Positions 1-64,000 of a stretch of 64,000 bases of DNA are shown here, in pieces. The notes below the pieces were generated by a model. That model was not told the DNA's origin and did no database searches. It was given only the letters and a program-made list of their open reading frames with translations. Source of the stretch: Mycolicibacterium goodii (lineage in GTDB: Bacteria; Actinomycetota; Actinomycetes; Mycobacteriales; Mycobacteriaceae). The stretch is from the NCBI RefSeq assembly GCF_022370755.2, contig NZ_CP092364.2, positions 248,001-312,000 on the forward strand, read 5' to 3'. A program made the translations under genes and the position numbers. Position 1 is the stretch's first letter; every line of letters begins with the position of its first letter.

Positions 1-636
1 TACGAGGTACAGCAGCTCGGTCTTCGCGAGCGGAAAAAGCAGCGCACCCGCGCGATGCTGATCAGCGCCGCGATCGACCTGTTCGCCCGACAGGGTTACG
101 AGCAGACGACGGTCGAGCAGATCGCGGCGAGCGCCGAGGTCTCGGCGCGGACGTTCAGCCGTTATTTCGCCACCAAGGACGCCGTGATGCTGGCGTTTCT
201 CGACGACCTCATCGCACTGGTCGCAAGTGAGCTCGCGCAGCAGCCGCCGGAACTGGGTGACCTCGACGCGGTCTGCCGCGCGCACATCTCGGCCTTCGAG
301 AAAACGCGCGTCGCGGTGCCGGGGCAGCTGACCGAGGAACGGCTGGTGGCCGGTGCGCGCATCTTCACGTCGTCGGCTTCGCTCATTCAAGCCGCGATGG
401 TGAATCAACCGGCCGCACTGTCCGAGATCCTCGCCAAGCGGATGGGCGTCGCGGCCGATGACCGACGGCTGGCGCTCGTATCGTCGGTGTGGAACGCGAT
501 CATCACCACGGCGATGGTCCAGCTCGGCCGCAACGCCGACTGGGCGACGGTGACCGTCGAGCGCATCACCAACCAGATCCGCACGACGTATGTCGAGTTT
601 ATGGAGGTAACCGGGGGCGTCCGCGAGCTCGCGTGA
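1..636 (+). CDS. TetR/AcrR-family transcriptional regulator (5' partial)
   Basis: The frame is open from the first base, so the true start lies upstream; about 211 codons are visible. The first residues (LGLRERKKQRTRA) look like the DNA-contacting arm that precedes helix 1 in TetR regulators. The helix-turn-helix follows, with the typical recognition segment EVSARTFSRYF and FATKDAV (about residues 45-65). The C-terminal ligand and dimer domain gives no clue to the inducer. An internal ATG at 55 would cut off the N-terminal arm and is unlikely to be the start. It lies 118 bases upstream of citrate synthase on the same strand; whether it controls that gene cannot be told from sequence. Confidence 0.85.
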   Translation, partial: YEVQQLGLRERKKQRTRAMLISAAIDLFARQGYEQTTVEQIAASAEVSARTFSRYFATKDAVMLAFLDDLIALVASELAQQPPELGDLDAVCRAHISAFEKTRVAVPGQLTEERLVAGARIFTSSASLIQAAMVNQPAALSEILAKRMGVAADDRRLALVSSVWNAIITTAMVQLGRNADWATVTVERITNQIRTTYVEFMEVTGGVRELA

Positions 637-754
637 GCAGTTGGTCACCCCCCGCGGGCAGGCCGGAGTGAATGCGACTACCTTTTGTAGAGCAGTCTCA
701 CCTAGAGCAGCAGTCGGTTCCCAACGACTTCCCGACGAGGATGAAGGGATTCCC

Positions 755-2059
755 GTGGCCGAAAAACCGTCGAATGGGCAGGAGCACGCCACCGTCAAGT
801 ACCCGGGTGGCGAGCTGGATCTGGAGATCGTCCATGCCACCGAGGGCGCTGACGGTATCGCGCTGGGCTCATTGCTGGCCAAGACCGGCTACACGACCTT
901 CGATGGCGGATTCGTCAACACCGCGTCGACCAAGAGCGCGATCACCTATATCGACGGTGACGCGGGGATCCTGCGGTATCGGGGGTACCCGATCGAGCAG
1001 CTGGCGGAGAAGTCGACGTTCATCGAGGTCAGCTATCTGCTGATCTACGGGGAGCTCCCGACCGCCGAGCAGTTGGAGACTTTCACCAACCAGATCCAGC
1101 GGCACACGTTGCTGCACGAGGATCTCAAGCGGTTCTTCGACGGCTTCCCGCGCAACGCGCATCCGATGCCGGTGCTCTCCAGTGCGGTCAACGCGCTGTC
1201 CGCTTACTACCAGGACTCGCTGGATCCGCTGGACAACAAGCAGGTGGAGCTGTCGACCATCCGCCTGCTGGCGAAGTTGCCGACGATCGCGGCGTATGCG
1301 TACAAGAAGTCCGAGGGGCAGCCGTTTTTGTACCCGGACAACTCGCTGAGCCTGGTCGAGAACTTCCTGCGGATGACGTTCGGTTTCCCGGCCGAGCCGT
1401 ACGAGGTCGACCCGGAGATCGTGCGGGCGCTGGACATGCTGCTGATCCTGCACGCCGATCACGAGCAGAACTGCTCGACGTCGACGGTGCGTCTGGTGGG
1501 CAGCTCGCAGGCCAACCTGTTCACGTCGATCTCCGGTGGTATCAACGCGCTGTGGGGCCCGCTGCACGGCGGGGCGAACCAGGCCGTGCTGGAGATGCTG
1601 GAGAAGATCCGCTCGCAGGGTGGCGACGTGGCCGACTTCGTCCGCAAGGTCAAGAACCGCGAGGACGGCGTGAAGCTCATGGGCTTCGGGCACCGCGTGT
1701 ACAAGAACTACGATCCGCGGGCGCGCATCGTCAAGGAGCAGGCCGACAAGATCCTGGGCAAGCTCGGCGGAGACGACGAGCTGCTGGACATCGCCAAGCA
1801 GCTCGAGGAGATCGCGCTCACCGACGACTTCTTCATCGAGCGCAAGCTGTACCCGAACGTCGACTACTACACCGGCGTCATCTACCGGGCCATGGGTTTC
1901 CCGACGCGCATGTTCACGGTGCTGTTCGCGCTCGGCCGTCTGCCGGGCTGGATCGCGCATTGGCGTGAGATGCATTCCGAGCCCAACAAGATCGGCCGTC
2001 CGCGTCAGATCTACACCGGCTACACCGAGCGCGCCTACACCGACATCACCGGACGCTGA
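755..2059 (+). CDS. gltA2: Citrate synthase (GltA2 type)
   Basis: Condenses oxaloacetate and acetyl-CoA to citrate, the entry step of the TCA cycle, in the cytosol. The product is 434 residues, normal for hexameric type-II citrate synthases. The family signature is clear: the first catalytic His segment (LHADHEQN), the core GPLHGGANQ, the GFGHRVYKNYDPRA active-site loop, and a C-terminal Arg/Asp region (IGRPRQIYTGY). The start is taken as GTG 755 (protein begins MAEKPSNGQ) because GAAGGGA lies a few bases upstream; longer in-frame versions start in non-conserved sequence. It is the left anchor of the backbone shared with M. tuberculosis, where gltA2 (Rv0896) directly precedes Rv0897c; here 14 kb of other genes intervene. 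Confidence 0.97.
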   Translation: MAEKPSNGQEHATVKYPGGELDLEIVHATEGADGIALGSLLAKTGYTTFDGGFVNTASTKSAITYIDGDAGILRYRGYPIEQLAEKSTFIEVSYLLIYGELPTAEQLETFTNQIQRHTLLHEDLKRFFDGFPRNAHPMPVLSSAVNALSAYYQDSLDPLDNKQVELSTIRLLAKLPTIAAYAYKKSEGQPFLYPDNSLSLVENFLRMTFGFPAEPYEVDPEIVRALDMLLILHADHEQNCSTSTVRLVGSSQANLFTSISGGINALWGPLHGGANQAVLEMLEKIRSQGGDVADFVRKVKNREDGVKLMGFGHRVYKNYDPRARIVKEQADKILGKLGGDDELLDIAKQLEEIALTDDFFIERKLYPNVDYYTGVIYRAMGFPTRMFTVLFALGRLPGWIAHWREMHSEPNKIGRPRQIYTGYTERAYTDITGR

Positions 2060-2074
2060 GCGCGTCTCGTCGCA

Positions 2075-2554
2075 TCACCTCACCGGCAGGACCTTGCCGC
2101 CGGTGAGGGTCAGCAGCTGTTCGTAGGTCAGCGGCATCACCGAGTCGGCCGTGCCCGCGGCCGTCCAGATCACCGGGTACGACGCGAGCGTCTCGTCGAC
2201 GACGGTGCGCAGCGGTGCCGGATGCCCGGTGGGCGCCACCCCTCCGATCACCTGTCCCGTCGCGGCGCGGACGAGTTTGGGATCGGCCTTGGTGATCGCG
2301 TGGGCGCCGAGATGTCGCGCGACGACGTCGGTGTCGACCCGCGCCGCGCCACTGGCCATCACCAGCAGCGGTTCACCGTCGCATTCGAACACCAGGCTGT
2401 TGGCGATCGCGCCGACCTCGCAGCCGAGTTGCTCGGCTGCGGCGACTGCGGTCTTGGCGTCTGCGTCGAGGATCTTGATGGCGGGTTCGATACCGGCGGC
2501 GGCGACAGCGGCCGCCACGCGCGCATTCCGTTCGTTCACGGTGACGATTCTCAC
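2075..2554 (-). CDS. YbaK/EbsC-family aminoacyl-tRNA deacylase
   Basis: About 159 residues with the YbaK/ProX-type trans-editing fold, known for hydrolysing mischarged aminoacyl-tRNA such as Cys-tRNA(Pro). Visible family features are the segment GAIANSLVFECDGEPLLVM, the run ITKADPKLVRAATGQVIGG, the glycine turn GGVAPTGH and the closing AGTADSVMPLTYEQLL. The start is uncertain: GTG 2554 gives 159 residues and GTG 2539 gives 154; neither has a strong ribosome site and no ATG is available. The gene is convergent with citrate synthase (15-base gap) and divergent from the drug exporter. Substrate specificity (Cys, Pro or Ala editing) is not resolvable here. Confidence 0.85.
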   Translation of the reverse strand: MRIVTVNERNARVAAAVAAAGIEPAIKILDADAKTAVAAAEQLGCEVGAIANSLVFECDGEPLLVMASGAARVDTDVVARHLGAHAITKADPKLVRAATGQVIGGVAPTGHPAPLRTVVDETLASYPVIWTAAGTADSVMPLTYEQLLTLTGGKVLPVR

Positions 2555-2585
2555 CGATGCCGATTCGCCGGCTACTTGCGGTGCA

Positions 2586-2609
2586 AACAGTTGTGCTTTC
2601 ACAATAGTT
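2586..2609. promoter_or_regulatory. Palindromic operator candidate for the MarR regulator
   Basis: A perfect inverted repeat TTGTG-CTTT-CACAA (2591-2604) is extended by AAC (2586-2588) and GTT (2607-2609), giving a 24-base imperfect palindrome. It ends 2 bases before the ATG of the exporter, where a bound MarR dimer would block transcription. MarR proteins bind palindromes of about this size with TTG/CAA-like ends. The exporter and the marR gene overlap and share a transcript, so autoregulation is the simple reading. The site could also affect the divergent YbaK gene. Confidence 0.55.
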
Positions 2610-2611
2610 GT

Positions 2612-4069
2612 ATGAATGAAACCGTCGGCGGGCTCAGCGCGCGGCGCAAGGCGATCATCCTCGTCTCGTGCTGTCTGAGCCTGCTGATCGTGTCGATGGA
2701 CGCGACCATCGTCAACGTCGCGATCCCCAGCATCCGCAGCGATCTCGGGGCCTCGCCGTCGCAGCTGCAGTGGGTGATCGACGTCTACACGCTCGTGCTC
2801 GCATCGCTGCTGCTGCTCGCCGGCGCCACCGCCGACCGGTTCGGCCGCAGGCGCACGTTCCACCTCGGGCTGACGGTGTTCGCGATCGCGTCGCTGCTGT
2901 GCAGCCTGGCCCCCAACATCGAGACGCTCATCGCAGCCCGGCTGTTGCAGGCCATCGGCGGATCGATGCTCAACCCGGTGGCGATGTCGATCATCACGCA
3001 GGTGTTCACCGGCCGCGTCGAACGCGCCCGCGCGATCGGCGTGTGGGGCGGCGTGGTCGGGATCTCGATGGCGCTGGGCCCGTTGGTCGGTGGTGCACTG
3101 ATCGAGTACGTCGACTGGCGTGCGGTGTTCTGGATCAACCTGCCCATCTGCGCGCTCGCGATCCTGCTGACCGCGATCTTCGTGCCCGAGTCGAAGTCGT
3201 CGACGATGCGCGACATCGACCCGGTCGGCCAGGGTCTCGGCGTCACGTTCCTGTTCGGCGTGGTGTTCGTCCTCATCGAGGGCCCCGGCATGGGCTGGAC
3301 CGATCCGCGCACCCTCGCGGTGGCCGCGATCGCGCTGGTCGCGTTCCTGGCGTTCCTGCGCTACGAGTCCCGCCGCCACGATCCTTTCATCGATCTGCGG
3401 TTCTTCCGCAGCGTGCCGTTCACGTCGGCCACGCTGGTCGCGGTCTGCGCGTTCGCGGCGTACGGCGCGTTCTTGTTCATGATGTCGCTGTACCTGCAGG
3501 CCGAGCGTGGATACTCCGCGATGCACACCGGGCTCATCTACCTGCCGATCGCGATCGGCGCGCTGATCTTCTCGCCGTTGTCCGGGAGGTTGGTGGGGCG
3601 CTTCGGCAGCCGCCCGTCCCTGTTGGTCGCGGGCGTCATGATCACCGCCGCGACGCTGTTGCTGACCCGGCTGTCGGTGACCACGCCGGTGTGGCTGGTG
3701 CTGGTGATCTTCGCGGTGTTCGGCATCGGGTTCGCGATGGTCAACGCACCCATCACCACCACCGCGGTCAGCGGTATGCCGATCGACCGCGCGGGCGCGG
3801 CGTCGGCGGTCGCCTCGACCAGCAGGCAGGTCGGCGTCAGCATCGGTGTGGCGCTGTGCGGTTCGGTGGCCGGGTCCGCGCTGGCCGGCTCCGGGGTCGA
3901 CTTCGCCGTCGCGGCCAGGCCGCTGTGGTTCATCTGCGCGGCGTTGGGCGCGGTGATCTTTGCGATCGGCCTGGTGTCGACGTCGCCGTGGGCACTGCGC
4001 TCGGCAGAACGGCTCGCGCCGTTGATCGGTCAGCACCATCGCCCGTCGGAGGTGGCCCATGTCCGCTGA
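2612..4069 (+). CDS. MFS drug exporter, DHA2 (EmrB/QacA) family
   Basis: A 485-residue proton-driven efflux protein of the inner membrane. The N-terminus has motif D1-like LLIVSMDATIVNVAIPSI in TM1, followed by QLQWVIDVYTL and the loop 2-3 motif A (GATADRFGRRR). TM5 carries motif C (GVVGISMALGPLVGGALIE), which marks antiporters. Length and hydrophobic pattern fit 14 transmembrane segments. The ATG at 2612 is chosen because the conserved N-terminus begins there; there is no clear Shine-Dalgarno sequence, so the mRNA may be leaderless or nearly so. The following MarR gene overlaps by 11 bases, suggesting a regulated drug-resistance pair. The exported compounds are unknown. Confidence 0.93.
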   Translation: MNETVGGLSARRKAIILVSCCLSLLIVSMDATIVNVAIPSIRSDLGASPSQLQWVIDVYTLVLASLLLLAGATADRFGRRRTFHLGLTVFAIASLLCSLAPNIETLIAARLLQAIGGSMLNPVAMSIITQVFTGRVERARAIGVWGGVVGISMALGPLVGGALIEYVDWRAVFWINLPICALAILLTAIFVPESKSSTMRDIDPVGQGLGVTFLFGVVFVLIEGPGMGWTDPRTLAVAAIALVAFLAFLRYESRRHDPFIDLRFFRSVPFTSATLVAVCAFAAYGAFLFMMSLYLQAERGYSAMHTGLIYLPIAIGALIFSPLSGRLVGRFGSRPSLLVAGVMITAATLLLTRLSVTTPVWLVLVIFAVFGIGFAMVNAPITTTAVSGMPIDRAGAASAVASTSRQVGVSIGVALCGSVAGSALAGSGVDFAVAARPLWFICAALGAVIFAIGLVSTSPWALRSAERLAPLIGQHHRPSEVAHVR

Positions 4070-4499
4070 GGTCATGCCTGCACTCGCGTCACGAAACGTC
4101 CACGCCGACGAGGTCTGGCGCGCCCTCACCGCGCTGGTCTACGACAACCGGGACAGCTGGAAACGCGCCGTGATCGAGCGAAGCGGCCTGCCGTTCAGCC
4201 GGATCCGCGTGCTGCGCCGACTGGCGCGCCAACCGATGACGGTCAAGGAGCTCGCGCACGCGGCGACCATGGACGCACCGGCCGCCACGGTCGCCGTCAA
4301 CGATCTGGAAGAGCGCGGGCTGGTGGTCCGCACGATCGACCCCGGTAACCGGCGGCGCAAGACCGTGTCGATCACCGATGCGGGCCGGGCGCTGTGGGAG
4401 ATCATCGAAGCCGTCGAGGATCCCGCTCCGGAATCCCTCGCCGCGCTCGACACCGCCGATCTCGAGGCGCTGCGGGCGATCTTGGCCAAGCTCGGCTGA
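4059..4499 (+). CDS. MarR-family transcriptional regulator
   Basis: A 146-residue winged-helix regulator. The wHTH covers about residues 45-110: SRIRVLRRL, then TVKELAHAATMDAPAATVAVNDLEERG (recognition helix) and the wing VRTIDPGNRRRKTVSIT. The start codon lies inside the end of the exporter gene and GGAGG sits about 7 bases before it, so translation is coupled to the exporter. MarR proteins usually repress their neighbouring efflux gene until a phenolic or hydrophobic ligand binds. The palindrome just before the exporter is its likely target. The wing Asp-Arg region is intact, so it should bind DNA. Confidence 0.92.
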   Translation: MSAEVMPALASRNVHADEVWRALTALVYDNRDSWKRAVIERSGLPFSRIRVLRRLARQPMTVKELAHAATMDAPAATVAVNDLEERGLVVRTIDPGNRRRKTVSITDAGRALWEIIEAVEDPAPESLAALDTADLEALRAILAKLG

Positions 4500-4506
4500 T
4501 CAGCGA

Positions 4507-4761
4507 TCAGCGTTCGGCGGCCAGCGCCGTGCGCAACACGTCGGCACGTCCGTCCATGGTGCGCTGAGCAGTTCGCGCCTGCCTGCCGGTCGCGGTGAAC
4601 CGGGCGTCGATGCGTACCCGTGCCGGGGTCTGCACCAGGAAAGACAGCGCGGTGATGGTGATGTTGCGCCGGTGCAGGTCGGCTGCGAACCGCAACAGTG
4701 TCCTGGTGTGGTCGTCGGAACCGAACTCCACGGTCAGTGTGTGGGGTGCCGAGGCCTCCAT
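4507..4761 (-). CDS. Small ACT-like protein, last gene of the amine/amino-acid catabolic operon
   Basis: An 84-residue protein starting MEASAPHTLTVEF at ATG 4761, one base after the stop codon of the amino-acid dehydrogenase, with AGGTG just upstream, so it is translationally coupled. The pattern of a first beta strand (HTLTVEF), a helix (HTRTLLRFAADLHRRN), a strand (ITALSFLVQ) and further strands (ARVRIDARF) is like one ACT or ACT-like domain, the amino-acid-binding module found in acetolactate synthase small subunits. There is no enzyme domain. It may sense or modulate the dehydrogenase or a 2-oxoacid enzyme in this operon. The fold assignment is my reading of a short sequence and is tentative. 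Confidence 0.7.
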   Translation of the reverse strand: MEASAPHTLTVEFGSDDHTRTLLRFAADLHRRNITITALSFLVQTPARVRIDARFTATGRQARTAQRTMDGRADVLRTALAAER

Positions 4762-4762
4762 C

Positions 4763-5827
4763 TCACCTGCCTGCCGCGGGTATCCGTTCGCGGACGATGT
4801 CGCGGGCGGCTTGCCCGGCCAGGACATCGAGGCGGCGGTGCCGGTCGAGGATCTCGCGCACGGTGTCGCCGATGGCCACGACCCGGGCGGTCGACTGCTC
4901 GGCGGTGGCCTGCTCGATCTCACCGGCGATCTGGATCAGCCCGCCGCCGTTGGCGACATAGTCGGGAACCCAGGTGATTCCGCGGTCGTGCAACAGTTGT
5001 TCGACGCCGTCATGGGCGAGCTGATTGTTGGCCGCGCCGCAGACGACGCGTGCCGACAGCGCGGGCACACTCGCCTCGTTCAGCGTCGCGCCCAGAGCGC
5101 ACGGTGCGTAGACGTCGACGGGCGCGTCGATCACGCGGTCCAGCACGGTGACGCCACCGAACTCGTCGCGGATCCGGTCGAGCGCCGCGGTGTCCACATC
5201 GCAGACCGACACCTCGCTGCCCGCACCGACGAGCAGCCGCACCAGGTGGTAACCGACCTTGCCGGTTCCTTCGACGCCCACCCGGCGTCCGCTGAGATCA
5301 GCTGTGCCCCAGACCGATTCGGCAGCGGCGAGGATCGAGTGGAACACTCCGAGAGCGGTCAGCGGCGCGGTGTCGCCGGATCCGCCGTGTGCCGGGGTCT
5401 TCGCGGTGACGTGCGCTGTGCTGCGGCCGATGACGTCCATGTCTTCCGACGTGGTCCCGACATCACCCGCGGTGATGTACCGCCCACCGAGGCTGTCGAC
5501 GAAACGGCCGTGTGCCTCAAGCAGTTCGGAGGTCTTGATCCGGCTGGGATCGCCGATGATGACGGATTTTCCGCCGCCGAGGCGCAGCCCGGCGATCGCA
5601 GCCTTGTACGTCATTCCCCTCGACAACCGCAGCACGTCGGTCAGCGCGGAGGGTTCGTCGGGGTAGGGGTAGAACCTGGTTCCGCCGAGTGACGGTCCGA
5701 GCGCGGTCGAGTGGATGGCGATGATCGCCTTCAGACCGCTGCGCTCGTCACAGCAGAAGACCACCTGCTCGTGTGACGTGTCGTCGGCGAAGTCCGGCCG
5801 GTCGAACACGCGGGTGCTCGCGTTCAT
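4763..5827 (-). CDS. Leucine/valine/phenylalanine dehydrogenase (Glu/Leu/Phe/Val dehydrogenase family)
   Basis: A 354-residue NAD-dependent oxidative deaminase converting a branched-chain or aromatic L-amino acid to the 2-oxoacid and ammonium. The N-terminal catalytic domain shows GGTRFYPY, the Lys of MTYKAAIAGLRLGGGKSVI and the ITAGDVGTTSEDM loop. The Rossmann domain has GVEGTGKVGYH (GxGxxG-like), the acidic strand end VCDVD and CGAANNQL. Family members specific for Leu, Val or Phe cannot be separated by eye. It sits 21 bases downstream of a 2-oxoacid ferredoxin oxidoreductase, which would take its product to an acyl-CoA. This pairing argues for a catabolic rather than biosynthetic role. Confidence 0.92.
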   Translation of the reverse strand: MNASTRVFDRPDFADDTSHEQVVFCCDERSGLKAIIAIHSTALGPSLGGTRFYPYPDEPSALTDVLRLSRGMTYKAAIAGLRLGGGKSVIIGDPSRIKTSELLEAHGRFVDSLGGRYITAGDVGTTSEDMDVIGRSTAHVTAKTPAHGGSGDTAPLTALGVFHSILAAAESVWGTADLSGRRVGVEGTGKVGYHLVRLLVGAGSEVSVCDVDTAALDRIRDEFGGVTVLDRVIDAPVDVYAPCALGATLNEASVPALSARVVCGAANNQLAHDGVEQLLHDRGITWVPDYVANGGGLIQIAGEIEQATAEQSTARVVAIGDTVREILDRHRRLDVLAGQAARDIVRERIPAAGR

Positions 5828-5848
5828 GGGAGTTCCTTTCGGCGGTGA

Positions 5849-8800
5849 CTACAGGGGGAGATCGGGGGGTGTGGCGCCCAGTTCGACCAGCCGTGCGCGG
5901 TATCGGGCGATGTTGCCGATCTTGACGGTCTCGTAGCCGCGGACCAGATCGGCGGCCTGTGCCAGTGCGGTCGCGGTGTCATAGTTCTCGTCGGTCAGAT
6001 GCCGTGCCGCGTCGAGCACCATCGCCCGATAGTGGTCGGCCAGCATCCGTTCGGCCCGGCGCATCCTGGTGTGACCGAAAGGGTCGAACACCGTGTTGCG
6101 CAGCGGTTTTGCCTTGGCGAGCAAGCGCAGCACCGGGTGGCTGCGCGGACCGAGGCCGATCTTGGTTTCTCGGCCGAGCGCCTTGAGGGCCGGCGGGTGC
6201 AACTTGTAGGTCAACCGGCCGGCTCCGGGAAACTCGGCCTGTACCGCCGCGGTGAAAGCCGGGTCGGTCAGCAGCCGTGCGACCTCGTACTCGTCCTTGT
6301 AGGCCATCAGGGTGAACAGGCCGCGTGCGACGGCCTCGCTGAACTCGGTGCGGGTGCCGACGCCGCGTTCGGCCCACCAGATCTGCTCGATCACACCCAC
6401 GTAACGCGCTGCGGTGCGGACATCCTGGTATGCGACCAGCTCGGCGGCACGCCGCTCGGTGAGTTCGCGGGTCGGCCCGGCGGGCACCCCGATCACGATC
6501 TCGGCGGGCAACGCAGGTACGGTGCGGGCGGCGGGGGTGACGGATCCGTCCACTGCCGCGGCGAAGATCTCGGGCTTCCACACGGCGACACGACCCCACC
6601 GGAATGCCGCCTGATTGGCTTGTACCGCAACGCCGTTGAGTTCGATCGCCTCTTCTATGGCGCCGGCAGGGATGGGGAGGACGCCACGCTGGTAGGCCGC
6701 TCCGACGAGCAGGAGATTCGATGGGGCGGTGTTGCCGAACAGTGCCTGCGCGGCGGCCAGCGCGTCGAAGCCGACGACCTCGCGGCAGGACACATCCAGC
6801 CGGGCCAGCAGATCGGCGTCGTCGGGATGTGCCACCGATGCGTCGCGCACCATGGACCCGGTCGGCGTCCGGCTCGTCGATGCGATCGCGACCGTGCGCG
6901 TGGGATCGGCGACGCGCAGGTTCTTGTTGTCGGCGGCCGTGAGCAGATCGAAGGCCAACACGCAATCGGCCGTGGATCCGCTTATCCGGTTGGCCGATTC
7001 GTCGGCGCCGACCCCCAGCCGCAGGTGCGAGGTGACCGGACCGGCCTTCTGGCTCAGCCCGGTCTGGTCGAGCCCGTTGACCACGAGGCCACTGCGCTGC
7101 GCGGCCACTGCCAGCACCTGGTTGACGGTGACGATTCCCGTGCCGCCGATACCGGCGAGGAAGATGTTGTACACGGATTCGGTCGGCAGGTCGATGTCGG
7201 GTTCCGGCGCGCGCGGCGGTTCCGACCCTGCGCCGCGGCGGCCGACGGGCCGTTCGGGCAGTTCGACGGTGACGAATGACGGGCATTCGCCGTCGAGGCA
7301 GGTGTAGTCGGTGTTGCAGCTGGTCTGGTCGATGCGGGTCTTGCGGCCGAACTCGGTGTCCACCGGCTGAACCGACAGGCAGTTGCTCTTGACGCCACAG
7401 TCACCGCAGCCTTCGCACACCGCTTCGTTGATCAACACCCGGGTGCGACGGGTGGGCTGCAGCCCGCGCTTGCGACGCCTGCGGGCATCGGCCGCGCACT
7501 GCTGGTCATAGATCAGCACGGTGACCCCGGCGATGCCACGCAGGTGGCGCTGTGCCTCGTCGAGCCGATCCCGGTGCCACACCGCGACTTCGGCGGGCAG
7601 GCGTTCGCGGCGGTACGCCGACGGATCCTCGGTGCAGATGATGATCCGCTTGACGCCTTCGACCACGAGCTTGCGGCCCAGCCCCGCGACACCCAACGCG
7701 CCCTGGGCGTCCTGTGCGCCGGTCATCGCGACGGCCGAGTTGTACAGGATCTTGTAGGTGATGTTGACCCCGGCGGCCACCGCAGCCTGCACGGCGAGCT
7801 GCCCGGAGTGGAAGTACGTCCCGTCGCCCAGGTTCTGGAAGATGTGGTCGACGTCGGTGAACGGTGCCTGGCCGATCCACTGGGCGCCTTCGCCGCCCAT
7901 CTGGGTCAGCGAGGTCACCTGGGATTCCTCGCGGTCGGCCATCGTCACGAGCGTGTGGCAGCCGATGCCACCAGCGGCCAGTGACCCCTCGGGAATCACG
8001 GTGGACCGGTTGTGCGGGCAACCCGAGCAGAAGTAGGCGGTGCGGCGGGTGGGCAGCACCGAGAGCTCAAGCCGGGGTGGACGCGGCGCACGGACCTCGA
8101 CGCGGGGGCGCAGCACGCGATACAGCGGAGTCAGCAGCCGGTCGGCGGTGAGCTCGCCGTCGGCGGGCACCAGCGGGGTGCCATCGTGGTCCAGCTTGCC
8201 GATCAACCGGGGACGGTGTGCCGCTCCATAGAGCGCTTGCGCCGCTTGCGATTCGACGAAGGGCACCTTGTCCTCCACCACCAGGAGCGTGTCCACGCCC
8301 CGTACCAGGTGACGGACCCGGGCGGCGTCGAGCGGATACGGCATGCCGACCCGCAGGATCCGAACCCCGGCGCGGGTCAGCTCGCGCTCGTTCAGGCCCA
8401 GTTCGTGCAGGGCCTGCCGCACAGCGTCATACGCCGTTCCCACGGCGAGGATGCCCAGCCAGGCGTCGGCGGGGTCGACCTCGAAGACGTCGACGCCGTT
8501 GGCGGCGTTGAACGCCTGCACCATCGCCCATCGGGGGCCGTACAGCTCCGCTTCGGCGTACACGCTGTCGGTCGGCGCGGCCATCGTCCGCTGCCGGTAC
8601 CGCCACGGCCTGCCCTCCCAGGACAGTTCGGGTTCGACGATGGTGAGACCGCTGAAATCGCGGTCCACCGACCACATTCCATCGGCGACGTCGGCAACGA
8701 TCTTGAACGCCGACGGGCAGCCGGAAAGTCGTGACAGGGCGACGCCGTACAACCCGTGGGTGATGATCTCCTCGGCGTTGCGGGGAAAGAAGACCGGCAT

Positions 8801-9322
8801 GCTCAGTGCGGCCAGGGACCGTTCGCTCGCGGCAGGCACGGTCGACGACTTCGCGGCGGGGTCGTCACCGACCAGCACCACCATCCCACCGGTCGGGTGC
8901 GCGCCGTACATCGTCGCGTGCCGAAACGCGTCGCAGGCCCGGTCGAGCCCGGGGCCCTTGCCGTACCACACGCCGATCACGCCGTCGTGTGTGCGCCCGC
9001 CGGGCAGCTGAATCTGGCTGCCCCACACCGATGTCGCCGCGAGCTCCTCGTTCATCCCCGGTACCAGACGGACGGCGCGCTCGGCGGTGAGGTCGCCGAG
9101 CCCGGCGAGCAGTTGGTCCAGTCCGGCCAGCGGGCTGCCCGGATAACCCGAGACGAACGTCGCGACATCACGGCCGGCACGCCGGTCCCGTTCGTGCTGC
9201 TCGACGATCTGGCGCACGATCGCCTGGAGCCCGGTCATCACGACAGGACCGGAATCGGGGTGGTACCGCGAGTTGAGGTCGCGACGCGCGATGGCGCTGC
9301 GGACGTCGTTGATCTGTGTCAT
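5849..9322 (-). CDS. Indolepyruvate (2-oxoacid) ferredoxin oxidoreductase, fused IorA-IorB
   Basis: A 1,157-residue fusion that oxidatively decarboxylates aryl- or branched 2-oxoacids to acyl-CoA with ferredoxin as acceptor. Order: N-terminal pyrimidine-binding domain (VSGYPGSPLAGLD, ELAATSVWGS), central thiamine-diphosphate domain (CPHNRST, GIGCHTL, MGGEGAQWIG), two iron-sulfur sites (CEGCGDCGVKSNC and a later SCNTDYTCLDGEC), then the IorB/gamma domain (GIGGTGIVTVNQVLA). Length fits the one-chain form of aerobic actinobacteria and proteobacteria. The ATG at 9322 overlaps the stop of the aldehyde dehydrogenase by four bases. Together with the amino-acid dehydrogenase it makes a deaminate-then-decarboxylate route. 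Indolepyruvate is the family name; the true substrate could be phenylpyruvate or a branched oxoacid. Confidence 0.94.
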   Translation of the reverse strand: MTQINDVRSAIARRDLNSRYHPDSGPVVMTGLQAIVRQIVEQHERDRRAGRDVATFVSGYPGSPLAGLDQLLAGLGDLTAERAVRLVPGMNEELAATSVWGSQIQLPGGRTHDGVIGVWYGKGPGLDRACDAFRHATMYGAHPTGGMVVLVGDDPAAKSSTVPAASERSLAALSMPVFFPRNAEEIITHGLYGVALSRLSGCPSAFKIVADVADGMWSVDRDFSGLTIVEPELSWEGRPWRYRQRTMAAPTDSVYAEAELYGPRWAMVQAFNAANGVDVFEVDPADAWLGILAVGTAYDAVRQALHELGLNERELTRAGVRILRVGMPYPLDAARVRHLVRGVDTLLVVEDKVPFVESQAAQALYGAAHRPRLIGKLDHDGTPLVPADGELTADRLLTPLYRVLRPRVEVRAPRPPRLELSVLPTRRTAYFCSGCPHNRSTVIPEGSLAAGGIGCHTLVTMADREESQVTSLTQMGGEGAQWIGQAPFTDVDHIFQNLGDGTYFHSGQLAVQAAVAAGVNITYKILYNSAVAMTGAQDAQGALGVAGLGRKLVVEGVKRIIICTEDPSAYRRERLPAEVAVWHRDRLDEAQRHLRGIAGVTVLIYDQQCAADARRRRKRGLQPTRRTRVLINEAVCEGCGDCGVKSNCLSVQPVDTEFGRKTRIDQTSCNTDYTCLDGECPSFVTVELPERPVGRRGAGSEPPRAPEPDIDLPTESVYNIFLAGIGGTGIVTVNQVLAVAAQRSGLVVNGLDQTGLSQKAGPVTSHLRLGVGADESANRISGSTADCVLAFDLLTAADNKNLRVADPTRTVAIASTSRTPTGSMVRDASVAHPDDADLLARLDVSCREVVGFDALAAAQALFGNTAPSNLLLVGAAYQRGVLPIPAGAIEEAIELNGVAVQANQAAFRWGRVAVWKPEIFAAAVDGSVTPAARTVPALPAEIVIGVPAGPTRELTERRAAELVAYQDVRTAARYVGVIEQIWWAERGVGTRTEFSEAVARGLFTLMAYKDEYEVARLLTDPAFTAAVQAEFPGAGRLTYKLHPPALKALGRETKIGLGPRSHPVLRLLAKAKPLRNTVFDPFGHTRMRRAERMLADHYRAMVLDAARHLTDENYDTATALAQAADLVRGYETVKIGNIARYRARLVELGATPPDLPL

Positions 9323-10797
9323 ATCGGCAGTCCCGGTCGATCGACACCGACGATCCGGGCGCCACGGAAGAACTGCAGCAGTTCCGCGTCGCCGTGGCAG
9401 CCGACGCCGCTTGCGCCCCAGAACCCCTGGGTGGAGTCCGGTACCAGGTCCAGCACGCTCGTACCGTTGATCTTCACCTCGCCGCACGTGAGCTCGCCTC
9501 CCAGGGCCATGGCTTCATCGAGGTCGGTGCCGAACACATACCCGGCCAGCCCGGTGCTCCGCGAATTCGCCAGGGCCAGCGCCTCGGCGTCATCGGCCAC
9601 CCGGTGCACGGTGAGAACCGGCCCGAAGATCTCGTCGACCGCCAACTCCGTGGGGGCGCCGTCGATGACCACGGGCGCGTGGAAGAAGCCCGCATCCGGC
9701 ACCCGAGTCACACTGTGCACGACGCCGCCCGCGGCGGACAGTTTCGCCACGGCGCGCGAAACATGCTGGTACTGATCATGATGCGCCTGTGGACCCATGA
9801 CGGCCTCCGGATCGAGGGAGTGTCCCAGCGGGATCGCGCGGAGCCGGTCGAGCAGGGCGTCGATCAGCTCGGCGTGGCGTGCGGCCACCACGGCCACGCT
9901 GCCCGGACTCTCGCACCATTGGCCGTTGAGCTTCGTGAAGCCGGCGACGAGGGCGTCGGCCGTCGCGTCGATGTCGGCGTCGGCGCGCACGATCGCCGGA
10001 TTGTTGCTGCCCAACTCGAGTTGCAGGGCCTTGCAGTCGGTTGCCGCGGCGTGAGCGACGGCCACGCCCGCGGCACGCCCGCCCGTGAACGACAGCGCGC
10101 GGACCCGCGGATCGGCGGCCAGCTGCTGGCCGACCTCCCGTCCGCCGTGCACGAGTTGGAAGATCTCGGGCGGCAGCCCTGCCTCGGCCACGGCCTGTTG
10201 GATGGCCTCGGCCACCAGTGCGGAGCTGGCCGGGGCCCAGTTCGAGGGTTTGGCGATGACGGGTGCACCGGCCGCGAGGGCGAACGCGGTCTTCTTGGCG
10301 ACGATGAAGCTCGGCGCGTTCCACGGTGCGATCACGGCGACAGGGCCCCACGGCAGCCGGCGCAGCCGCACGGGCCTGCCGGGCTCGGCGGCGTCGCGGT
10401 CGCCCGGATCGGCCTGGAGATGGTCTGCGGCCGCGCACATCGCATCGGAAAGTCCTTGTGCGAAGAGGTCGGTCACCGACACGACCACGCCGGTGTTGAT
10501 CGCGTCGTGACGCGCGATGTCACCTGCCCGTTCCGCCAGCAGGTCCGCGGTGCGGCGCAGCACTGCGATGCGCGTGGGCACCGGTGTGTTGCGCCAGGTG
10601 CCCGCGGCGTGAAGCGCGGCAGCGGCGGCGACGGCGCGGTCCACGTCGGCCGTACCGGTCTGCAGTTGCCGTTGCAGTACCGCACCGGTGTTCGGGTCGG
10701 TAAGGTCGGCGCCCAGGTCGTTCTGGGGCGTCGACCAGGCGCCGCAGATGAAGTCACGCTGCGGGGCGAGTTCCTCTGCGCTGAGGGTCGTTGTCAC
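9319..10797 (-). CDS. NAD(P)-dependent aldehyde dehydrogenase
   Basis: A 492-residue ALDH-superfamily enzyme oxidising an aldehyde to its acid. Visible active-site parts: the Rossmann entry VIAPWNAPSF, catalytic base Glu261 in QLELGSNNPA, and nucleophile Cys295 in NGQWCESPG (numbered from GTG 10797). The C-terminal EIFGPVLTV motif is present. The GTG start is preferred because AGGTG lies about 7 bases upstream and the preceding glutamine-synthetase-like gene ends 13 bases before. In the Puu pathway the analogous enzyme oxidises gamma-glutamylaminobutyraldehyde, a role consistent with its neighbours but not proven by sequence. Confidence 0.93.
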   Translation of the reverse strand: MTTTLSAEELAPQRDFICGAWSTPQNDLGADLTDPNTGAVLQRQLQTGTADVDRAVAAAAALHAAGTWRNTPVPTRIAVLRRTADLLAERAGDIARHDAINTGVVVSVTDLFAQGLSDAMCAAADHLQADPGDRDAAEPGRPVRLRRLPWGPVAVIAPWNAPSFIVAKKTAFALAAGAPVIAKPSNWAPASSALVAEAIQQAVAEAGLPPEIFQLVHGGREVGQQLAADPRVRALSFTGGRAAGVAVAHAAATDCKALQLELGSNNPAIVRADADIDATADALVAGFTKLNGQWCESPGSVAVVAARHAELIDALLDRLRAIPLGHSLDPEAVMGPQAHHDQYQHVSRAVAKLSAAGGVVHSVTRVPDAGFFHAPVVIDGAPTELAVDEIFGPVLTVHRVADDAEALALANSRSTGLAGYVFGTDLDEAMALGGELTCGEVKINGTSVLDLVPDSTQGFWGASGVGCHGDAELLQFFRGARIVGVDRPGLPI

Positions 10798-10810
10798 GGG
10801 GTCACCTGTC

Positions 10811-12163
10811 TCAGATCGTTTCGAGGTAGCGGTCGCGGTCCCAGTCGCTGACCGACCGCAGGAACTGCAGCCACTCGTGGCGTGCCACGGTGGCGTAGTG
10901 GCTGACCACCTCTTTGTCGAATGTGGTTGCGGCGAACAGGCTCTGCTCGAGCTTCTCGGCGGCGTCGCCCAGCGTGATCGGCAGCTCACCGTGCTGTTCG
11001 GCATAGCCGTCGCCGGTGCAGGGCGGGCCTGGATCGATCTGGCGGGCCATACCGTCGCGCATGCTGCCGAGCACCGCGGCCGACGCGAGGTAGGGGTTGA
11101 CGTCGGCGCCGGGCAACCGCATCTCCAGCCGGTTGGCGTCGGGTCCACCGGTGATCAGCCGGCATGTGGTGGTGCGGTTGTCGAATCCCCACGTCAACCC
11201 GTTGCCTGCGAAGTCGTTGCTGATGATCCGGCGCATCGAATTGACCGTCGGCGCGTAGAACAGCATCAGGTCGCCGACCCGGTCGAGTACCCCGCCCACC
11301 GCGTTTCGCAGCGGAGTGCTCGCGGTGCGGTCCGCCTCGGCATCGTAGAACGGCGTGGATCCGTCGGCTCCGCGCAGCGAGGCGTGGATGTGACACGACG
11401 ACCCCATGCCGTCCGACAGCGGGCGCGGCATGAATGTCGCGGTCATGCCGTGCGCCCGGGCCAGATCCGCGACCGCGCTCTTGAACAGCACATGCCGATC
11501 TGCGGTCTCGACCGCGTCGGAGTACTCGAGGTTGATCTCCCACTGGCCCAACCCGTATTCGGCCTGGGCGACCTCGACGGGGATTCCGCTGGCCTCCAGT
11601 GCCTTGCGAACCTCGCGGAAGAAGGGCTCCATGGCGTTGCCTGCGCCGATCGCGTAGTCGGACCGGATCAGGGTCGTCGGTTCGAGGTTGCGATAACCGT
11701 TGGCACGCAACTCGTCCGGGGTGCCGCGATAGAGGTGGAACTCCAGCTCGGTCGCGGTGTATGCGGTGAGTCCCTTGTCGCCGAGTGCCTGCACCTGACG
11801 GCGCAGGATGGTCCTCGGTGCGACCGGAAGTGGTTCCCCGGTGTTCTCGTCGACGGAATCGGCCAGGCAGATCGCGGTTCCCTCCAGCCAGGCCGCCCGG
11901 CGCAGCGTGGTCAGGTCGGGCACCAGCCGGAAGTCCTGCCAGCCGGTGTGCGCACCGGCGAACTCCACCTTGAGGGTGTCCATGTCCTGGTCGACATCCC
12001 ATGCGTAGACGCACGTGCACACGTGCAGACCCTCGCCGAGGATGCGCTGGAACGAGCGCACCGGCATACGCTTGCCGAACAGCCGGCCGTACATGTCGAT
12101 GCCCGCCACGATCACGGTGTCGATGTCGTCGCGGAGGTCTGAGAGCTCCAGCATGCCGGTCAT
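10811..12163 (-). CDS. Glutamine-synthetase-like gamma-glutamyl-amine ligase
   Basis: A 450-residue GS-fold ligase, probably joining glutamate to an amine (PuuA or GlnA3/GlnA4-like) rather than to ammonia. GS landmarks: the N-terminal beta-grasp (TVIVAGIDMYGRLFGKR), the metal Glu in TATELEFHLY, the second cluster AEYGLGQWEINLEY, the nucleotide site GMGSSCHIHASL and the arginine-bearing FDNRTTTCRL. The adenylylation Tyr loop of GlnA1 is not evident. The ATG at 12163 overlaps the SDR stop (ATGA); an ATG at 12175 would add four residues. With a PuuD-like amidase and ALDH in the same operon, gamma-glutamylation of a small amine is the most economical role. Confidence 0.9.
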   Translation of the reverse strand: MTGMLELSDLRDDIDTVIVAGIDMYGRLFGKRMPVRSFQRILGEGLHVCTCVYAWDVDQDMDTLKVEFAGAHTGWQDFRLVPDLTTLRRAAWLEGTAICLADSVDENTGEPLPVAPRTILRRQVQALGDKGLTAYTATELEFHLYRGTPDELRANGYRNLEPTTLIRSDYAIGAGNAMEPFFREVRKALEASGIPVEVAQAEYGLGQWEINLEYSDAVETADRHVLFKSAVADLARAHGMTATFMPRPLSDGMGSSCHIHASLRGADGSTPFYDAEADRTASTPLRNAVGGVLDRVGDLMLFYAPTVNSMRRIISNDFAGNGLTWGFDNRTTTCRLITGGPDANRLEMRLPGADVNPYLASAAVLGSMRDGMARQIDPGPPCTGDGYAEQHGELPITLGDAAEKLEQSLFAATTFDKEVVSHYATVARHEWLQFLRSVSDWDRDRYLETI

Positions 12164-12930
12164 CGGGTCAGCCATCCGCCGTCGACGGGCAACTGCGCGC
12201 CACTGATGTAGGACGCGTCGTCGGAGAGCAGGAACGACACCGCGGCAGCCATGTCGTCCGGTTTGCCAAGGCGTTTGACGAGCAGTCGGGATTCCATCAC
12301 GGCGAGCACCTCGGGGCTGTTGAGGTCGACGCCGGGCAGGAAGTTGGTGGGCACCGGCCCCGGCGCGATGGCGTTCACCCGGACGTTGTAGCGGGACAGT
12401 TCGACCGCGAGGGCTTTTGTCAGCATCTTCACCCCGCCCTTGGAGGCGTTGTAATGCACCTGCGCGAACCCCTGCGAGGACACCACGACATCGGCTTCCA
12501 CCGTCGAGAGGTTGACCACGGCACCGCGGTTGGCCTTGCGGAAGTACGGGATCGCCAGCTGGGTGGTGATGTAGACGCCCTTGAGGTTGACGTCGAGCAC
12601 CAGATCCCATTCCTCGTCGGTGAGGTCCTCCAGCGAGGACATCGTGATGAGTCCCGCGTTGTTCACCAGGTAGTCGAAGCGTTGCCATTCGGTGGCGGTG
12701 GCTTCCAGTGCGGCGGCGACGGCCTCGCGATCGCGTACATCGGCGGCCAGTGCCAGTGCCTGCCCGCCGGATTCGGCGATGCTGTCGGCGGTCTCCTTGG
12801 CGCGGACGTGGTCGACGTCCACGCACGCGACCTTGGCCCCGTGTCCGGCGAGTCGCTCGGCGATCGCGCGCCCGATCCCTGAACCGGCGCCGGTCACGAA
12901 CGCGACCCGGTTCTCATGCGATGACGACAT
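12160..12930 (-). CDS. Short-chain dehydrogenase/reductase (SDR)
   Basis: A 256-residue classical SDR. Cofactor motif TGAGSGIG at the N-terminus, NNAG at the central strand, catalytic Ser in NLSTVEA and the Tyr-Lys pair in HYNASKGG. The acidic residues of ACVDVD at the end of the second strand favour NAD over NADP. The ATG at 12930 has a strong AGGAGG seven bases upstream and lies 17 bases inside the end of the amidase gene. In the operon it may oxidise an alcohol produced from an amino alcohol, or reduce an aldehyde; the substrate is unknown. Confidence 0.92.
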   Translation of the reverse strand: MSSSHENRVAFVTGAGSGIGRAIAERLAGHGAKVACVDVDHVRAKETADSIAESGGQALALAADVRDREAVAAALEATATEWQRFDYLVNNAGLITMSSLEDLTDEEWDLVLDVNLKGVYITTQLAIPYFRKANRGAVVNLSTVEADVVVSSQGFAQVHYNASKGGVKMLTKALAVELSRYNVRVNAIAPGPVPTNFLPGVDLNSPEVLAVMESRLLVKRLGKPDDMAAAVSFLLSDDASYISGAQLPVDGGWLTR

Positions 12931-13699
12931 CTTCCTCCTGCTTCCTGGTGAACGTGCGGTGCTGGTTGGCGCTGTCGACCAACCAGCCGAACAGCGGGTC
13001 TGTCCCGTCGAGCATTTCGGGGTGCCACTGCACTCCGACGACGGGTGCGTCGACGGCTTCGACGGATTCGACGACGCCATCGGGCGCCCGCCCGGTGACG
13101 GTGAGCCCGGTGCCCACCTGTGCGACGGCCTGGTGATGCAGGCTGTTGACGTGAATCCGGTTGCCGTAGAGGCGGTGCGGTATCGAGCCCTCGACGAACT
13201 CCACAGGATGGCTGCGGTGGTTGCGCGGGTAGCCGAGGAAGCTGTGTGCCTCGCCTGAGTCGGCGGGAAGGTGGGCCACGAGCGTTCCGCCGCGGCTGAC
13301 GTTGATCATCTGCACGCCGCGGCAGATGCCCAGTACCGGTATGCCGCGCAGCCACGCCGCCTCGAGCAGCGCGAGTTCGAACGCGTCGCGCAACGGCTCG
13401 GCGGGCGTCGCGTACGGGCCCGGCGTTGCGCCGTATCGGCGCGGGTCCACGTCGGCGCCGCCCGACAGGATCAGCCCGTCGATCCGGGAGACCACGTCGG
13501 CTGGGTCGCATTCCATGCTCAGCAGCACCGGGAGTCCGCCTGCGCTCGCCACCGCTGCCGAGTAGTCGACGAAGAAGGTCTCGACCAGTGCGTCACGTAC
13601 GACGGATACGGCCAGGGGGCCGGCCGGTTGCATGCGTCCGGTGAGGCCGATCACCGGACGGGCCCGAGGTTGTTCCACGTCACTTTGGGTCATTGGCAT
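12914..13699 (-). CDS. PuuD-like class I glutamine amidotransferase / gamma-glutamyl hydrolase
   Basis: First gene of the minus-strand operon; 261 residues from ATG 13699. Triad-type class I GATase fold: nucleophile Cys126 in LGICRGVQ, and His226/Glu228 in VQWHPEM. ILSGGADVDPRRYG is typical of the PuuD/peptidase C26 subgroup. E. coli PuuD removes the gamma-glutamyl group from gamma-glutamyl-GABA, and the neighbouring GS-like ligase and ALDH are the other core steps of that pathway. Nearby alternative starts exist (13693 and 13729). The promoter region is shared with the divergent GntR gene and contains two TTAGAAC-type half sites. Confidence 0.9.
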   Translation of the reverse strand: MPMTQSDVEQPRARPVIGLTGRMQPAGPLAVSVVRDALVETFFVDYSAAVASAGGLPVLLSMECDPADVVSRIDGLILSGGADVDPRRYGATPGPYATPAEPLRDAFELALLEAAWLRGIPVLGICRGVQMINVSRGGTLVAHLPADSGEAHSFLGYPRNHRSHPVEFVEGSIPHRLYGNRIHVNSLHHQAVAQVGTGLTVTGRAPDGVVESVEAVDAPVVGVQWHPEMLDGTDPLFGWLVDSANQHRTFTRKQEEDVVIA

Positions 13700-13703
13700 G
13701 AGA

Positions 13704-13750
13704 TTAGAACCTTTGAGTGGATTCGTCAATCGGACCGGCTAACGTTCTAA
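13704..13750. promoter_or_regulatory. Paired TTAGAAC / GTTCTAA boxes between the operon and the GntR gene
   Basis: TTAGAACC (13704-13711) and GTTCTAA (13744-13750) form an inverted pair in the 61-base divergent promoter region. The same GGTTCTAA octamer occurs just upstream of the permease start (16023-16030). All three sites flank genes of one likely regulon, so they are candidate operators for the FadR-type regulator encoded at 13761. Confidence 0.5.
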
Positions 13751-13760
13751 CTTGATACCT

Positions 13761-14477
13761 ATGGACCTTGACCTTGGGGCGCCGAGCGTCACATCGGATG
13801 TCGCTCGACGGCTGCGGGCGCGCATCCGCGCCGGCGAGCTCGGGCCGGGCGACCGGTTGCCGCCCGAGCGCGATCTGGCCAAACAGATGGGAGTCGGCCG
13901 GGTCAGCGTCCGCGAAGCGCTGCGCCTGCTGCAGGCGGGCGGGTACGTCGAGGTGCGGCGCGGTGCCACCGGCGGCACGTTCGTCACACAGCTCGACCGG
14001 CCCTACCGCAACTGGCTCAGCGAGATGCGCAGCGGCGCAAGCGAGATCACCGACATCCTGGATCTGCGGATCGGGCTGGAATGTCAGGCGGCGAAGCTCG
14101 CGGCCACCAGGCGGACCGAGGCCGAGCTGGCGACCATGGCAGCCGCGATCGATGAGATGTCGAGCTCTGATTCGCGGGTCTCGTTCCGGAACTCTGACGC
14201 GCGGTTCCATGGCGCACTCGCGCAGGCCGCGCGCAACGAGCGGTTGAAATCCGCGGTCGCGAGCGCGCGAGGGGAGATGTTCGCACCGCTCGACGAGCTG
14301 GTCTACACCGAGATCGTCGAGTCCAGTAGGGCCGGCCACCTGGCGATCTACCAGGCGGTGCTGGACCAGGATGCCGAGCGTGCGCGCCGTGCGATGGAAG
14401 AGCATCTGGAGCAGACGCGCCAGGAGCTCGAGCAGCTGATCTTCGGGGTGGGCAGCGCGGAGGCGGATCCGGTCTGA
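13761..14477 (+). CDS. GntR-family regulator, FadR/FCD subfamily
   Basis: A 238-residue regulator with an N-terminal winged helix (residues 10-75: LGPGDRLPPERDLAKQ, VGRVSVREALRLLQAGG, wing RRGATGGTFV) and a C-terminal FCD helical domain. The FCD domain keeps the acid/His pattern of metal-assisted effector pockets (EITDILDLRIGLE, DARFHGALAQAA, EIVESSRAGHLAIYQAV). FCD members usually repress catabolic genes until an organic acid binds. It is divergent from the seven-gene catabolic operon and convergent with the permease, so it is the obvious local regulator. ATG 13761 is chosen over an upstream TTG. Confidence 0.93.
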   Translation: MDLDLGAPSVTSDVARRLRARIRAGELGPGDRLPPERDLAKQMGVGRVSVREALRLLQAGGYVEVRRGATGGTFVTQLDRPYRNWLSEMRSGASEITDILDLRIGLECQAAKLAATRRTEAELATMAAAIDEMSSSDSRVSFRNSDARFHGALAQAARNERLKSAVASARGEMFAPLDELVYTEIVESSRAGHLAIYQAVLDQDAERARRAMEEHLEQTRQELEQLIFGVGSAEADPV

Positions 14478-14494
14478 CCGGATCCGCCTCCGCG
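14456..14494. terminator. Bidirectional hairpin between gntR and the permease gene
   Basis: A perfect 18-base-pair stem (14456-14473 with 14477-14494) and a three-base CTG loop. It spans the GntR stop codon and lies just before the stop of the convergent permease gene. No U tract follows, which is usual for mycobacterial hairpin terminators. It can serve both strands. Confidence 0.75.
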
Positions 14495-14497
14495 GCC

Positions 14498-16012
14498 CTA
14501 GGATTCCGCGCGTACCGGGCCGGATGATCGCACCTCGTCCGCGAATGTGTTCTGTGCCCCGGTGACGGGTCCGGTGCCGAAGATGTCGAGGTTGGTGCGC
14601 AACGGCCGTACCGACCCCACGACGAAACCGATGACCGCGACGATGACCAGGAGCCAGGGCATCCCGTTGACGATCGCCGAATCGCTTCCGGTCAACAGCG
14701 GGTAGTTGTCGATGATCAGGTAGCACCCGCAGAACAAGCCCGCGGCCGCGAGCGCGGGTGCGACGCCGTGGGTCCACCAGTGGCGGTCGGGCCGACGGAG
14801 GAAGAAGCCGATCACGGCTATCGAGGTGACCCCCATCAGGCCGATCACGCCCAGTGCGCCCAGGCCCGCGGTCTGGTTGCCGAGATCGAGATACGGGTCG
14901 GCGCCGGCCAGTGAGTACCCGATGACCGCGACGGCCACCACACCCGCCTGAGCACATGCCGCAATGTGCGGTGTCTGGAACCTGGGATGGGTACGCCCCA
15001 GTGGGCGGGGAAGCACACCCTCGCGGCCGAACGCCATCAGGTAGCGCGTCGCCATGCCGTGCAGCGCGAACAGCACCGCGATCAGGCTCGTGAGCAGCAG
15101 CCAGCTCATCACGTGCACCGACCATCCGCCCAGGACGCCGTGGGCCGCGTTGAACACGAAGTTCCCCGGATCGGCCGCGGCCGCGGCGGGTGCGTCGACG
15201 CCGCCGGACGCCGCGATCAGCGACCAGGACGAGAACAGGTAGACGATGCCGATGAACGCGATCGCGACCTTGGTTGCCCGGGGCACGGTACGACGAGGGT
15301 CTTGGGCCTCTTCGCCGAAGATCGCGGTCGCCTCGAACCCGATGAACGATATGAAGACGAACATGAACCCGATTCCCACTGCGCCACTGAAGATCTCGGT
15401 GGGACTCAGGGCGCTGATCGGGTAGGCGCCCGGTCCTTTGACGACGAGGGTCGCGATGTCGACGAGCAACAGCAGGCCGGTCTCGAGGATGAGCAGCACC
15501 CCGAGGACGCGTGCGTTCACCTCGACGCCGAGGATTCCGACGATCAGCGCGACCGCCAGCAGACCGAACGAGAACACCTGCCACGGGATGTCGATGCCGA
15601 TTTCGGTCGCGAAGATGTTGTTGGCGAAATACCCGACGAGGCCGACGACGTAGAGCACGAGCACGTTGTAGGCGAGCACCGCGACAAGCCCGGCGGCCAT
15701 GCCAAGGCGGCGGCCCAGGCCCACGGTCACATAGGCGAAGAACGCGCCCGCGTTGGTCAGGTGGCGGCTCATCGCCGCGTACCCGACTGCGAACAGGGCG
15801 AGTACGAGCGCTACGGCGACATATGTCCCGGGCGCTCCGATGCCGTTGCCGAGTGCGACCGCGAGCGGAAACGCGCTGGCCATCGCGGTGAGTGGGGCCG
15901 CGGTCGCGACCACCATGAACACAATGGAGCGGACTCCCATTGCTCCGGCTTTCAGCTGGCTGCCGGCTTCACCGGGGCTTTGGCTGCCTGGTTCTGCCAC
16001 TGTTGACTCCAT
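14498..16012 (-). CDS. APC-superfamily amino acid/amine permease
   Basis: A 504-residue inner-membrane transporter with about 12-14 hydrophobic helices. TM1 has the unwound glycine-type entry (SIVFMVVATAAPLTAMASAFPLAVALGNG), and the family segment FISFIGFEATAIFGEEAQDPRRTVPRA sits in the TM6-to-loop region. This is the amino acid-polyamine-organocation fold; closest in style are the amine and ethanolamine/putrescine importers. It shares the candidate GGTTCTAA operator with the gamma-glutamyl amine operon, so it probably imports that operon's substrate. Confidence 0.9.
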   Translation of the reverse strand: MESTVAEPGSQSPGEAGSQLKAGAMGVRSIVFMVVATAAPLTAMASAFPLAVALGNGIGAPGTYVAVALVLALFAVGYAAMSRHLTNAGAFFAYVTVGLGRRLGMAAGLVAVLAYNVLVLYVVGLVGYFANNIFATEIGIDIPWQVFSFGLLAVALIVGILGVEVNARVLGVLLILETGLLLLVDIATLVVKGPGAYPISALSPTEIFSGAVGIGFMFVFISFIGFEATAIFGEEAQDPRRTVPRATKVAIAFIGIVYLFSSWSLIAASGGVDAPAAAAADPGNFVFNAAHGVLGGWSVHVMSWLLLTSLIAVLFALHGMATRYLMAFGREGVLPRPLGRTHPRFQTPHIAACAQAGVVAVAVIGYSLAGADPYLDLGNQTAGLGALGVIGLMGVTSIAVIGFFLRRPDRHWWTHGVAPALAAAGLFCGCYLIIDNYPLLTGSDSAIVNGMPWLLVIVAVIGFVVGSVRPLRTNLDIFGTGPVTGAQNTFADEVRSSGPVRAES

Positions 16013-16049
16013 TCTGCGGCATGGTTCTAAGGTAGGGCCATTGCAGAAT
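16011..16049. promoter_or_regulatory. GGTTCTAA box and inverted repeat at the permease start
   Basis: GGTTCTAA at 16023-16030 matches the boxes at 13704 and 13744. It is framed by a seven-base inverted repeat, ATTCTGC (16011-16017) and GCAGAAT (16043-16049), whose left arm overlaps the start codon. A regulator bound here would block the permease promoter. The rest of the 109-base gap to 16121 shows nothing else I can name. Confidence 0.4.
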
Positions 16050-16121
16050 AGGACGGTGTTGCGGATTCGGCACGACAATCGCGAGATTCGTCGCCGCGGG
16101 CGATGTGACCTTCGGCGTCGC

Positions 16122-17684
16122 TCAGGTGGCGCGGTCGAGCACCGCCATCGCGGCGTTGTGCCCGCCGACACCCGACACCGCGCCGCCGCGGCGGGACCCC
16201 GAACCGCACAGCAGGATCCGCTCGTGGGCGGTGGCCACCCCCCAGCGTTGCGCCGGGGTGTCCACCGGCTCGTCGTCGTCGACGAACGGCCAGCGCAGCG
16301 CATCGTGGAAGATGTTGCCCGCGGTCATGCCGAGGCTGCGCTCGAGATCGACCGTGGTCTTGGCCTCGATGCACAACCGTCCCGAGCTGTCCTCCATCAA
16401 GACGTCCTGGATGGATTCGGCCAGAACGGAATTCATCGAGTTGAGCACCGCCGAGGTGAGCCGGTCACGCATGCGGTCGGGATCGTTGGCGGCCAGCGAA
16501 TGTGGGGTGTGCAGCCCGAACACCGTCAGGGTCTGCGCACCGGATGCGCGCAGTTCGTCGGACAGGATGCTCGGATCGGTCAGCGAGTGGCAGTAGATCT
16601 CGCACGGCAGCGGGTCGGGAACACGTCCGCCGGCGGCGGTGGCATACGCCGAATCGAGTTGCCGCAGCGTCTCGTTGATGTGGAACGTGCCGCCGAACGC
16701 CTGCTCGGCGGTCACGGTGTCGTCGCGCAGGCGGGGGAGTCGGCGCAGCATCAGGTTGACCTTCACCTGCGAACCCTGCGCGGTGTCGGGTGCGGGTTCT
16801 CCCAGCAGCTTCGCGAGCACCGCGGGTGTGACGTTGGCCAGCACGTGGCGCGCGCCGATCCGGCGGGCGGTCCCGCCGTGCCGGTAGCGCACCTCGCCAT
16901 CCGGTGTTATCGCGTAAACCTCTGCGCCCGTTACTATTTCGGCGCCGAATCCGGCGGCGGACGCCGCCAGCGCCCCGGTCACCGCACCCATGCCGCCGAT
17001 CGGGACGTCCCAGTCGCCGGTGCCGCCGCCGATCAGGTGGTACAGGAAGCACACGTTCTGGATGAGCGACGGATCATCGGTGGCGGCGAACGTGCCGATC
17101 AGCGCGTCGGTGGCCATGACGCCGCGCACCAGGTCGTTGCTCACCGCGGCGGTGATCGCATCGCCGATGGGCCGCGTGGTCAGATCGTCCCACACCGCCG
17201 CCGCGTCGGACCCCTGGCCGCCCAGCACGTGCTCGCGCATCTGGGTGCGGGTGCGCAGCGGCTGCAGCAGCGTCGGCCAGATCCTGGAGGTGACCAGGGC
17301 GCAGCGCCGGTAGAAGTCGGCGAACGCCGCGGCGTCTGCCTCGGCGCCGATCGCGGCGAACGTCGATTCCGGTCCGACCAGCAGACCGGTGCGCCCCGAG
17401 GTGCCGGGATCGGGCGTGTACGACGAATAGCGGCGGCGGGCCAGGCGGATCCGCGCGCCGAGGTCGTCGATGATGGCGCGGGGCAGCAGGCTCACCAGGT
17501 AGGAATACCGCGAAAGGCGAGCGTCGACGCCGTCGAACGCATGCGCCGAGACGGCCGCACCTCCGACGTGGTCGAGGCGCTCGAGCACCCTGACCCGCCG
17601 CCCGGCGCGGGCCAGATAGGCCGCGGCCACCAGACCGTTGTGCCCGCCGCCGACGATGACGGCGTCGAACTCCTGCTCGGTCAT
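16122..17684 (-). CDS. FAD-dependent oxidoreductase (phytoene-desaturase / PYROXD2-like, Rv0897c type)
   Basis: A 520-residue flavoprotein. The N-terminus has the ADP-binding motif VIVGGGHNGLVAAAYLARAG followed by the acidic strand end VLERLDHVGG. The C-terminus carries the FAD closing motif (ILLCGSGSRRGGAVSGVGGHNAA). Between them are the substrate region (GGGTGDWDVPIGGMGAVTGALA) and LANVTPAVLAKLLG. It belongs with phytoene dehydrogenase-related proteins that include human PYROXD2; no carotenoid genes are nearby, so a carotenoid role is doubtful. Position next to the DUF2630 gene repeats the M. tuberculosis order Rv0897c-Rv0898c. Confidence 0.9.
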   Translation of the reverse strand: MTEQEFDAVIVGGGHNGLVAAAYLARAGRRVRVLERLDHVGGAAVSAHAFDGVDARLSRYSYLVSLLPRAIIDDLGARIRLARRRYSSYTPDPGTSGRTGLLVGPESTFAAIGAEADAAAFADFYRRCALVTSRIWPTLLQPLRTRTQMREHVLGGQGSDAAAVWDDLTTRPIGDAITAAVSNDLVRGVMATDALIGTFAATDDPSLIQNVCFLYHLIGGGTGDWDVPIGGMGAVTGALAASAAGFGAEIVTGAEVYAITPDGEVRYRHGGTARRIGARHVLANVTPAVLAKLLGEPAPDTAQGSQVKVNLMLRRLPRLRDDTVTAEQAFGGTFHINETLRQLDSAYATAAGGRVPDPLPCEIYCHSLTDPSILSDELRASGAQTLTVFGLHTPHSLAANDPDRMRDRLTSAVLNSMNSVLAESIQDVLMEDSSGRLCIEAKTTVDLERSLGMTAGNIFHDALRWPFVDDDEPVDTPAQRWGVATAHERILLCGSGSRRGGAVSGVGGHNAAMAVLDRAT

Positions 17685-17693
17685 GCAGACGTG

Positions 17694-17942
17694 TCAGTTC
17701 TTGTAGTTCTCGACCTCGCTGGCCGGACGGATCTCGGCTTCGCGGGGATCCTGTCCGGTCTCGCGCAGGGCGCGACGTTGGCGTAACAGGTCCCAGCACT
17801 GGTCGAGCGCCGCTTCCAGGTGCTGCAGCCGCTGGTGTTCCTCGTCCTCGCTGATCTCCTTGCGCTGCAGCTTGCCGCGCAGTTCCTGCTCCTCGGCGAC
17901 CAATCGGTGAACTTCGGCGAGGATGTCTTGGTCTTTTGCCAC
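17694..17942 (-). CDS. DUF2630 small coiled-coil protein (Rv0898c type)
   Basis: An 82-residue, highly charged helical protein from GTG 17942 (begins MAKDQDILAEVHRLV). It is rich in Glu, Arg and Leu with heptad-like spacing (LAEVHRLVAEEQELRGKL, RLQHLEAALDQCWDLLRQRR), suggesting a helical hairpin or coiled coil. The sequence WDLLRQRRA is a hallmark of the DUF2630 family of actinobacteria. No function is established. It lies 9 bases upstream of the oxidoreductase gene on the same strand and 31 bases from the divergent FKBP gene. Confidence 0.88.
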   Translation of the reverse strand: MAKDQDILAEVHRLVAEEQELRGKLQRKEISEDEEHQRLQHLEAALDQCWDLLRQRRALRETGQDPREAEIRPASEVENYKN

Positions 17943-17973
17943 ACCGCCAGTCTGCCCGACTACGGTTGGTCCG

Positions 17974-18336
17974 GTGACGACAAAACCTGAGATCGAGTTT
18001 CCGGACGGACCCGCCCCGACGGAACTGGTCATCACCGATCTGGTGGTGGGAGACGGTCCCGAGGCGGTGGCCGGCGCGAACGTCGAGGTGCACTACGTCG
18101 GCGTCGAATACGACAGCGGCGAGGAGTTCGACAGCTCGTGGAACCGCGGGGAGTCGATCGAGTTCCCGCTACGCGGCTTGATCCAGGGTTGGCAGGACGG
18201 CATTCCCGGCATGCGTGTCGGTGGCCGCAGGCAACTGGTCATCCCGCCCGAGCAGGCCTACGGACCCGCGGGCGGCGGACACCGCCTCTCGGGCAAGACG
18301 CTCATATTTGTCATCGACCTGCTGGCCACCCGCTGA
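17974..18336 (+). CDS. FKBP-type peptidyl-prolyl cis-trans isomerase
   Basis: A 120-residue single-domain FKBP without signal peptide, so cytosolic. Family signature: ANVEVHYVGVEYDSGEEFDSSW, the pocket residues in IEFPLRGLIQGWQDGIPGMRVGGRRQLVIPPEQAYGP, and the closing LIFVIDLL. The pocket residues (Tyr, Phe, Asp, Ile, Trp, Tyr, Phe) appear to be present. GTG 17974 is chosen; an upstream in-frame ATG at 17923 would overlap the DUF2630 gene. It assists proline isomerisation in folding. In M. tuberculosis the arfA/ompATb-arfB-arfC genes occupy this slot between Rv0898c and prrB; they are absent here. Confidence 0.93.
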   Translation: MTTKPEIEFPDGPAPTELVITDLVVGDGPEAVAGANVEVHYVGVEYDSGEEFDSSWNRGESIEFPLRGLIQGWQDGIPGMRVGGRRQLVIPPEQAYGPAGGGHRLSGKTLIFVIDLLATR

Positions 18337-18341
18337 TCGGA

Positions 18342-19682
18342 TCACCGCGGGCCCGGCAGCCGCAGCAACAGCCGGGCCCCGCCCAGCGGGCTCTGCTCCA
18401 ATGTCGCGGTGCCGCCGTGCAGTTCGGCCTGCTGCGCCACGAGCGCGAGGCCGAGGCCGGAGCCCGACCGCGACGCCGTCGATCCGCGCGCGAAGCGGTC
18501 GAACACCAGGGCCCGCTCCTCCTCGGGCACGCCGACGCCGTTGTCGTCGATCGCGATCTCGACGCCCTCGCGTGAACTGACGGCCGAGAGCTGCACGCGG
18601 GTGGCGCCACCGTGCTTGACGGCGTTGGCGATCGCGTTGTCGACCGAGAGGCGCAGACCCGTCGGCAACCCCACGATGATCACGGTCGGCGACGGCGCGA
18701 GCGACACCTCGAGGTCGGGATAGATACGCATGGCGTCGTGGGCCGCGCGGTCGAGCAGTTCGGTGATGTCGACGGTCACGTGATCGTCGGTGGTGCTCAA
18801 CTCGCCCTGCGCGAGCCGTTCGAGGGCGCCGAGCGTGGCCTCGATCCGCGACTGTGTGCGGATGACGTCGTTGACCACCTCTTTGCGTTGCTCGTCGGGC
18901 AGGTCGAGCGTCGCGAGCACTTCGAGGTTGGTGCGCATCGCGGTCAGCGGTGTGCGCAGTTCGTGTGCCGACACCGAGGCGAAATCACGCGCCGACGCGA
19001 GCGCCGACTTGGTGCGGTCCTGTTCCTTCCAGATGCGTTTGAGCATGCCGTTGACCGCCTCGGCGATCTCGACGGCCTCGGTCGCGCCGCGGACCTCCAC
19101 ATCGGGTGCCTCGTCGCCCGCCTCGATCTGGCGCGTCTGTTCGGCGAGCCGTTTGAGTGGCCGCACCGCGAACGCCGCGAGCACCCAGCCGAGCACCGTG
19201 GCCGCGCCGACCGCGAACACGCAGATCACGATGACCCGGCGGTGCAGATTGTTGGTGTCGGCGATGGTCGCGTCGTATGTCGCACCCACGGCCACCCACA
19301 TCGGGCCGGGCGCGGGGATCTCGACGGTGCGCACGCGCCAGCGCACGCCGTCGATGTAGGTGTCGGCGTACCCGGCGGGCAGTTCCGGCAGCACCACGGT
19401 GGAGTTCGAGGTCACCGCGCCGGTCTGGCGCACCGTGATCACGGCATCCTGGTCGTTCGGGGAGCGCGGGATCTGGTCGAGGCCGCGCGGCAGGAACGGG
19501 ATCGCGAATCCGGCGGCCTCGTCGAGCCGCCGGTCCAGCCGTTCCTTGCGGTCGTTGGTGATGCCGATCCACACGATCGTGCCGACGATGACGACCACGA
19601 TCGCGGCCCCGATCGCCGTCGCGAACGCCACCCGGGTCCGCAGCGACGGGGTGCGGCGGAAGATCCGGGTGAGGATGCTCAT
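18342..19682 (-). CDS. prrB: Sensor histidine kinase PrrB
   Basis: A 446-residue membrane sensor kinase almost identical in layout to mycobacterial PrrB. TM1 about residues 17-41, a periplasmic sensor region to about 148, TM2 149-172, a HAMP linker, then the dimerisation domain with phospho-acceptor His240 in the SAHELRTPL box. The ATP domain has the N box (DNAIANAVKHGG), G1 (DDNGVGVPEE), F box and G2 (GSGLGLAL). It phosphorylates PrrA, encoded 18 bases upstream in the same transcript. PrrAB is conserved across mycobacteria and in M. smegmatis is linked to respiration, nitrogen and stress responses. Confidence 0.97.
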   Translation of the reverse strand: MSILTRIFRRTPSLRTRVAFATAIGAAIVVVIVGTIVWIGITNDRKERLDRRLDEAAGFAIPFLPRGLDQIPRSPNDQDAVITVRQTGAVTSNSTVVLPELPAGYADTYIDGVRWRVRTVEIPAPGPMWVAVGATYDATIADTNNLHRRVIVICVFAVGAATVLGWVLAAFAVRPLKRLAEQTRQIEAGDEAPDVEVRGATEAVEIAEAVNGMLKRIWKEQDRTKSALASARDFASVSAHELRTPLTAMRTNLEVLATLDLPDEQRKEVVNDVIRTQSRIEATLGALERLAQGELSTTDDHVTVDITELLDRAAHDAMRIYPDLEVSLAPSPTVIIVGLPTGLRLSVDNAIANAVKHGGATRVQLSAVSSREGVEIAIDDNGVGVPEEERALVFDRFARGSTASRSGSGLGLALVAQQAELHGGTATLEQSPLGGARLLLRLPGPR

Positions 19683-19700
19683 GATCGCGCTTCTCGGTCT

Positions 19701-20420
19701 CTACTGGGTCCTCAGGACGAAACCGACGCCGCGCACGGTGTGCAGCAGGCGGGGCGCGCCACCGGCTTCGAGCTTTCGGCGCAGGTAGCCGATGAACACG
19801 TCGACGACGTTGGTGTCGGCCGCGAAGTCGTAACCCCACACCAGCTCGAGCAGCTGGGCGCGGGACAGCACCGCGGTCTTGTGCTCGGCCAGCACCGCGA
19901 GCAGGTCGAACTCGCGTTTGGTCAGGTCGACGTCGACGCCGTTGACCCGGGCGCGACGACCCGGGATGTCCACCTCGAGCGGGCCGACCTGGATGGTCTC
20001 CGACGAGAAGGTCGCCGATGAGCCGCGGCGGCGCAGCAGCGCCTTGACGCGCGCGACGAGTTCGGCCAGCACGAACGGCTTCACCAGATAGTCGTCGGCG
20101 CCGGCTTCCAGCCCGGCGACGCGGTCGTCGACGCTGCTGCGGGCCGACAGCACACACACCGGTACGTCGTTGTCCATGGCGCGCAGGGCGGTCACCACGC
20201 TCACGCCGTCGAGGACCGGCATGTTGATGTCGAGCACGATGGCATCGGGTCGTGTCTCGGTGGCGCTGCGCAGTGCCTCGGCGCCGTCCACGGCTGTCGA
20301 CACGTCGAAACCGGACAGCCGCAGCCCGCGTTCGAGTGAGGCGAGCACGTCGGGGTCGTCATCCACCACAAGCACCCTCGGCGAGGCCATGCCACTGGTA
20401 GTACTGTCCATGCCCGCCAT
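19701..20420 (-). CDS. prrA: Response regulator PrrA (OmpR/PhoB family)
   Basis: A 239-residue DNA-binding regulator. The receiver domain has the acidic triad (VVDDD), phospho-acceptor Asp64 in IVLDINMP, Ser/Thr in CVLSARSS and Lys in LVKPF. The C-terminal winged helix shows [12 protein letters not shown], the recognition helix region [15 protein letters not shown] and the wing [10 protein letters not shown]. The start is ambiguous: ATG 20420 (MAGMDST) is analogous to the M. tuberculosis start, and ATG 20411 would be three residues shorter. The promoter must lie in 20421-20526, shared with the divergent ABC exporter. Confidence 0.97.
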
Positions 20421-20492
20421 CTTGCCCGATGACCGGCGGTGCACCACGCAGGCACGTCCGGTTTCGTACCGCAAGCCCCGGGGAAGTCTTTG

Positions 20493-20512
20493 ACCTCATC
20501 ATTGGTTGAGGT
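20493..20512. promoter_or_regulatory. Inverted repeat ACCTCA-N8-TGAGGT in the prrA / ABC exporter gap
   Basis: Six-base perfect arms separated by eight bases, 14 bases before the ATG of the ABC exporter gene. It may be an operator or a small hairpin in the leader. No regulator can be assigned; PrrA itself is one candidate because its gene is divergent. Confidence 0.35.
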
Positions 20513-20526
20513 TTTACGGTGAGCAA

Positions 20527-22455
20527 ATGAGTATCGAAACCGTCGCGCGGCAGACGCTGTACCGGCAGACACATGCCAGGGGCGGGGATCTGCACGCCTT
20601 GGCGGACCGGCGGCTGCTGGCGCGGATATGGCGCTTCGCGGCACGTCACCACCGCAGGCTCGCGGTGTTCTTCGCGGTCAGCGTCCTCAGCGCGGTGCTT
20701 GCGGTCACCACCCCGGTGCTGGCCGGCCGCGTGATCGACGAGATCACCGGGGGTGGTTCGGCGGCGGTCGTGCTGCTGTTGGCGGGCACCATCGCCGTCA
20801 TCGCGTTCGCGGAGGCCGCGGTCTCGTTGATCACCCGCTGGTTGTCGTCGACCATCGGCGAGGGTCTGATCCTCGACCTGCGTACCGCGGTGTTCGACCA
20901 CGTGCAGAAGATGCCGGTCGCGTTCTTCACCCGGACTCGCACGGGTGCGCTCGTGAGCCGGTTGGGCAATGACGTGATCGGCGCGCAGCGGGCGTTCTCC
21001 GACACCTTCTCCGGCATCGTCACCAACATCGTGACGCTGAGCCTCACGCTCGTGGTGATGTTGCGGATCTCGTGGCAGATCACGCTGCTCGCGCTGGTGC
21101 TGGTACCGCTGTTCGTGGTGCCCGCACGCCGTATCGGCAGCCGCATGGCCGACCTGTCACGGCGCGCCGCCGCACACAACGCCACCATGAACACACAGAT
21201 GACCGAGCGTTTCTCGGCGCCGGGCGCCACGCTGGTCAAACTGTTCGGCAGCCCGCGGCGCGAATCCGACGAGTTCGCGGCGCGTGCCGACGCGGTCCGT
21301 GACATCGGAGTGCGCACCGCGATGCTGCAGTCGACGTTCATGAACTCGCTGACGCTGATGTCGGCACTGGCCCTGGCGCTGGTGTACGGCCTGGGCGGCG
21401 TACTCGCTATCGGCGGGCAGTTGCAGGCCGGCTCGATCGTGTCGCTGGCGCTGCTGCTCACCCGCATGTACGCCCCACTGACCGCCCTGGCCAACGCGCG
21501 CGTCGAGATCGCGAGTGCCCTGGTGTCGTTCGAGCGGGTCTTCGAGGTCCTCGACCTGCAACCGCTCATCGCCGAGAAGCCCGACGCCGTGCCGATCCCG
21601 GACGGCCCGGTCGCCGTCGAATTCGACGACGTGCGGTTCTCCTATCCGTCGGCCGACAAGGTGTCGCTGGCGTCGCTGGAGGAGGTCGCCGAACTCGACC
21701 ACCGCGGCGGCGACGAGGTTCTCCACGGGATCTCGTTCCGCGCGGAACCGGGCCAGATGGTCGCCCTGGTCGGCTCGTCGGGCGCGGGCAAGTCGACGAT
21801 CGCGTCGCTGGTGGTGCGGCTCTACGACGTCGATGTCGGCGGGCAGGAGCGGAGCGACTCGGGGATCAGGTCCGGCGCGGTCCGGTTGGGTGGCGTCGAC
21901 GTGCGGGACGTGACGTTCGCGTCGCTCAAGGACACCGTGGGCATGGTGACGCAGGACGGGCACCTGTTCCACGAGAGCATCGGGGCCAACCTGCGGCTCG
22001 CGGCCCCGGCGGCGACCGACGACGAGTTGTGGGACGCCCTGCGCCGCGCGCGGCTGGCCGACGTGGTCGCCGCGATGCCCGGCGGGCTCGACACGGTTGT
22101 CGGTGAGCGCGGATACCGTCTGTCCGGAGGACAGCGGCAGCGGCTGACGATCGCGCGCCTGCTGTTGGGTCGATCGCGGGTGGTGGTGCTCGATGAGGCG
22201 ACGGCGTCGCTGGACACGGCCTCCGAGGCCGCCGTGCAGCAGGCCCTGGCAGAGGCGTTGGAGGGCCGCACATCGCTGGTCATCGCCCACCGGCTGTCCA
22301 CGGTCCGCGCGGCCGATCTCATCCTCGTCGTCGAGGACGGGCGCATCGTCGAACGCGGCACGCACGATGCGCTGTTGGCGCGTGGCGGACGTTACGCCGA
22401 ACTGTATGAAACGCAGTTCGGCTCAGAGGACTCCGACGATGCGAGCGCTGCGTGA
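20527..22455 (+). CDS. ABC exporter, fused permease-ATPase, canonical ATPase site
   Basis: A 642-residue type IV (MsbA-like) half transporter: six predicted TM helices in about residues 45-330 and a nucleotide-binding domain after about 370. Walker A is GSSGAGKST, signature LSGGQRQ, Walker B VVVLDEA with the catalytic Glu, and H-loop IAHRLST, so it is competent to work as a homodimer. Two insertions are visible in the ATPase domain (an acidic EEVAELDHRGGDE stretch before Walker A and QERSDSGIRSG after it). It precedes two further exporter genes on the same strand with a 38-base gap. The substrate (lipid or drug) is not predictable. Confidence 0.93.
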   Translation: MSIETVARQTLYRQTHARGGDLHALADRRLLARIWRFAARHHRRLAVFFAVSVLSAVLAVTTPVLAGRVIDEITGGGSAAVVLLLAGTIAVIAFAEAAVSLITRWLSSTIGEGLILDLRTAVFDHVQKMPVAFFTRTRTGALVSRLGNDVIGAQRAFSDTFSGIVTNIVTLSLTLVVMLRISWQITLLALVLVPLFVVPARRIGSRMADLSRRAAAHNATMNTQMTERFSAPGATLVKLFGSPRRESDEFAARADAVRDIGVRTAMLQSTFMNSLTLMSALALALVYGLGGVLAIGGQLQAGSIVSLALLLTRMYAPLTALANARVEIASALVSFERVFEVLDLQPLIAEKPDAVPIPDGPVAVEFDDVRFSYPSADKVSLASLEEVAELDHRGGDEVLHGISFRAEPGQMVALVGSSGAGKSTIASLVVRLYDVDVGGQERSDSGIRSGAVRLGGVDVRDVTFASLKDTVGMVTQDGHLFHESIGANLRLAAPAATDDELWDALRRARLADVVAAMPGGLDTVVGERGYRLSGGQRQRLTIARLLLGRSRVVVLDEATASLDTASEAAVQQALAEALEGRTSLVIAHRLSTVRAADLILVVEDGRIVERGTHDALLARGGRYAELYETQFGSEDSDDASAA

Positions 22456-22493
22456 GGTTAATCAGTTGCCGCACATGGGAATATTGACTGGTT

Positions 22494-24449
22494 GTGACTG
22501 ACTTCCCTGAAACCCGCGCAGATGCTCTGCGCAGTGCGCCGGCGATCGCTGCCCCACCGGCGCGGATCAGGGCCAGTTCGGACCTGCGTCGGCTGTTGCC
22601 GTACCTGCTGCCGTACCGGGCCCGATGGGTGGCGATGGTCGTCGTGGCCGTCGCGAGCCTGGGCGCGACCATCGCGATTCCGCTGATGACCAAGGCCGTG
22701 ATCGACGGCCCGGTGCGTCATCAGGATCAGCGCGGGCTGTGGACGCTGGGCGCCGCGGCGGTCGGCATCGGCATCTCCGAGGCCGTGCTGTGGTTCATCC
22801 GGCGCTGGCTGGTGGCCCGCGCGACGATGGGTGTCGAGGCCGATATCCGCAAGGATCTCTACGCGCGGCTGCAGATCCTGCCGATGTCGTTCCACGGCCG
22901 TTGGCAGTCCGGTCAGTTGCTGTCGCGCGTGATGAACGACCTGTCGACCATCCGGCGGTTCCTGTCGTTCGGCCTGGTCTTCCTGATCCTCAACGGTCTG
23001 CAGATCACCGTCGTCACCGCGATCCTGCTCGCGATGTACTGGCCGCTCGGGGTGGTCGTGCTGGTGTCGATCGTGCCGATCGCGGCCACGGTGCTGCACT
23101 TCGAGCGTGAGTACACGCGGTTGTCGCGCCTCGCGCAGGACCAGACCGGACATGTGGCAACCCACGTCGAGGAGTCGGCGCTGGGGCTGCGGGTCGTGAA
23201 GTCGTTCGGCCGCGAGCAGTACGTGTACGACCGGTTCGACGAACAGGCGACGCGCCTGCACGACACCCAGGTCGCCCGCGTCGGGGTGTCCGCGAAATTC
23301 TGGACGCTGCTCGAGGTGGTCCCCAACCTGACGCTGATCGTGGTGCTGGGTTTCGGAGCCTACGCCGCGGGCCACGGCTACGTCACGATGGGCACACTGG
23401 TCGCGTTCATCACGATGATGCTGTCGCTGGTGTGGCCGATCGCATCGCTGGGATTCCTGCTGTCGATGACGCAGGAGTCGTTCACCGCGGCTAACCGCAT
23501 CGCCGAGATCTTCGATGCGCCACGTGAAATCGTCGACGGCCCGATCTCTTCGGCGCCCGCCGGTGGCCGGCTGGAGTTGCGGGATGTGGGTTTCCGGTTT
23601 CCCGACTCGGACAGCTGGGCCCTGCGGCATGTCGATCTGATCGTCGAACCGGGGGAGACGGTCGCGCTGGTGGGGTCCACCGGGTCCGGCAAATCCGTTC
23701 TGGCCGCGCTGTTCTCGCGTCTCTACGACGTCACCGAGGGCCAGATCCTCATCGACGGCCGGGACATCCGCGACCTGAGCCTGCCCGCGCTGCGGCGCAC
23801 CGTGGCGACTGCGTTCGAGGATCCGACGTTGTTCTCGATGTCGGTTGCCGAGAACCTGCGGCTGGGCCGCGGCGCCGACCACCCGGCCACCGACGCCGAG
23901 CTCGAACAGGCCATCGACGTCGCGGCCGCCCACTTCGTCTACGACCTGCCGTTCGGCCTCGACACCCGCATCGGTGAGCAGGGCATGAGCCTGTCCGGCG
24001 GCCAGCGCCAACGGCTTTCGCTCGCTCGGGCGATCCTCGCCGCGCCACGCATCCTGGTGCTCGACGACACGCTGTCGGCACTCGACGTGCACACCGAGGC
24101 GCGGGTCACCGAGGCGCTCGGTCGTGTTCTCTCGTCGGTCACGGGCGTCATCGTCGCGCACCGTGCGTCGACGGTGCTGCTCGCCGACAAGGTCGCGCTG
24201 CTCGACCGTGACGAGGACGGCGCGGGCACCATCACGCACATCGGCACGCATGCCGAACTGCTCGCCGAGGTCCCGCAGTATCGCTACCTGCTGGCGGCCG
24301 ACGACGAACTCGACGACGACGCCGAACGTGTCTGCGAGTGGGAGGACGACGAGGACCTGCAGCGGCTGCGCCGAGTGCATGACGAGCGCGCCGCGATCGA
24401 CGGGCTCGATGAGCCCGAGTACCTGGGCCAGGAGGTGCAACGCCGATGA
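22494..24449 (+). CDS. ABC exporter half-transporter with degenerate ATPase site
   Basis: A 651-residue permease-ATPase fusion. Walker A (GSTGSGKSV) and signature (LSGGQRQ) are standard, but Walker B reads LVLDDTLSALD, with Asp where the catalytic Glu should be, and the Q-loop Gln is Glu (AFEDPTLF). These are the hallmarks of the non-consensus half of heterodimeric exporters such as TM287/288. The acidic C-terminal tail (DDELDDDAE, WEDDEDLQ) is unusual. The next gene overlaps by four bases and supplies the partner. The GTG start at 22494 follows a short gap with no strong ribosome site. Confidence 0.93.
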   Translation: MTDFPETRADALRSAPAIAAPPARIRASSDLRRLLPYLLPYRARWVAMVVVAVASLGATIAIPLMTKAVIDGPVRHQDQRGLWTLGAAAVGIGISEAVLWFIRRWLVARATMGVEADIRKDLYARLQILPMSFHGRWQSGQLLSRVMNDLSTIRRFLSFGLVFLILNGLQITVVTAILLAMYWPLGVVVLVSIVPIAATVLHFEREYTRLSRLAQDQTGHVATHVEESALGLRVVKSFGREQYVYDRFDEQATRLHDTQVARVGVSAKFWTLLEVVPNLTLIVVLGFGAYAAGHGYVTMGTLVAFITMMLSLVWPIASLGFLLSMTQESFTAANRIAEIFDAPREIVDGPISSAPAGGRLELRDVGFRFPDSDSWALRHVDLIVEPGETVALVGSTGSGKSVLAALFSRLYDVTEGQILIDGRDIRDLSLPALRRTVATAFEDPTLFSMSVAENLRLGRGADHPATDAELEQAIDVAAAHFVYDLPFGLDTRIGEQGMSLSGGQRQRLSLARAILAAPRILVLDDTLSALDVHTEARVTEALGRVLSSVTGVIVAHRASTVLLADKVALLDRDEDGAGTITHIGTHAELLAEVPQYRYLLAADDELDDDAERVCEWEDDEDLQRLRRVHDERAAIDGLDEPEYLGQEVQRR

Positions 24450-26281
24450 GCGTCACCGACTGGCGTGGACGCCTGCAAGAAGAGCACGACCCGAACAACG
24501 ATGACAACCTGCCGATCGACGAGAGCGTGCCGCTGCGCCGCGAGGCACGCTCCCTGCTGGTCTCGCTGCTGCGGCCGTACCGCTGGATCGTGGGGCTGCT
24601 CGCACTCGTCGTCATCGTGGAGAACGCCGCGCGGCTGTCGGTTCCTATCCTGGTGCAGCGCGGCATCGACCACGGCATCCCGCCGATCATCGACGGTGGT
24701 TCGGCGCATGAGCTCATGGTCATCGTCGCGACACTGTGTGCGGTGGTGCTCGTGCAGGCCGCCAGTCGGATGTTCTTCCTGCGCCGGTCCGGACGTGTGG
24801 GGCAGAACGTGCTGCTGGAATTGCGGCGCCGCGTGTTCCGGCACTTCCAGCGCCTCGATCTGGCGTTCCACGACCGGTACACGTCGGGCCGCGTCGTGAG
24901 CCGGTCGACCAACGACGTCGAGGCCATCCAGGACATGCTGGAGACCGGTTTCGACAGCCTGATCACCGCGGTGCTCACGTTGTTCGGCACCGCGGCGCTG
25001 TTGGTCGCACTGGACTGGCGGCTGGGCCTGATGTGTCTGGCGGCGTTCCCGATCCTGGTGGCGCTGGTGTGGTGGTTCCGCAACGAGTCGGCCCGCACGT
25101 ACCGCAAGGTGCGCGAGAGCGCCGCGCTGGTGATCGTGCAGTTCGTCGAGACGATGACCGGCATCAAGGCCGTGCAGGCCTACCGGCGCGAACCCCGCAA
25201 CCAGGAGATCTTCTCCGAGATCGCCGACGGCTACCGCGAGATCAACGAGAAGACCTTCAAGCTGCTCGCGATCTTCATGCCGGGCGTCAAACTCGTCGGC
25301 AACATCACGACCGGCGTGGTGCTGCTCTACGGCGGCTACCGGGTGCTGGGCGATCAGATGACCATCGGCACGCTCGCCGCGTTCCTGCTGTACCTGCGCA
25401 TGTTCTTCGAACCCATGCAGGAGATCTCGCAGTTCTTCAACACCTTCCAGTCGGCGTCGTCGGCGCTGGAGAAGCTCGCGGGCGTGCTCGCGCAGAAGCC
25501 GGGCATCGCCGATCCCGAGCACCCGGTCCCCCTGGATTCGGTCGCGGGGACCATCGCGTTCGACCACGTGCGCTTCGCGTACACGCCAGGCCGCCCGGTG
25601 TTGCCGGATCTGACGTTGACGGTGCCCGCGGGACAGACGGTGGCGTTGGTCGGCACCACGGGTGCGGGCAAGACCACGATCGCCAAGCTGATCGCGCGTT
25701 TCTACGACCCCACCGCGGGCACCGTCACGCTCGACGGCGTCGACCTTCGCGACCTGTCGCAATCCGAGCTGCGCCGACACGTCGTGATGGTGACCCAGGA
25801 GAACTTCATGTTCGAGGGCACCATCGCCGACAACATCCGCTTCGGCCGCCCCGACGCCTCCGATGCACAGGTGCGCGCGGCGGCCGAGGCCGTCGGCGCG
25901 GACCGCTTCATCGCCACGCTGCCCGACGGCGACGCCACCGATGTCGCCAAGCGCGGCGGCAGGCTCAGCGCCGGGCAACGTCAGCTCATCGCGTTCGCCA
26001 GGGCCTTCCTCGCCGACCCGGCCGTGCTGATCCTCGATGAGGCCACGTCCTCGCTCGACATCCCCAGCGAGCGCATGGTCCAGCGTGCCCTGGAGACCGT
26101 CCTCGCCGATCGCACCGCACTCGTCATCGCACACCGGTTGTCGACCGTGCAGATCGCCGACCGCGTGCTCGTGCTCGAGCACGGTCGCATCATCGAGGAC
26201 GGCTCACCTGCCGATCTGATCGGCCGCACCGACGGCGCCTATGCGGCGCTGCACCGCGCCTGGGTCGATTCCCTGGCCTGA
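24446..26281 (+). CDS. ABC exporter half-transporter, heterodimer partner
   Basis: A 611-residue permease-ATPase fusion starting at ATG 24446, overlapping the previous stop (ATGA) with GGAGGTG upstream, so the two subunits are made together. Its own Walker A (GTTGAGKTT), Q-loop (VTQENF), Walker B (LILDEATSSLD) and H-loop (IAHRLST) are canonical, but the signature is LSAGQRQ instead of LSGGQ. The LSAGQ would face the defective Walker B of the previous protein, leaving one good and one poor ATP site per heterodimer. The arrangement resembles Rv1272c/Rv1273c in M. tuberculosis, implicated in lipid import or export. Confidence 0.93.
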   Translation: MSVTDWRGRLQEEHDPNNDDNLPIDESVPLRREARSLLVSLLRPYRWIVGLLALVVIVENAARLSVPILVQRGIDHGIPPIIDGGSAHELMVIVATLCAVVLVQAASRMFFLRRSGRVGQNVLLELRRRVFRHFQRLDLAFHDRYTSGRVVSRSTNDVEAIQDMLETGFDSLITAVLTLFGTAALLVALDWRLGLMCLAAFPILVALVWWFRNESARTYRKVRESAALVIVQFVETMTGIKAVQAYRREPRNQEIFSEIADGYREINEKTFKLLAIFMPGVKLVGNITTGVVLLYGGYRVLGDQMTIGTLAAFLLYLRMFFEPMQEISQFFNTFQSASSALEKLAGVLAQKPGIADPEHPVPLDSVAGTIAFDHVRFAYTPGRPVLPDLTLTVPAGQTVALVGTTGAGKTTIAKLIARFYDPTAGTVTLDGVDLRDLSQSELRRHVVMVTQENFMFEGTIADNIRFGRPDASDAQVRAAAEAVGADRFIATLPDGDATDVAKRGGRLSAGQRQLIAFARAFLADPAVLILDEATSSLDIPSERMVQRALETVLADRTALVIAHRLSTVQIADRVLVLEHGRIIEDGSPADLIGRTDGAYAALHRAWVDSLA

Positions 26282-26306
26282 GTTTCCGCGCCGCACTTTC
26301 CCTTGC

Positions 26307-26364
26307 CGAGCAGACGCAAAACTGCCCAATTTCCTCGCAAAATAGGCAGTTTTACGTCTGCTCG
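26307..26364. terminator. Long hairpin between convergent genes (GAGCAGACGCAAAA repeat, copy 1)
   Basis: Arms of 20 bases (26307-26326 and 26345-26364) pair with a single mismatch around an 18-base loop. It lies between the stop of the ABC exporter and the stop of the epoxide hydrolase on the other strand, so it can terminate both. A close relative lies at 60235-60294; in both cases AAGAAATC follows the right arm within a few bases. Confidence 0.75.
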
Positions 26365-26375
26365 CGAAAGAAATC

Positions 26376-27488
26376 TCAGCGCACGGTGTCGAAGAACGCG
26401 CGCACATCGTCGACGAACAGCTCGGGCTGCTCGAACGCGGCGAAGTGCCCGCCACGCGGCATTGTCGTGAAATGCGTGACGTTGTAGACCTTTTCGCACC
26501 ACGAGCGCGGTGAGCGCAGGATCTCCTCGGGGAACGACGCGATACCGGTCGGCAGGCTGACGTATTCTCCGTTGCCGAACGCCTTTCCGCTCTCCCAGTA
26601 CAGCCGTGCCGACGACGTGGCCGACGCGGTGGTCCAGTACAGCATGACGTTGTCGAGCAGTTCCTCACGGCTCAGCACGTTCTCGGGATGCCCGTCGCAG
26701 TCCATCCACGACCAGAACTTCTCGACGATCCACGCCAACTGTCCGACGGGGGAGTCCACGAGGCCGTAACCGAGGGTCTGCGGACGGGTCGACTGCTGGC
26801 GCATGTAGCCCGAATCCTGCGTGCGGTAGTAGTGCAACCGCTCCAGGGTCTGCTGCAGTTCCTCGCTCGTCTCCCCGGGCCTGTCGGGCGGCGGCGATGC
26901 GATCGGCATGTTGACGTGGATCCCCACGCAGTGGCCGACGTTGCGGCCGATCTGTGTCGTCACCGCGGCGCTCCAGTCGCCGCCCTGCGCGCCGTAACGC
27001 GCATACCCCAGCCGCGTCATCAGGGTGTCCCAGGCCTGCGCGATCCGCTCGATGCCCCAACCGGTCGACGTGGGCTTGCCGGAGAAGCCGTAGCCGGGCA
27101 GCGACGGGCACACCACGTCGAACCCGGCTTGCGTCAACGGCTCGATCACCTTGTGGAATTCGACGACGGATCCGGGCCAGCCGTGCGTGATGAGCAGCGG
27201 AAACGCATCGGGCTGCGACGAGCGCTGGTGGATGAAGTGGATGTCGAGCCCGTCGAGTTCGGTGACGTAATGGTCGAAGCGGTTCAGCGCGGCCTCACGG
27301 GCCCGCCAGTCGTAGTCGGTGGCCCAGTACTCGGCGAGTTCGCGCGTGTAGTCCAGCGGGATGCCCTGACTCCAGTCGTCGACGGTCTCCGGTTCTGGCC
27401 AGCGGGTGCGGCTCAATCGGTTCCTGAGGTCGTCGAGGTCGGCGTCGGGTACGGCGATGCGGAAGGGGCGGATCAACGTGTCGCTCAT
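26376..27488 (-). CDS. Epoxide hydrolase (alpha/beta hydrolase with EHN domain)
   Basis: A 370-residue enzyme. The N-terminal epoxide-hydrolase domain (residues 1-100: PDADLDDLRNRLSRTRWPE, DYTRELAEYW) is followed by the hydrolase core: oxyanion motif HGWPGS (102-107), nucleophile Asp171 in GGDWS, and the C-terminal His in PRGGHFAAFEQP. These are the marks of the juvenile-hormone/microsomal type. It opens an epoxide to a diol; the natural substrate is unknown. It is divergent from a LysR gene with only 18 bases between start codons, which suggests direct control. Confidence 0.93.
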   Translation of the reverse strand: MSDTLIRPFRIAVPDADLDDLRNRLSRTRWPEPETVDDWSQGIPLDYTRELAEYWATDYDWRAREAALNRFDHYVTELDGLDIHFIHQRSSQPDAFPLLITHGWPGSVVEFHKVIEPLTQAGFDVVCPSLPGYGFSGKPTSTGWGIERIAQAWDTLMTRLGYARYGAQGGDWSAAVTTQIGRNVGHCVGIHVNMPIASPPPDRPGETSEELQQTLERLHYYRTQDSGYMRQQSTRPQTLGYGLVDSPVGQLAWIVEKFWSWMDCDGHPENVLSREELLDNVMLYWTTASATSSARLYWESGKAFGNGEYVSLPTGIASFPEEILRSPRSWCEKVYNVTHFTTMPRGGHFAAFEQPELFVDDVRAFFDTVR

Positions 27489-27506
27489 GGGTCAATACTG
27501 CACGGT

Positions 27507-28463
27507 ATGACGCTCAATCAACTTCGGGCTTTCGTCGAAGCGCACCGCCTTGGCTCGTTCACCGCTGCCGCCGATGCGCTGGCTGTCGCCCAGGCGTCGG
27601 TCTCCGAGCTGGTGCGTCGTCTCGAAGAAGAGCTCGACGCTCAGTTGTTCGTCCGTGGCAGCCGAAAGCTCGCGCTCACCGCGGCAGGTCAAGAGCTGTT
27701 GCCGTATGCGGAGCAGGCCGTCCACGCGGCCGATGGTGGCGTGCACGCGGTGCGGTCACTCGGCTCGCTCGGTGGCGGAACCGCAACCTTCGGTATGCCC
27801 CGCAATGCGGACTACTACTTGCTGTCGAGTCTGGTCCAGACCTTTCACATGCGCTATCCCGCGGTACGGGTGCGGTTGGTCGGCCAGAACTCCGCCGAGA
27901 CCGCCGCGGCGATACAGGCCGGCGAGATCGAAGCGGGGATGCTCATCCTGCCGATCGACGACGAGGATCTCACGGTTCGCCCGTTGCTGCGCGACGAGGT
28001 CTTCTACGTGACGGCAGATCCGGCACGCGCCGCGAAACCCGTTACGATTCAACAGTTCTCTGAGGCCGACCTGGTGCTCTACGACGCCCATTACGGCTGG
28101 AAGGATCCGACGCGCCGTCAATTGGCGGAGCGTGCACAACTGGCGGGTCTGCGGTTGGAGCCGATGATCGAGATCGAACACGTCGAGGCCGCGCTGAAAT
28201 TGGCCGCAGGCAGGGTGGGCGACACGATCGCGAGCGGTGCGGTCATCGACAGCGATGCGTTCCCGGCCGCCCTGTACACCGCACCGTTCGCCGAGCCGTT
28301 GTACGACGTGATCGCCCTTGCGCAGCATCGCGCTCGCCCGCTGTCCAATGCCACCCGTGAGTTCGCACGCCTCGCCGAGGACACCATTCGCGAGTTGCAC
28401 ATCCAATCTGAGCTGTCCGGCCGCAACGAAGTTGCCCCGCTGATTGCGCGTCGAGCGCGCTGA
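27507..28463 (+). CDS. LysR-family transcriptional regulator
   Basis: A 318-residue LysR protein: winged HTH in residues 1-60 (MTLNQLRAFVEA, GSFTAAADALAVAQASVSELVRRLEEELDAQLFVR) and a two-lobed periplasmic-binding-type effector domain after about 90. It stands between the divergent epoxide hydrolase and the hisD-like/nitrilase/permease operon downstream on its own strand, so it could control either. LysR proteins usually activate a divergent or adjacent catabolic gene when a pathway intermediate binds. ATG 27507 is chosen by the conserved N-terminus. Confidence 0.93.
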   Translation: MTLNQLRAFVEAHRLGSFTAAADALAVAQASVSELVRRLEEELDAQLFVRGSRKLALTAAGQELLPYAEQAVHAADGGVHAVRSLGSLGGGTATFGMPRNADYYLLSSLVQTFHMRYPAVRVRLVGQNSAETAAAIQAGEIEAGMLILPIDDEDLTVRPLLRDEVFYVTADPARAAKPVTIQQFSEADLVLYDAHYGWKDPTRRQLAERAQLAGLRLEPMIEIEHVEAALKLAAGRVGDTIASGAVIDSDAFPAALYTAPFAEPLYDVIALAQHRARPLSNATREFARLAEDTIRELHIQSELSGRNEVAPLIARRAR

Positions 28464-28494
28464 ACCAGCATCTATAGGGTTATCCTTCGGTTCA
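28461..28494. promoter_or_regulatory. Inverted repeat upstream of the hisD-like operon
   Basis: TGAACC (28461-28466) and GGTTCA (28489-28494) are mirror arms around an AT-richer centre (CTATAGGGTTATCC) in the 84-base gap between the LysR gene and the hisD-like gene. The arrangement fits a LysR-type regulatory site, but no consensus is available to confirm it. Confidence 0.3.
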
Positions 28495-28547
28495 TGCAGG
28501 AGTTGCCCATCTAGTCCTTTGTCTGATTTCGGCATACCGTCGCCGGC

Positions 28548-29903
28548 ATGCAGATCACGACCGATGAAGCTCGCACCCTCGGCCCTCTCACCTGGCTGAA
28601 GAAGCCCGCAGTCGATGGCCCGCCTGCGCAACGCGATCCGAAGGTCGTCGAGCGCGTGTCGCAGATGCTGCTGGACATCGAACGCAGAGGCCTCGACGCG
28701 GTGCGTGCCTACGCCCAAGAGCTCGACAGGTGGTCGGGCCCGCTCGAGATCGGCGCCGACGAACTGCGCAGGAGCGGCGACGCCCTCCCGGCCGATGTAC
28801 GTGAGGCGCTGGAGCTCGGCTACGAGCGCACCAACCGGTTCGCGGTCGCACAACGTGCGCGGCTGACCGACTTCGAGATCGAACTCGCGCCGGGAGTGAC
28901 CGGAGGCGTTCAGTATGTGCCCGTCAACCGGGTGGGGGCCTACTTGCCCGCCGGGCGTTTCCCGCTTCTGGCCAGCGCCTTCATGACTGTCGGCGTCGCC
29001 AAGGCAGCCGGTGTTCCCACGGTGCTGGCGTGCACACCGCCGTCGGGTGAGCACGGTGCCCACCCCGCGGTTCTGTACGGGGCCTACCTGTCGCACGCTG
29101 ACTCGGTCTTCGCCGTAGGCGGTGTACAGGCTCTGGGCGCCATGGCATTCGGGCTCATCGGCGACGGTCCGGTCGACATGCTCGTCGGCGCGGGGAACGC
29201 ATTCGTCACCGAAGCCAAACGTCAGCTGTTCGGCCGGGTCGGAATCGACCTGCTCGCGGGCCCGTCCGAAGTCGCCGTGCTCGCCGACGAGACGGCAGAT
29301 CCGGAATGGGTCGCCGCCGATCTGCTGGGTCAGGCCGAGCACGGCCCGAACTCTCCGGCCGCCCTGATCACGACGTCGGATGTGTTGGGCCGAAAAGTGA
29401 TCGAGGCCATCGACCGGCAGCTTGAGACGTTGGCGACCCGTGCGGTCGCCGGGCCGGCGTGGCGCGATTTCGGATCGGTGATCGTCGCCTCTGATGCCGA
29501 GCAGGCCGCGGCGATCGCCGATGTCCTCGGGCCCGAGCATCTCGAAGTGCAGACCGCTGACGACGACTACTTCCTCAAGCGGCTGCGCAACTACGGGTCC
29601 CTGTTCCTGGGCAGGTGGAGCACCGTCGCATACTCCGACAAGGGCATCGCCGGCACCAACCACGTGCTGCCGACCGGTAAGACGGCGCGCTACAACGCCG
29701 GCCTCTCGGTGTCGCGATTCGTCAAACCGCTGACGTACCAGCGCGCGGCCCGTGAGGCGACCGCTGAACTGGCACCCGCGGTCGAGCGTATCTCGGCATT
29801 CGAAGGACTGGCTGCGCATGAGGCAACGGCCACGATCAGAATCGAAGAGATCGGTCGTGACTCAGCGGTTTTCGACGGTACACCCGCGGCGAGCCGCCGA
29901 TGA
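28548..29903 (+). CDS. Histidinol-dehydrogenase-family enzyme outside a his operon
   Basis: A 451-residue HisD-family zinc, NAD-dependent dehydrogenase. The signature block is present: GAGNAFVTEAKRQLFG, LLAGPSEVAVLAD, zinc ligands Gln262 and His265 in GQAEHGP, the EHLEVQ pair, GTNHVLPTG and the C-terminal AHEATATIR. All catalytic positions I can map to HisD are kept. No other histidine-biosynthesis gene is near. Instead a nitrilase and an NCS1 permease follow, so a catabolic alcohol dehydrogenase role (as in sulfopropanediol dehydrogenase HpsN) is more likely than histidine synthesis. Confidence 0.9.
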   Translation: MQITTDEARTLGPLTWLKKPAVDGPPAQRDPKVVERVSQMLLDIERRGLDAVRAYAQELDRWSGPLEIGADELRRSGDALPADVREALELGYERTNRFAVAQRARLTDFEIELAPGVTGGVQYVPVNRVGAYLPAGRFPLLASAFMTVGVAKAAGVPTVLACTPPSGEHGAHPAVLYGAYLSHADSVFAVGGVQALGAMAFGLIGDGPVDMLVGAGNAFVTEAKRQLFGRVGIDLLAGPSEVAVLADETADPEWVAADLLGQAEHGPNSPAALITTSDVLGRKVIEAIDRQLETLATRAVAGPAWRDFGSVIVASDAEQAAAIADVLGPEHLEVQTADDDYFLKRLRNYGSLFLGRWSTVAYSDKGIAGTNHVLPTGKTARYNAGLSVSRFVKPLTYQRAAREATAELAPAVERISAFEGLAAHEATATIRIEEIGRDSAVFDGTPAASRR

Positions 29904-29916
29904 AGGGACGGTATGG

Positions 29917-30762
29917 GTGAACAGGAAGCTACGCGTCTCGGCGGTCACGCCCGACATCGTGATCGGTGATCTCGATGAGAACCTCGCACGGTTGCGCAGT
30001 GCGCTGCGGACCGTCGAGTGGACCCGCCCGCACCTGGCGGTGTTGCCCGAGCTTGCGACGAGCGGGTATGTGTTCACCGACATCGACGAGGCCCGAAAGC
30101 TGTCATTGCGCGCCGACGACGCGCGGTTGACCGCACTGGCCGATGACGTTCCTGCGGGTTGTGTCGCCGTGGTGGGCTTCGCGGAGGCCGACGGTGACAC
30201 GCTGTACAACTCGGCCATCGTCATCGGTGAGGGCAGGATTGTCGGTACCTACCGCAAAGCGCACCTGTGGGCGGCCGAGCCCGAGTTCTTCGCGACCGGC
30301 GCCGAAGCGGGGACGGTCATCGACACCCCGATCTGCCGGCTCGGGGTCGCGATCTGTTACGACAACGAATTCCCCGAGCTGCCAAGACGACTCGCCCTCC
30401 GCGGAGCCGAGGTGCTGGCCCTGCCGGTGAACTGGCCGCTGGTGGACCGCCCGGAGGGTGAGCATGCCCCAGAAACCATTCAGGCCATGGCTGCCGCGCG
30501 GTCGTCGCAACTGGCGATCGTGATCGCCGACCGCCGCGGGACGGAGCGTGGTGTCCGGTGGACCGGCGGAACCGCTGTGATCGGCCCGGACGGCTGGATC
30601 AAGGCAACGCCACAGGGCGACGAGACAATCGTGACAGCCGTCCTGGATTTGACCGACAGCAAGGCGATCGGCGATCTCAACGACGCACTGGCCGATCGCC
30701 GACCCGACCTGTACGGCGACCTTGTCGAATCTCGCTTGGCCGCAACCGACATCCCTGACTAG
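29917..30762 (+). CDS. Carbon-nitrogen hydrolase (nitrilase superfamily)
   Basis: A 281-residue amidase/nitrilase-fold enzyme with the full Glu-Lys-Cys triad: Glu45 in LPELATSG, Lys114 in YRKAHLW and Cys147 in AICYDNEFPE. It hydrolyses a C-N bond in an amide, carbamoyl or nitrile; the substrate is unknown, but omega-amidase or N-carbamoyl hydrolase types are plausible next to a nucleobase-type transporter. GTG 29917 is chosen because GAAGGGA lies seven bases upstream and the hisD-like stop is 13 bases before. It forms an operon with its neighbours on both sides. Confidence 0.9.
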   Translation: MNRKLRVSAVTPDIVIGDLDENLARLRSALRTVEWTRPHLAVLPELATSGYVFTDIDEARKLSLRADDARLTALADDVPAGCVAVVGFAEADGDTLYNSAIVIGEGRIVGTYRKAHLWAAEPEFFATGAEAGTVIDTPICRLGVAICYDNEFPELPRRLALRGAEVLALPVNWPLVDRPEGEHAPETIQAMAAARSSQLAIVIADRRGTERGVRWTGGTAVIGPDGWIKATPQGDETIVTAVLDLTDSKAIGDLNDALADRRPDLYGDLVESRLAATDIPD

Positions 30763-30774
30763 GAACGAGATCTC

Positions 30775-32235
30775 ATGGCCACCGACTCTGCATCGGTCGA
30801 ATCGAAGTCGATCGATTGGATTCCGCTCGGCGAGCGCCGCGGCAAGCCCGCGATGCTGTTTCCGCTGTGGTTCATGTCGAATGCGAATCTCACCACCCTC
30901 GCGACGGGCATGGTGGGTGCGGCCCTCGGCGCGTCGTTCCTGACGTCGTTGGTGGCCATCGTGCTCGGCGCTGCCGTTGGGACGGTGTTCACCGCGTTCC
31001 ACTCTGCGCAGGGCCCACAGTTGGGGCTGCCGCAGATGATTCAGTCGCGAGCGCAGTTCGGGTATCGCGGCGTTGTGGTGATCTGCGCTGTCGTGATCTT
31101 CAGCATCGTGGGCTTCAACATCTTCAACCAGATCCTCGCCGGTGATGTGCTCACCATGACCACCGGTGTCGACGCCCGCAATCTGTGGTTCGTACTCATC
31201 ACCGCTCTTGCGCTCGTCCTCGCGATCTACGGCTACCACTGGATCCACCGCGTCCAGAACTGGCTCACCTGGCTGTTTTTGGCGACTTTCGGGGTGTTCA
31301 CGGTCGTGGCGCTCGTCACGCTGCACCTGCCGCACGGGCAGTTCGGCTTCGCCGGGTTCAGCTGGCCGGCCTTCCTCGTCCAGTTCGCCGCCGCCGCGGC
31401 CTACGCCCTGGGCTGGGCCCCGTATGTCTCCGATTACTCCCGGTATCTGCCGCCGCAGACCAGCCCGGGCAAGGCGCTGTTCTACACGTACGGCGGGGTG
31501 TTCGTCGGTAGTTCCTGGCTGATGATCCTGGGGGCGTTCGTCGCAGCGCTGTTCGCCGACGTCTCACCGCTTGAGGCGGTCAAGCAGGCAGCCGACGGCA
31601 TCCTGCCGGGTGCGGGTCTGTGGCTGCTCGTGGCGGCGCTGCCGGGCCTGGTCACGGTCATCACGGTCAACATCTACGCGTCGTCGATCGAGCTGATCAC
31701 GATCATCGACTCGTTCCGTGCGGTGTCGCCGACCCGGCGGCTCAGGGTCGGCGCATGCGTGGTGATCGGCTTGGCCGGCTTACTGGGCGCAGTACTGAGC
31801 ACCGGCGAGTTCCTCGACAACTTCAGCAGTTTCCTGGTGATCCTGTTGTACCTGCTGGTGCCGTGGACTTCGGTGAACCTGGTCGATTACTACCTCGTCC
31901 GCCGCGGACGCTATGCCATCCGCGAGATCTTCGTGCCACGGGGCGGCGTGTACGGCACCTGGGGGTGGCGAGGCCTGGCCGCCTACGCGATCGGAATCAT
32001 CGCGATGATCCCGTTTGTGGTCACCGTCTGGTACACGGGTCCGGTCGCCAAGGCTCTCGACGACGTCGACATCGCGCTGTTCGTCGGGTTGTTCGCGTCC
32101 GCCGTCGCCTATCTTCTGATGGCGAGATCTCTCGATCTGGCCGGAGAACAGGCCAAGGCGCAACATGATGCCCATGAGCACGGTTTCGAGGCGGTGAGCT
32201 TCGCGTCGCCCAGGACCGGCGATCAGGGTATCTGA
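30775..32235 (+). CDS. NCS1-family cytosine/purine/hydantoin-type permease
   Basis: A 486-residue membrane transporter with about 12 hydrophobic helices. NCS1 landmarks: the N-terminal WIPLGERRGKPAMLFPLWFMSNANLTTLATG, SRAQFGYRG after TM2, the cytoplasmic DYSRYLPP loop, and the late VPWTSVNLVDYYLVRRG. The family imports nucleobases, hydantoins, allantoin, thiamine or related compounds with sodium or protons. It begins 12 bases after the nitrilase gene. Its C-terminus overlaps the stop of the convergent LuxR gene by 13 bases. Confidence 0.9.
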   Translation: MATDSASVESKSIDWIPLGERRGKPAMLFPLWFMSNANLTTLATGMVGAALGASFLTSLVAIVLGAAVGTVFTAFHSAQGPQLGLPQMIQSRAQFGYRGVVVICAVVIFSIVGFNIFNQILAGDVLTMTTGVDARNLWFVLITALALVLAIYGYHWIHRVQNWLTWLFLATFGVFTVVALVTLHLPHGQFGFAGFSWPAFLVQFAAAAAYALGWAPYVSDYSRYLPPQTSPGKALFYTYGGVFVGSSWLMILGAFVAALFADVSPLEAVKQAADGILPGAGLWLLVAALPGLVTVITVNIYASSIELITIIDSFRAVSPTRRLRVGACVVIGLAGLLGAVLSTGEFLDNFSSFLVILLYLLVPWTSVNLVDYYLVRRGRYAIREIFVPRGGVYGTWGWRGLAAYAIGIIAMIPFVVTVWYTGPVAKALDDVDIALFVGLFASAVAYLLMARSLDLAGEQAKAQHDAHEHGFEAVSFASPRTGDQGI

Positions 32236-33065
32236 CGCAACCGCCGGGCTTTCGACACGGCCTCGTGCCTGCTATGGGCGCCGAGTTTGCTTGACGCACT
32301 GCGCAGATAGCTCTTGACGGTTTCCGGTTTGAGCGAAAGACGTTGAGCTGCCTCCGCGTTGGTGCAGCCCAAGGCGATCTGCGAGAGCACGTCGACCTCG
32401 CGCGCGGTGAGCGGCGTGGCCGTCGGGGCGTCACCGGACAGTGCGCAGACCAACCGGTCGGCCAGCTCTCCGAGCTGAGCGGCGAGCGGCTGGGACGCGC
32501 CCGAGGCAATTCTGCGCAGGTCGGCGTGGACCTCGCGGATCTGCTCGGCATCGGCGGGCTGATCGGTGAAGTTGGCGAGCTGGGCCTCACGCATGCGCAT
32601 CCGGCGGTCGACCTCGTCGCGGATGCGCAGTTCCTCGCTCAGCCGGCGGGCCGAGTCCACCATCGCGGCGGCGGTGCGGTCACCGATCGGGGCGCTCGTG
32701 CGGTAGGCGCCGTAGAGCACGGCGCGCGCCTTGCCCTCGACCACCACAGGAACCGCGAGGATCGAGCGGATGCCCTCGGTGAGCACGGGCTCGTCGTAGT
32801 CGTGGGTGATGTTCGACGACCGCCGGTAGTCGGCCACCGAGATGGGGCGACGTGCCACCACCGTGGCCCCGCCCAGACCCGCGCTCGGACGCACCGCGAG
32901 TCCGCGCATGGCCGCGGTCCGCGTGCCGAAGAACTCCGTGAGCAGCAACGTCCCGTCGTGCACCTCGCCGCCGAACGTCAAAGGCAGCCCGGTGGTGCCT
33001 GCCATCTGGCGAAGTTCGGCGCGTACGGCGTCGGCGTCACGTGGCCGCAACAGCGGCGAGCGCAT
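32223..33065 (-). CDS. LuxR-type regulator with N-terminal GAF-like sensor
   Basis: A 280-residue protein: an N-terminal GAF-like domain (about residues 20-150, with GLGGATVVARRPISVADY and ILAVPVVVEGKARAVLYGAYR, the usual central strands) joined by a helix to a C-terminal LuxR HTH (LTAREVDVLSQIALGCTNAEAA, LSLKPETVKSYLRSASSKLGAHSRHEAV). ATG 33065 has GAGGGTGA upstream. It is divergent from the acyl-CoA synthetase gene with a 58-base gap, an arrangement common in actinobacteria, where the GAF-LuxR protein controls that operon. The ligand is unknown. Confidence 0.9.
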   Translation of the reverse strand: MRSPLLRPRDADAVRAELRQMAGTTGLPLTFGGEVHDGTLLLTEFFGTRTAAMRGLAVRPSAGLGGATVVARRPISVADYRRSSNITHDYDEPVLTEGIRSILAVPVVVEGKARAVLYGAYRTSAPIGDRTAAAMVDSARRLSEELRIRDEVDRRMRMREAQLANFTDQPADAEQIREVHADLRRIASGASQPLAAQLGELADRLVCALSGDAPTATPLTAREVDVLSQIALGCTNAEAAQRLSLKPETVKSYLRSASSKLGAHSRHEAVSKARRLRQIP

Positions 33066-33123
33066 GCGGTCACCCTCTTTCGGGGGTAGCGGTCGGACAA
33101 CTGTGACGTAGAGCATAGCTGTC

Positions 33124-34812
33124 ATGAGTAGTAACGCCGACCTCTACCGTTCTGCCCGTGATCAGCTCGTCGCGACGATCGCCGACTACGAGAAGGCCGT
33201 CGAGACGTTTGCGTTTCCGGAGCTGACCGGCACTTTCAACTGGGCGATCGACTGGTTCGACGCGATCGCCCGAGGCAATGACCGCACCGCGCTGTGGATC
33301 GTCGAGGAGGACGGTTCCGAGACGCAGGTGAGTTTCGCTGACATGGCGCAGCGGTCCGACCGGGTCGCGACGTGGTTGCAGGCCCTCGGTGTGGGCAAGG
33401 GCGACCGCGTGATCCTCATGCTCGGCAACCAGGTCGAGCTGTGGGAGGCCATGCTCGGTATCGCCAAGCTCGGCGCCGTGATCATGCCGACCACGGGGGC
33501 GCTGGGCCCGGCGGATCTCGCGGACCGCATCGCGCGCGGCGGCGCCCGGTTCGTGATCGCCAACGCGGCCGACACCGACAAGTTCGCATCGGTCGAGGGC
33601 GACTACGTGCGCATCGTGGTGGGCGGGGCCGTGGAGGGCTGGCATGCCTACGCCGACGCCTCCTCGGTCGAGGCGCAGCCGTTCGAGACGGTCACCACCG
33701 TCGACGACACCATGCTGATCTACTTCACCTCCGGCACCACCAGCAAGCCCAAGCTGGTCGGGCATTCGCAGGTCAGCTACCCGGTGGGGCATCTGTCCAC
33801 CATGGCGTGGATCGGCGTGAAGCCCGGTGACGTGCATCTGGCGATCAGCTCGCCGGGCTGGGCCAAGCACGCGTGGAGTTGCTTCTTCGCGCCGTGGATC
33901 GCCGAGGCGACGATCTTCGTCTACAACTACCGCCGCTTCGACGCGCCGTCGTTGCTCGACCAGTTGCGCCGCGCCAGGGTCAACACGTTCTGCGCACCGC
34001 CCACGGTGTGGCGCATGCTCATCCAGGCCGATCTGGGCACCAGGCCCGAGGGTCTGCGCGAGATCCTCGGCGCGGGCGAACCGCTCAATCCCGATGTGAT
34101 CGCACAGGTCGAGAAGGCGTGGGGGTTGACCATCCGCGACGGGTTCGGTCAGACCGAGACCACGTTGCAGATCGGCAACACCCCCGGGCAGCCGGTGAAG
34201 CCCGGTTCGATGGGCCGTCCGATGCCCGGTGTGCCGGTGGTGCTGGTCGACCCGATCTCCGGGAAACCGGCCGATGAGGGCGAGATCTGCCTGGACCTGA
34301 GCAAGCGGCCACGCAACCTCATGACCGGTTATCTCGGCGATCCCGAACGCAACGAGGCCGTGATGGCCGGCGGTTTCTACCACACCGGTGACGTCGCGTC
34401 GCGTGACGCCGACGGCTACATCACCTACATCGGCCGCACCGACGACGTGTTCAAGTCCAGTGATTACAAGGTGTCGCCGTTCGAGTTGGAGAGTGTGCTG
34501 ATCGAGCATCCCGCGGTGGTCGAGGCCGCCGTGGTGCCGCAGCCCGACGACACGCGGCTGACGGTGCCCAAGGCGTATGTGGCGTTGGCCGAGGGGTGGG
34601 AACCCAACGCCGACACCGCAAAAGCCGTCATGGAGTATGCGCGCGACCACCTCGCGCCGTACCTCAAGGTGCGGCGCGTCGAGTTCTTCGACCTGCCCAA
34701 GACCATCTCGGGCAAGATCCGCCGCGTCGAACTGCGCAAGCGGGAGGACGAGGCACACCAGACCGGCAAGCAGATCGCCACCGAATACCGATACGAGGAC
34801 CTCCTGGGATGA
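33124..34812 (+). CDS. AMP-dependent acyl-CoA synthetase (acetate/medium-chain type)
   Basis: A 562-residue ANL-superfamily ligase forming acyl-CoA via acyl-AMP. P-loop motif [10 protein letters not shown], the A5-type GFGQTETT, the A7/A8 hinge ([32 protein letters not shown]) and the catalytic C-terminal Lys in TISGKIRR are all present. The [16 protein letters not shown] hinge and the N-terminal FNWAIDWFD place it with the medium-chain/acetyl-CoA synthetase branch. It overlaps the next acyl-CoA synthetase by four bases. Confidence 0.92.
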
Positions 34813-36422
34813 AGTCATACGATGCCGGGCCGACCGAAGCGCCGATCCTCGAAGAGACCATCGGGGCCAACTTCGAGCGCATCGCGGCCACGTACGGCGA
34901 CAACGAGGCACTGGTCGAGGTGGCCACCGGCCGTCGCTGGACCTACGCCGAGCTCAACGCCGAGATCGACGCCACGGCACGAGGTTTGATGGCGCTCGGG
35001 GTCGACAAGGGGGACCGCGTCGGCATCTGGTCGCCCAACTGCGCCGAGTGGATCATGACGCAGTTCGCGGCCGCCAAGATCGGTGCCATCCTGGTCAACA
35101 TCAACCCGGCGTACCGCACGCACGAGGTCTCCTACGTGCTGCGCCAGTCACAGGTGCGCACGCTCGTCGCGGCGTCGTCGTTCAAGACGTCCGATTACGC
35201 GGCGATGGTCGCCGAAGTCCGGCCCGAGTGCCCCGACCTGCTCGACGTGGTCTTCCTGGACAACGACGACTGGGATCGGTTGCGGGCCGACCAGGTCGAC
35301 GACGCGCGACTTCGCGAGCGGATGGCGGGGCTGGCCAACACCGACCCCATCAACATCCAGTACACCTCGGGCACAACGGGTTTCCCCAAGGGCGCGACGT
35401 TGTCACACCGCAACATCCTCAACAACGGGTTCTTCGTCACCGAGCTCATCGCGCTCGGCCCCGACGACCGGCTGTGCATCGTCCCGCCGTTCTACCACTG
35501 CTTCGGCATGGTGATGGGCACGCTCGGTGCGGTGTCGCACGGCACCACGATCGTGATCCCGGGGCCCGGTTTCGATCCAGGGATCACGCTTTCTGCGGTG
35601 CAAGCCGAGAAGTGCACGGGCCTCTACGGCGTTCCGACGATGTTCATCGCGATGCTCGGACACCCGGACTTCGCGAACTTCGATCTGTCGTCGCTGCGCA
35701 CCGGAATCATGGCCGGCTCGGTGTGCCCGATCGAGGTGATGAAACGCGTTGTGGCCGACATGCACATGGCCGAGGTCGCGATCTGCTACGGCATGACCGA
35801 GACCTCACCGGTATCGTGCCAGACCCTGATCGACGACGATCTGGACCGGCGTACCGCGACGATCGGCCGTGCCCACCCGCACGTCGAGATCAAGATCATC
35901 GATCCCGAGACCGGTGAGACCCTCGAGCGTGGCCAACCGGGCGAGTTCTGCACGCGGGGGTACTCGGTGATGCTGGGCTACTGGAACGATGACGAGAAGA
36001 CCCGCGAAGCCGTCGACGCCGAGGGGTGGATGCACACCGGAGATCTCGCGGTGATGCGGGAGGACGGGTACTGCACCGTCGTCGGGCGCATCAAGGACAT
36101 GGTGATCCGTGGCGGTGAGAACATCTATCCGCGTGAGATCGAAGAGTTCCTCTACACGCATCCCGACATCGATGACGCACAGGTGATCGGCGTCCCCGAC
36201 GAGCGGTACGGCGAAGAGATCTGTGCGTGGATCCGGATGAAACCGGGTCGCCCGCCGCTCGACGCAGAGAAACTGCGCGAGTTCGCGACGGGCAAGCTCG
36301 CGCACTACAAGATCCCGCGCTACGTGCACATCGTCGACGAGTTCCCCATGACGGTCACCGGCAAGATCCGCAAGGTCCAGATGCGCGAGGAGACCGTCGA
36401 ACTGCTCAGGCTGAAGCCGTAA
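34809..36422 (+). CDS. Fatty-acyl-CoA synthetase (FadD35-like)
   Basis: A 537-residue AMP-forming ligase from ATG 34809, overlapping the previous gene (ATGA). Motifs: [27 protein letters not shown], the [37 protein letters not shown] hinge, and catalytic Lys in TVTGKIRK. The [10 protein letters not shown] hinge is typical of FadD-type enzymes for medium- or long-chain acids. The pairing of two different acyl-CoA synthetases in one transcript under a GAF-LuxR regulator suggests use of a mixed set of carboxylic acids. Confidence 0.93.
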
Positions 36423-36426
36423 TCCC

Positions 36427-37179
36427 TCAGGCCAGAAGCGGACTCAGCTTGGCCGCGTGGTCGGCCAGGGTCGGCACCTGGCGCTGCAGCAGTTCGGACT
36501 GCTCGGCGCGGCCCGACATGGCCAGGGCCGCCACCAGCGACCCGGCCGGCGAACGCACCGGCACCGCGATACACGCGCAGTCGTCACGCAGTTCGCCGGT
36601 CTGGGTCGCGAACTTGTGCTCCCGGACCTCTTCGAGTTGCGCGATGAGCACCGACCGCGACGTCACGGTGTGATCGGTCAACGCGCCCAGCGGATAGGTC
36701 AGCAGTTCGTCGGGATCGCGCTTCTCGGCCAGCAGCAGCTTGCCCACCGCACACGCGTAGAGATGGTGATTGAGCACCGATTCCTCTGCGGGAGGTGGAT
36801 ATTCGGCATCGGAATCGGCGATGCGCACCGATGTGTTGGTGTAGTAGAACAGGTGCACCCCGAACCGCACCGACAGCCGCAGTTCGGCGAGTTGTTCACG
36901 TGCCGCGGTGCACACGGTCGGCGTCACGGCGGCGTCGATCAGAACCCCCATACGCGGTCCGAGCGAGAAGCCCGAGAGATCGGGCAGTCGCACGATGTAG
37001 CCGTCGGCGACAAGGAGATTCAGCAACCGATAGGTGGTGGCCGACGGCATCGACAGCCGCTCGGCGATCTCTTTCGCGGTCACCCCGACACCGGCGAGTG
37101 CGACGGCCTCGAGCACCTGCAGTGCGCTCTGGACCGCCTTGGGCTGGCGTCCCGAGAGCGCGCCGTCCGCCGGGCTCAT
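36427..37179 (-). CDS. IclR-family transcriptional regulator
   Basis: A 250-residue IclR protein: N-terminal winged HTH (AVQSALQVLEAVALAG, TAKEIAERLSMPSATTYRLLNLLVADGY) and a C-terminal GAF-like effector domain (LNHHLYACAVGKLLLAE, DDCACIAVPVRSPAGSLVAALAM). ATG 37179 has GGGAGGTG upstream and overlaps the stop of the APC permease gene (ATGA), so the regulator is made with that permease. It is the only regulator encoded inside the amine-oxidation block and therefore the first candidate to bind the AATGAGAAT boxes. Confidence 0.92.
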   Translation of the reverse strand: MSPADGALSGRQPKAVQSALQVLEAVALAGVGVTAKEIAERLSMPSATTYRLLNLLVADGYIVRLPDLSGFSLGPRMGVLIDAAVTPTVCTAAREQLAELRLSVRFGVHLFYYTNTSVRIADSDAEYPPPAEESVLNHHLYACAVGKLLLAEKRDPDELLTYPLGALTDHTVTSRSVLIAQLEEVREHKFATQTGELRDDCACIAVPVRSPAGSLVAALAMSGRAEQSELLQRQVPTLADHAAKLSPLLA

Positions 37180-38633
37180 CGGCGCACCTCCCACGGGTTG
37201 TAATCGGCGAACACATCACCGGCGACGGTCTCGTCGAACACGCCGACCCGGTGGGCAAGGTCAGGAATCGTGCGGCGGCGCATGGCGAAAACACCGAACC
37301 CCGTCGCCAGGAGACCAGCGTAGACGGCCGTGGCGATCCAGACAGGCGATTCGACGGTCAACGCGGCCCACCCGATGATCGCGGTCATCATCACCGCGGT
37401 CGCGAGGCCTACGACGAGGGGGGTGACGGTGAGTTCACCGATGCGCCGCAGGAACGCCGGAGTCGCCAGGCACACCAGCAGGTAGGCCCCGATGTAGCCG
37501 TGCGCCGACATCGCGAGCAGACCGATGAGCACTTCCCGCGTGGACCCGGAGATCAGCAGATAGCAGATGGGCACCGCGACGATCACCGGGATGGCGGCGC
37601 ACAGGGCGATGTGCGGCGTGCGGAAAGCCCGATGCGCGTGCCCGATCCGATGGGAGACCACACCTTCGCGGCCCATGGCGAACAGCGTGCGCGACAGGGC
37701 CGTGGTCGAACCGATCACGCACGCGAACCAGGATGCCGTGATGCCGAGTTCCATCACGATGGACAGCGCGGTCGAGGCCGCGCCCGCCGATTCGGGCATG
37801 AGCACGATCGGCATCGCGCCGATGTTCGCCCGGATGCCGCCCGCGGACTGCATTGCCGCGGCGAACGTGTACAACACACCCAATGCCAAAGGGGTCCAAC
37901 GGATCGCCCGGGTCACCGTCACGAACGGCCGTTGCGCCTCCCGCGCGACGGTGCCCGCGCTCTCGAAGCCCACATACGACGTGATGGCGAGCAGCAATGC
38001 GAACCCCAGTGCCGAATACGGCTCGGTGGCATTCGCTTTGGGTGGATCATGGCCGCCGGTCGTCACCGATCCGGTGAACGCGATGATCAGCACGGCGGAC
38101 GCGGCGACGATCGCGAACACCTCGACCGTCAGCATGATCCGCGCGGACAGCCGGATGCCGCGCACCATCAGTGCCAGCGCCACCACACCGACGACAACGG
38201 CCAACAGCGTTGTCGTGACGTGGTTGTCAGGTACGCCGAGCCTGCCGAGCAGCGCGGTGAGATAGCTCGCGGCGCCCAGCGTGCTGGCCATCGCCGCACC
38301 CGCGTACCCGATGATCACCGACCATCCGGCGGCGATGCCGGGGATGGGGCCGAGGCCCTTGACGGTGTAGCTGTACACGCCGCTCACGGCGACCATGCGC
38401 GTGGAGAACTGTGCTGCGCAGTAGCCGACGGCTGCCATCAGCAGCGCGGTCACCACGAACACGCCCAAAGTCGCACCGCCGGCGGCGGGCAGCACCAGCG
38501 CGGGCAGCGTCACCATGACGGCCGACGGCGCGACGGCCGATACGGACTGAGCCAGCACCTGGGCGAACGAGAGTTGCCCGCGTCGCAGGCCCCACACCGG
38601 TGAGCGGCTTCGCATGCCACGTCTGTCGTCCAT
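37176..38633 (-). CDS. APC-superfamily amino acid/amine permease
   Basis: A 485-residue transporter with 12 or more hydrophobic helices (QLSFAQVLAQSVSAVAPSAVMV opening, SYVGFESAGTVAREAQRPFVTVTRAI in the TM6 loop region). It is an APC protein related to the permease encoded at 40469 but clearly a different subfamily member. The start could be ATG 38633 or ATG 38615. It is divergent from the aldehyde dehydrogenase, with a 247-base gap rich in AATGAGAAT boxes, and co-transcribed with the IclR gene. It likely imports an aromatic or aliphatic amine for the oxidase encoded at 41938. Confidence 0.9.
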   Translation of the reverse strand: MDDRRGMRSRSPVWGLRRGQLSFAQVLAQSVSAVAPSAVMVTLPALVLPAAGGATLGVFVVTALLMAAVGYCAAQFSTRMVAVSGVYSYTVKGLGPIPGIAAGWSVIIGYAGAAMASTLGAASYLTALLGRLGVPDNHVTTTLLAVVVGVVALALMVRGIRLSARIMLTVEVFAIVAASAVLIIAFTGSVTTGGHDPPKANATEPYSALGFALLLAITSYVGFESAGTVAREAQRPFVTVTRAIRWTPLALGVLYTFAAAMQSAGGIRANIGAMPIVLMPESAGAASTALSIVMELGITASWFACVIGSTTALSRTLFAMGREGVVSHRIGHAHRAFRTPHIALCAAIPVIVAVPICYLLISGSTREVLIGLLAMSAHGYIGAYLLVCLATPAFLRRIGELTVTPLVVGLATAVMMTAIIGWAALTVESPVWIATAVYAGLLATGFGVFAMRRRTIPDLAHRVGVFDETVAGDVFADYNPWEVRR

Positions 38634-38680
38634 CCGTCGCAACGTAACCGATACGGCCCGAGGGCACACCGGTCGCCGGT

Positions 38681-38819
38681 GAATTCTCGAAAATTCTCAA
38701 ATGAGAATCCGTCGCATCCGCAATCCGCGCCGGAACGCCGTCGGTGACCGTATCGGCATCCGTGCAGCGGTTTTTCCCGTGGCCGAATGAGAATTCACCG
38801 AAAGGGTCAAATGAGAATC
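38681..38819. promoter_or_regulatory. Cluster of AATGAGAAT(TC) operator boxes, divergent promoter
   Basis: Four elements: GAATTCTC at 38681; a palindrome ATTCTC-AAAT-GAGAAT at 38693-38708; GAATGAGAATTC at 38785-38796; and CAAATGAGAATC at 38808-38819. The last two are 23 bases apart, about two helical turns. The boxes stand out as AT-rich islands in GC-rich sequence and recur after the aldehyde dehydrogenase gene. The remaining part of the 247-base gap (38634-38880) shows no other named element. Confidence 0.6.
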
Positions 38820-38880
38820 GCGCGGGGCCCCAATATCCATTCGGAATAAGTGGTGACACGCACCACAAGGCGGGTCGACT

Positions 38881-40389
38881 ATGGCCTGCATGACATCCGT
38901 GCTCAGCCAAGAACTGGACCCGCGCACCATCGATTTCACGTCACGGCCGCGGCAGATGTTCGTCGACGGCCGATGGGTCGAGGCGGCGTCGGGACGTCGC
39001 TTCGACACCGTCGACCCCGCCACCGAACAGGTCATCACCTCCGTTCCGCACAGCGGTCCCGAAGACGTCGAGCGTGCGGTCTTGGCGGCCCGCCGCGCCT
39101 TCGAGGACGGACCGTGGCCCGCGATGACGCCCGCCGAGCGGCAGCGCCTCCTGTGGCGCATCGCCGACGGCATCACGGCCCGCGCCGATCAGTTCGCCGA
39201 GTTGGAGACGCTCGACAACGGCAAGTCGGTTGCCGTGGCCAAGGCCGTCGACGTCACGTGGGCCGCCGAGATCTTCTACTACTACGCGGGCTGGGCCACC
39301 AAGATCGAGGGCCGCACCATTCCGGTGTCGGTGCCGTGGGCGCCCGGCGGCCGGTTCCACGCGTTCACGCTGCGCGAGCCGGTCGGTGTCTGCGCCCAGA
39401 TCATCCCGTGGAACTTCCCGCTCGTGATGGCCGCGTTCAAGGTGGCGCCCGCACTGGCCTGCGGAAACACCGTGATCCTCAAGCCCGCCGAGCAGACTCC
39501 GCTGACCGCGCTGCTGCTCGCCGAGGTCATCGAGCAGGCCGGGGTGCCCGCAGGCGTCGTCAACGTCCTCACCGGCTTCGGCGACATCGGCGCCGCCCTG
39601 TCGTCGCATGACGGCGTCGACAAGGTCGCCTTCACCGGCTCCACCGAGGTCGGGCGCAAGATCGTCAACGCCGCATCGGGCAACCTCAAGAAGGTCTCGC
39701 TCGAACTCGGGGGCAAGAGCCCGCAGGTGATCTTCGCCGACGCCGATCTCGAAGCGGCCATTCCCGGCGTCGCCGGCGGGTTCCTGTTCAATCACGGCCA
39801 GACCTGCACGGCAGGCACACGGCTGCTGGTCGAGGACGCGATCTTCGACGAGTTCACCGCGGGTGTCGCGGACTACGCCGCGGGCCTGCGCATCGGTCCC
39901 GGCCTCGACCCGGCCAACGACATCGGCCCGCTCGTGTCGGGGGAACAACTGGCCAAGGTCACGGGGTATCTCGCCGACGGGATGGGGCAGGGCGCCCGCG
40001 CGCTCGCCGGCGGCGGTCGCCACGGCGACACCGGTTTCTACGTGCAGCCGACGCTGCTCGTCGACGTCCGGCGCGACTTCAGCGTCTACCAGGAAGAGAT
40101 CTTCGGACCGGTCGCCGTCGCGGTCCCGTTCAACCGGGACCGGGGTGTGCGGGAGGCCGCGAACGACACTCCCTACGGGCTGGCAGCCAGCGTGTGGACG
40201 CGCGACGTGTCGACGGCGCACCGCGTCGCGGCCGAGATCAAGGCGGGCACCGTGTGGGTGAATTGCCACAACGCGTTCGACACCGCGTTGCCGTTCGGCG
40301 GATACAAACAATCGGGCTGGGGACGTGAACTCGGCGAGGGCGCAATTGCCGAATACACCCAGACGAAGGCCGTCAACATCGCGCTCTGA
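38881..40389 (+). CDS. Aldehyde dehydrogenase, phenylacetaldehyde type
   Basis: A 502-residue ALDH with full active site: Glu275 in SLELGGKSPQ and nucleophile Cys309 in HGQTCTAGT, IIPWNFPL and EEIFGPV motifs, and the C-terminal LPFGGYKQSGWGRELG. The sequence is close in style to FeaB/PadA-type phenylacetaldehyde dehydrogenases. A copper amine oxidase encoded downstream would produce aryl- or alkylaldehydes that this enzyme turns into acids. ATG 38881 follows AAGGCGGG; ATG 38890 is an alternative three codons in. It is preceded and followed by AATGAGAAT boxes. Confidence 0.93.
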   Translation: MACMTSVLSQELDPRTIDFTSRPRQMFVDGRWVEAASGRRFDTVDPATEQVITSVPHSGPEDVERAVLAARRAFEDGPWPAMTPAERQRLLWRIADGITARADQFAELETLDNGKSVAVAKAVDVTWAAEIFYYYAGWATKIEGRTIPVSVPWAPGGRFHAFTLREPVGVCAQIIPWNFPLVMAAFKVAPALACGNTVILKPAEQTPLTALLLAEVIEQAGVPAGVVNVLTGFGDIGAALSSHDGVDKVAFTGSTEVGRKIVNAASGNLKKVSLELGGKSPQVIFADADLEAAIPGVAGGFLFNHGQTCTAGTRLLVEDAIFDEFTAGVADYAAGLRIGPGLDPANDIGPLVSGEQLAKVTGYLADGMGQGARALAGGGRHGDTGFYVQPTLLVDVRRDFSVYQEEIFGPVAVAVPFNRDRGVREAANDTPYGLAASVWTRDVSTAHRVAAEIKAGTVWVNCHNAFDTALPFGGYKQSGWGRELGEGAIAEYTQTKAVNIAL

Positions 40390-40395
40390 CATTCC

Positions 40396-40430
40396 GAATG
40401 AGAATTCCCATTCCCACGAATTCTCATTTG
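40396..40430. promoter_or_regulatory. Inverted pair of AATGAGAATTC boxes before the permease/amine-oxidase genes
   Basis: GAATGAGAATTC (40396-40407) and GAATTCTCATTTG (40418-40430) face each other across ten bases. They match the boxes upstream of the aldehyde dehydrogenase, so the downstream permease and amine oxidase probably have their own promoter under the same regulator. Confidence 0.6.
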
Positions 40431-40468
40431 ACGCGAAAATCCCTCCTCCATCCAGCGAAAGAACCTCC

Positions 40469-41941
40469 ATGACAACTGACGCAGTGCTCCAACCGGGCGT
40501 GACTGCCGGTGATCAGGGGCACCGACTCGCGGGCCGGCTCGGCCCCACCGCAATCGTGTTCATGGTCGTCGCGGCCGCCGCGCCGCTGACCGTCGTCGCA
40601 GGCACCTTCCCGATCGGTATCGCGGCCGGAAACGGTGCGGCGTACCCCGCGTCGTACATCGTGTGCACCGCGGTGCTGTTGTTGTTCGCGGTCGGGTTCA
40701 CCGCCATGGCCCGCCACATCCGCGGTGCCGGTGCCTTCTACACCTACATCGCCCACGGTTTCGGCCGTCACGTCGGACTCGGCGCGGCGTTCCTCGCACT
40801 GCTGTCCTACACCGCGGTGCAGGGCGGGGTGTACGGCTACATCGGTGCCGCGCTCGACGGGATCGTGACGTCACACGGCGGCCCGGCGGTGCCGTGGTAC
40901 CTCTATGCGCTGGCGATGCTCGCGGTGGTCGGCACCCTGGGTTACCGCCACATCGAGTTGTCCGGCAAGGTGCTGGGCGTCCTGCTGGTGTGCGAGGTCG
41001 GCATCGTGCTGGTGATCAACCTCGCGGTCGTCGGCCGCGGCGGCGCCGAGGGCCTGTCCACGGCGGTGCTGCATCCGGCGAACTTCTTCACCGGCGCCCC
41101 CGGCATCGCGTTGATCTTCGCCCTGGCCGGCTACATCGGGTTCGAGGCCACCGCGGTGTTCCGCGACGAGGCCCGCGACCCGGCCCGCACCATCCCGCGC
41201 GCCACCTACGTGGCCCTGCTGCTCATCGGCGGGTTCTACACGTTCTCCAGCTGGGCCATGGTCAGCGCATGGGGCGACGAGGGCGCGGTACTCAAATCGG
41301 CCGAGGACCCCGAGGGCATCCTGCCGGAGACCGCGGTGCGCTACGTCGGCGCGGTCACCGGCGATCTGGTCCAGATCTTCCTCATCACAAGCCTTTTCGC
41401 GGCGCTGCTGAGCTTCCACAACGTGCTGGCCCGCTACATCTTCTCGCTCGGCAACACCCGCGCGCTGCCGCGCCGGTGCGGCCGGTCCCACGCCAGGCAC
41501 TCCTCACCGCACATCGCATCGGTGGTGCAGACCGTATCGGCGCTCGTGCTGATCCTCGCGGCGGTCGTCACGCACCTCGACCCCGTCACGCAGGTGTTCG
41601 CATGGTTCGTCGGCACCGCGTCGGTCGGCATCGTCGTGCTGATGACCATCACCTCGGCCGCGGTCGTCGTCTACTTCCGCCGCCACCGCGTCGACCCCCG
41701 CCCGTGGCACACGCTCGTCGCGCCCACGCTCGGCTTCCTCGGCCTCGCGGCGCTGTCGGTCCTCACCGCAGCCAACCTCCCGCTTCTGGTCGGCGGATCC
41801 GCCACGCTGGCCGGCGTCATCGGCGTCCTGCTGGTGGGAACCTTCCTCGGCGGCATCGCGCTCGCGGTTCTACGACCGCACGCGGCGCACCACGATATCG
41901 ACGAAAACCCGGAAATCACAAAGGAGAAGATCACGCGATGA
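40469..41941 (+). CDS. APC-superfamily amine permease, paired with amine oxidase
   Basis: A 490-residue transporter with about 12-14 TM helices, opening GPTAIVFMVVAAAAPLTVVAGTFPIGIAAGNG and carrying LAGYIGFEATAVFRDEARDPARTIPRATYV in the TM6 region. It is more like the permease at 14498 than the one at 37176. The stop overlaps the amine oxidase start by four bases, so import and oxidation are co-expressed. Phenylethylamine, tyramine or a related amine is the expected cargo. Confidence 0.92.
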   Translation: MTTDAVLQPGVTAGDQGHRLAGRLGPTAIVFMVVAAAAPLTVVAGTFPIGIAAGNGAAYPASYIVCTAVLLLFAVGFTAMARHIRGAGAFYTYIAHGFGRHVGLGAAFLALLSYTAVQGGVYGYIGAALDGIVTSHGGPAVPWYLYALAMLAVVGTLGYRHIELSGKVLGVLLVCEVGIVLVINLAVVGRGGAEGLSTAVLHPANFFTGAPGIALIFALAGYIGFEATAVFRDEARDPARTIPRATYVALLLIGGFYTFSSWAMVSAWGDEGAVLKSAEDPEGILPETAVRYVGAVTGDLVQIFLITSLFAALLSFHNVLARYIFSLGNTRALPRRCGRSHARHSSPHIASVVQTVSALVLILAAVVTHLDPVTQVFAWFVGTASVGIVVLMTITSAAVVVYFRRHRVDPRPWHTLVAPTLGFLGLAALSVLTAANLPLLVGGSATLAGVIGVLLVGTFLGGIALAVLRPHAAHHDIDENPEITKEKITR

Positions 41942-43866
41942 CCGCAACCATCGAGCCCGTCCAGCAGCAGAACGTGGCGCCGGACCATCCGCTCACCCCG
42001 CTCACCGCTGACGAGATCCGCACCGCGCGCCGCGTCGTCGCCGACAGCGGACTGCTCGGCGACGACGTGCGCTTCGTCTACCTGGCACTCGAAGAACCGC
42101 ACAAGCAGACCGTGCTGGCGTTCACGCCGGGCGACCCCATCGAACGCCGGGCCAGGGTGCTGCTGCTCGACCGTGCCACCGGCAAGGGCAGCGATCTGGT
42201 GGTGTCGATCACCGAGGGAACCATCGTCAGCCAGGTGCACATCGACAGCGAGATCGACGGCCACGTGCCGATTCTCGACCAGGAGTTCGAGGACATCGAG
42301 TCGTTTCTGCTCGACTGTCCCGAGTGGATCGCCGCGATGCGCAAGCGCGAGCTGGACCCCGCCAAGGTGCGCGCGGTGCCGCTGTCGGCGGGCGTGTTCG
42401 GGCATGAGGACGAGGTCGGCAAGCGCATCGTGCGGGTGCTCGCGTTCTACCAGTACGATCAGGCCGACCTGCCGTGGTCGCATCCCATCGACGGCGTCGT
42501 GGCGTACGTCGACCTCACCCGACGTGCGGTGGTCAAGGTGATCGACGAGGTCGAGTTGCCGCTGCCCGCCGAGCGCGGACAGTGGGACGCCGAACCACAC
42601 GCCATGCCGGTGCGCACCGACCTCAAGCCCATCGAGATCACGCAGCCGGAAGGCCCGAGCTTCACCGTGAACGGCAACGAGATCACCTGGGCGGACTGGA
42701 AGTTCCGCTTCGGGTTCGACGTGCGGGAAGGTCTGACGCTGCACCAGATCTCGATCGACGGCAGGCCGGTGGTGTACCGCGCCTCGGTGGCCGAGATGGT
42801 GGTGCCCTACGCCGACCCTTCGCCGGTGCGGTACTGGCAGAACTACTTCGACCAGGGCGAGTACCTGTTCGGCCGCTACACCAACTCCCTTGAGCTGGGC
42901 TGTGACTGCCTCGGTGAGATCCAGTACTTCGACGCCACGATCGCCGACGAGGACGGCAATCCGCGTGTGATGAAGAACGCGATCTGTTTGCACGAGGAGG
43001 ATTTCGGCGTGCTGTGGAAGCACACCGACATGTTCAACAACATGGCCGAGGTCCGTCGTTCACGCCGCCTGGTGATCTCGTTCTTCCTCACCATCGGCAA
43101 CTACGACTACGGCTTCTACTGGTATCTGTACCTCGACGGCACGATCGAGTTGGAGGCCAAGGCCACCGGCATCGTGTTCACCTCGGCCTACCGCGGACCC
43201 GACGGTTACGCCACCGAGATGGCGCCCGGGCTCGGCGCGCCGTTCCACCAGCACATGTTCTCGGCGCGGCTGGACATGTCGGTCGACGGCAACACCAACA
43301 CGGTGGAGGAGGCCGACGCCGTACCGGTGCCTGTCGGACCCGACAATCCGTGGGGCAATGCGTTCCGGCAGCAGAAGACCAAGCTGACCCGCGAGTCGGA
43401 GGCCATGCGCGTGGCCGACAACCTCAAGGCCCGTGTCTGGCACATCACGAACCCCACCAAGCAGAACCGGCTGGGGCAGAACGTCGGCTACGCACTGCAT
43501 CCGGAAGGACAACCCGTGCTGTTGGCCGATCCGTCGAGCTCGATCGCCAAGCGTGCGGCGTTCGCCACCAAGCACCTGTGGGTGACGAAATATGATCCGG
43601 CGGAACGGTATCCGGCGGGGCAGTTCGTCAACCAGCACCCCGGCAACGGCGGCCTGCCGTCGTTCGTCGCGCACGACCGCAACATCGAGGGCGAGGACAT
43701 CGTGGTCTGGCACACCTTCGGTCTGACCCACTTCCCGCGCCCGGAGGACTGGCCGGTGATGCCGGTGGACTACGCGGGGTTCAAACTCAAGCCGCTCGGC
43801 TTCTTCGACCGCAACCCGGCGTTGAACGTTCCGCGCGCGCCGAAGTCGCATTGCTGCGAGGATTGA
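41938..43866 (+). CDS. Copper-containing primary amine oxidase (TPQ enzyme)
   Basis: A 642-residue quinoprotein that oxidises primary amines to aldehydes with release of ammonia and hydrogen peroxide. The cofactor tyrosine is Tyr389 in TIGNYDYGF, which self-processes to topaquinone; copper ligands are His437 and His439 (FHQHMF) and His598 (LTHFPRPEDW); the catalytic base is Asp305 in YFDQGEYLFG. Length and lack of a signal peptide fit the cytosolic Arthrobacter-type phenylethylamine or histamine oxidases. AAGGAG lies upstream of ATG 41938. The aldehyde dehydrogenase encoded 1.5 kb upstream completes the route to the acid. Confidence 0.96.
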   Translation: MTATIEPVQQQNVAPDHPLTPLTADEIRTARRVVADSGLLGDDVRFVYLALEEPHKQTVLAFTPGDPIERRARVLLLDRATGKGSDLVVSITEGTIVSQVHIDSEIDGHVPILDQEFEDIESFLLDCPEWIAAMRKRELDPAKVRAVPLSAGVFGHEDEVGKRIVRVLAFYQYDQADLPWSHPIDGVVAYVDLTRRAVVKVIDEVELPLPAERGQWDAEPHAMPVRTDLKPIEITQPEGPSFTVNGNEITWADWKFRFGFDVREGLTLHQISIDGRPVVYRASVAEMVVPYADPSPVRYWQNYFDQGEYLFGRYTNSLELGCDCLGEIQYFDATIADEDGNPRVMKNAICLHEEDFGVLWKHTDMFNNMAEVRRSRRLVISFFLTIGNYDYGFYWYLYLDGTIELEAKATGIVFTSAYRGPDGYATEMAPGLGAPFHQHMFSARLDMSVDGNTNTVEEADAVPVPVGPDNPWGNAFRQQKTKLTRESEAMRVADNLKARVWHITNPTKQNRLGQNVGYALHPEGQPVLLADPSSSIAKRAAFATKHLWVTKYDPAERYPAGQFVNQHPGNGGLPSFVAHDRNIEGEDIVVWHTFGLTHFPRPEDWPVMPVDYAGFKLKPLGFFDRNPALNVPRAPKSHCCED

Positions 43867-43869
43867 GAG

Positions 43870-44256
43870 ATGTCCGCTGTGCACACGCCCGCCGTCCTCG
43901 GACGGCGGGCGTGTGCCCTGCTCGCGGCCGCCTCGGCGACCCTGCACGTCTTCATGCTCACCCACGCGGGAAGCGTGGTGGCGGCCGGTCTGCTCGCGGT
44001 GATGATCCTCGCGTGCCTGTGGTGTGCGCGGGATCTGTGGCGGCGCGGGACGCCGGGGGTGTGGTGCACGGTGGCGCTGATGAATCTCGCGATGGTCGCG
44101 CTGCACACACCCATGCCGGCCCATCATCACCACGGAACCGCGGTGTCGGGCCACTCCGGCCTGATGATGTTCACGGTGCTGCTCGCGCTCACCGAGGCGG
44201 CCATCGCCGGAACGGTCCTGTACTACCGCACCCGCAACCGGTCCGTCAGCACCTGA
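43870..44256 (+). CDS. Small histidine-containing membrane protein downstream of the amine oxidase
   Basis: A 128-residue protein with about four hydrophobic segments and a His/Met-rich loop (HTPMPAHHHHGTAVSGHSGLMM, shown in two parts: HTPMPAHHHHG and TAVSGHSG). Such loops bind Cu or other transition metals, and the gene starts three bases after the copper amine oxidase stop. A role in copper supply is possible but is inference; I do not recognise a named family. A strong hairpin occupies codons 5-16, so expression may be attenuated, or translation may begin at a later ATG such as 43953. Confidence 0.7.
   Translation: MSAVHTPAVLGRRACALLAAASATLHVFMLTHAGSVVAAGLLAVMILACLWCARDLWRRGTPGVWCTVALMNLAMVALHTPMPAHHHHGTAVSGHSGLMMFTVLLALTEAAIAGTVLYYRTRNRSVST
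43881..43916. terminator. Perfect GC-rich hairpin just after the amine oxidase
   Basis: A 17-base-pair perfect stem (43881-43897 with 43900-43916) around TC, 15 bases after the amine oxidase stop codon. It has the look of an intrinsic terminator, yet it lies within the start of the small membrane-protein gene. It may act as a partial terminator for the amine-oxidase transcript. Confidence 0.65.
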
Positions 44257-44259
44257 GGT

Positions 44260-44964
44260 TCATGCCTCGAGTTCACCGAGGATCTTGCCTTCGATGCTGG
44301 CGCGCGTCGTGGCGGGCAGCACGATGAGCCCGTCGAGTTCCTTCTGTGCCCGCGTGTAGGCGGTTCGGCGCTCCTGCGGTGTAGCGCCCTCGTCCGACGC
44401 GAGCCGCAGCAACTGTTGGGCGCGGGCCAGGCGTTCCTGTGCCTCGGCGGAGAAGTCGCTGCGGCGCCGGCGGATCGCCTCGGTCTCGGCGATGTCGAAC
44501 GCGGTCACGTATTCATGTACGGCGTCGCGGTATTCGAGTTGCGCGGCCCGGTCGCCGAGGATGTCCGCCACGTTGTCGGGCCGCAGCAGATCGGCGCGGC
44601 TGCGTGCCTTGTGGAACGCGATGGTCAGCGGATCGCGCATGTCCGTCATCAGCGGGAAGTCCAGCAGCTTCGCGATGTCGATCTCGTAGTCGAGCCAGCG
44701 CGCGTTGGTGCGGTCGTGGCGTTCCAGCACCTTTGTGAGCTCACGCGCGTATCCGGCGTCGGCCGCCCTGGCGGCCTCGGCGGCCCGCGCCATCTCGACC
44801 TTGGTCTGCTGCTTGATGCGGTAACGCTCCAGGCGACGTTCGGCGCGGCGTTCGTTGGCGGCGGCCACAGCCCTGATGCCGCCGCCGATCATTCCTCCGA
44901 GCGGAAAGATCAACCACCAGAAGTTCCCTGCGAAGTGCCACAAGGGTTCCACAAAACCCAGCAT
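44260..44964 (-). CDS. Conserved membrane-anchored protein of unknown function
   Basis: A 234-residue protein from ATG 44964. One N-terminal TM helix (about residues 8-29: FAGNFWWLIFPLGGMIGGGI) is followed by a long, highly charged helical region rich in Arg, Glu and Ala (NERRAERRLERYRIKQQ, ARAAEAARAADAGYARELTKVLERHD), probably a coiled coil in the cytoplasm. The C-terminal half has no motif I recognise. Gene and product type are common beside mycobacterial membrane systems. It is divergent from the degenerate ATPase gene, 44 bases away, and convergent with the small membrane protein. Confidence 0.8.
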   Translation of the reverse strand: MLGFVEPLWHFAGNFWWLIFPLGGMIGGGIRAVAAANERRAERRLERYRIKQQTKVEMARAAEAARAADAGYARELTKVLERHDRTNARWLDYEIDIAKLLDFPLMTDMRDPLTIAFHKARSRADLLRPDNVADILGDRAAQLEYRDAVHEYVTAFDIAETEAIRRRRSDFSAEAQERLARAQQLLRLASDEGATPQERRTAYTRAQKELDGLIVLPATTRASIEGKILGELEA

Positions 44965-45008
44965 GCCAGTCGGGGGTGTATTGCCACGGTGTGTGATGAG
45001 ATTGGCCC

Positions 45009-45740
45009 ATGCCTGAGCTGAGCGCCGAGCCCGATCCGGATGCCGACCAGCAAAAGCCACCAGCGGTCACCGCGCGCGGCATCACGATGCGCGGGCCGTG
45101 GGGCCCGGTGTACGGGCCCATCGATCTGGACATCGCCGAAGGTGGCGTGACCGCGCTGGTGGCGCCGTCGGGCGCGGGCCGTACCGCGTTGTTGCTGACG
45201 CTGGCCGGGCGCATGCGACCCGAGTCCGGCGAGGTGACGGTGTTCGGCCGAAGCCGTGCCGAGCACATCTTCGACCTCTCGGCGGTTGCCGCGGTCGAGG
45301 ACGTCGACGCGGTCCCCGAGTCGGTGACCGTGCGTGACATCGTCACCGAGCAGCGCCGCTGGGACGCGCCGTGGTACCGGCTGGTGCCGCGTGCAGGCGC
45401 AGACGACCTCGCCGCGATGTGTGCCCCGGTGTTCGGGGACCTGCCGGTGCCGCCGCTGGGCGAATACTTCGACGACCTCACCGAACTCGATCAGGTCCTG
45501 CTGCGCATCGCACTGGCCAACACGTCGACACCTCCGCTGCTCATCGTCGGCGATCTCGACCACATCACCGACGACCGCAACCGCGAGCTGCTGCTGTCCC
45601 GCCTGCTCGTGCTCGGGCAGCGGCAAACCGTCGTCACCGCCACGGTCAACCCGGTGGCCAACGCCGCCGTGACCCATGTGGCGGTACCGAACACCACCGC
45701 GGCCGAGCTGGCCGCAGCCGCACAGAAGGGTGGCAAGTAA
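45009..45740 (+). CDS. Degenerate ABC ATPase partner of the YhgE/Pip exporter
   Basis: A 243-residue ABC-ATPase-like protein lacking key residues. The P-loop reads APSGAGRTALL, with Arg in place of the invariant Lys; the position of the LSGGQ signature is DLTELDQVLLRIALA; Walker B is LLIVGDLDHI, without the catalytic Glu after the Asp. The overall order (strand, P-loop, helix, strand, helical segment, Walker B, switch TATVNP) is still that of an ABC ATPase. It ends two bases before the membrane-protein gene, so they are co-translated. It may bind nucleotide without hydrolysis or play a structural part. Confidence 0.88.
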   Translation: MPELSAEPDPDADQQKPPAVTARGITMRGPWGPVYGPIDLDIAEGGVTALVAPSGAGRTALLLTLAGRMRPESGEVTVFGRSRAEHIFDLSAVAAVEDVDAVPESVTVRDIVTEQRRWDAPWYRLVPRAGADDLAAMCAPVFGDLPVPPLGEYFDDLTELDQVLLRIALANTSTPPLLIVGDLDHITDDRNRELLLSRLLVLGQRQTVVTATVNPVANAAVTHVAVPNTTAAELAAAAQKGGK

Positions 45741-45742
45741 CC

Positions 45743-47749
45743 GTGCTCGCCGGAATGTCTCTCGGCACCGATTTCAAGCGGTTCTCCCGCGGGGCGATGC
45801 CGCGCATCGCGCTGGTCACCGTGATCCTCATGCCGCTGCTGTACGGCGCGATGTACCTGTGGGCGTTCTGGAACCCGTTCGACGAGGTGAACAAGGTTCC
45901 GGTGGCGTTGGTCAACGAGGACCAGGGCGCCGTCGTGCAGGGGCAGCGGCTCAACGCGGGCCAGGAGGTGTCCGACGCCCTCGTCGATTCCGGTGAGCTC
46001 CAGTTGCACCGCGTCTCGGCCGACGAGGCGGCCGACGGCGTCGGCAGCGGCAAGTACTACTTCTCGATCACGCTGCCGCCGGACTTCAGCACCGCCATCG
46101 CGTCGCCGTCGGGTGATTCGCCGCAGCAGGCCACGTTGCGCTTCACGTTCAACGACGCCAACAACTACCTGGGCTCGATCATCGGGCAGAACGCCGCACG
46201 TGAGGTGATCAACCAGATCAACGCGCGCATCGGCGAACGCACCGTGGGCACGGTGCTCACCGGGCTCACCGATGCCGGCGCCGGCCTGGTGAAAGCCGCC
46301 GACGGGGCCGAGCAACTCGCCGATGGCAACGCGGCGGCCAACGACGGCGCGCACCGCCTGGCCTCCGGCGCCGACGCGCTCACGGCGGGTCTGGTGACCG
46401 CGCGCGACGGCTCGGCGCAGTTGGCGGCGGGCACCCGTCAGTTGTCGACGGCGGTCACGACCGCGACGGATCCGCTGCTGCACGTGCTCGACCGGGTCGG
46501 GGAGCTCAACCTCGATCCCGACGAGGTGGGACGGGCGGCGCAACGGTTGTCGGGTGCGGTGCGCTCGACGACAGACCGCATCGCGGCGCTCAACATCGAT
46601 CAGGCGCAGGCCGCCGCGATCGTCGACCAGGCTGTCAACTTCCTGCGCAACAGCCCCGACCCGACCGCCCGCGACACCGGCGAGTTCCTGGCCGGAGCCC
46701 ACCGCATCCTCACGTCGCTGGGGATCGACCCGACCACCGACGAGGGTCTGATCCGGTTGCGCGACAGCGCAGGCGAACTCGAGAACGAGCTCGGCGATCC
46801 CAACAGCAAGATGCGGACGTTCATCACCAAGGCGCTCAACGGCGGCCTGCGCGCCGACGTCGTCAAACTGCGCGACGGTGCACAACAGCTCAACAGCGGC
46901 GCCCAGGCCCTCAACAGCGGGCTCGTGCAGCTGACCAACGGTGGCCGTCAACTGTCCAGCGGAGCAAATGAACTCGCGGCAGGCACCGACAAACTGGAGG
47001 TCGGAAGCCGCCAACTGGCCACGGCACTGCGCGACGGTTCGACCCAGGTGCCGTCGTGGACCCCGCAGCAGCGCACCGAGGTTGCCCGGACCCTGGCCGC
47101 ACCCGTCGCACTCGACATCGAAACCCACAACCCGGCAGTCACGTTCGGTACGGGCTTCGCACCGTTCTTCCTGCCGCTGGCACTGTTCATCGGTGCGCTG
47201 ATCATCTGGATGCTGTTGAAGCCCTTGCAGTCCCGGCCCGTCGTGAACGGTCTGGGTGCGCTGCGCGTCGTGCTGGCGTCCTACTGGCCGGGCCTGCTGG
47301 TCGCGGTGTGCCAGGTGGTGGTGATGTACGTCGTCGTGCACTTCGGTGTCGGACTGCAGGCCAAGTACCCGCTGGCGACGGTCGCGTTCCTGGTGCTCGT
47401 CGCGGCCACCTTCCTTGCGCTCATCCAGGCGTTCAACGCACTGTTCGGCGTGTCGGTGGGCCGTGTCGTCACGCTCGCGTTCCTGATGCTGCAACTGGTG
47501 TCCGCGGGTGGCATCTATCCGGTCGAGACCACCGCCAAACCGTTCCAGATCCTGCATCCCGTCGACCCGATGACCTACGCCGTCAACGGTCTTCGGCAGG
47601 TGATCGTGGGCGGTGTCGACTCGCGGTTGTGGATCGCGATCGCGGTGCTCACCGGCCTGCTCGCGGTGTCGTTGGCCGGCAGTGCCTGGGCGGCGCGGCG
47701 AAACCGGCAGTACACGATGGACCGCCTGCGGCCTCCGATCGAAGTCTGA
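45743..47749 (+). CDS. YhgE/Pip-domain membrane protein (ABC-2-like exporter)
   Basis: A 668-residue protein with one N-terminal TM helix (LVTVILMPLLYGAMYLWAF), a large extracytoplasmic region (about residues 40-480) and a C-terminal block of six TM helices. The extracytoplasmic part has YhgE/Pip repeats of the type 'LADGNAAANDGAHRLASGADAL' (three or more alanine/glycine/leucine repeats of a long coiled coil, again at LNSGAQALNSGLVQLTNGG). Homologues include phage-infection protein Pip and ESX/type VII accessory YueB-like proteins. With the upstream ATPase-like protein it forms an ABC-2-type system of unknown cargo. GTG 45743 lies right after the previous stop. Confidence 0.9.
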   Translation: MLAGMSLGTDFKRFSRGAMPRIALVTVILMPLLYGAMYLWAFWNPFDEVNKVPVALVNEDQGAVVQGQRLNAGQEVSDALVDSGELQLHRVSADEAADGVGSGKYYFSITLPPDFSTAIASPSGDSPQQATLRFTFNDANNYLGSIIGQNAAREVINQINARIGERTVGTVLTGLTDAGAGLVKAADGAEQLADGNAAANDGAHRLASGADALTAGLVTARDGSAQLAAGTRQLSTAVTTATDPLLHVLDRVGELNLDPDEVGRAAQRLSGAVRSTTDRIAALNIDQAQAAAIVDQAVNFLRNSPDPTARDTGEFLAGAHRILTSLGIDPTTDEGLIRLRDSAGELENELGDPNSKMRTFITKALNGGLRADVVKLRDGAQQLNSGAQALNSGLVQLTNGGRQLSSGANELAAGTDKLEVGSRQLATALRDGSTQVPSWTPQQRTEVARTLAAPVALDIETHNPAVTFGTGFAPFFLPLALFIGALIIWMLLKPLQSRPVVNGLGALRVVLASYWPGLLVAVCQVVVMYVVVHFGVGLQAKYPLATVAFLVLVAATFLALIQAFNALFGVSVGRVVTLAFLMLQLVSAGGIYPVETTAKPFQILHPVDPMTYAVNGLRQVIVGGVDSRLWIAIAVLTGLLAVSLAGSAWAARRNRQYTMDRLRPPIEV

Positions 47750-47759
47750 TGCGCCGCAC

Positions 47760-47805
47760 GTAACGCCACGGCGGAAAAACACGCGATTTTCCGCCGTGGC
47801 GTTAC
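47760..47805. repeat. Hairpin repeat GTAACGCCACGGCGGAA, copy A
   Basis: Perfect 19-base arms (47760-47778 and 47787-47805) with an eight-base loop. It starts ten bases after the exporter stop codon and covers the TAA stop of the convergent gene. The arm sequence recurs at 48673-48728 on the other side of that gene. It likely serves as a bidirectional terminator. Confidence 0.85.
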
Positions 47806-48638
47806 GAACGCGAAGCCCACGCCTTTGCCACCCGCTTGAGCACGGTCGCTTCGCCGTCACGTGCGGTCACGCGGATCACGATCCACCCGGCTTCGACCAT
47901 CTCGTCCATGCGTTGGATGTCCTTGCGCAGCGTGACCGGATCTGTGTGGTGCAGTCCTTCGTACTCCAGCGCGATCTTCAGCTCGGGCCAGGCCATGTCG
48001 ACCTCCCCGATCAATGCGCCGTACTCGTTGAGCACCGCGTACTGCGTCTGCGGTGGCGGGTATCCGGCCCGCACGACCACGAGCCGCAGCCACGTCTCAC
48101 GCGGGGATTCCGCGCCGGGGTCGACGAGGGCGATGGTGTTGCGCGCCTGCCGAATTCCCTTGCGCGCCACGCGGTTTTCGACGGCCAGTTCGATGTCGGC
48201 GACCTTGAGTCGGGCGGCCCGGGCCAGGGCATCGATCGCAGGGACCGCGATGTCCTCGGGAAACTTGCACGCCAGGTCAACCGCGGTGCGAGCAGGCGTG
48301 GTGACGCGCATGTCACCGATCAGGCAGATCTCGTCGTCTTCGATCGCATCGCTCCAGACGACGATGCCCCGCGCCGGTCGACGGTTGGTGTCGAGGATGT
48401 AGGCGGGTAGGCCCGGGTCGATCCAGCGAGCACCGTGCAGCGCTGCTGCCGAGTAGCCCGCCAGGACACCCCGGCGCCTCGACCGCAGCCAGCCTGCCTT
48501 CGCGCGCAACACCGCGGTGGGCCGGGTCCCTTTTTCGATGTAGACGTCCTGGTGTACGGCGACGAAACGGCTGCGCAGTTGGTGACGCGTCAGCGTGCCT
48601 GCGGCGAGCGCCTCACTGCCGAGAAACGGTTCCCCCAT
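47802..48638 (-). CDS. Vsr/DUF559-like nuclease-fold protein of mycobacterial type
   Basis: A 278-residue protein from ATG 48638. The N-terminal 70 residues resemble the winged-helix AbiEi-type antitoxin segment (ALAAGTLTRHQLRSRFVAVHQDVYI, RRGVLAGYSAAALHG). The C-terminal third has the restriction-endonuclease-like pattern seen in Vsr/DUF559 proteins: an Asp in LIGEVDMAWPELKIALEYEG, then HH and a long helix ending in WIVIRVT. The protein type is abundant in mycobacteria without a known role. The gene is bounded on both sides by copies of one hairpin repeat; its stop codon lies within copy A. Confidence 0.8.
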   Translation of the reverse strand: MGEPFLGSEALAAGTLTRHQLRSRFVAVHQDVYIEKGTRPTAVLRAKAGWLRSRRRGVLAGYSAAALHGARWIDPGLPAYILDTNRRPARGIVVWSDAIEDDEICLIGDMRVTTPARTAVDLACKFPEDIAVPAIDALARAARLKVADIELAVENRVARKGIRQARNTIALVDPGAESPRETWLRLVVVRAGYPPPQTQYAVLNEYGALIGEVDMAWPELKIALEYEGLHHTDPVTLRKDIQRMDEMVEAGWIVIRVTARDGEATVLKRVAKAWASRS

Positions 48639-48672
48639 GGCAGGAGTGTGCCGACGCCTACCGACAACTTCG

Positions 48673-48728
48673 CGTTCGTAACGCCACGGCGGAAATTCCT
48701 CCAAAATTCCGCCGTGGCGTTACGAACG
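48673..48728. repeat. Hairpin repeat GTAACGCCACGGCGGAA, copy B
   Basis: Perfect 22-base arms (48673-48694 and 48707-48728) with a 12-base loop. The inner 17 bases of each arm equal those of copy A. It lies between the end of accD3 and the start of the Vsr-like gene, both on the minus strand, and is placed as a terminator for accD3. Confidence 0.85.
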
Positions 48729-48744
48729 GCGCATGAAAGCAGGA

Positions 48745-50214
48745 CTACAAGCCGATTCGGCGATACCGCTCCAACCGCGCGCGCAGCCGGTCCTCGTCGG
48801 GGACGTTGCGCAGGCCGTACAACTCGGCGGCGATCGCGGTGGACAATCGGGCCGTGAACGCGCGCGGTTCGTCGGCGGCATCGGGTTTTTCGGGGACGAC
48901 GACGTCGACGATGCCGTGGCGCAGCAGGTCGACGGCCCGAACGCCTTGTGCGGCAGCGAGTTCGGCGGCATGCTCGGTGTCGCGGTAGACGATCGCGCTG
49001 GCACCCTCGGGGGGTAATGGGGCGAGCCAGCCGTTGGACGCGGCCAGTACGCGATCGGCGGGCACCATCGCCAGCGCTGGTCCGCCGCTGCCCTGACCCA
49101 TGAGCACCGACACGGTCGGGGTGTCGAGCGTGACGAGTTCGGCCAGGCAGCGGGCGATCTCACCGGCCAGCCCGCCCTGCTCGGCCTCGGTCGACAGCGC
49201 GGGCCCGGCGGTGTCGATCACCAGCACGAGTGGTAACCGCAGCCCGGCGGCCAGCGCCATCCCGCGGCGGGCCTCGCGCAGCGCGCCGGGGCCCACCAGC
49301 CCGCCGACGATACGGCGCTGGCCGAGTACGACGGCAGGCTGACCGGAGAACCGTGCCAGCGCGAGCAGCGTCGTCGCCGCCTCACCTCGTTCGGTGCCCG
49401 ACAGCAGCACCTGATCGGTCGCACCGTGACGCAGCAGGAACCCGACACCGGGGCGGTCGGGACGACGCGAGGCGACGACCGAGTCCCACGCCGGCACATC
49501 CGGCAAAGCCTCGGCCATCACCGGCGAAGGCGCGGGCCCCGGCGCGTCGGCGACCACACGCAACGTCCGGTCCAGGGTCTCGCGCAGCAGCGCCAGCGGC
49601 ACCACACCGTCGATGACGCCATGGGCGTGCAGGTTCTCGGCGGTCTGCACGCCGGACGGGAACGGCTCGCCGTAGAGGTGTTCGTACACGCGGGGGCCGA
49701 GGAACCCGATCAGCGCACCGGGTTCGGCCGCGGTGACGTGGCCCAGCGAACCCCACGACGCGAACACCCCGCCGGTCGTGGGATGCCGCAGGTACACCAG
49801 GTAGGGCAGGTGGGCCTGCTTGTGCAGTTCGACCGCCGCGGCGATCTTGACCATCTGCAGGAACGCGACCGTGCCCTCCTGCATGCGCGTGCCGCCCGAA
49901 CTCGGCGAAGCCAGCAGCGGTAGGCGCTCGGCGGTCGCGCGCTGCACGGCCGCGGTGATCCGCTCGGCCGCAGCCACGCCGATCGAACCGGCGAGGAAGT
50001 CGAACTCGCACGCCACGACCGCGACGCGTCGGCCGAACACCGTGCCCTCGCCGGTCACCACCGATTCGTCCAACCCGGTCTTCGCCGCGGCCTCGGCCAG
50101 TTCGCGTCGGTAGGCGTCGTCGGGGCCCACGTCGAGTGGGGCGGAGTCCCAGCTGCGGAAGGAACCCTCGTCCAGCACTGCATCCCGAAGCGCCAGCGCG
50201 CCGATCCGACTCAC
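48745..50214 (-). CDS. accD3: Acetyl/propionyl-CoA carboxylase carboxyltransferase AccD3
   Basis: A 489-residue fusion of the beta (AccD-like, N-terminal) and alpha (AccA-like, C-terminal) halves of a carboxyltransferase. The beta half has the crotonase-fold loops PLLASPSSGGTRMQEG and HPTTGGVFASWGS; the alpha half has LVLVIDTAGPALSTEAEQGG and MGQGSGGPALAMVPADRV. No CxxC zinc finger is seen at the N-terminus, unlike E. coli AccD. Rv0904c (accD3) lies next to prrA in M. tuberculosis; here 28 kb lies between. The enzyme moves CO2 from biotin to an acyl-CoA; the specific acyl-CoA is not proven for AccD3. Confidence 0.94.
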   Translation of the reverse strand: MSRIGALALRDAVLDEGSFRSWDSAPLDVGPDDAYRRELAEAAAKTGLDESVVTGEGTVFGRRVAVVACEFDFLAGSIGVAAAERITAAVQRATAERLPLLASPSSGGTRMQEGTVAFLQMVKIAAAVELHKQAHLPYLVYLRHPTTGGVFASWGSLGHVTAAEPGALIGFLGPRVYEHLYGEPFPSGVQTAENLHAHGVIDGVVPLALLRETLDRTLRVVADAPGPAPSPVMAEALPDVPAWDSVVASRRPDRPGVGFLLRHGATDQVLLSGTERGEAATTLLALARFSGQPAVVLGQRRIVGGLVGPGALREARRGMALAAGLRLPLVLVIDTAGPALSTEAEQGGLAGEIARCLAELVTLDTPTVSVLMGQGSGGPALAMVPADRVLAASNGWLAPLPPEGASAIVYRDTEHAAELAAAQGVRAVDLLRHGIVDVVVPEKPDAADEPRAFTARLSTAIAAELYGLRNVPDEDRLRARLERYRRIGL

Positions 50215-50251
50215 ACCCGAAGGTTAGCCGACGCACCGTGACCAGCTTCGG

Positions 50252-50281
50252 TTGCCGAAAACGCGGCGCCATGGCAATAAT
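50252..50281 (+). promoter_or_regulatory. SigA-type promoter for the glycosyltransferase/glucosidase operon
   Basis: TTGCCG (50252-50257) and AATAAT (50276-50281) are spaced by 18 bases, four and five matches of six to the TTGACA/TATAAT consensus. The last base of the -10 box is the first base of the CIRCE-like element, so a bound repressor would block transcription. Confidence 0.55.
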
Positions 50282-50307
50282 TGGCACTCGTCGGATGAGA
50301 GTGCTAA
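50281..50307. promoter_or_regulatory. CIRCE element (HrcA heat-shock operator)
   Basis: TTGGCACTC (50281-50289), nine bases, GAGTGCTAA (50299-50307). This matches the CIRCE consensus TTAGCACTC-N9-GAGTGCTAA at 17 of 18 arm positions, with exact spacing; the only change is A to G at the third base. HrcA binds CIRCE upstream of groE and dnaK operons in many bacteria and in mycobacteria upstream of groES and groEL. The element sits 36 bases before the glycosyltransferase start and overlaps its promoter. Confidence 0.88.
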
Positions 50308-50342
50308 CGCGGCCGCGCATTTGAGTGAGTAGGAGGTTGAGC

Positions 50343-51494
50343 GTGAGCGGCAACGATATCCTCGCCATGGCCGACGTCGACGATCCGCTGCGGATCGTGC
50401 TCGTCGCGCCACCCTATTTCGACATCCCGCCCAAGGGCTACGGCGGCACCGAAGCCGTCGTCGCGGATCTCGCCGATACGCTGACCGCCCGCGGCCACCG
50501 CGTCACGGTCCTCGGCGCAGGCGCGCCAGGTACCGCCGCGCGATTCCAACCACTCTGGGAGCGGACACTTTCCGAGCGTCTCGGCCAGCCGTATCCCGAG
50601 ATCATGCACGCGCTCAAGGTGCGCCACGCCATCGAACGTCTCGCCGACACCGAAGGTGTCGACATCGTCCACGATCACACGTTCGCCGGCCCCCTCAACG
50701 CTCCGCTCTACCGCAACCTCGGGTTGCCGACCGTGGCCACGGTGCACGGCCCGATCGACGAGGACCTGTACCCCTACTACCGTGAACTCGGGGACGACAT
50801 CGGCCTCATCGCGATCAGCGACCGTCAGCGCGAGCTCGCTCCTGACCTGAATTGGGTTGGCCGCGTACACAATGCGCTGCGCATCGACGACTGGCCGTTC
50901 AACACCGCGAAGAAGGACTACGCGCTGTTCCTCGGCCGGTACGCGCCGTACAAGGGGGCCCACCTCGCGCTGGAGGCCGCGCACGCCGCTGGCATGCCGC
51001 TGGTGCTGGCCGGCAAGTGCAGTGAGCCGCCCGAGATCGCGTACTTCGACGAACAGGTGAAGCCGCTGCTCACCGACAGCGATCACGTGTTCGGGATGGC
51101 AGACGCGCAGGCCAAGCGCAAGCTGCTCGCCGAGGCCCGCTGCCTGATCTTCCCGATCCAGTGGGAGGAGCCGTTCGGCATGGTGATGATCGAGGCCATG
51201 GCGTGCGGCACCCCGGTGGTGGCGCTGCGGGGCGGCGCGGTGCCGGAGGTGGTCGTCGACGGGGTCACCGGTGTGATCTGCGATGCGCCCGAGGAACTTC
51301 CGGCGGCGATGGAAAAGGCCAGGGATCTCGATCCGGCGGCGTGCCGCAAGCATGTCGCAGCGCACTTCGGTGTCGGCCGGTTCGGCGCCGGGTACGAGCA
51401 GATCTACCGCAACGTGATGCGTCAGCGCCGGCGGATGACGCTGCGCGAGGTGCTGACCGAGCCGCCGGGTGTGGCCGAGCGGGCGAGCGCATGA
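50343..51494 (+). CDS. Glycosyltransferase, GT4-like (GT-B fold)
   Basis: A 383-residue cytosolic enzyme. The N-terminal domain has the acceptor-side glycine-rich loop (VAPPYFDIPPKGYGGTEAVVADLADTL), and the C-terminal domain the donor-nucleotide motif (EEPFGMVMIEAMACGTPVVAL) with the Glu-X7-Glu pattern, LFLGRYAPYKGAHLALEAA and HDHTFAG. It transfers a sugar from an NDP-sugar; donor and acceptor are unknown. GTG 50343 is chosen because AGGAGG (50331-50336) lies six bases upstream; an in-frame GTG at 50325 precedes that site. The next gene overlaps by four bases. Confidence 0.9.
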   Translation: MSGNDILAMADVDDPLRIVLVAPPYFDIPPKGYGGTEAVVADLADTLTARGHRVTVLGAGAPGTAARFQPLWERTLSERLGQPYPEIMHALKVRHAIERLADTEGVDIVHDHTFAGPLNAPLYRNLGLPTVATVHGPIDEDLYPYYRELGDDIGLIAISDRQRELAPDLNWVGRVHNALRIDDWPFNTAKKDYALFLGRYAPYKGAHLALEAAHAAGMPLVLAGKCSEPPEIAYFDEQVKPLLTDSDHVFGMADAQAKRKLLAEARCLIFPIQWEEPFGMVMIEAMACGTPVVALRGGAVPEVVVDGVTGVICDAPEELPAAMEKARDLDPAACRKHVAAHFGVGRFGAGYEQIYRNVMRQRRRMTLREVLTEPPGVAERASA

Positions 51495-53620
51495 CCGCGA
51501 TCCCGACCATTCTCAACGGTGGCGAGCCCGCCAGCATCGGATTCGGTGGCGCGACAGTGACACTCGTGGAAGGCGCCACGTTCTGCCTGTCCGACCGTCA
51601 CGGTGACGTGCTGGCGGGCCGGTCGCACGGCCTGTTCTTCCGCGACGCCCGTGTGCTGTCGCGGTGGCAGTTGCACGTCGACGGGGGTGAACCCGAGTCG
51701 CTGACCGTGCAGACCCCGGAAGCCTTTGCCGCGCAGTTCATCATGCGTCGCACACCGCGCGCCGGGGTCGCCGACAGCACGCTGCTGCTGGTGCGCGACC
51801 GCCTCGTCGCCGACGGCCTACGCGAGACGATCTCGCTGTACAACCTCGCCGACGAGCCCACCGTGGTGTCCCTCGAGCTGCTCGTCGACGCCGATTTCGC
51901 CGACCTGTTCGCCGTCAAGGAGGGTCGCGCGCCGATCGGGGGAGCCGAGATCGCGCTCGTCGACAACGAGCTGGTGCTCAACGACCGTGCCAATCGTGTT
52001 CGCGGCGTGAAGATCACGGCGTCGGGTTCACCGGTGGTGACACCGGGCGTGTTCCGTTGGCGCATCGTCGTGCGGCCGCGCGGCACATGGCAGGCCGAGG
52101 TCGTCGCGGAGCCGACGTGGGCGAACCAGAGCGTCAAGACCCGGTTCCGCACCGGTGAGGAGCTGGAGTCCAGCGGTCCGGCTCGCAAGATCGAGGCGTG
52201 GCGGGGGACCACCACGACGGTCGAGACCGATCTGCGGGCGCTGGCCGCGACGCTGCAGCGCAGCGAGAGTGATCTGGGCGCGCTGCTCATCCGCGACGAG
52301 ACCGGTGACGAACGCCCGTACGTCGCGGCCGGTGCGCCGTGGTTCATGACGCTGTTCGGACGTGACAGCCTGCTCACGGCGTGGATGTCGTTGCCGCTGG
52401 ACGTCGGGTTGTCGGTCGGCACCCTGCAGCGGCTCGCCGACACGCAGGGGCGCCGGGTCGATCCGCTGACCGAGGAGCAGCCGGGCCGGATCATGCACGA
52501 GATCCGCCGGGGCCCAGCGAGCAGCGACGTGCTGGGCGGATCGGTCTACTACGGGTCGGCCGATTCGACGCCGCTGTTCGTGATGCTGCTGGCCGAGTGC
52601 TGGCGGTGGGGCGCCGACGAGAGCGCCGTTCGGGCGTTGCTGCCCGCGGCCGACGCCGCGCTGGGTTGGGCGACGCGTTACGGCGACCGCGATGACGACG
52701 GGTTCATCGAGTACAAGCGGGCGACCGATCGCGGCCTGCTCAATCAGGGCTGGAAGGACAGTTTCGACGCGATCACCGACGCGGCGGGCCATCGCGCGGA
52801 CGCGCCGATCGCGCTGTGCGAGGTGCAGGCCTATCAGTACGCGGCGCTGATCGCGCGGGCCGACCTCGCCGAGGCGTTCGGCGAACCCGCGACCGCGAAG
52901 CGTCTGCGGGACCGGGCCGCGGCGTTGAAGAAACGCTTCGCCGAGAAGTTCTGGCTGCCCGACCGCGGCTACTACGCGTTGGCCCTGGACGGCCGCAAAC
53001 GTCCGGTCGACTCGTTGACCAGCAACGTCGGCCACTGTCTGTGGGCGGGCATCGCGACCGACGAGCACGCCGCGCGCATCGTCGAGCAGCTCGGCAGCAC
53101 CGAGATGGACTCGGGTTTCGGGTTGCGCACCCTCGCCGCCGACATGGGCGCCTACAACCCGATGAGCTACCACAACGGGTCGGTGTGGCCGCACGACACG
53201 GCCATCGCGGTCGCGGGCCTGCTGCGCTACCGCCACGTCCCTGGCGCGGTGGAGCTCGCCGAACGGCTGGCCCTCGGCCTGCTGGACGCGGCCGACGCGT
53301 TCGGTGGCCGGCTGCCCGAACTGTTCTGCGGTTTCGACCGGTCGCAGTTCCGGTCACCGGTGCCGTACCCGACGTCGTGCTCGCCGCAGGCGTGGGCCAG
53401 CGCGGCACCGCTGCTGCTGGTGCGTGCCTTCCTCGGACTGGAGCCCGACGTCCCGCACCGCACACTGACGGTGCGACCGCACCTGCCGCGGGCGTGGGGC
53501 CGGGTCGCGTTGACCGATCTGCGGCTCGGTCAGGCCACCGTCGCGGTGGAGGCCGAAGGGACGGTGGCAAAGGTCACCGGCCTGCCCGACGACTGGCAAT
53601 TGAGCACGGCCGAGAGCTGA
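51491..53620 (+). CDS. Amylo-alpha-1,6-glucosidase-type glycoside hydrolase
   Basis: A 709-residue protein of the glycogen-debranching type. The N-terminal beta-sandwich domain (about residues 10-220: GATFCLSDRHGDVLAGRSHGLFFRDARVLSRW) is followed by an (alpha/alpha)6 barrel with GAPWFMTLFGRDSLLTAW, YYGSADSTPLFVML, DDDGFIEYKRA, LLNQGWKDSFDAI and NPMSYHNGSVWPHDTAIA. The acidic residues in RDDDGFIEY, WKDS and VWPHD are candidates for the catalytic pair. The start overlaps the glycosyltransferase stop (ATGA). Related proteins act on glucans, trehalose-like or glucosylglycerate sugars; together with the glycosyltransferase it may make and remodel a compatible solute or glycan. Confidence 0.88.
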   Translation: MTAIPTILNGGEPASIGFGGATVTLVEGATFCLSDRHGDVLAGRSHGLFFRDARVLSRWQLHVDGGEPESLTVQTPEAFAAQFIMRRTPRAGVADSTLLLVRDRLVADGLRETISLYNLADEPTVVSLELLVDADFADLFAVKEGRAPIGGAEIALVDNELVLNDRANRVRGVKITASGSPVVTPGVFRWRIVVRPRGTWQAEVVAEPTWANQSVKTRFRTGEELESSGPARKIEAWRGTTTTVETDLRALAATLQRSESDLGALLIRDETGDERPYVAAGAPWFMTLFGRDSLLTAWMSLPLDVGLSVGTLQRLADTQGRRVDPLTEEQPGRIMHEIRRGPASSDVLGGSVYYGSADSTPLFVMLLAECWRWGADESAVRALLPAADAALGWATRYGDRDDDGFIEYKRATDRGLLNQGWKDSFDAITDAAGHRADAPIALCEVQAYQYAALIARADLAEAFGEPATAKRLRDRAAALKKRFAEKFWLPDRGYYALALDGRKRPVDSLTSNVGHCLWAGIATDEHAARIVEQLGSTEMDSGFGLRTLAADMGAYNPMSYHNGSVWPHDTAIAVAGLLRYRHVPGAVELAERLALGLLDAADAFGGRLPELFCGFDRSQFRSPVPYPTSCSPQAWASAAPLLLVRAFLGLEPDVPHRTLTVRPHLPRAWGRVALTDLRLGQATVAVEAEGTVAKVTGLPDDWQLSTAES

Positions 53621-53646
53621 ACAGCACCCATGGTTAGGCTGGCGAC

Positions 53647-54378
53647 ATGATTGGTGTCACCCGAGACGGCAATGTCCTGACCCTGGAGCTCCAACGTCCC
53701 GAGCGGCGCAACGCGCTGAACTGCGAACTTCTCGACCGTCTGCGGGAGGCGGTCGAGAACGCCGCGTCCGAGGACATCCGTGCGATCGTGCTGACCGGCC
53801 AGGGGTCGGTGTTCAGTGCGGGCGCGGACCTGTCCGGTGACGCGTTCGCCGCCGAACTGCCCGACAAGGCGACCGCGCTGAACCTCGCGATCGACAAGAC
53901 CCCGGTTCCGGTGATCGGCGCGATCAACGGGCCCGCGATCGGCGCGGGCGTCATCCTGGCCATGATCTGTGATCTGCGGGTCGTGGTGCCCGAGGCCTAC
54001 TTCCAGTTCCCGGTCGCCAAATACGGGCTGGCTCTTGACAACTGGAGCATCCGCCGATTGACGTCGCTGGTGGGCTACGGCCGTGCCCGCGGCATGCTGC
54101 TGGCCGCGGAGAAACTCGATTCGGAGACCGCGCTGCAGACCGGCATGGCCAACCGCATCGGCACGCTGGCCGACGCGCAGAAATGGGCGGCCGAGATCGC
54201 CGGATACGCACCGCTGGCGCTGCAGCACGCCAAGCGGGTCCTCAACGACGACGGCGCGTACGAGGAGCCGTGGCCCGCCCACAAGGAATTGTTCGACCGG
54301 GCGTGGACATCGCCTGACGTCATCGAGGCCCAGGTGGCCCGCATCGAGAAGCGGCCGCCCAACTTCACCGGGGCCTGA
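53647..54378 (+). CDS. echA6: EchA6, catalytically silent enoyl-CoA hydratase homologue
   Basis: A 243-residue crotonase-fold protein. The acyl-CoA oxyanion segment is present (FSAGADLSG and [13 protein letters not shown]), but both catalytic Glu residues of true hydratases are missing: the helix reads [13 protein letters not shown] without Glu, and [13 protein letters not shown] lacks the second one. M. tuberculosis EchA6 (Rv0905) has the same losses and binds acyl-CoA to pass it to the FAS-II mycolic-acid system rather than hydrating it. Position after accD3 and before the Rv0906-type gene repeats the M. tuberculosis order. ATG 53647 has a normal context. Confidence 0.95.
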
Positions 54379-54379
54379 C

Positions 54380-55486
54380 GTGCTGCGTGGGGCGCTGCGG
54401 TTGACCACCCGGTCGGCCGGCCTGCTGGCCGGTGGCTGGCTGCTGCGCGCGCTGCGCGGCACGTATACGTCCCTGGGCGCGTGGCCGCGCGACATCAAAC
54501 CGGTGGCGGCGCGGTCTGCGCAGTTCGACGGCACGGTCTTCGTCAACATCGAGCCCGCGTCGATGGGCATCAGCATGGACCGCGAGGAGCGCCGCAGGCT
54601 GTTCGCCGAGATGTTCGGGTCGAAGGGCGCGAGTTGGCCGCCGGGTGCCATCCCGCTGGCCGAACCCGCCGACGGCGAGGCCGAACAGTGCGCGGTGTCC
54701 TGGTATGGCCACTCGTCGGCGTTGATCGAGGTCGACGGCTACCGTGTGCTCACCGATCCGATCTGGAGCGACCGCTGCTCGCCGTCGCGCGTGGTGGGAC
54801 CGCACCGGTTGCATGCCCCGCCGCTGCCGCTGGAGGCGCTGCCCGCCGTCGACGCCGTCGTGATCAGCCATGATCACTACGACCACCTGGACCTCGACAC
54901 GGTCCGTGGGCTGGCCCGCACGCAGCGCGCGCCGTTCCTGGTGCCGCTGGGCATCGGTGCGCACCTGCGCAAGTGGGGCATCCCGCAGACCCGCATCGTC
55001 GAGCTGGACTGGAACGAGAGTCACCGCATCGGTGACCTGACGCTCGTGTGCACGCCGGCCCGGCACTTCTCGGGGCGGTTTTTGCAGCGCAACACCACGC
55101 TGTGGGCGTCGTGGGTGGTGATCGGGCCGAGGCACCGGGCGTTCTTCGGCGGGGACACGGGCTACACCAAGAGCTTCTCCGAGATCGGTTCGGAGTACGG
55201 ACCTTTCGACCTGACGCTGCTGCCGGTCGGGGCCTACAACCCGGGGTGGCCGGACATCCACATGAACCCCGAGGAGTCGGTGCGGGCGCACCTGGACCTG
55301 ACCGAGTCCGGCTTGCTGGTGCCGATCCACTGGGCGACGTTCCGGTTGGCCCCCCACCCGTGGGCCGAGCCGGTGCGACGGTTGCTCGCCGCGGCCGATC
55401 CGGCCGGGGTGCAGGTGGCGGTGCCGAGACCGGGGCAGCGTGTCGACGGCGGCTCGCCGGTGCTCGACCCTTGGTGGCAGTTGTAA
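54380..55486 (+). CDS. Metallo-beta-lactamase-fold hydrolase (NAPE-PLD-like, Rv0906 type)
   Basis: A 368-residue protein starting at GTG 54380, one base after the echA6 stop. The metal site HDHYDHLD (residues about 167-173) is complete, and later metal residues occur in CTPARHFSGR, FFGGDTGY and VPIHWATF. It resembles NAPE-PLD and UlaG-type phosphodiesterases and the M. tuberculosis Rv0906 outer-membrane-linked protein. A lipid phosphodiester or similar bond is the likely target. A short N-terminal basic stretch (LLAGGWLLRALRG) might be a membrane-peripheral helix. Confidence 0.9.
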   Translation: MLRGALRLTTRSAGLLAGGWLLRALRGTYTSLGAWPRDIKPVAARSAQFDGTVFVNIEPASMGISMDREERRRLFAEMFGSKGASWPPGAIPLAEPADGEAEQCAVSWYGHSSALIEVDGYRVLTDPIWSDRCSPSRVVGPHRLHAPPLPLEALPAVDAVVISHDHYDHLDLDTVRGLARTQRAPFLVPLGIGAHLRKWGIPQTRIVELDWNESHRIGDLTLVCTPARHFSGRFLQRNTTLWASWVVIGPRHRAFFGGDTGYTKSFSEIGSEYGPFDLTLLPVGAYNPGWPDIHMNPEESVRAHLDLTESGLLVPIHWATFRLAPHPWAEPVRRLLAAADPAGVQVAVPRPGQRVDGGSPVLDPWWQL

Positions 55487-55532
55487 CCCATTGCACCGAC
55501 TTCGGACCTGTTTGCGGGCATACTGCCGTTTT

Positions 55533-57137
55533 GTGTACAGCGTGCGAAGGTCGGTGTTCGCCATCGGGTTGGTCGTGGGACTCGCGGTGACGGGTTGCAC
55601 GGGCGGCAACGACACCGATGACCCGCAGCGCTCCGCGCAACCCGCGCAGACGTTTGCAGACGAGCCACCGCCCCTGGTGTCCGCGATGCCCCTGCCGGAG
55701 AACGCGGTCGAGAACGCGGTGGCCCAACTCGACGGCATCGCCGAGGATCTCATGCGCAGTTCGGGGATACCGGGGATGGCCGTGGCGGTTGTGCACGGCG
55801 GAAAGACGGTGTACGCCAAGGGGTTCGGTGTGCGTGATGTGCAGGGCGGCGACGCCGAGAGCAACCGCGTCGACCCTGACACGGTGTTCCAGCTCGCATC
55901 GCTGTCGAAGTCGATCTCGGCCACCGTCGTCGCACAACAGGTCGGCACGGGGGCGATCGGCTGGGACACGCCGGTGGTGGAGCACCTGCCGTGGTTCGCG
56001 CTGTCGGATCCGACGACCACCAGGATGGTCACGATCGGTGACCTGTTCGCGCACCGGTCCGGGTTGCCCGACCACGCCGGGGACCGGTTGGAGGACCTGG
56101 GCTACGACCGGCGTTACATCCTGGAGCATCTGCGTGCGCTGCCGTTGGATCCGTTCCGGATCTCCTACGCGTACACCAACTTCGGGCTCACCGCGGCGGC
56201 GGAGGCGGTCGCCGCGGCCGCGGGGCGCAGCTGGGAGGACCTCGCGCGCGATGTGCTCTACCGTCCGCTCGGGATGAACTCGACCAGTTCGCGTTTCGCC
56301 GATTTCGAAGCCAGGGAGAACCGCGCCGTCGGGCATATCCGCATCGGTGGCCGCTACGAACCGCAGTACGTGCGCAACGCCGACGCGCAGACACCGGCCG
56401 GCGGGGTGAGCGCGTCGGTGAAGGACATGACGCGCTGGCTCGCGATGGTGCTGGCCGACGGCACGTTCGAGGGCAAGCGCATCGTCGAGCAGTCCGCACT
56501 GCTGCCCGCGGTCACGCCGCAGGTGGTGTCGGACCGTGCGTCACAACCGGCGATGCGATCGGGCTTCTACGGCTACGGCTTCAACGTCGGGACGACGTCG
56601 GCCGCACGCACGCAACTCAGCCACTCGGGCGCCTTCGAACTCGGTGCCGCCACCAACTTCGTCATCCTCCCGTCAGCGGACGTCGGCATCGTCGCCCTCA
56701 CCAACGGCACGCCCGCGGGCGTGCCGGAGACGCTCACCGCAGAGTTCGCCGATCTGGTGCAGTTCGGTGAGGTCAGGCAGGACTGGCGCAAGCTGTACGG
56801 CGATGCGTTCGCCTCGATGGACGCCCCGGAAGGCGAACTGGTGGGCAAACGGCCGCCGGCCGATCCGGCTCCGGCCAAACCGCTTTCGGACTACACCGGC
56901 GTGTATCGCAACGACTACTGGGGTCCGGCGACGGTCACCGAGCGGGATGGCGCGTTGATGCTGGCGCTCGGGCCGAAGTTCCGGGTTCCGCTCACCCACT
57001 GGGACGGCGATGTGTTCACGTTCCGTTTCGTCACCGAGAACGCACCGCCTGGAACGATTTCGGCGGCGACGTTCGCCGGTGACAAGCTGACACTCGAGTA
57101 TTACGACGAAGACGGGACAGGGACCTTCACGAAATGA
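55533..57137 (+). CDS. Beta-lactamase-family serine hydrolase lipoprotein (Rv0907 type)
   Basis: A 534-residue exported lipoprotein from GTG 55533. The signal peptide has RRS, a hydrophobic stretch and a lipobox (VTGC, Cys about 23), so it is attached to the membrane outer face. The class C/penicillin-binding fold shows nucleophile Ser in ASLSKSIS (SxxK), Tyr in YAYTNFG (YxN) and a later HSGAFELG triad. A C-terminal beta domain ([21 protein letters not shown]) resembles that of esterase EstB-like proteins. Its substrate (peptidoglycan, ester or D-peptide) is unknown. It lies 13 bases upstream of ctpE. Confidence 0.91.
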
Positions 57138-57150
57138 CGGTGTTGACCAG

Positions 57151-59538
57151 ATGACAACGATCGCCGCCACCGGCCTCACCGACGCCGAAGTCGCACAGCG
57201 GATCGCCGACGGCAAGACCAACGACGTCCCGACCCGCGCCGCGCGCACCGTGTCGGAGATCGTGCGCGCCAATGTGTTCACGCGCATCAACGCGATCCTC
57301 GGTGTGCTGTTCATCATCGTGCTGTCGACGGGTTCGGTGATCAACGGCGCGTTCGGGCTGCTGATCATCGCCAACAGCGCGATCGGCATCATTCAGGAGA
57401 TCCGTGCCAAGCAGACCTTGGACAAGCTCGCGATCGTGGGTCAGGCCAAGCCCACGGTGCGCAGGCAGTCGGGGACGAAGTCGGTGCTGCCCAGCGAGGT
57501 GGTGCTCGACGACATCATCGAGTTGGGGCCGGGGGATCAGATCGTCGTCGACGGCGAGGTGGTCGAGGAGACCAACCTCGAGGTCGACGAGTCACTGCTC
57601 ACCGGTGAGGCCGACCCGATCGCCAAGGACGCCGGTGACGCCGTCATGTCCGGCAGCTTCGTCGTCGCGGGCAGCGGCGCGTACCGCGCCACCAAGGTGG
57701 GCCGCGAGGCGTACGCGGCGAAGCTGGCCGAGGAGGCCTCCAAGTTCACGCTCGTCAAATCCGAACTGCGCAACGGCATCAACAAGATCCTGCAGTTCAT
57801 CACCTACCTGCTGGTCCCGGCGGGCCTGCTGACCATCTACACGCAGTTGTTCACCACCGACACCGGGTGGCGCGAGGCCGTGCTGCGCATGGTCGGGGCC
57901 CTGGTGCCGATGGTGCCCGAAGGGCTGGTGCTGATGACGTCGATCGCGTTCGCGGTGGGCGTGGTGCGCCTGGGGCGCCGCCAGTGCCTGGTCAACGAGC
58001 TGCCCGCGATCGAGGGCCTCGCCCGCGTCGACGTGGTGTGCGCCGACAAGACCGGGACGCTGACCGAGAACGGTATGCGCGTGAGCGATCTGCGGACGCT
58101 CACCGAGGCGCAGGTGGCCAGCCAGGTAGCAGAGGTGCTGGCACAGTTGGCCGCCGACGACGCGCGGCCCAACGCCAGCATGGCCGCCATCGCCGAGGCC
58201 TACCAGATGCCACCGGGGTGGACAGCGACCGCGACGGCCCCGTTCAAATCGGCCACCAAGTGGAGCGGTGCGTCCTACGGCGAGCACGGCAACTGGGTGA
58301 TCGGCGCGCCCGACGTGCTGCTGGACCCGGGCTCGCCCGTCGCCGAGCAGGCCGAGCGCATCGGCGCCCAGGGTCTGCGGGTGCTGCTGTTGGGATCGTC
58401 GGACCGCAGTGTCGACGCGCCCGACGCGCCGGGCACCGTGACCCCGGCCGCGCTGGTGGTGCTCGAGCAGCGCATCCGGCCCGACGCGGGGGACACCCTG
58501 GACTACTTCGCGTCCCAGCACGTCTCGGTGAAGGTGATCTCCGGTGACAACGCGGTGTCGGTGGGCGCGGTGGCAGACAAGCTCGGTCTGCACGGCGAGA
58601 CCATGGACGCCCGCCGGCTGCCGGAGGCACCCGAGAAACTGGCCGAGACCCTGGAGGAGTGCACGACCTTCGGTCGCGTGCGCCCGGACCAGAAGCGCGC
58701 GATGGTGCATGCGCTGCAGTCGCGGGGCCATACCGTCGCGATGACCGGCGACGGTGTCAACGACGTGCTGGCGCTCAAGGATGCCGACATCGGCGTCGCG
58801 ATGGGCTCGGGCAGTTCGGCGTCGCGCGCGGTCGCGCAGATCGTGCTGTTGGACAACAAGTTCGCGACGCTGCCGTACGTGGTGGGTGAGGGCCGACGCG
58901 TGATCGGCAACATCGAGCGCGTCTCCAACCTGTTCCTCACCAAGACCGTGTACTCGGTGTTGCTGGCGGTCCTGGTCGGCATCGGCGGGCTGTCGGCCAA
59001 GATCTTCGGCACTGATCCGCTGCTGTTCCCGTTCCAGCCCATCCACGTCACGATCGCGGCCTGGTTCACGATCGGCGTCCCGGCGTTCATCCTGTCGCTC
59101 GCGCCGAACAACGAACGCGCCAAGTCGGGCTTCGTGCGTCGCGTGATGACGGCCGCGCTGCCGTCGGGTCTGGTGGTCGGCACGGCCACGTTCGTGTCCT
59201 ACCTCGTGGCGTATCAAGGCCGCGAGGCCACGCCCGTCGAGCAGACGCAGGCGTCCACCGCGGCGCTGATCACGTTGCTGGCGTCGTCGCTGTGGGTGCT
59301 GGCGGTGGTGGCGCGGCCGTACCAGTGGTGGCGTGTTTTGCTCGTCGCGTGCTCGATGCTGGCCTATGTGCTGATCTTCTCGATCCCGCTGGCGCAGGAA
59401 CTGTTCATGCTGGACCCGACCAACTTCAAGGTCACGGCGATCGCGCTGGGCATCGGGGTGGTCGGAGCCGCGCTGATCGAGGTGCTGTGGTGGGTGCAGG
59501 GCCGTGTGCTCGGCGAGGAACGGCGCGTATGGAGATAG
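57151..59538 (+). CDS. ctpE: P-type ATPase CtpE (calcium transporter)
   Basis: A 795-residue P-type ATPase with about ten TM helices and no heavy-metal N-terminal domain. The actuator motif is LLTGEADP, the phosphorylation site Asp299 in CADKTGTLT, the hinge [24 protein letters not shown], and the TM4 motif [12 protein letters not shown] instead of CPx excludes a copper or zinc pump. M. smegmatis and M. tuberculosis CtpE import calcium needed for the cell envelope. The gene belongs to the backbone segment and may be co-transcribed with the preceding lipoprotein. Confidence 0.96.
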
Positions 59539-59563
59539 CTGGTCGAAGCGATAGGCTGACCTC

Positions 59564-59770
59564 ATGGGATTCTTGGACAAAGCCAAAGACCTCTTGTCGA
59601 AGAACGCCGACAAGGTGGACACCGTGATCGACAAGGCCGGCGACATCGTCGACCAGAAGACGCAGGGTAAGTACGCCCAGCACGTCGACAAGGCGCAGGA
59701 CGCCGCGAAGAACGCCATCCGCAAAGACAATCCTGGTAACCCCGACAATCCTCAAGAACCACAGCGGTAA
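59564..59770 (+). CDS. Small Rv0909-type (MtbA-like) helical protein
   Basis: A 68-residue protein with alternating Lys and Asp/Ala, MGFLDKAKDLLSKNADKVD and AGDIVDQKTQGKYAQHVD, predicted to be mostly amphipathic helix with a Pro/Asn-rich tail. It matches the form of M. tuberculosis Rv0909, labelled an antitoxin next to Rv0910. Rv0909-type proteins resemble CsbD or antitoxin-like small helices; direct toxin binding is not shown by sequence. ATG 59564 follows a short 25-base gap after ctpE, and it precedes the SRPBCC gene by ten bases. Confidence 0.88.
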   Translation: MGFLDKAKDLLSKNADKVDTVIDKAGDIVDQKTQGKYAQHVDKAQDAAKNAIRKDNPGNPDNPQEPQR

Positions 59771-59780
59771 CTCGACACAC

Positions 59781-60224
59781 ATGGCCAAACTTTCCGTCTC
59801 CGTCGAAGTCCCATTGCCGCCGGAGCAGGCATGGGAGTACGCCTCCGACCTGTCCCGGTACCACGAATGGCTCAGCATTCACCGGGCGTGGCGCTCGAAG
59901 CTGCCCGAAACCCTGGAGAAGGGCACGGTGATCGAGTCGATCGTCGAGGTCAAGGGCATGCTCAACCGGATCAGGTGGACGCTGGTCCACTACAAGCCCC
60001 CGCAGGCGCTGACGCTCAATGGCGACGGCCGCGGCGGGGTCAAGGTCAAGCTGATCGGCAAGATCAAGCCGACCGACAACGGCTCGATCGTGGGGTTTGA
60101 CTTGCATCTGGGTGGTCCGGCGCTGTTCGGGCCCATCGGCATGGTGGTTGCCGCGGCGCTCAAGAGCGACATCCAGGAGTCGCTCAACCGCTTCAAGGCG
60201 CTCTACGCCCCGTCCGCGACGTAA
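59781..60224 (+). CDS. SRPBCC (START-like) protein, Rv0910 type
   Basis: A 147-residue SRPBCC-fold protein: the opening LSVSVEVPLPPEQAWEYASDLSRYHEWLSIH is the typical helix-grip start and the last helix is SDIQESLNRFKALY. The cavity of this fold binds hydrophobic ligands. M. tuberculosis Rv0910 is annotated as a toxin of the Rv0909-Rv0910 pair; in other mycobacteria the pair may be a housekeeping lipid or polyketide-binding duo. Gene order with ctpE and the Rv0909-type gene is conserved. Confidence 0.88.
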   Translation: MAKLSVSVEVPLPPEQAWEYASDLSRYHEWLSIHRAWRSKLPETLEKGTVIESIVEVKGMLNRIRWTLVHYKPPQALTLNGDGRGGVKVKLIGKIKPTDNGSIVGFDLHLGGPALFGPIGMVVAAALKSDIQESLNRFKALYAPSAT

Positions 60225-60234
60225 GTTCTCTCGG

Positions 60235-60294
60235 CGAGCAGACGCAAAATTGCCTGTTTTCACGCTGAAACCGGCAGTTTTGTGTCTGCTCGCG
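60235..60294. terminator. Long hairpin between convergent genes (GAGCAGACGCAAAA repeat, copy 2)
   Basis: Arms of 21 bases (60235-60255 and 60274-60294) pair with two G-U type positions around an 18-base loop; TCTC and GAGA outside extend the stem. It lies between the stops of the SRPBCC gene and the convergent acyl-CoA synthetase gene. The sequence family is the same as at 26307. Confidence 0.75.
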
Positions 60295-60302
60295 AGAAGA
60301 AA

Positions 60303-61784
60303 TCAGCCCGCGATACCCGCCGCACGCTCGCGGAGGTCCCGCTTGAGCACCTTGCCGTAGCTGTTCTTCGGCAGCGCGTCGATGAACTCGTAGCGCTTGG
60401 GCCGCTTGAACCGTGCGATGCGTTCCAGCAGATGCGCGTCGAGTGCGGCGGCGTCGACGTCGGTTCCGTTGGTGACGACGAACGCCACCACGATCTCGCC
60501 CCATTCGGCGTCGGGTGCGCCGACGACCCCGGCCTCGATGACGTCGGGGTGCTCGAGCAGGGCCTCTTCGACCTCGCGGGGATAGATGTTGCTGCCGCCG
60601 CTGATAACAACGTCCTTGGACCGGTCACGCAGCGTGAGATGGCCACGCGCGTCGAAGCAGCCCATGTCGCCGGTGTGCAGCCAGCCGTCCTTGAGCGTGG
60701 CCGCGGTCGCGTCGGGGTTGTTCCAGTAGCCACTCATGACGACGTCGCCGCGGCACACGATCTCACCGATCTCGTCGACGCCGGCGCGCGTACCGTCGGC
60801 GCGCAGCACCGCCACCTGCACACCCGAGCGCGGATAGCCCACCGAGCCCAGCGTGGCGTCGTCGGCGTCCTCGTGGTCCGCACGCCGCAGACCCGTGATC
60901 GTCATGGGCGCCTCGCCCTGCCCGTAGAGCTGGACGAAGATCTGCCCGTAGGCCGCGAGGGCCTTCTTGAGACTGTCGACGTACATCGGCCCGCCGCCGT
61001 ACACGACGGTCCGCAGATTCGCGGGCCGCGGACGTCCCGTCTGGATCAGGCGCTGCACCATGGTCGGCGCCAGGAACGCGCGGCAGCCCGGATGGTGCTC
61101 GCACAGATCCAGGAACTCCTCGGTTTCGAACGCGCCCGATTCCGGAATCACCTGTCGCGCACCGCGCAGCACGTACGGCGGGATGTACAGCCCTGACCCG
61201 TGTGACATCGGCGCGCCGTGCACCAGGCTGCAATTCTCGTCGGGCGCGTCGAAATCGGCCAGGTGTGCCACGGTCATCGCCATGAGGTTGCGGTGGGACA
61301 GCATGGCGCCCTTGGGCTTACCGGTGGTGCCGCTCGTGTAGAACAGCCACGCCAGTTCGGCAGGATCGGTGATGGGCACCGCTGAGGGTGCTGCCGTGAA
61401 CCGTTGCGCGTAGTCGTCGCTGCCGATGACCTCCACCGGAGCCTCCGTCGCGGCCGCAAGACCCGGGGCGGTCTTCGGCGACGCGAACACCAGGGCCGCA
61501 CCGGAATCGGCGATGATGTCGGCCATCTCCCGTGGATGCAGCTTGTAGTTGACGGGCACGTACACGCACTCGCCTGCCCACACCCCGAACATGAGCTCGA
61601 CGACCTCTGGCCGGTTCTCACTCGCCACCGCGATGCGGGTACCGGCCTTGCCCAGAGTCGCACCGAGCCGCAACGCGCGGTCCCGCAAGCGCGCCCACGT
61701 GTGCAGCTCACGCTGCCCGCAGAACACCGCACCGCGGTCACCGAAGCGCGCGGCAGTCTGGTCCAGCAGGGCGAAAAGGTTCAC
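60303..61784 (-). CDS. Acyl-CoA synthetase (AMP-forming)
   Basis: A 493-residue ANL ligase from GTG 61784, overlapping the SDR stop by four bases (GTGA); an ATG at 61796 would add four residues. Motifs: YTSGTTGKPKGAMLSH, YGQGEAPMTITG, HTGDMGCFDARGHLTLRDRSKDVVISGGSNIYPREVEEAL and catalytic Lys in NSYGKVLK. It activates a carboxylic acid, probably a fatty, aromatic or steroid side-chain acid. The operon also has an SDR and a second acyl-CoA synthetase, which points to a degradative pathway for an alcohol or ketone-bearing acid. Confidence 0.92.
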   Translation of the reverse strand: MNLFALLDQTAARFGDRGAVFCGQRELHTWARLRDRALRLGATLGKAGTRIAVASENRPEVVELMFGVWAGECVYVPVNYKLHPREMADIIADSGAALVFASPKTAPGLAAATEAPVEVIGSDDYAQRFTAAPSAVPITDPAELAWLFYTSGTTGKPKGAMLSHRNLMAMTVAHLADFDAPDENCSLVHGAPMSHGSGLYIPPYVLRGARQVIPESGAFETEEFLDLCEHHPGCRAFLAPTMVQRLIQTGRPRPANLRTVVYGGGPMYVDSLKKALAAYGQIFVQLYGQGEAPMTITGLRRADHEDADDATLGSVGYPRSGVQVAVLRADGTRAGVDEIGEIVCRGDVVMSGYWNNPDATAATLKDGWLHTGDMGCFDARGHLTLRDRSKDVVISGGSNIYPREVEEALLEHPDVIEAGVVGAPDAEWGEIVVAFVVTNGTDVDAAALDAHLLERIARFKRPKRYEFIDALPKNSYGKVLKRDLRERAAGIAG

Positions 61785-62554
61785 CGCGGGACCCATTCGG
61801 AGTTCAGCGCCCGATCCGACAGGTACTTCGTCGAACTCCAGCCACCGTCGACGACGATGGTCTGCCCGTTGATGAAGCTCCCGCCGTCCGAGCACAGGAA
61901 AGCCACCGTGCTGGCGATGTCCTCGACCCGGCCGAGTCGCTGGTGCGGCGTCATCTCGGTATTGATCTTGCGAAAACGGTCGTCTTCCAGCCGCGTCGCC
62001 ACCATCGGGGTGAGGGTGACGCCGGGAGCGACGGCGTTGCAGCGGATCCCCTGCGCGCCGTACTGACACGCGATGTGCGTGGTGAGCGCCGTGAGCCCAC
62101 CTTTGGCGGCCGAGTAGGCCCCGCCGCGCAGCCCACCGACCACCGCGAACGTCGAGGTCACGTTGACGATCGCCGAACCCGGACCCATGTGACCGATCAC
62201 GTCGCGCGCCAGGCGGAACGGCGCACGCAGCATCAAACCGAGGAAGTGGTCGAGGGTTTCGTCGTCGGTCTCGTGCAGCGGTTTGGGGCTGCCGACGCCG
62301 GCGTTGTTGATCAGGAAGTCGATGTGACCCCACCGGGTCACCGCGGCGTCGACGATGCGACGCGGGGCGTCGCTGTCGGTGAGGTCGATCGCGAGCGTCT
62401 CCACCCGGTCCGGAGCGTCGATCGTCTGCGCCAGTTCGGCGAGACGCTCCTTGTCGCGGCCGACACCGAGCACCGCCATCCCGGCTTCGGCGAGCTTTGT
62501 GGCACAGCCGAACCCGATTCCGCTGCTCGCTCCTGTGATGATGGCTACCTGCAT
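61781..62554 (-). CDS. Short-chain dehydrogenase/reductase (SDR)
   Basis: A 257-residue classical SDR with TGASSGIG, NNAG, catalytic Ser in VTSTFAV and Tyr-Lys in AYSAAKGG. ATG 62554 directly follows the stop of the upstream synthetase and GGAG lies in that gene's last codons, so translation is coupled. Adjacent to two AMP-dependent ligases it may act on a beta-hydroxyacyl-CoA or an alcohol group of the shared substrate. The VGRDKER segment favours NADP. Confidence 0.92.
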   Translation of the reverse strand: MQVAIITGASSGIGFGCATKLAEAGMAVLGVGRDKERLAELAQTIDAPDRVETLAIDLTDSDAPRRIVDAAVTRWGHIDFLINNAGVGSPKPLHETDDETLDHFLGLMLRAPFRLARDVIGHMGPGSAIVNVTSTFAVVGGLRGGAYSAAKGGLTALTTHIACQYGAQGIRCNAVAPGVTLTPMVATRLEDDRFRKINTEMTPHQRLGRVEDIASTVAFLCSDGGSFINGQTIVVDGGWSSTKYLSDRALNSEWVPR

Positions 62555-64000
62555 TCACTCCACCTTCGACAACTGTGCCCGGATCAGGTGTTTGAGCACC
62601 TTGCCCGCATCGTTTCTGGGCAGGGCGTCCCAGATCTCCACCTGTTCGGGAATCTTGAACTTGGCGACACCGGCCCTGGTGAGCACCTCGGCCAGCGCCT
62701 CAACATCGGGCCGCACGCCGGCCGGGTGGTTGTCGGAGACCAGAACCGCGCACGCCCGCTCACCGGTGCGCGCATCGGGCAGTCCCACCACCGCGACCTC
62801 GGCAATGCCGATCTCGCCGATCAGGAGATCCTCGATCTCCTTCGGGGAGATGTTCTCGCCGTTGCGGATGATGAGGTCCTTGGCCCTGCCGGTGACCCTG
62901 AGGTAGTCACCGTCCACCCAGCACCCCAGGTCCCCGGTGCGAAAGAAGCCCTGCTCGTCGAACGAGTTGTCCTCCGGATGCAGATAGCCCAGCAACATCT
63001 GCGGCCCACGAGCCCGGATCTCGCCGTCCACCAACCGGATCTCGGCGATGCCGGGTCGCCCATCGGTGCATGCGGCGTGCTCGATGTCGCCCGGTCTCAG
63101 TGATCCGACGGTCGTGACGGGTACCTCGGTCGACCCGTACACGCGGCTGACCACGGCATGTTCGAAGTAGGCCGATGCCCGCCGGATCAGTGACGGCGGC
63201 ACCGACGCGCCACCGCAGATGAACACCCTCAGATCAGGCAGGCGGGTGCCCGCGCGTTCGGCGGCGCTCAGCAGCTGGTCGAGAAACGGTGTCGCGCCGG
63301 CCATGTGGGTGCACCGGTGTGCGGTCATGAGCGCGACACCGTCGTCGGCGTTCCAGCGCTGCATCAGCACCGCCGTGGTCCCGAGCAGCAACGGGCATTC
63401 GAATGCGTAGATCGATCCGCCGATGTGGGCGATGGGGGACGGCACCAGGAAGGCGTCACCGGGTTCGATCATCCAGTGCTCACGCAGCTGACAGATCAGC
63501 GCGTGGATCGAATTGTGACTGTGCAACACCCCTTTGGGGCGTCCGGTGGTACCAGAGGTGTACATCATCATGCGCACGCCATCGGGGTCCAGCGCGGGAA
63601 GGTCCGCGCCCGACGCACCCAGCGACGCGAATGCCGTGTGCGACCCCGGCTCGCCTCGCACGACGACGACTTCCGGCGGTGCGTCCGATTCGGCACACAC
63701 CCGGTGCAGCATGGCGGCGTAGTCGTGCTGCCCGAACTCGCCCGGGATGAAGATCATGCGACTCGCGGCGTCCTCGAGGATGAACCGCAACTCATGGTCG
63801 CGCAGCGACGGCAGGATCGGGTTGATCACCATGCCGGCAAGGGTGGACGCCAGATAGACGATCGCGGCTTCGTGCCAGTTCGGCAGCATGAACGACACCA
63901 CGCTGCCCGTGGGCATCCGCTGAGCCATGTCGTGCGCGAGAGCCGTTGCCCGGGTGTGGAGTTCGGCGCACGTGAGTCGTACGTCCCCGTCGATCAGCAG
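62555..64000 (-). CDS. Acyl-CoA synthetase (AMP-forming), 5' partial
   Basis: The frame is open to the window edge, so the gene starts beyond base 64000; about 481 codons are visible. Motifs: YTSGTTGRPKGVLHSH, VYGSTEVPVTT, the hinge RTGDLGCWVDGDYLRVTGRAKDLIIRNGENISPKEIEDLL and catalytic Lys in NDAGKVLK. The GENISPKEIE hinge and the CAELHTRATALAHD opening are typical of cyclohexanecarboxylate- or fatty-acid-CoA ligases. It is the first visible gene of the operon with the SDR and the second ligase, with no gap before the SDR. Confidence 0.93.
   Translation of the reverse strand: MLIDGDVRLTCAELHTRATALAHDMAQRMPTGSVVSFMLPNWHEAAIVYLASTLAGMVINPILPSLRDHELRFILEDAASRMIFIPGEFGQHDYAAMLHRVCAESDAPPEVVVVRGEPGSHTAFASLGASGADLPALDPDGVRMMMYTSGTTGRPKGVLHSHNSIHALICQLREHWMIEPGDAFLVPSPIAHIGGSIYAFECPLLLGTTAVLMQRWNADDGVALMTAHRCTHMAGATPFLDQLLSAAERAGTRLPDLRVFICGGASVPPSLIRRASAYFEHAVVSRVYGSTEVPVTTVGSLRPGDIEHAACTDGRPGIAEIRLVDGEIRARGPQMLLGYLHPEDNSFDEQGFFRTGDLGCWVDGDYLRVTGRAKDLIIRNGENISPKEIEDLLIGEIGIAEVAVVGLPDARTGERACAVLVSDNHPAGVRPDVEALAEVLTRAGVAKFKIPEQVEIWDALPRNDAGKVLKHLIRAQLSKVE

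Follow-up and report, generated by a model that had tools for sequence, protein, structure and literature searches.

Why should a heat-shock operator stand in front of two sugar enzymes? The question is raised by a locus of Mycolicibacterium goodii, lying in the 64-kb stretch of DNA analysed here (the window), where a putative HrcA site of the CIRCE type precedes a GT4 glycosyltransferase gene and a glycoside hydrolase gene (Table 1). Taken as a whole, the reading that heat shock switches this operon on through HrcA, and that its enzymes make and recycle a sugar compound, is probably correct.

Table 1. Coordinates in the window of the control region and genes of the operon
Feature	Position	Strand	Basis or remark
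-35-like box TTGCCG	50252..50257	+	Read from sequence
-10 box AATAAT	50276..50281	+	18 bases after TTGCCG
CIRCE operator TTGGCACTC-N9-GAGTGCTAA, putative HrcA site	50281..50307	+	Motif scan and conservation
Ribosome-binding site AGGAGG	50331..50336	+	Read from sequence
GT4 glycosyltransferase gene, 383 aa, GTG start	50343..51494	+	Pfam, structure match
Glycoside hydrolase gene, 709 aa, GDE_N_bis and MGH1-like/GDE_C	51491..53620	+	Pfam, structure match

The operator reads TTGGCACTC-GTCGGATGA-GAGTGCTAA and, as the preliminary description had claimed, matches the inverted repeat of the CIRCE consensus, TTAGCACTC-N9-GAGTGCTAA, at 17 of 18 arm positions with the nine-base spacing exact. It is the sole match in the window at up to three mismatches, and 100 shuffles of the sequence gave none. 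The SigA-type promoter said to overlap it can likewise be read, as TTGCCG-N18-AATAAT, the final T of the -10 box being the first base of the CIRCE. Of the 36 bases that had been given between CIRCE and an AGGAGG-preceded gene, the AGGAGG is present and the distance is corrected to 35. A second in-frame GTG for the GT4 gene is seen at 50325.

The two genes are tightly coupled, the ATG of the hydrolase sitting within the stop of the GT4 gene (ATGA) to give the four-base overlap that had been described. Pfam finds GT4-type domains in the first product and GDE_N_bis, MGH1-like_GH and GDE_C in the second, where GDE_C scores above its cut-off but is a broad family. The nearest solved relatives of both products are in keeping with the earlier assignment as a GT4-like enzyme and an amylo-alpha-1,6-glucosidase-type hydrolase. 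The operon is flanked by an AccD3-like carboxyltransferase gene on the minus strand and by a gene for an EchA6-type enoyl-CoA hydratase (NF005891, 393 bits, cut-off 237). These would correspond to the genes named accD3 and echA6, which we take to be adjacent in M. tuberculosis. Insertion between the two holds in the window but not in M. palustre and M. arosiense, where the operon lies on the opposite side of the AccD3-like gene.

Conservation was assessed in a sample of 396 genomes of the genus, with a GT4 ortholog threshold of E 1e-150. Orthologs were found in 43; the other 353 have no match at this threshold, so that the system is evidently dispensable. All 43 genomes with an ortholog carry a CIRCE closely upstream of the main operon copy, 19 of them perfect, 20 with one mismatch, three with two and one with three, while scrambled motifs were met upstream of the same copies at a mean of 0.045 per 43. 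The arms of the element are 95.8% conserved across 16 genus loci, compared with about 50% for the flanks. A NATAAT -10 box runs into the left arm at 40 of the 43 loci; the -35-like box varies more among relatives. The GT4 of M. smegmatis is 95% identical (among the best 120 of 7510 proteins listed). For these comparisons, it should be borne in mind that the GT4 query sequences began one codon ahead of the GTG start, that the best 80 of 574 protein relatives were kept in one search, that locus L036 has just 188 bases available upstream of GT4, and that genomes cited by species name overlap with the sampled genome sets.

Whether the palindrome is lost where the genes persist has a two-sided answer. 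The main copies in the genus keep it without exception, but it is absent from six second copies of the operon in the genus, from all eight of the more distant genus relatives and from all 22 Nocardia loci. These absences indicate that the control is clade-specific. CIRCE is also found ahead of the operon in Saccharothrix, Amycolatopsis (A. thermalba) and Prauserella. At E 1e-90, GT4 relatives are present in 77 of 298 genomes in a search of the order and in 40 of 394 in a search of the class, with loci taken for up to 30 matches each and 10 further loci of the order search (L115-L124) also read. Where the operon is organised GDE-first (GDE-GT4), no CIRCE was seen upstream of GDE in the 20 stretches examined, among which L108 stops short of the start of GDE, while in L096 it is preceded by 438 bases. 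HspR-type (HAIR) sites, which might have taken over the control from CIRCE, were not found at up to three mismatches in the locus set with the more distant genus relatives; at up to two mismatches there is one match (L132) in the GDE-first set and none in the Nocardia, Saccharothrix, Amycolatopsis or Prauserella loci. Genes for Hsp20 adjoin relatives in one sampled genome (G082, locus L131) and in Paraburkholderia kirstenboschensis (L198). For a link of GT4-GDE pairs with the general stress response of Alphaproteobacteria, the literature listing gave no confirmation. A tree was built with FastTree before the larger genus sample was assembled, from 153 rows reduced to 144 by removing identicals, rows with fewer than 280 aligned residues being excluded; 45 of its 141 branches are weakly supported, and its labels denote a CIRCE with up to two mismatches within 700 bases upstream.

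What, then, might the enzymes do? The best solved match of the GT4 is TeGSS (tll1591 of Thermosynechococcus elongatus; PDB 7fg9, 7fga and 8x3q), a cyanobacterial alpha-1,2-glucosyltransferase and glucosylsucrose synthase, with E 5.6e-58 and a model TM by target of 0.89. TeGSS uses UDP-glucose, and its products are reported to increase in response to salt and to heat (PMC9909042). The GT-B fold and the UDP site are shared: Tyr18, Arg179, Lys184 and Glu256 of TeGSS are kept in the GT4, and the equivalents of these four and of Trp254 are invariant in all 144 relatives (the TeGSS paper numbers one residue of the UDP site as Glu256 and also as Glu265; position 256 of the chain is Glu, and that number is used here). 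The acceptor rim, in contrast, seems for the most part to differ. Ten of its eleven residues could be mapped surely, of which four are identical, one is aromatic for aromatic and five differ. The gene of TeGSS adjoins its sucrose-phosphate synthase gene, whereas here the partner is the hydrolase, and no sucrose-phosphate synthase above cut-off was found in the source genome (TIGR02472, 14 matches, the best with 92 bits against 576). Given the rim differences and the lack of a synthase above cut-off, no direct evidence makes glucosylsucrose the product, and a role for the GT4 as glucosylsucrose synthase proper is unsupported.

For the hydrolase, the best solved relative is the amylo-alpha-1,6-glucosidase of Thermococcus gammatolerans STB12 (PDB 7vma, E 8.9e-80), which it matches in fold over most of its length, with 31% identity and TM values of 0.72 and 0.81; substrate work on the Thermococcus enzyme is covered in PMC9142091. 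As a point of difference from 7vma, the hydrolase occurs within the genus in 20 of 148 genomes, and every one of the 20 also has the GT4. The next fold matches after 7vma are beta-acting GH94 phosphorylases, so the fold does not settle the linkage on which the hydrolase acts. This Thermococcus relative would also suit an HrcA-controlled operon serving glycogen or alpha-glucan storage, in which glucan would be primed or lengthened by the GT4 and debranched by the GDE-like enzyme, so as to supply glucose metabolism during heat stress. The solution of TeGSS with an alpha-glucan tetrasaccharide as well (8x3q), and a weak similarity of the GT4 to glycogen synthase (TIGR02149), lean the same way. 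We consider storage unlikely, however: the GT4 reaches 84 bits against a TIGR02149 cut-off of 302, the hydrolase 22.6 against 364 for archaeal-type glycogen debranching (TIGR01561), and TeGSS is a far better structural match than GlgM (6tvp), whose TM by target is 0.69.

The combination of a kept donor site with an acceptor rim that seems mostly changed, together with the great diversity of GT4 acceptors, could instead point, with HrcA still in control, to glucosylation of a protein, lipid or cell-wall component, removed again by the hydrolase, as a heat-induced modification of envelope or proteins. This seems quite improbable, as the nearest solved relatives, TeGSS and the tetrahydrobiopterin glucosyltransferases, use small soluble acceptors.

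The regulatory side is more firmly placed. The genome-wide search for CIRCE and hrcA proposed in the preliminary description finds the operon in the company of chaperone genes. Scanned with the full pattern, up to three mismatches allowed, the 6.74-Mb genome gives six sites against one for the backwards control; the six lie in five loci: the operon, groES-groEL1 (Cpn10-Cpn60), a second groEL (Cpn60) with a tandem pair, an Rv0991c/Ruc-like gene and an Hsp20 gene. There is one hrcA (PF01628, 200.7 bits). Scans of 28 genomes gave just one to seven sites in each and none with the backwards control. The short core GCACTC-N9-GAGTGC was rejected as useless at up to one mismatch because it yields 31 sites against 30 backwards, and the full motif was used instead.

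The identity of these sites with those at known targets makes control of the operon by HrcA and heat very likely. Binding of the palindrome by another regulator, or service to a signal other than heat, has very little probability. In its favour, hrcA itself lacks a CIRCE at up to three mismatches here, although hrcA-dnaJ2 is listed as an HrcA target in M. tuberculosis (PMC8557902); against it, the identical motif stands at Cpn10/Cpn60, Hsp20 and Ruc-like genes beside a single hrcA, and HrcA represses the Cpn10/Cpn60 and Ruc-type groups in M. tuberculosis (PMC7448276). A chance palindrome, for which only the indiscriminate 12-base core might speak, is ruled out by the genome-wide excess of the full motif and by its unbroken conservation at main copies compared with scrambled motifs, and the CIRCE is real.

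The proposed HrcA-regulon carbohydrate operon is thus upheld in its regulatory half, by the shared motif at chaperone genes and in all main copies; as a carbohydrate system, the GT4-hydrolase pair is plausible from its nearest solved relatives. That relatives keeping the operon keep CIRCE suggests a sugar made and recycled in the heat response, although for making and recycling by these two enzymes, taken separately, we would put the chances as even. At normal temperature, HrcA on the CIRCE, overlapping the -10 box, would block the sigma-A-type promoter; under heat or protein-folding stress it would release, as at groESL and ruc, so that a retaining alpha-glucosyltransferase that uses UDP-glucose would be made along with the chaperones, and with it the hydrolase to which it is coupled. 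The transferase might glucosylate a small sugar or a glycoside, perhaps in alpha-1,2 linkage, to give an alpha-glucoside that the hydrolase would trim or recycle once stress ends; acceptor, linkage and protective purpose are what we infer here. Our most speculative suggestion, doubtful as it stands, is that HrcA links the protein chaperones with a chemical one, a small sugar glucosylated in alpha-1,2 linkage (glucosyl-trehalose from the cell's own trehalose, for instance) that would act as heat-shock thermoprotectant and be removed by the co-transcribed hydrolase on recovery, the GT4-GDE module having come under CIRCE in mycobacterial and Pseudonocardiaceae lineages, perhaps more than once.

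The regulon resembles that of M. tuberculosis in operator type and in its CIRCE-bearing chaperonin and Ruc-like targets. There it comprises groES-groEL1, groEL2, rv0991c-rv0990c and hrcA-dnaJ2, and the passages on it (PMC7448276, PMC8557902) name no sugar-enzyme operon, whereas the source genome adds one; nor did the literature searches made here on HrcA list a report of such a target. Those same passages present mycobacterial HrcA as controlling chaperone genes. If its regulon also took in a conserved operon of sugar enzymes, carbohydrate metabolism induced by heat would become a part of the heat response open to direct testing in M. smegmatis, and the widespread GT4-GDE gene pair would gain a first physiological role.

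The inverted repeat that the preliminary description had assigned to CIRCE, the operator of the heat-shock repressor HrcA, at 50281-50307 is borne out: it reads TTGGCACTC-N9-GAGTGCTAA, with one mismatch in 18 positions, and is the sole match in the window at up to three mismatches, with none in 100 shuffles. It precedes an operon of a GT4 glycosyltransferase and a GDE-type glycoside hydrolase gene (see the table). Just past the 3' end of the minus-strand AccD3-like gene lies a 25-base inverted repeat with a 6-base loop (48673-48728), probably a terminator.

Features of the operon region (window positions) and other CIRCE sites in the M. goodii genome (contig C1)
Feature	Position	Strand	Remark
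AccD3-like gene	48745-50214	minus	
Intergenic stretch	50215-50342		between AccD3-like gene and operon
Candidate -35 box, TTGCCG	50252-50257	+	
Candidate -10 box, AATAAT	50276-50281	+	18 bases after TTGCCG
AGGAGG	50331-50336	+	
GT4 gene, GTG start	50343	+	
Hydrolase gene start	51491	+	within stop of GT4 gene
EchA6-type gene start	53647		
CIRCE	C1:330957		Hsp20 gene, one of three in genome
CIRCE	C1:494755		zinc-ribbon gene, Zn_ribbon_8
CIRCE	C1:4309879		Cpn10-Cpn60 pair
CIRCE, tandem pair	C1:4922505 and C1:4922540		second Cpn60 gene

The genome-wide search that had been proposed for CIRCE and hrcA returned a single hrcA gene and, at up to three mismatches in 6.74 Mb, six full sites including that of the operon, against one for the reversed motif. 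The hrcA gene itself has no CIRCE at up to three mismatches. In 28 further genomes there were one to seven sites each at up to two mismatches, and the reversed motif gave none in any of the 28. M. tuberculosis HrcA reportedly represses four genes, three of them Hsp60/Hsp10 genes and the fourth ruc (PMC7448276), and its operons are given as groEL2, groES-groEL1, rv0991c-rv0990c and hrcA-dnaJ2 (PMC8557902). By eye, the zinc-ribbon gene reads like Rv0991c (Ruc). Hsp20 is not among the targets named in the available text of these two papers. The M. goodii Hsp20 site (L006:4958-4984) lies 33 kb from that of the operon, and the same gene also has a CIRCE in several relatives (loci L215, L218, L226, L228 and L233).

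Conservation was assessed in two genus samples. GT4 was matched in 23 of 148 genomes at E 1e-60 and in 43 of 396 at E 1e-150, the other 353 showing no ortholog at the latter threshold. In the smaller sample the hydrolase was found in 20 genomes, every one with GT4, while GT4 stood alone in three at the search thresholds used, once at a contig end. The upstream regions of all 43 main copies (16 loci from the first searches, 21 from the larger sample and six fetched separately) carry CIRCE without exception, with zero, one, two or three mismatches in 19, 20, three and one, respectively; 200 scrambled motifs matched a mean of 0.045 regions, the largest count being 8. In 16 of these loci the share of the commonest letter falls from 95.8% in the arms to 70% in the spacer and to about 50% in the flanks. 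Since the five preceding bases are CATAA in 36, AATAA in three and GATAA in one (other in three), the left arm is continuous with a NATAAT -10 box in 40 of 43. The expected conservation thus holds for all main copies but does not extend to the more diverged second copies in six genomes (G002, G082, G817, G873, G810 and G936) or to eight of eight relatives from the genus whose identity is 58-60% or 40-45% (L029-L036; L036 with only 188 bases upstream), where no CIRCE was found upstream.

Among the best 80 of 574 relatives, all named loci, seven have CIRCE ahead of GT4: M. palustre, M. barrassiae, M. shimoidei (copy 1), M. arosiense, Saccharothrix, Amycolatopsis thermalba and Prauserella. All 22 Nocardia loci among these 80 lack it. 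Besides these named loci, CIRCE is present outside the genus in L042 (apparently one record with L150), L046, L047, L048, L050, L051, L053, L074 and L077. When 144 distinct GT4 proteins were placed on a tree, CIRCE occurred in 19 of 20 members of the mycobacterial clade, eight of 10 of a Pseudonocardiaceae-type clade and three scattered others. This distribution needs at least eight changes, six of them forced by well-supported branches, and CIRCE control has therefore been gained or lost several times. A five-mismatch sequence at -96 in L040 (genome G416) looks like a CIRCE remnant one base shorter than in its near relative Saccharothrix (L146), and recent loss of control there is possible. 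No CIRCE was found in 20 fetched stretches with the order GDE-GT4.

The operon had been described as inserted between accD3 and echA6. AccD3-like and EchA6-type genes do flank it in the window, but in M. palustre (L135) and M. arosiense (L171) the AccD3-like gene has the operon on its opposite flank; the surroundings of this gene may be a recurrent site for the operon. In M. palustre the operon is preceded by an MFS gene and a response-regulator/kinase pair. Gene-by-gene neighbours were read for 13 of the 80 named loci, so that heat-shock company provides leads and no frequencies. The second copy in G082 forms a GT4-GDE-Hsp20 cluster (L131:3997-10719, contig C6) downstream of resolvase and OrfB_IS605-type genes, which suggests that the module can move. 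In Paraburkholderia kirstenboschensis (L198), the one of three Paraburkholderia loci whose neighbours were read, GT4 adjoins two Hsp20 genes on the opposite strand, and in Saccharothrix (L146) an Hsp70-like and a MerR-type gene are close to the operon. The minus strand of L130 (G002:C1:531000-541000) holds a cold-shock-domain gene, then the second GT4, CIRCE, an AhpC/TSA peroxiredoxin and a glutaredoxin, with the start of an FtsH-type gene further along; this neighbourhood resembles a heat-resistance island.

The closest solved relative of GT4 is the Thermosynechococcus elongatus glucosyltransferase tll1591 (TeGSS), and the predicted model (14 sequences, mean pLDDT 81) best matches 8x3q and 7fg9, with a TM-score by target of 0.89. 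TeGSS is reported to make alpha-1,2-linked glucosylsucroses from UDP-glucose and sucrose, products reported to be higher under salt and heat stress (PMC9909042). None of 144 GT4 relatives varies at the equivalents of its Tyr18, Arg179, Lys184, Trp254 and Glu256, whereas its acceptor rim is mostly different in the operon's GT4. Because of this difference, and because no sucrose-phosphate synthase exceeded the cut-off in the genome (14 weak matches, best 92 versus 576 bits), the acceptor probably differs from that of TeGSS. The hydrolase has as its closest solved relative the Thermococcus amylo-alpha-1,6-glucosidase 7vma. After 7vma, its predicted model (mean pLDDT 76) matches beta-acting GH94 phosphorylases ahead of E. 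coli YgjK (GH63), whose solved structure includes an alpha-1,2-linked glucoside and which matches at a TM-score near 0.5; the fold therefore does not fix the linkage.

The same motif at known targets suggests that HrcA would bind the operon's putative operator. Bound there, it would mask the -10 box and start region and prevent transcription until removed by heat, and the coupled enzymes, to judge from their families, may then make and recycle an alpha-glucoside. M. tuberculosis Ruc is reported to be low at 37 C owing to HrcA, abundant in an hrcA mutant and increased at 45 C (PMC7448276). A full-text literature search, with subscription journals mostly outside its coverage, found no title or abstract opening reporting a sugar operon under HrcA. 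The most apt view is that the operon represents a target of a new kind for an already known regulator.
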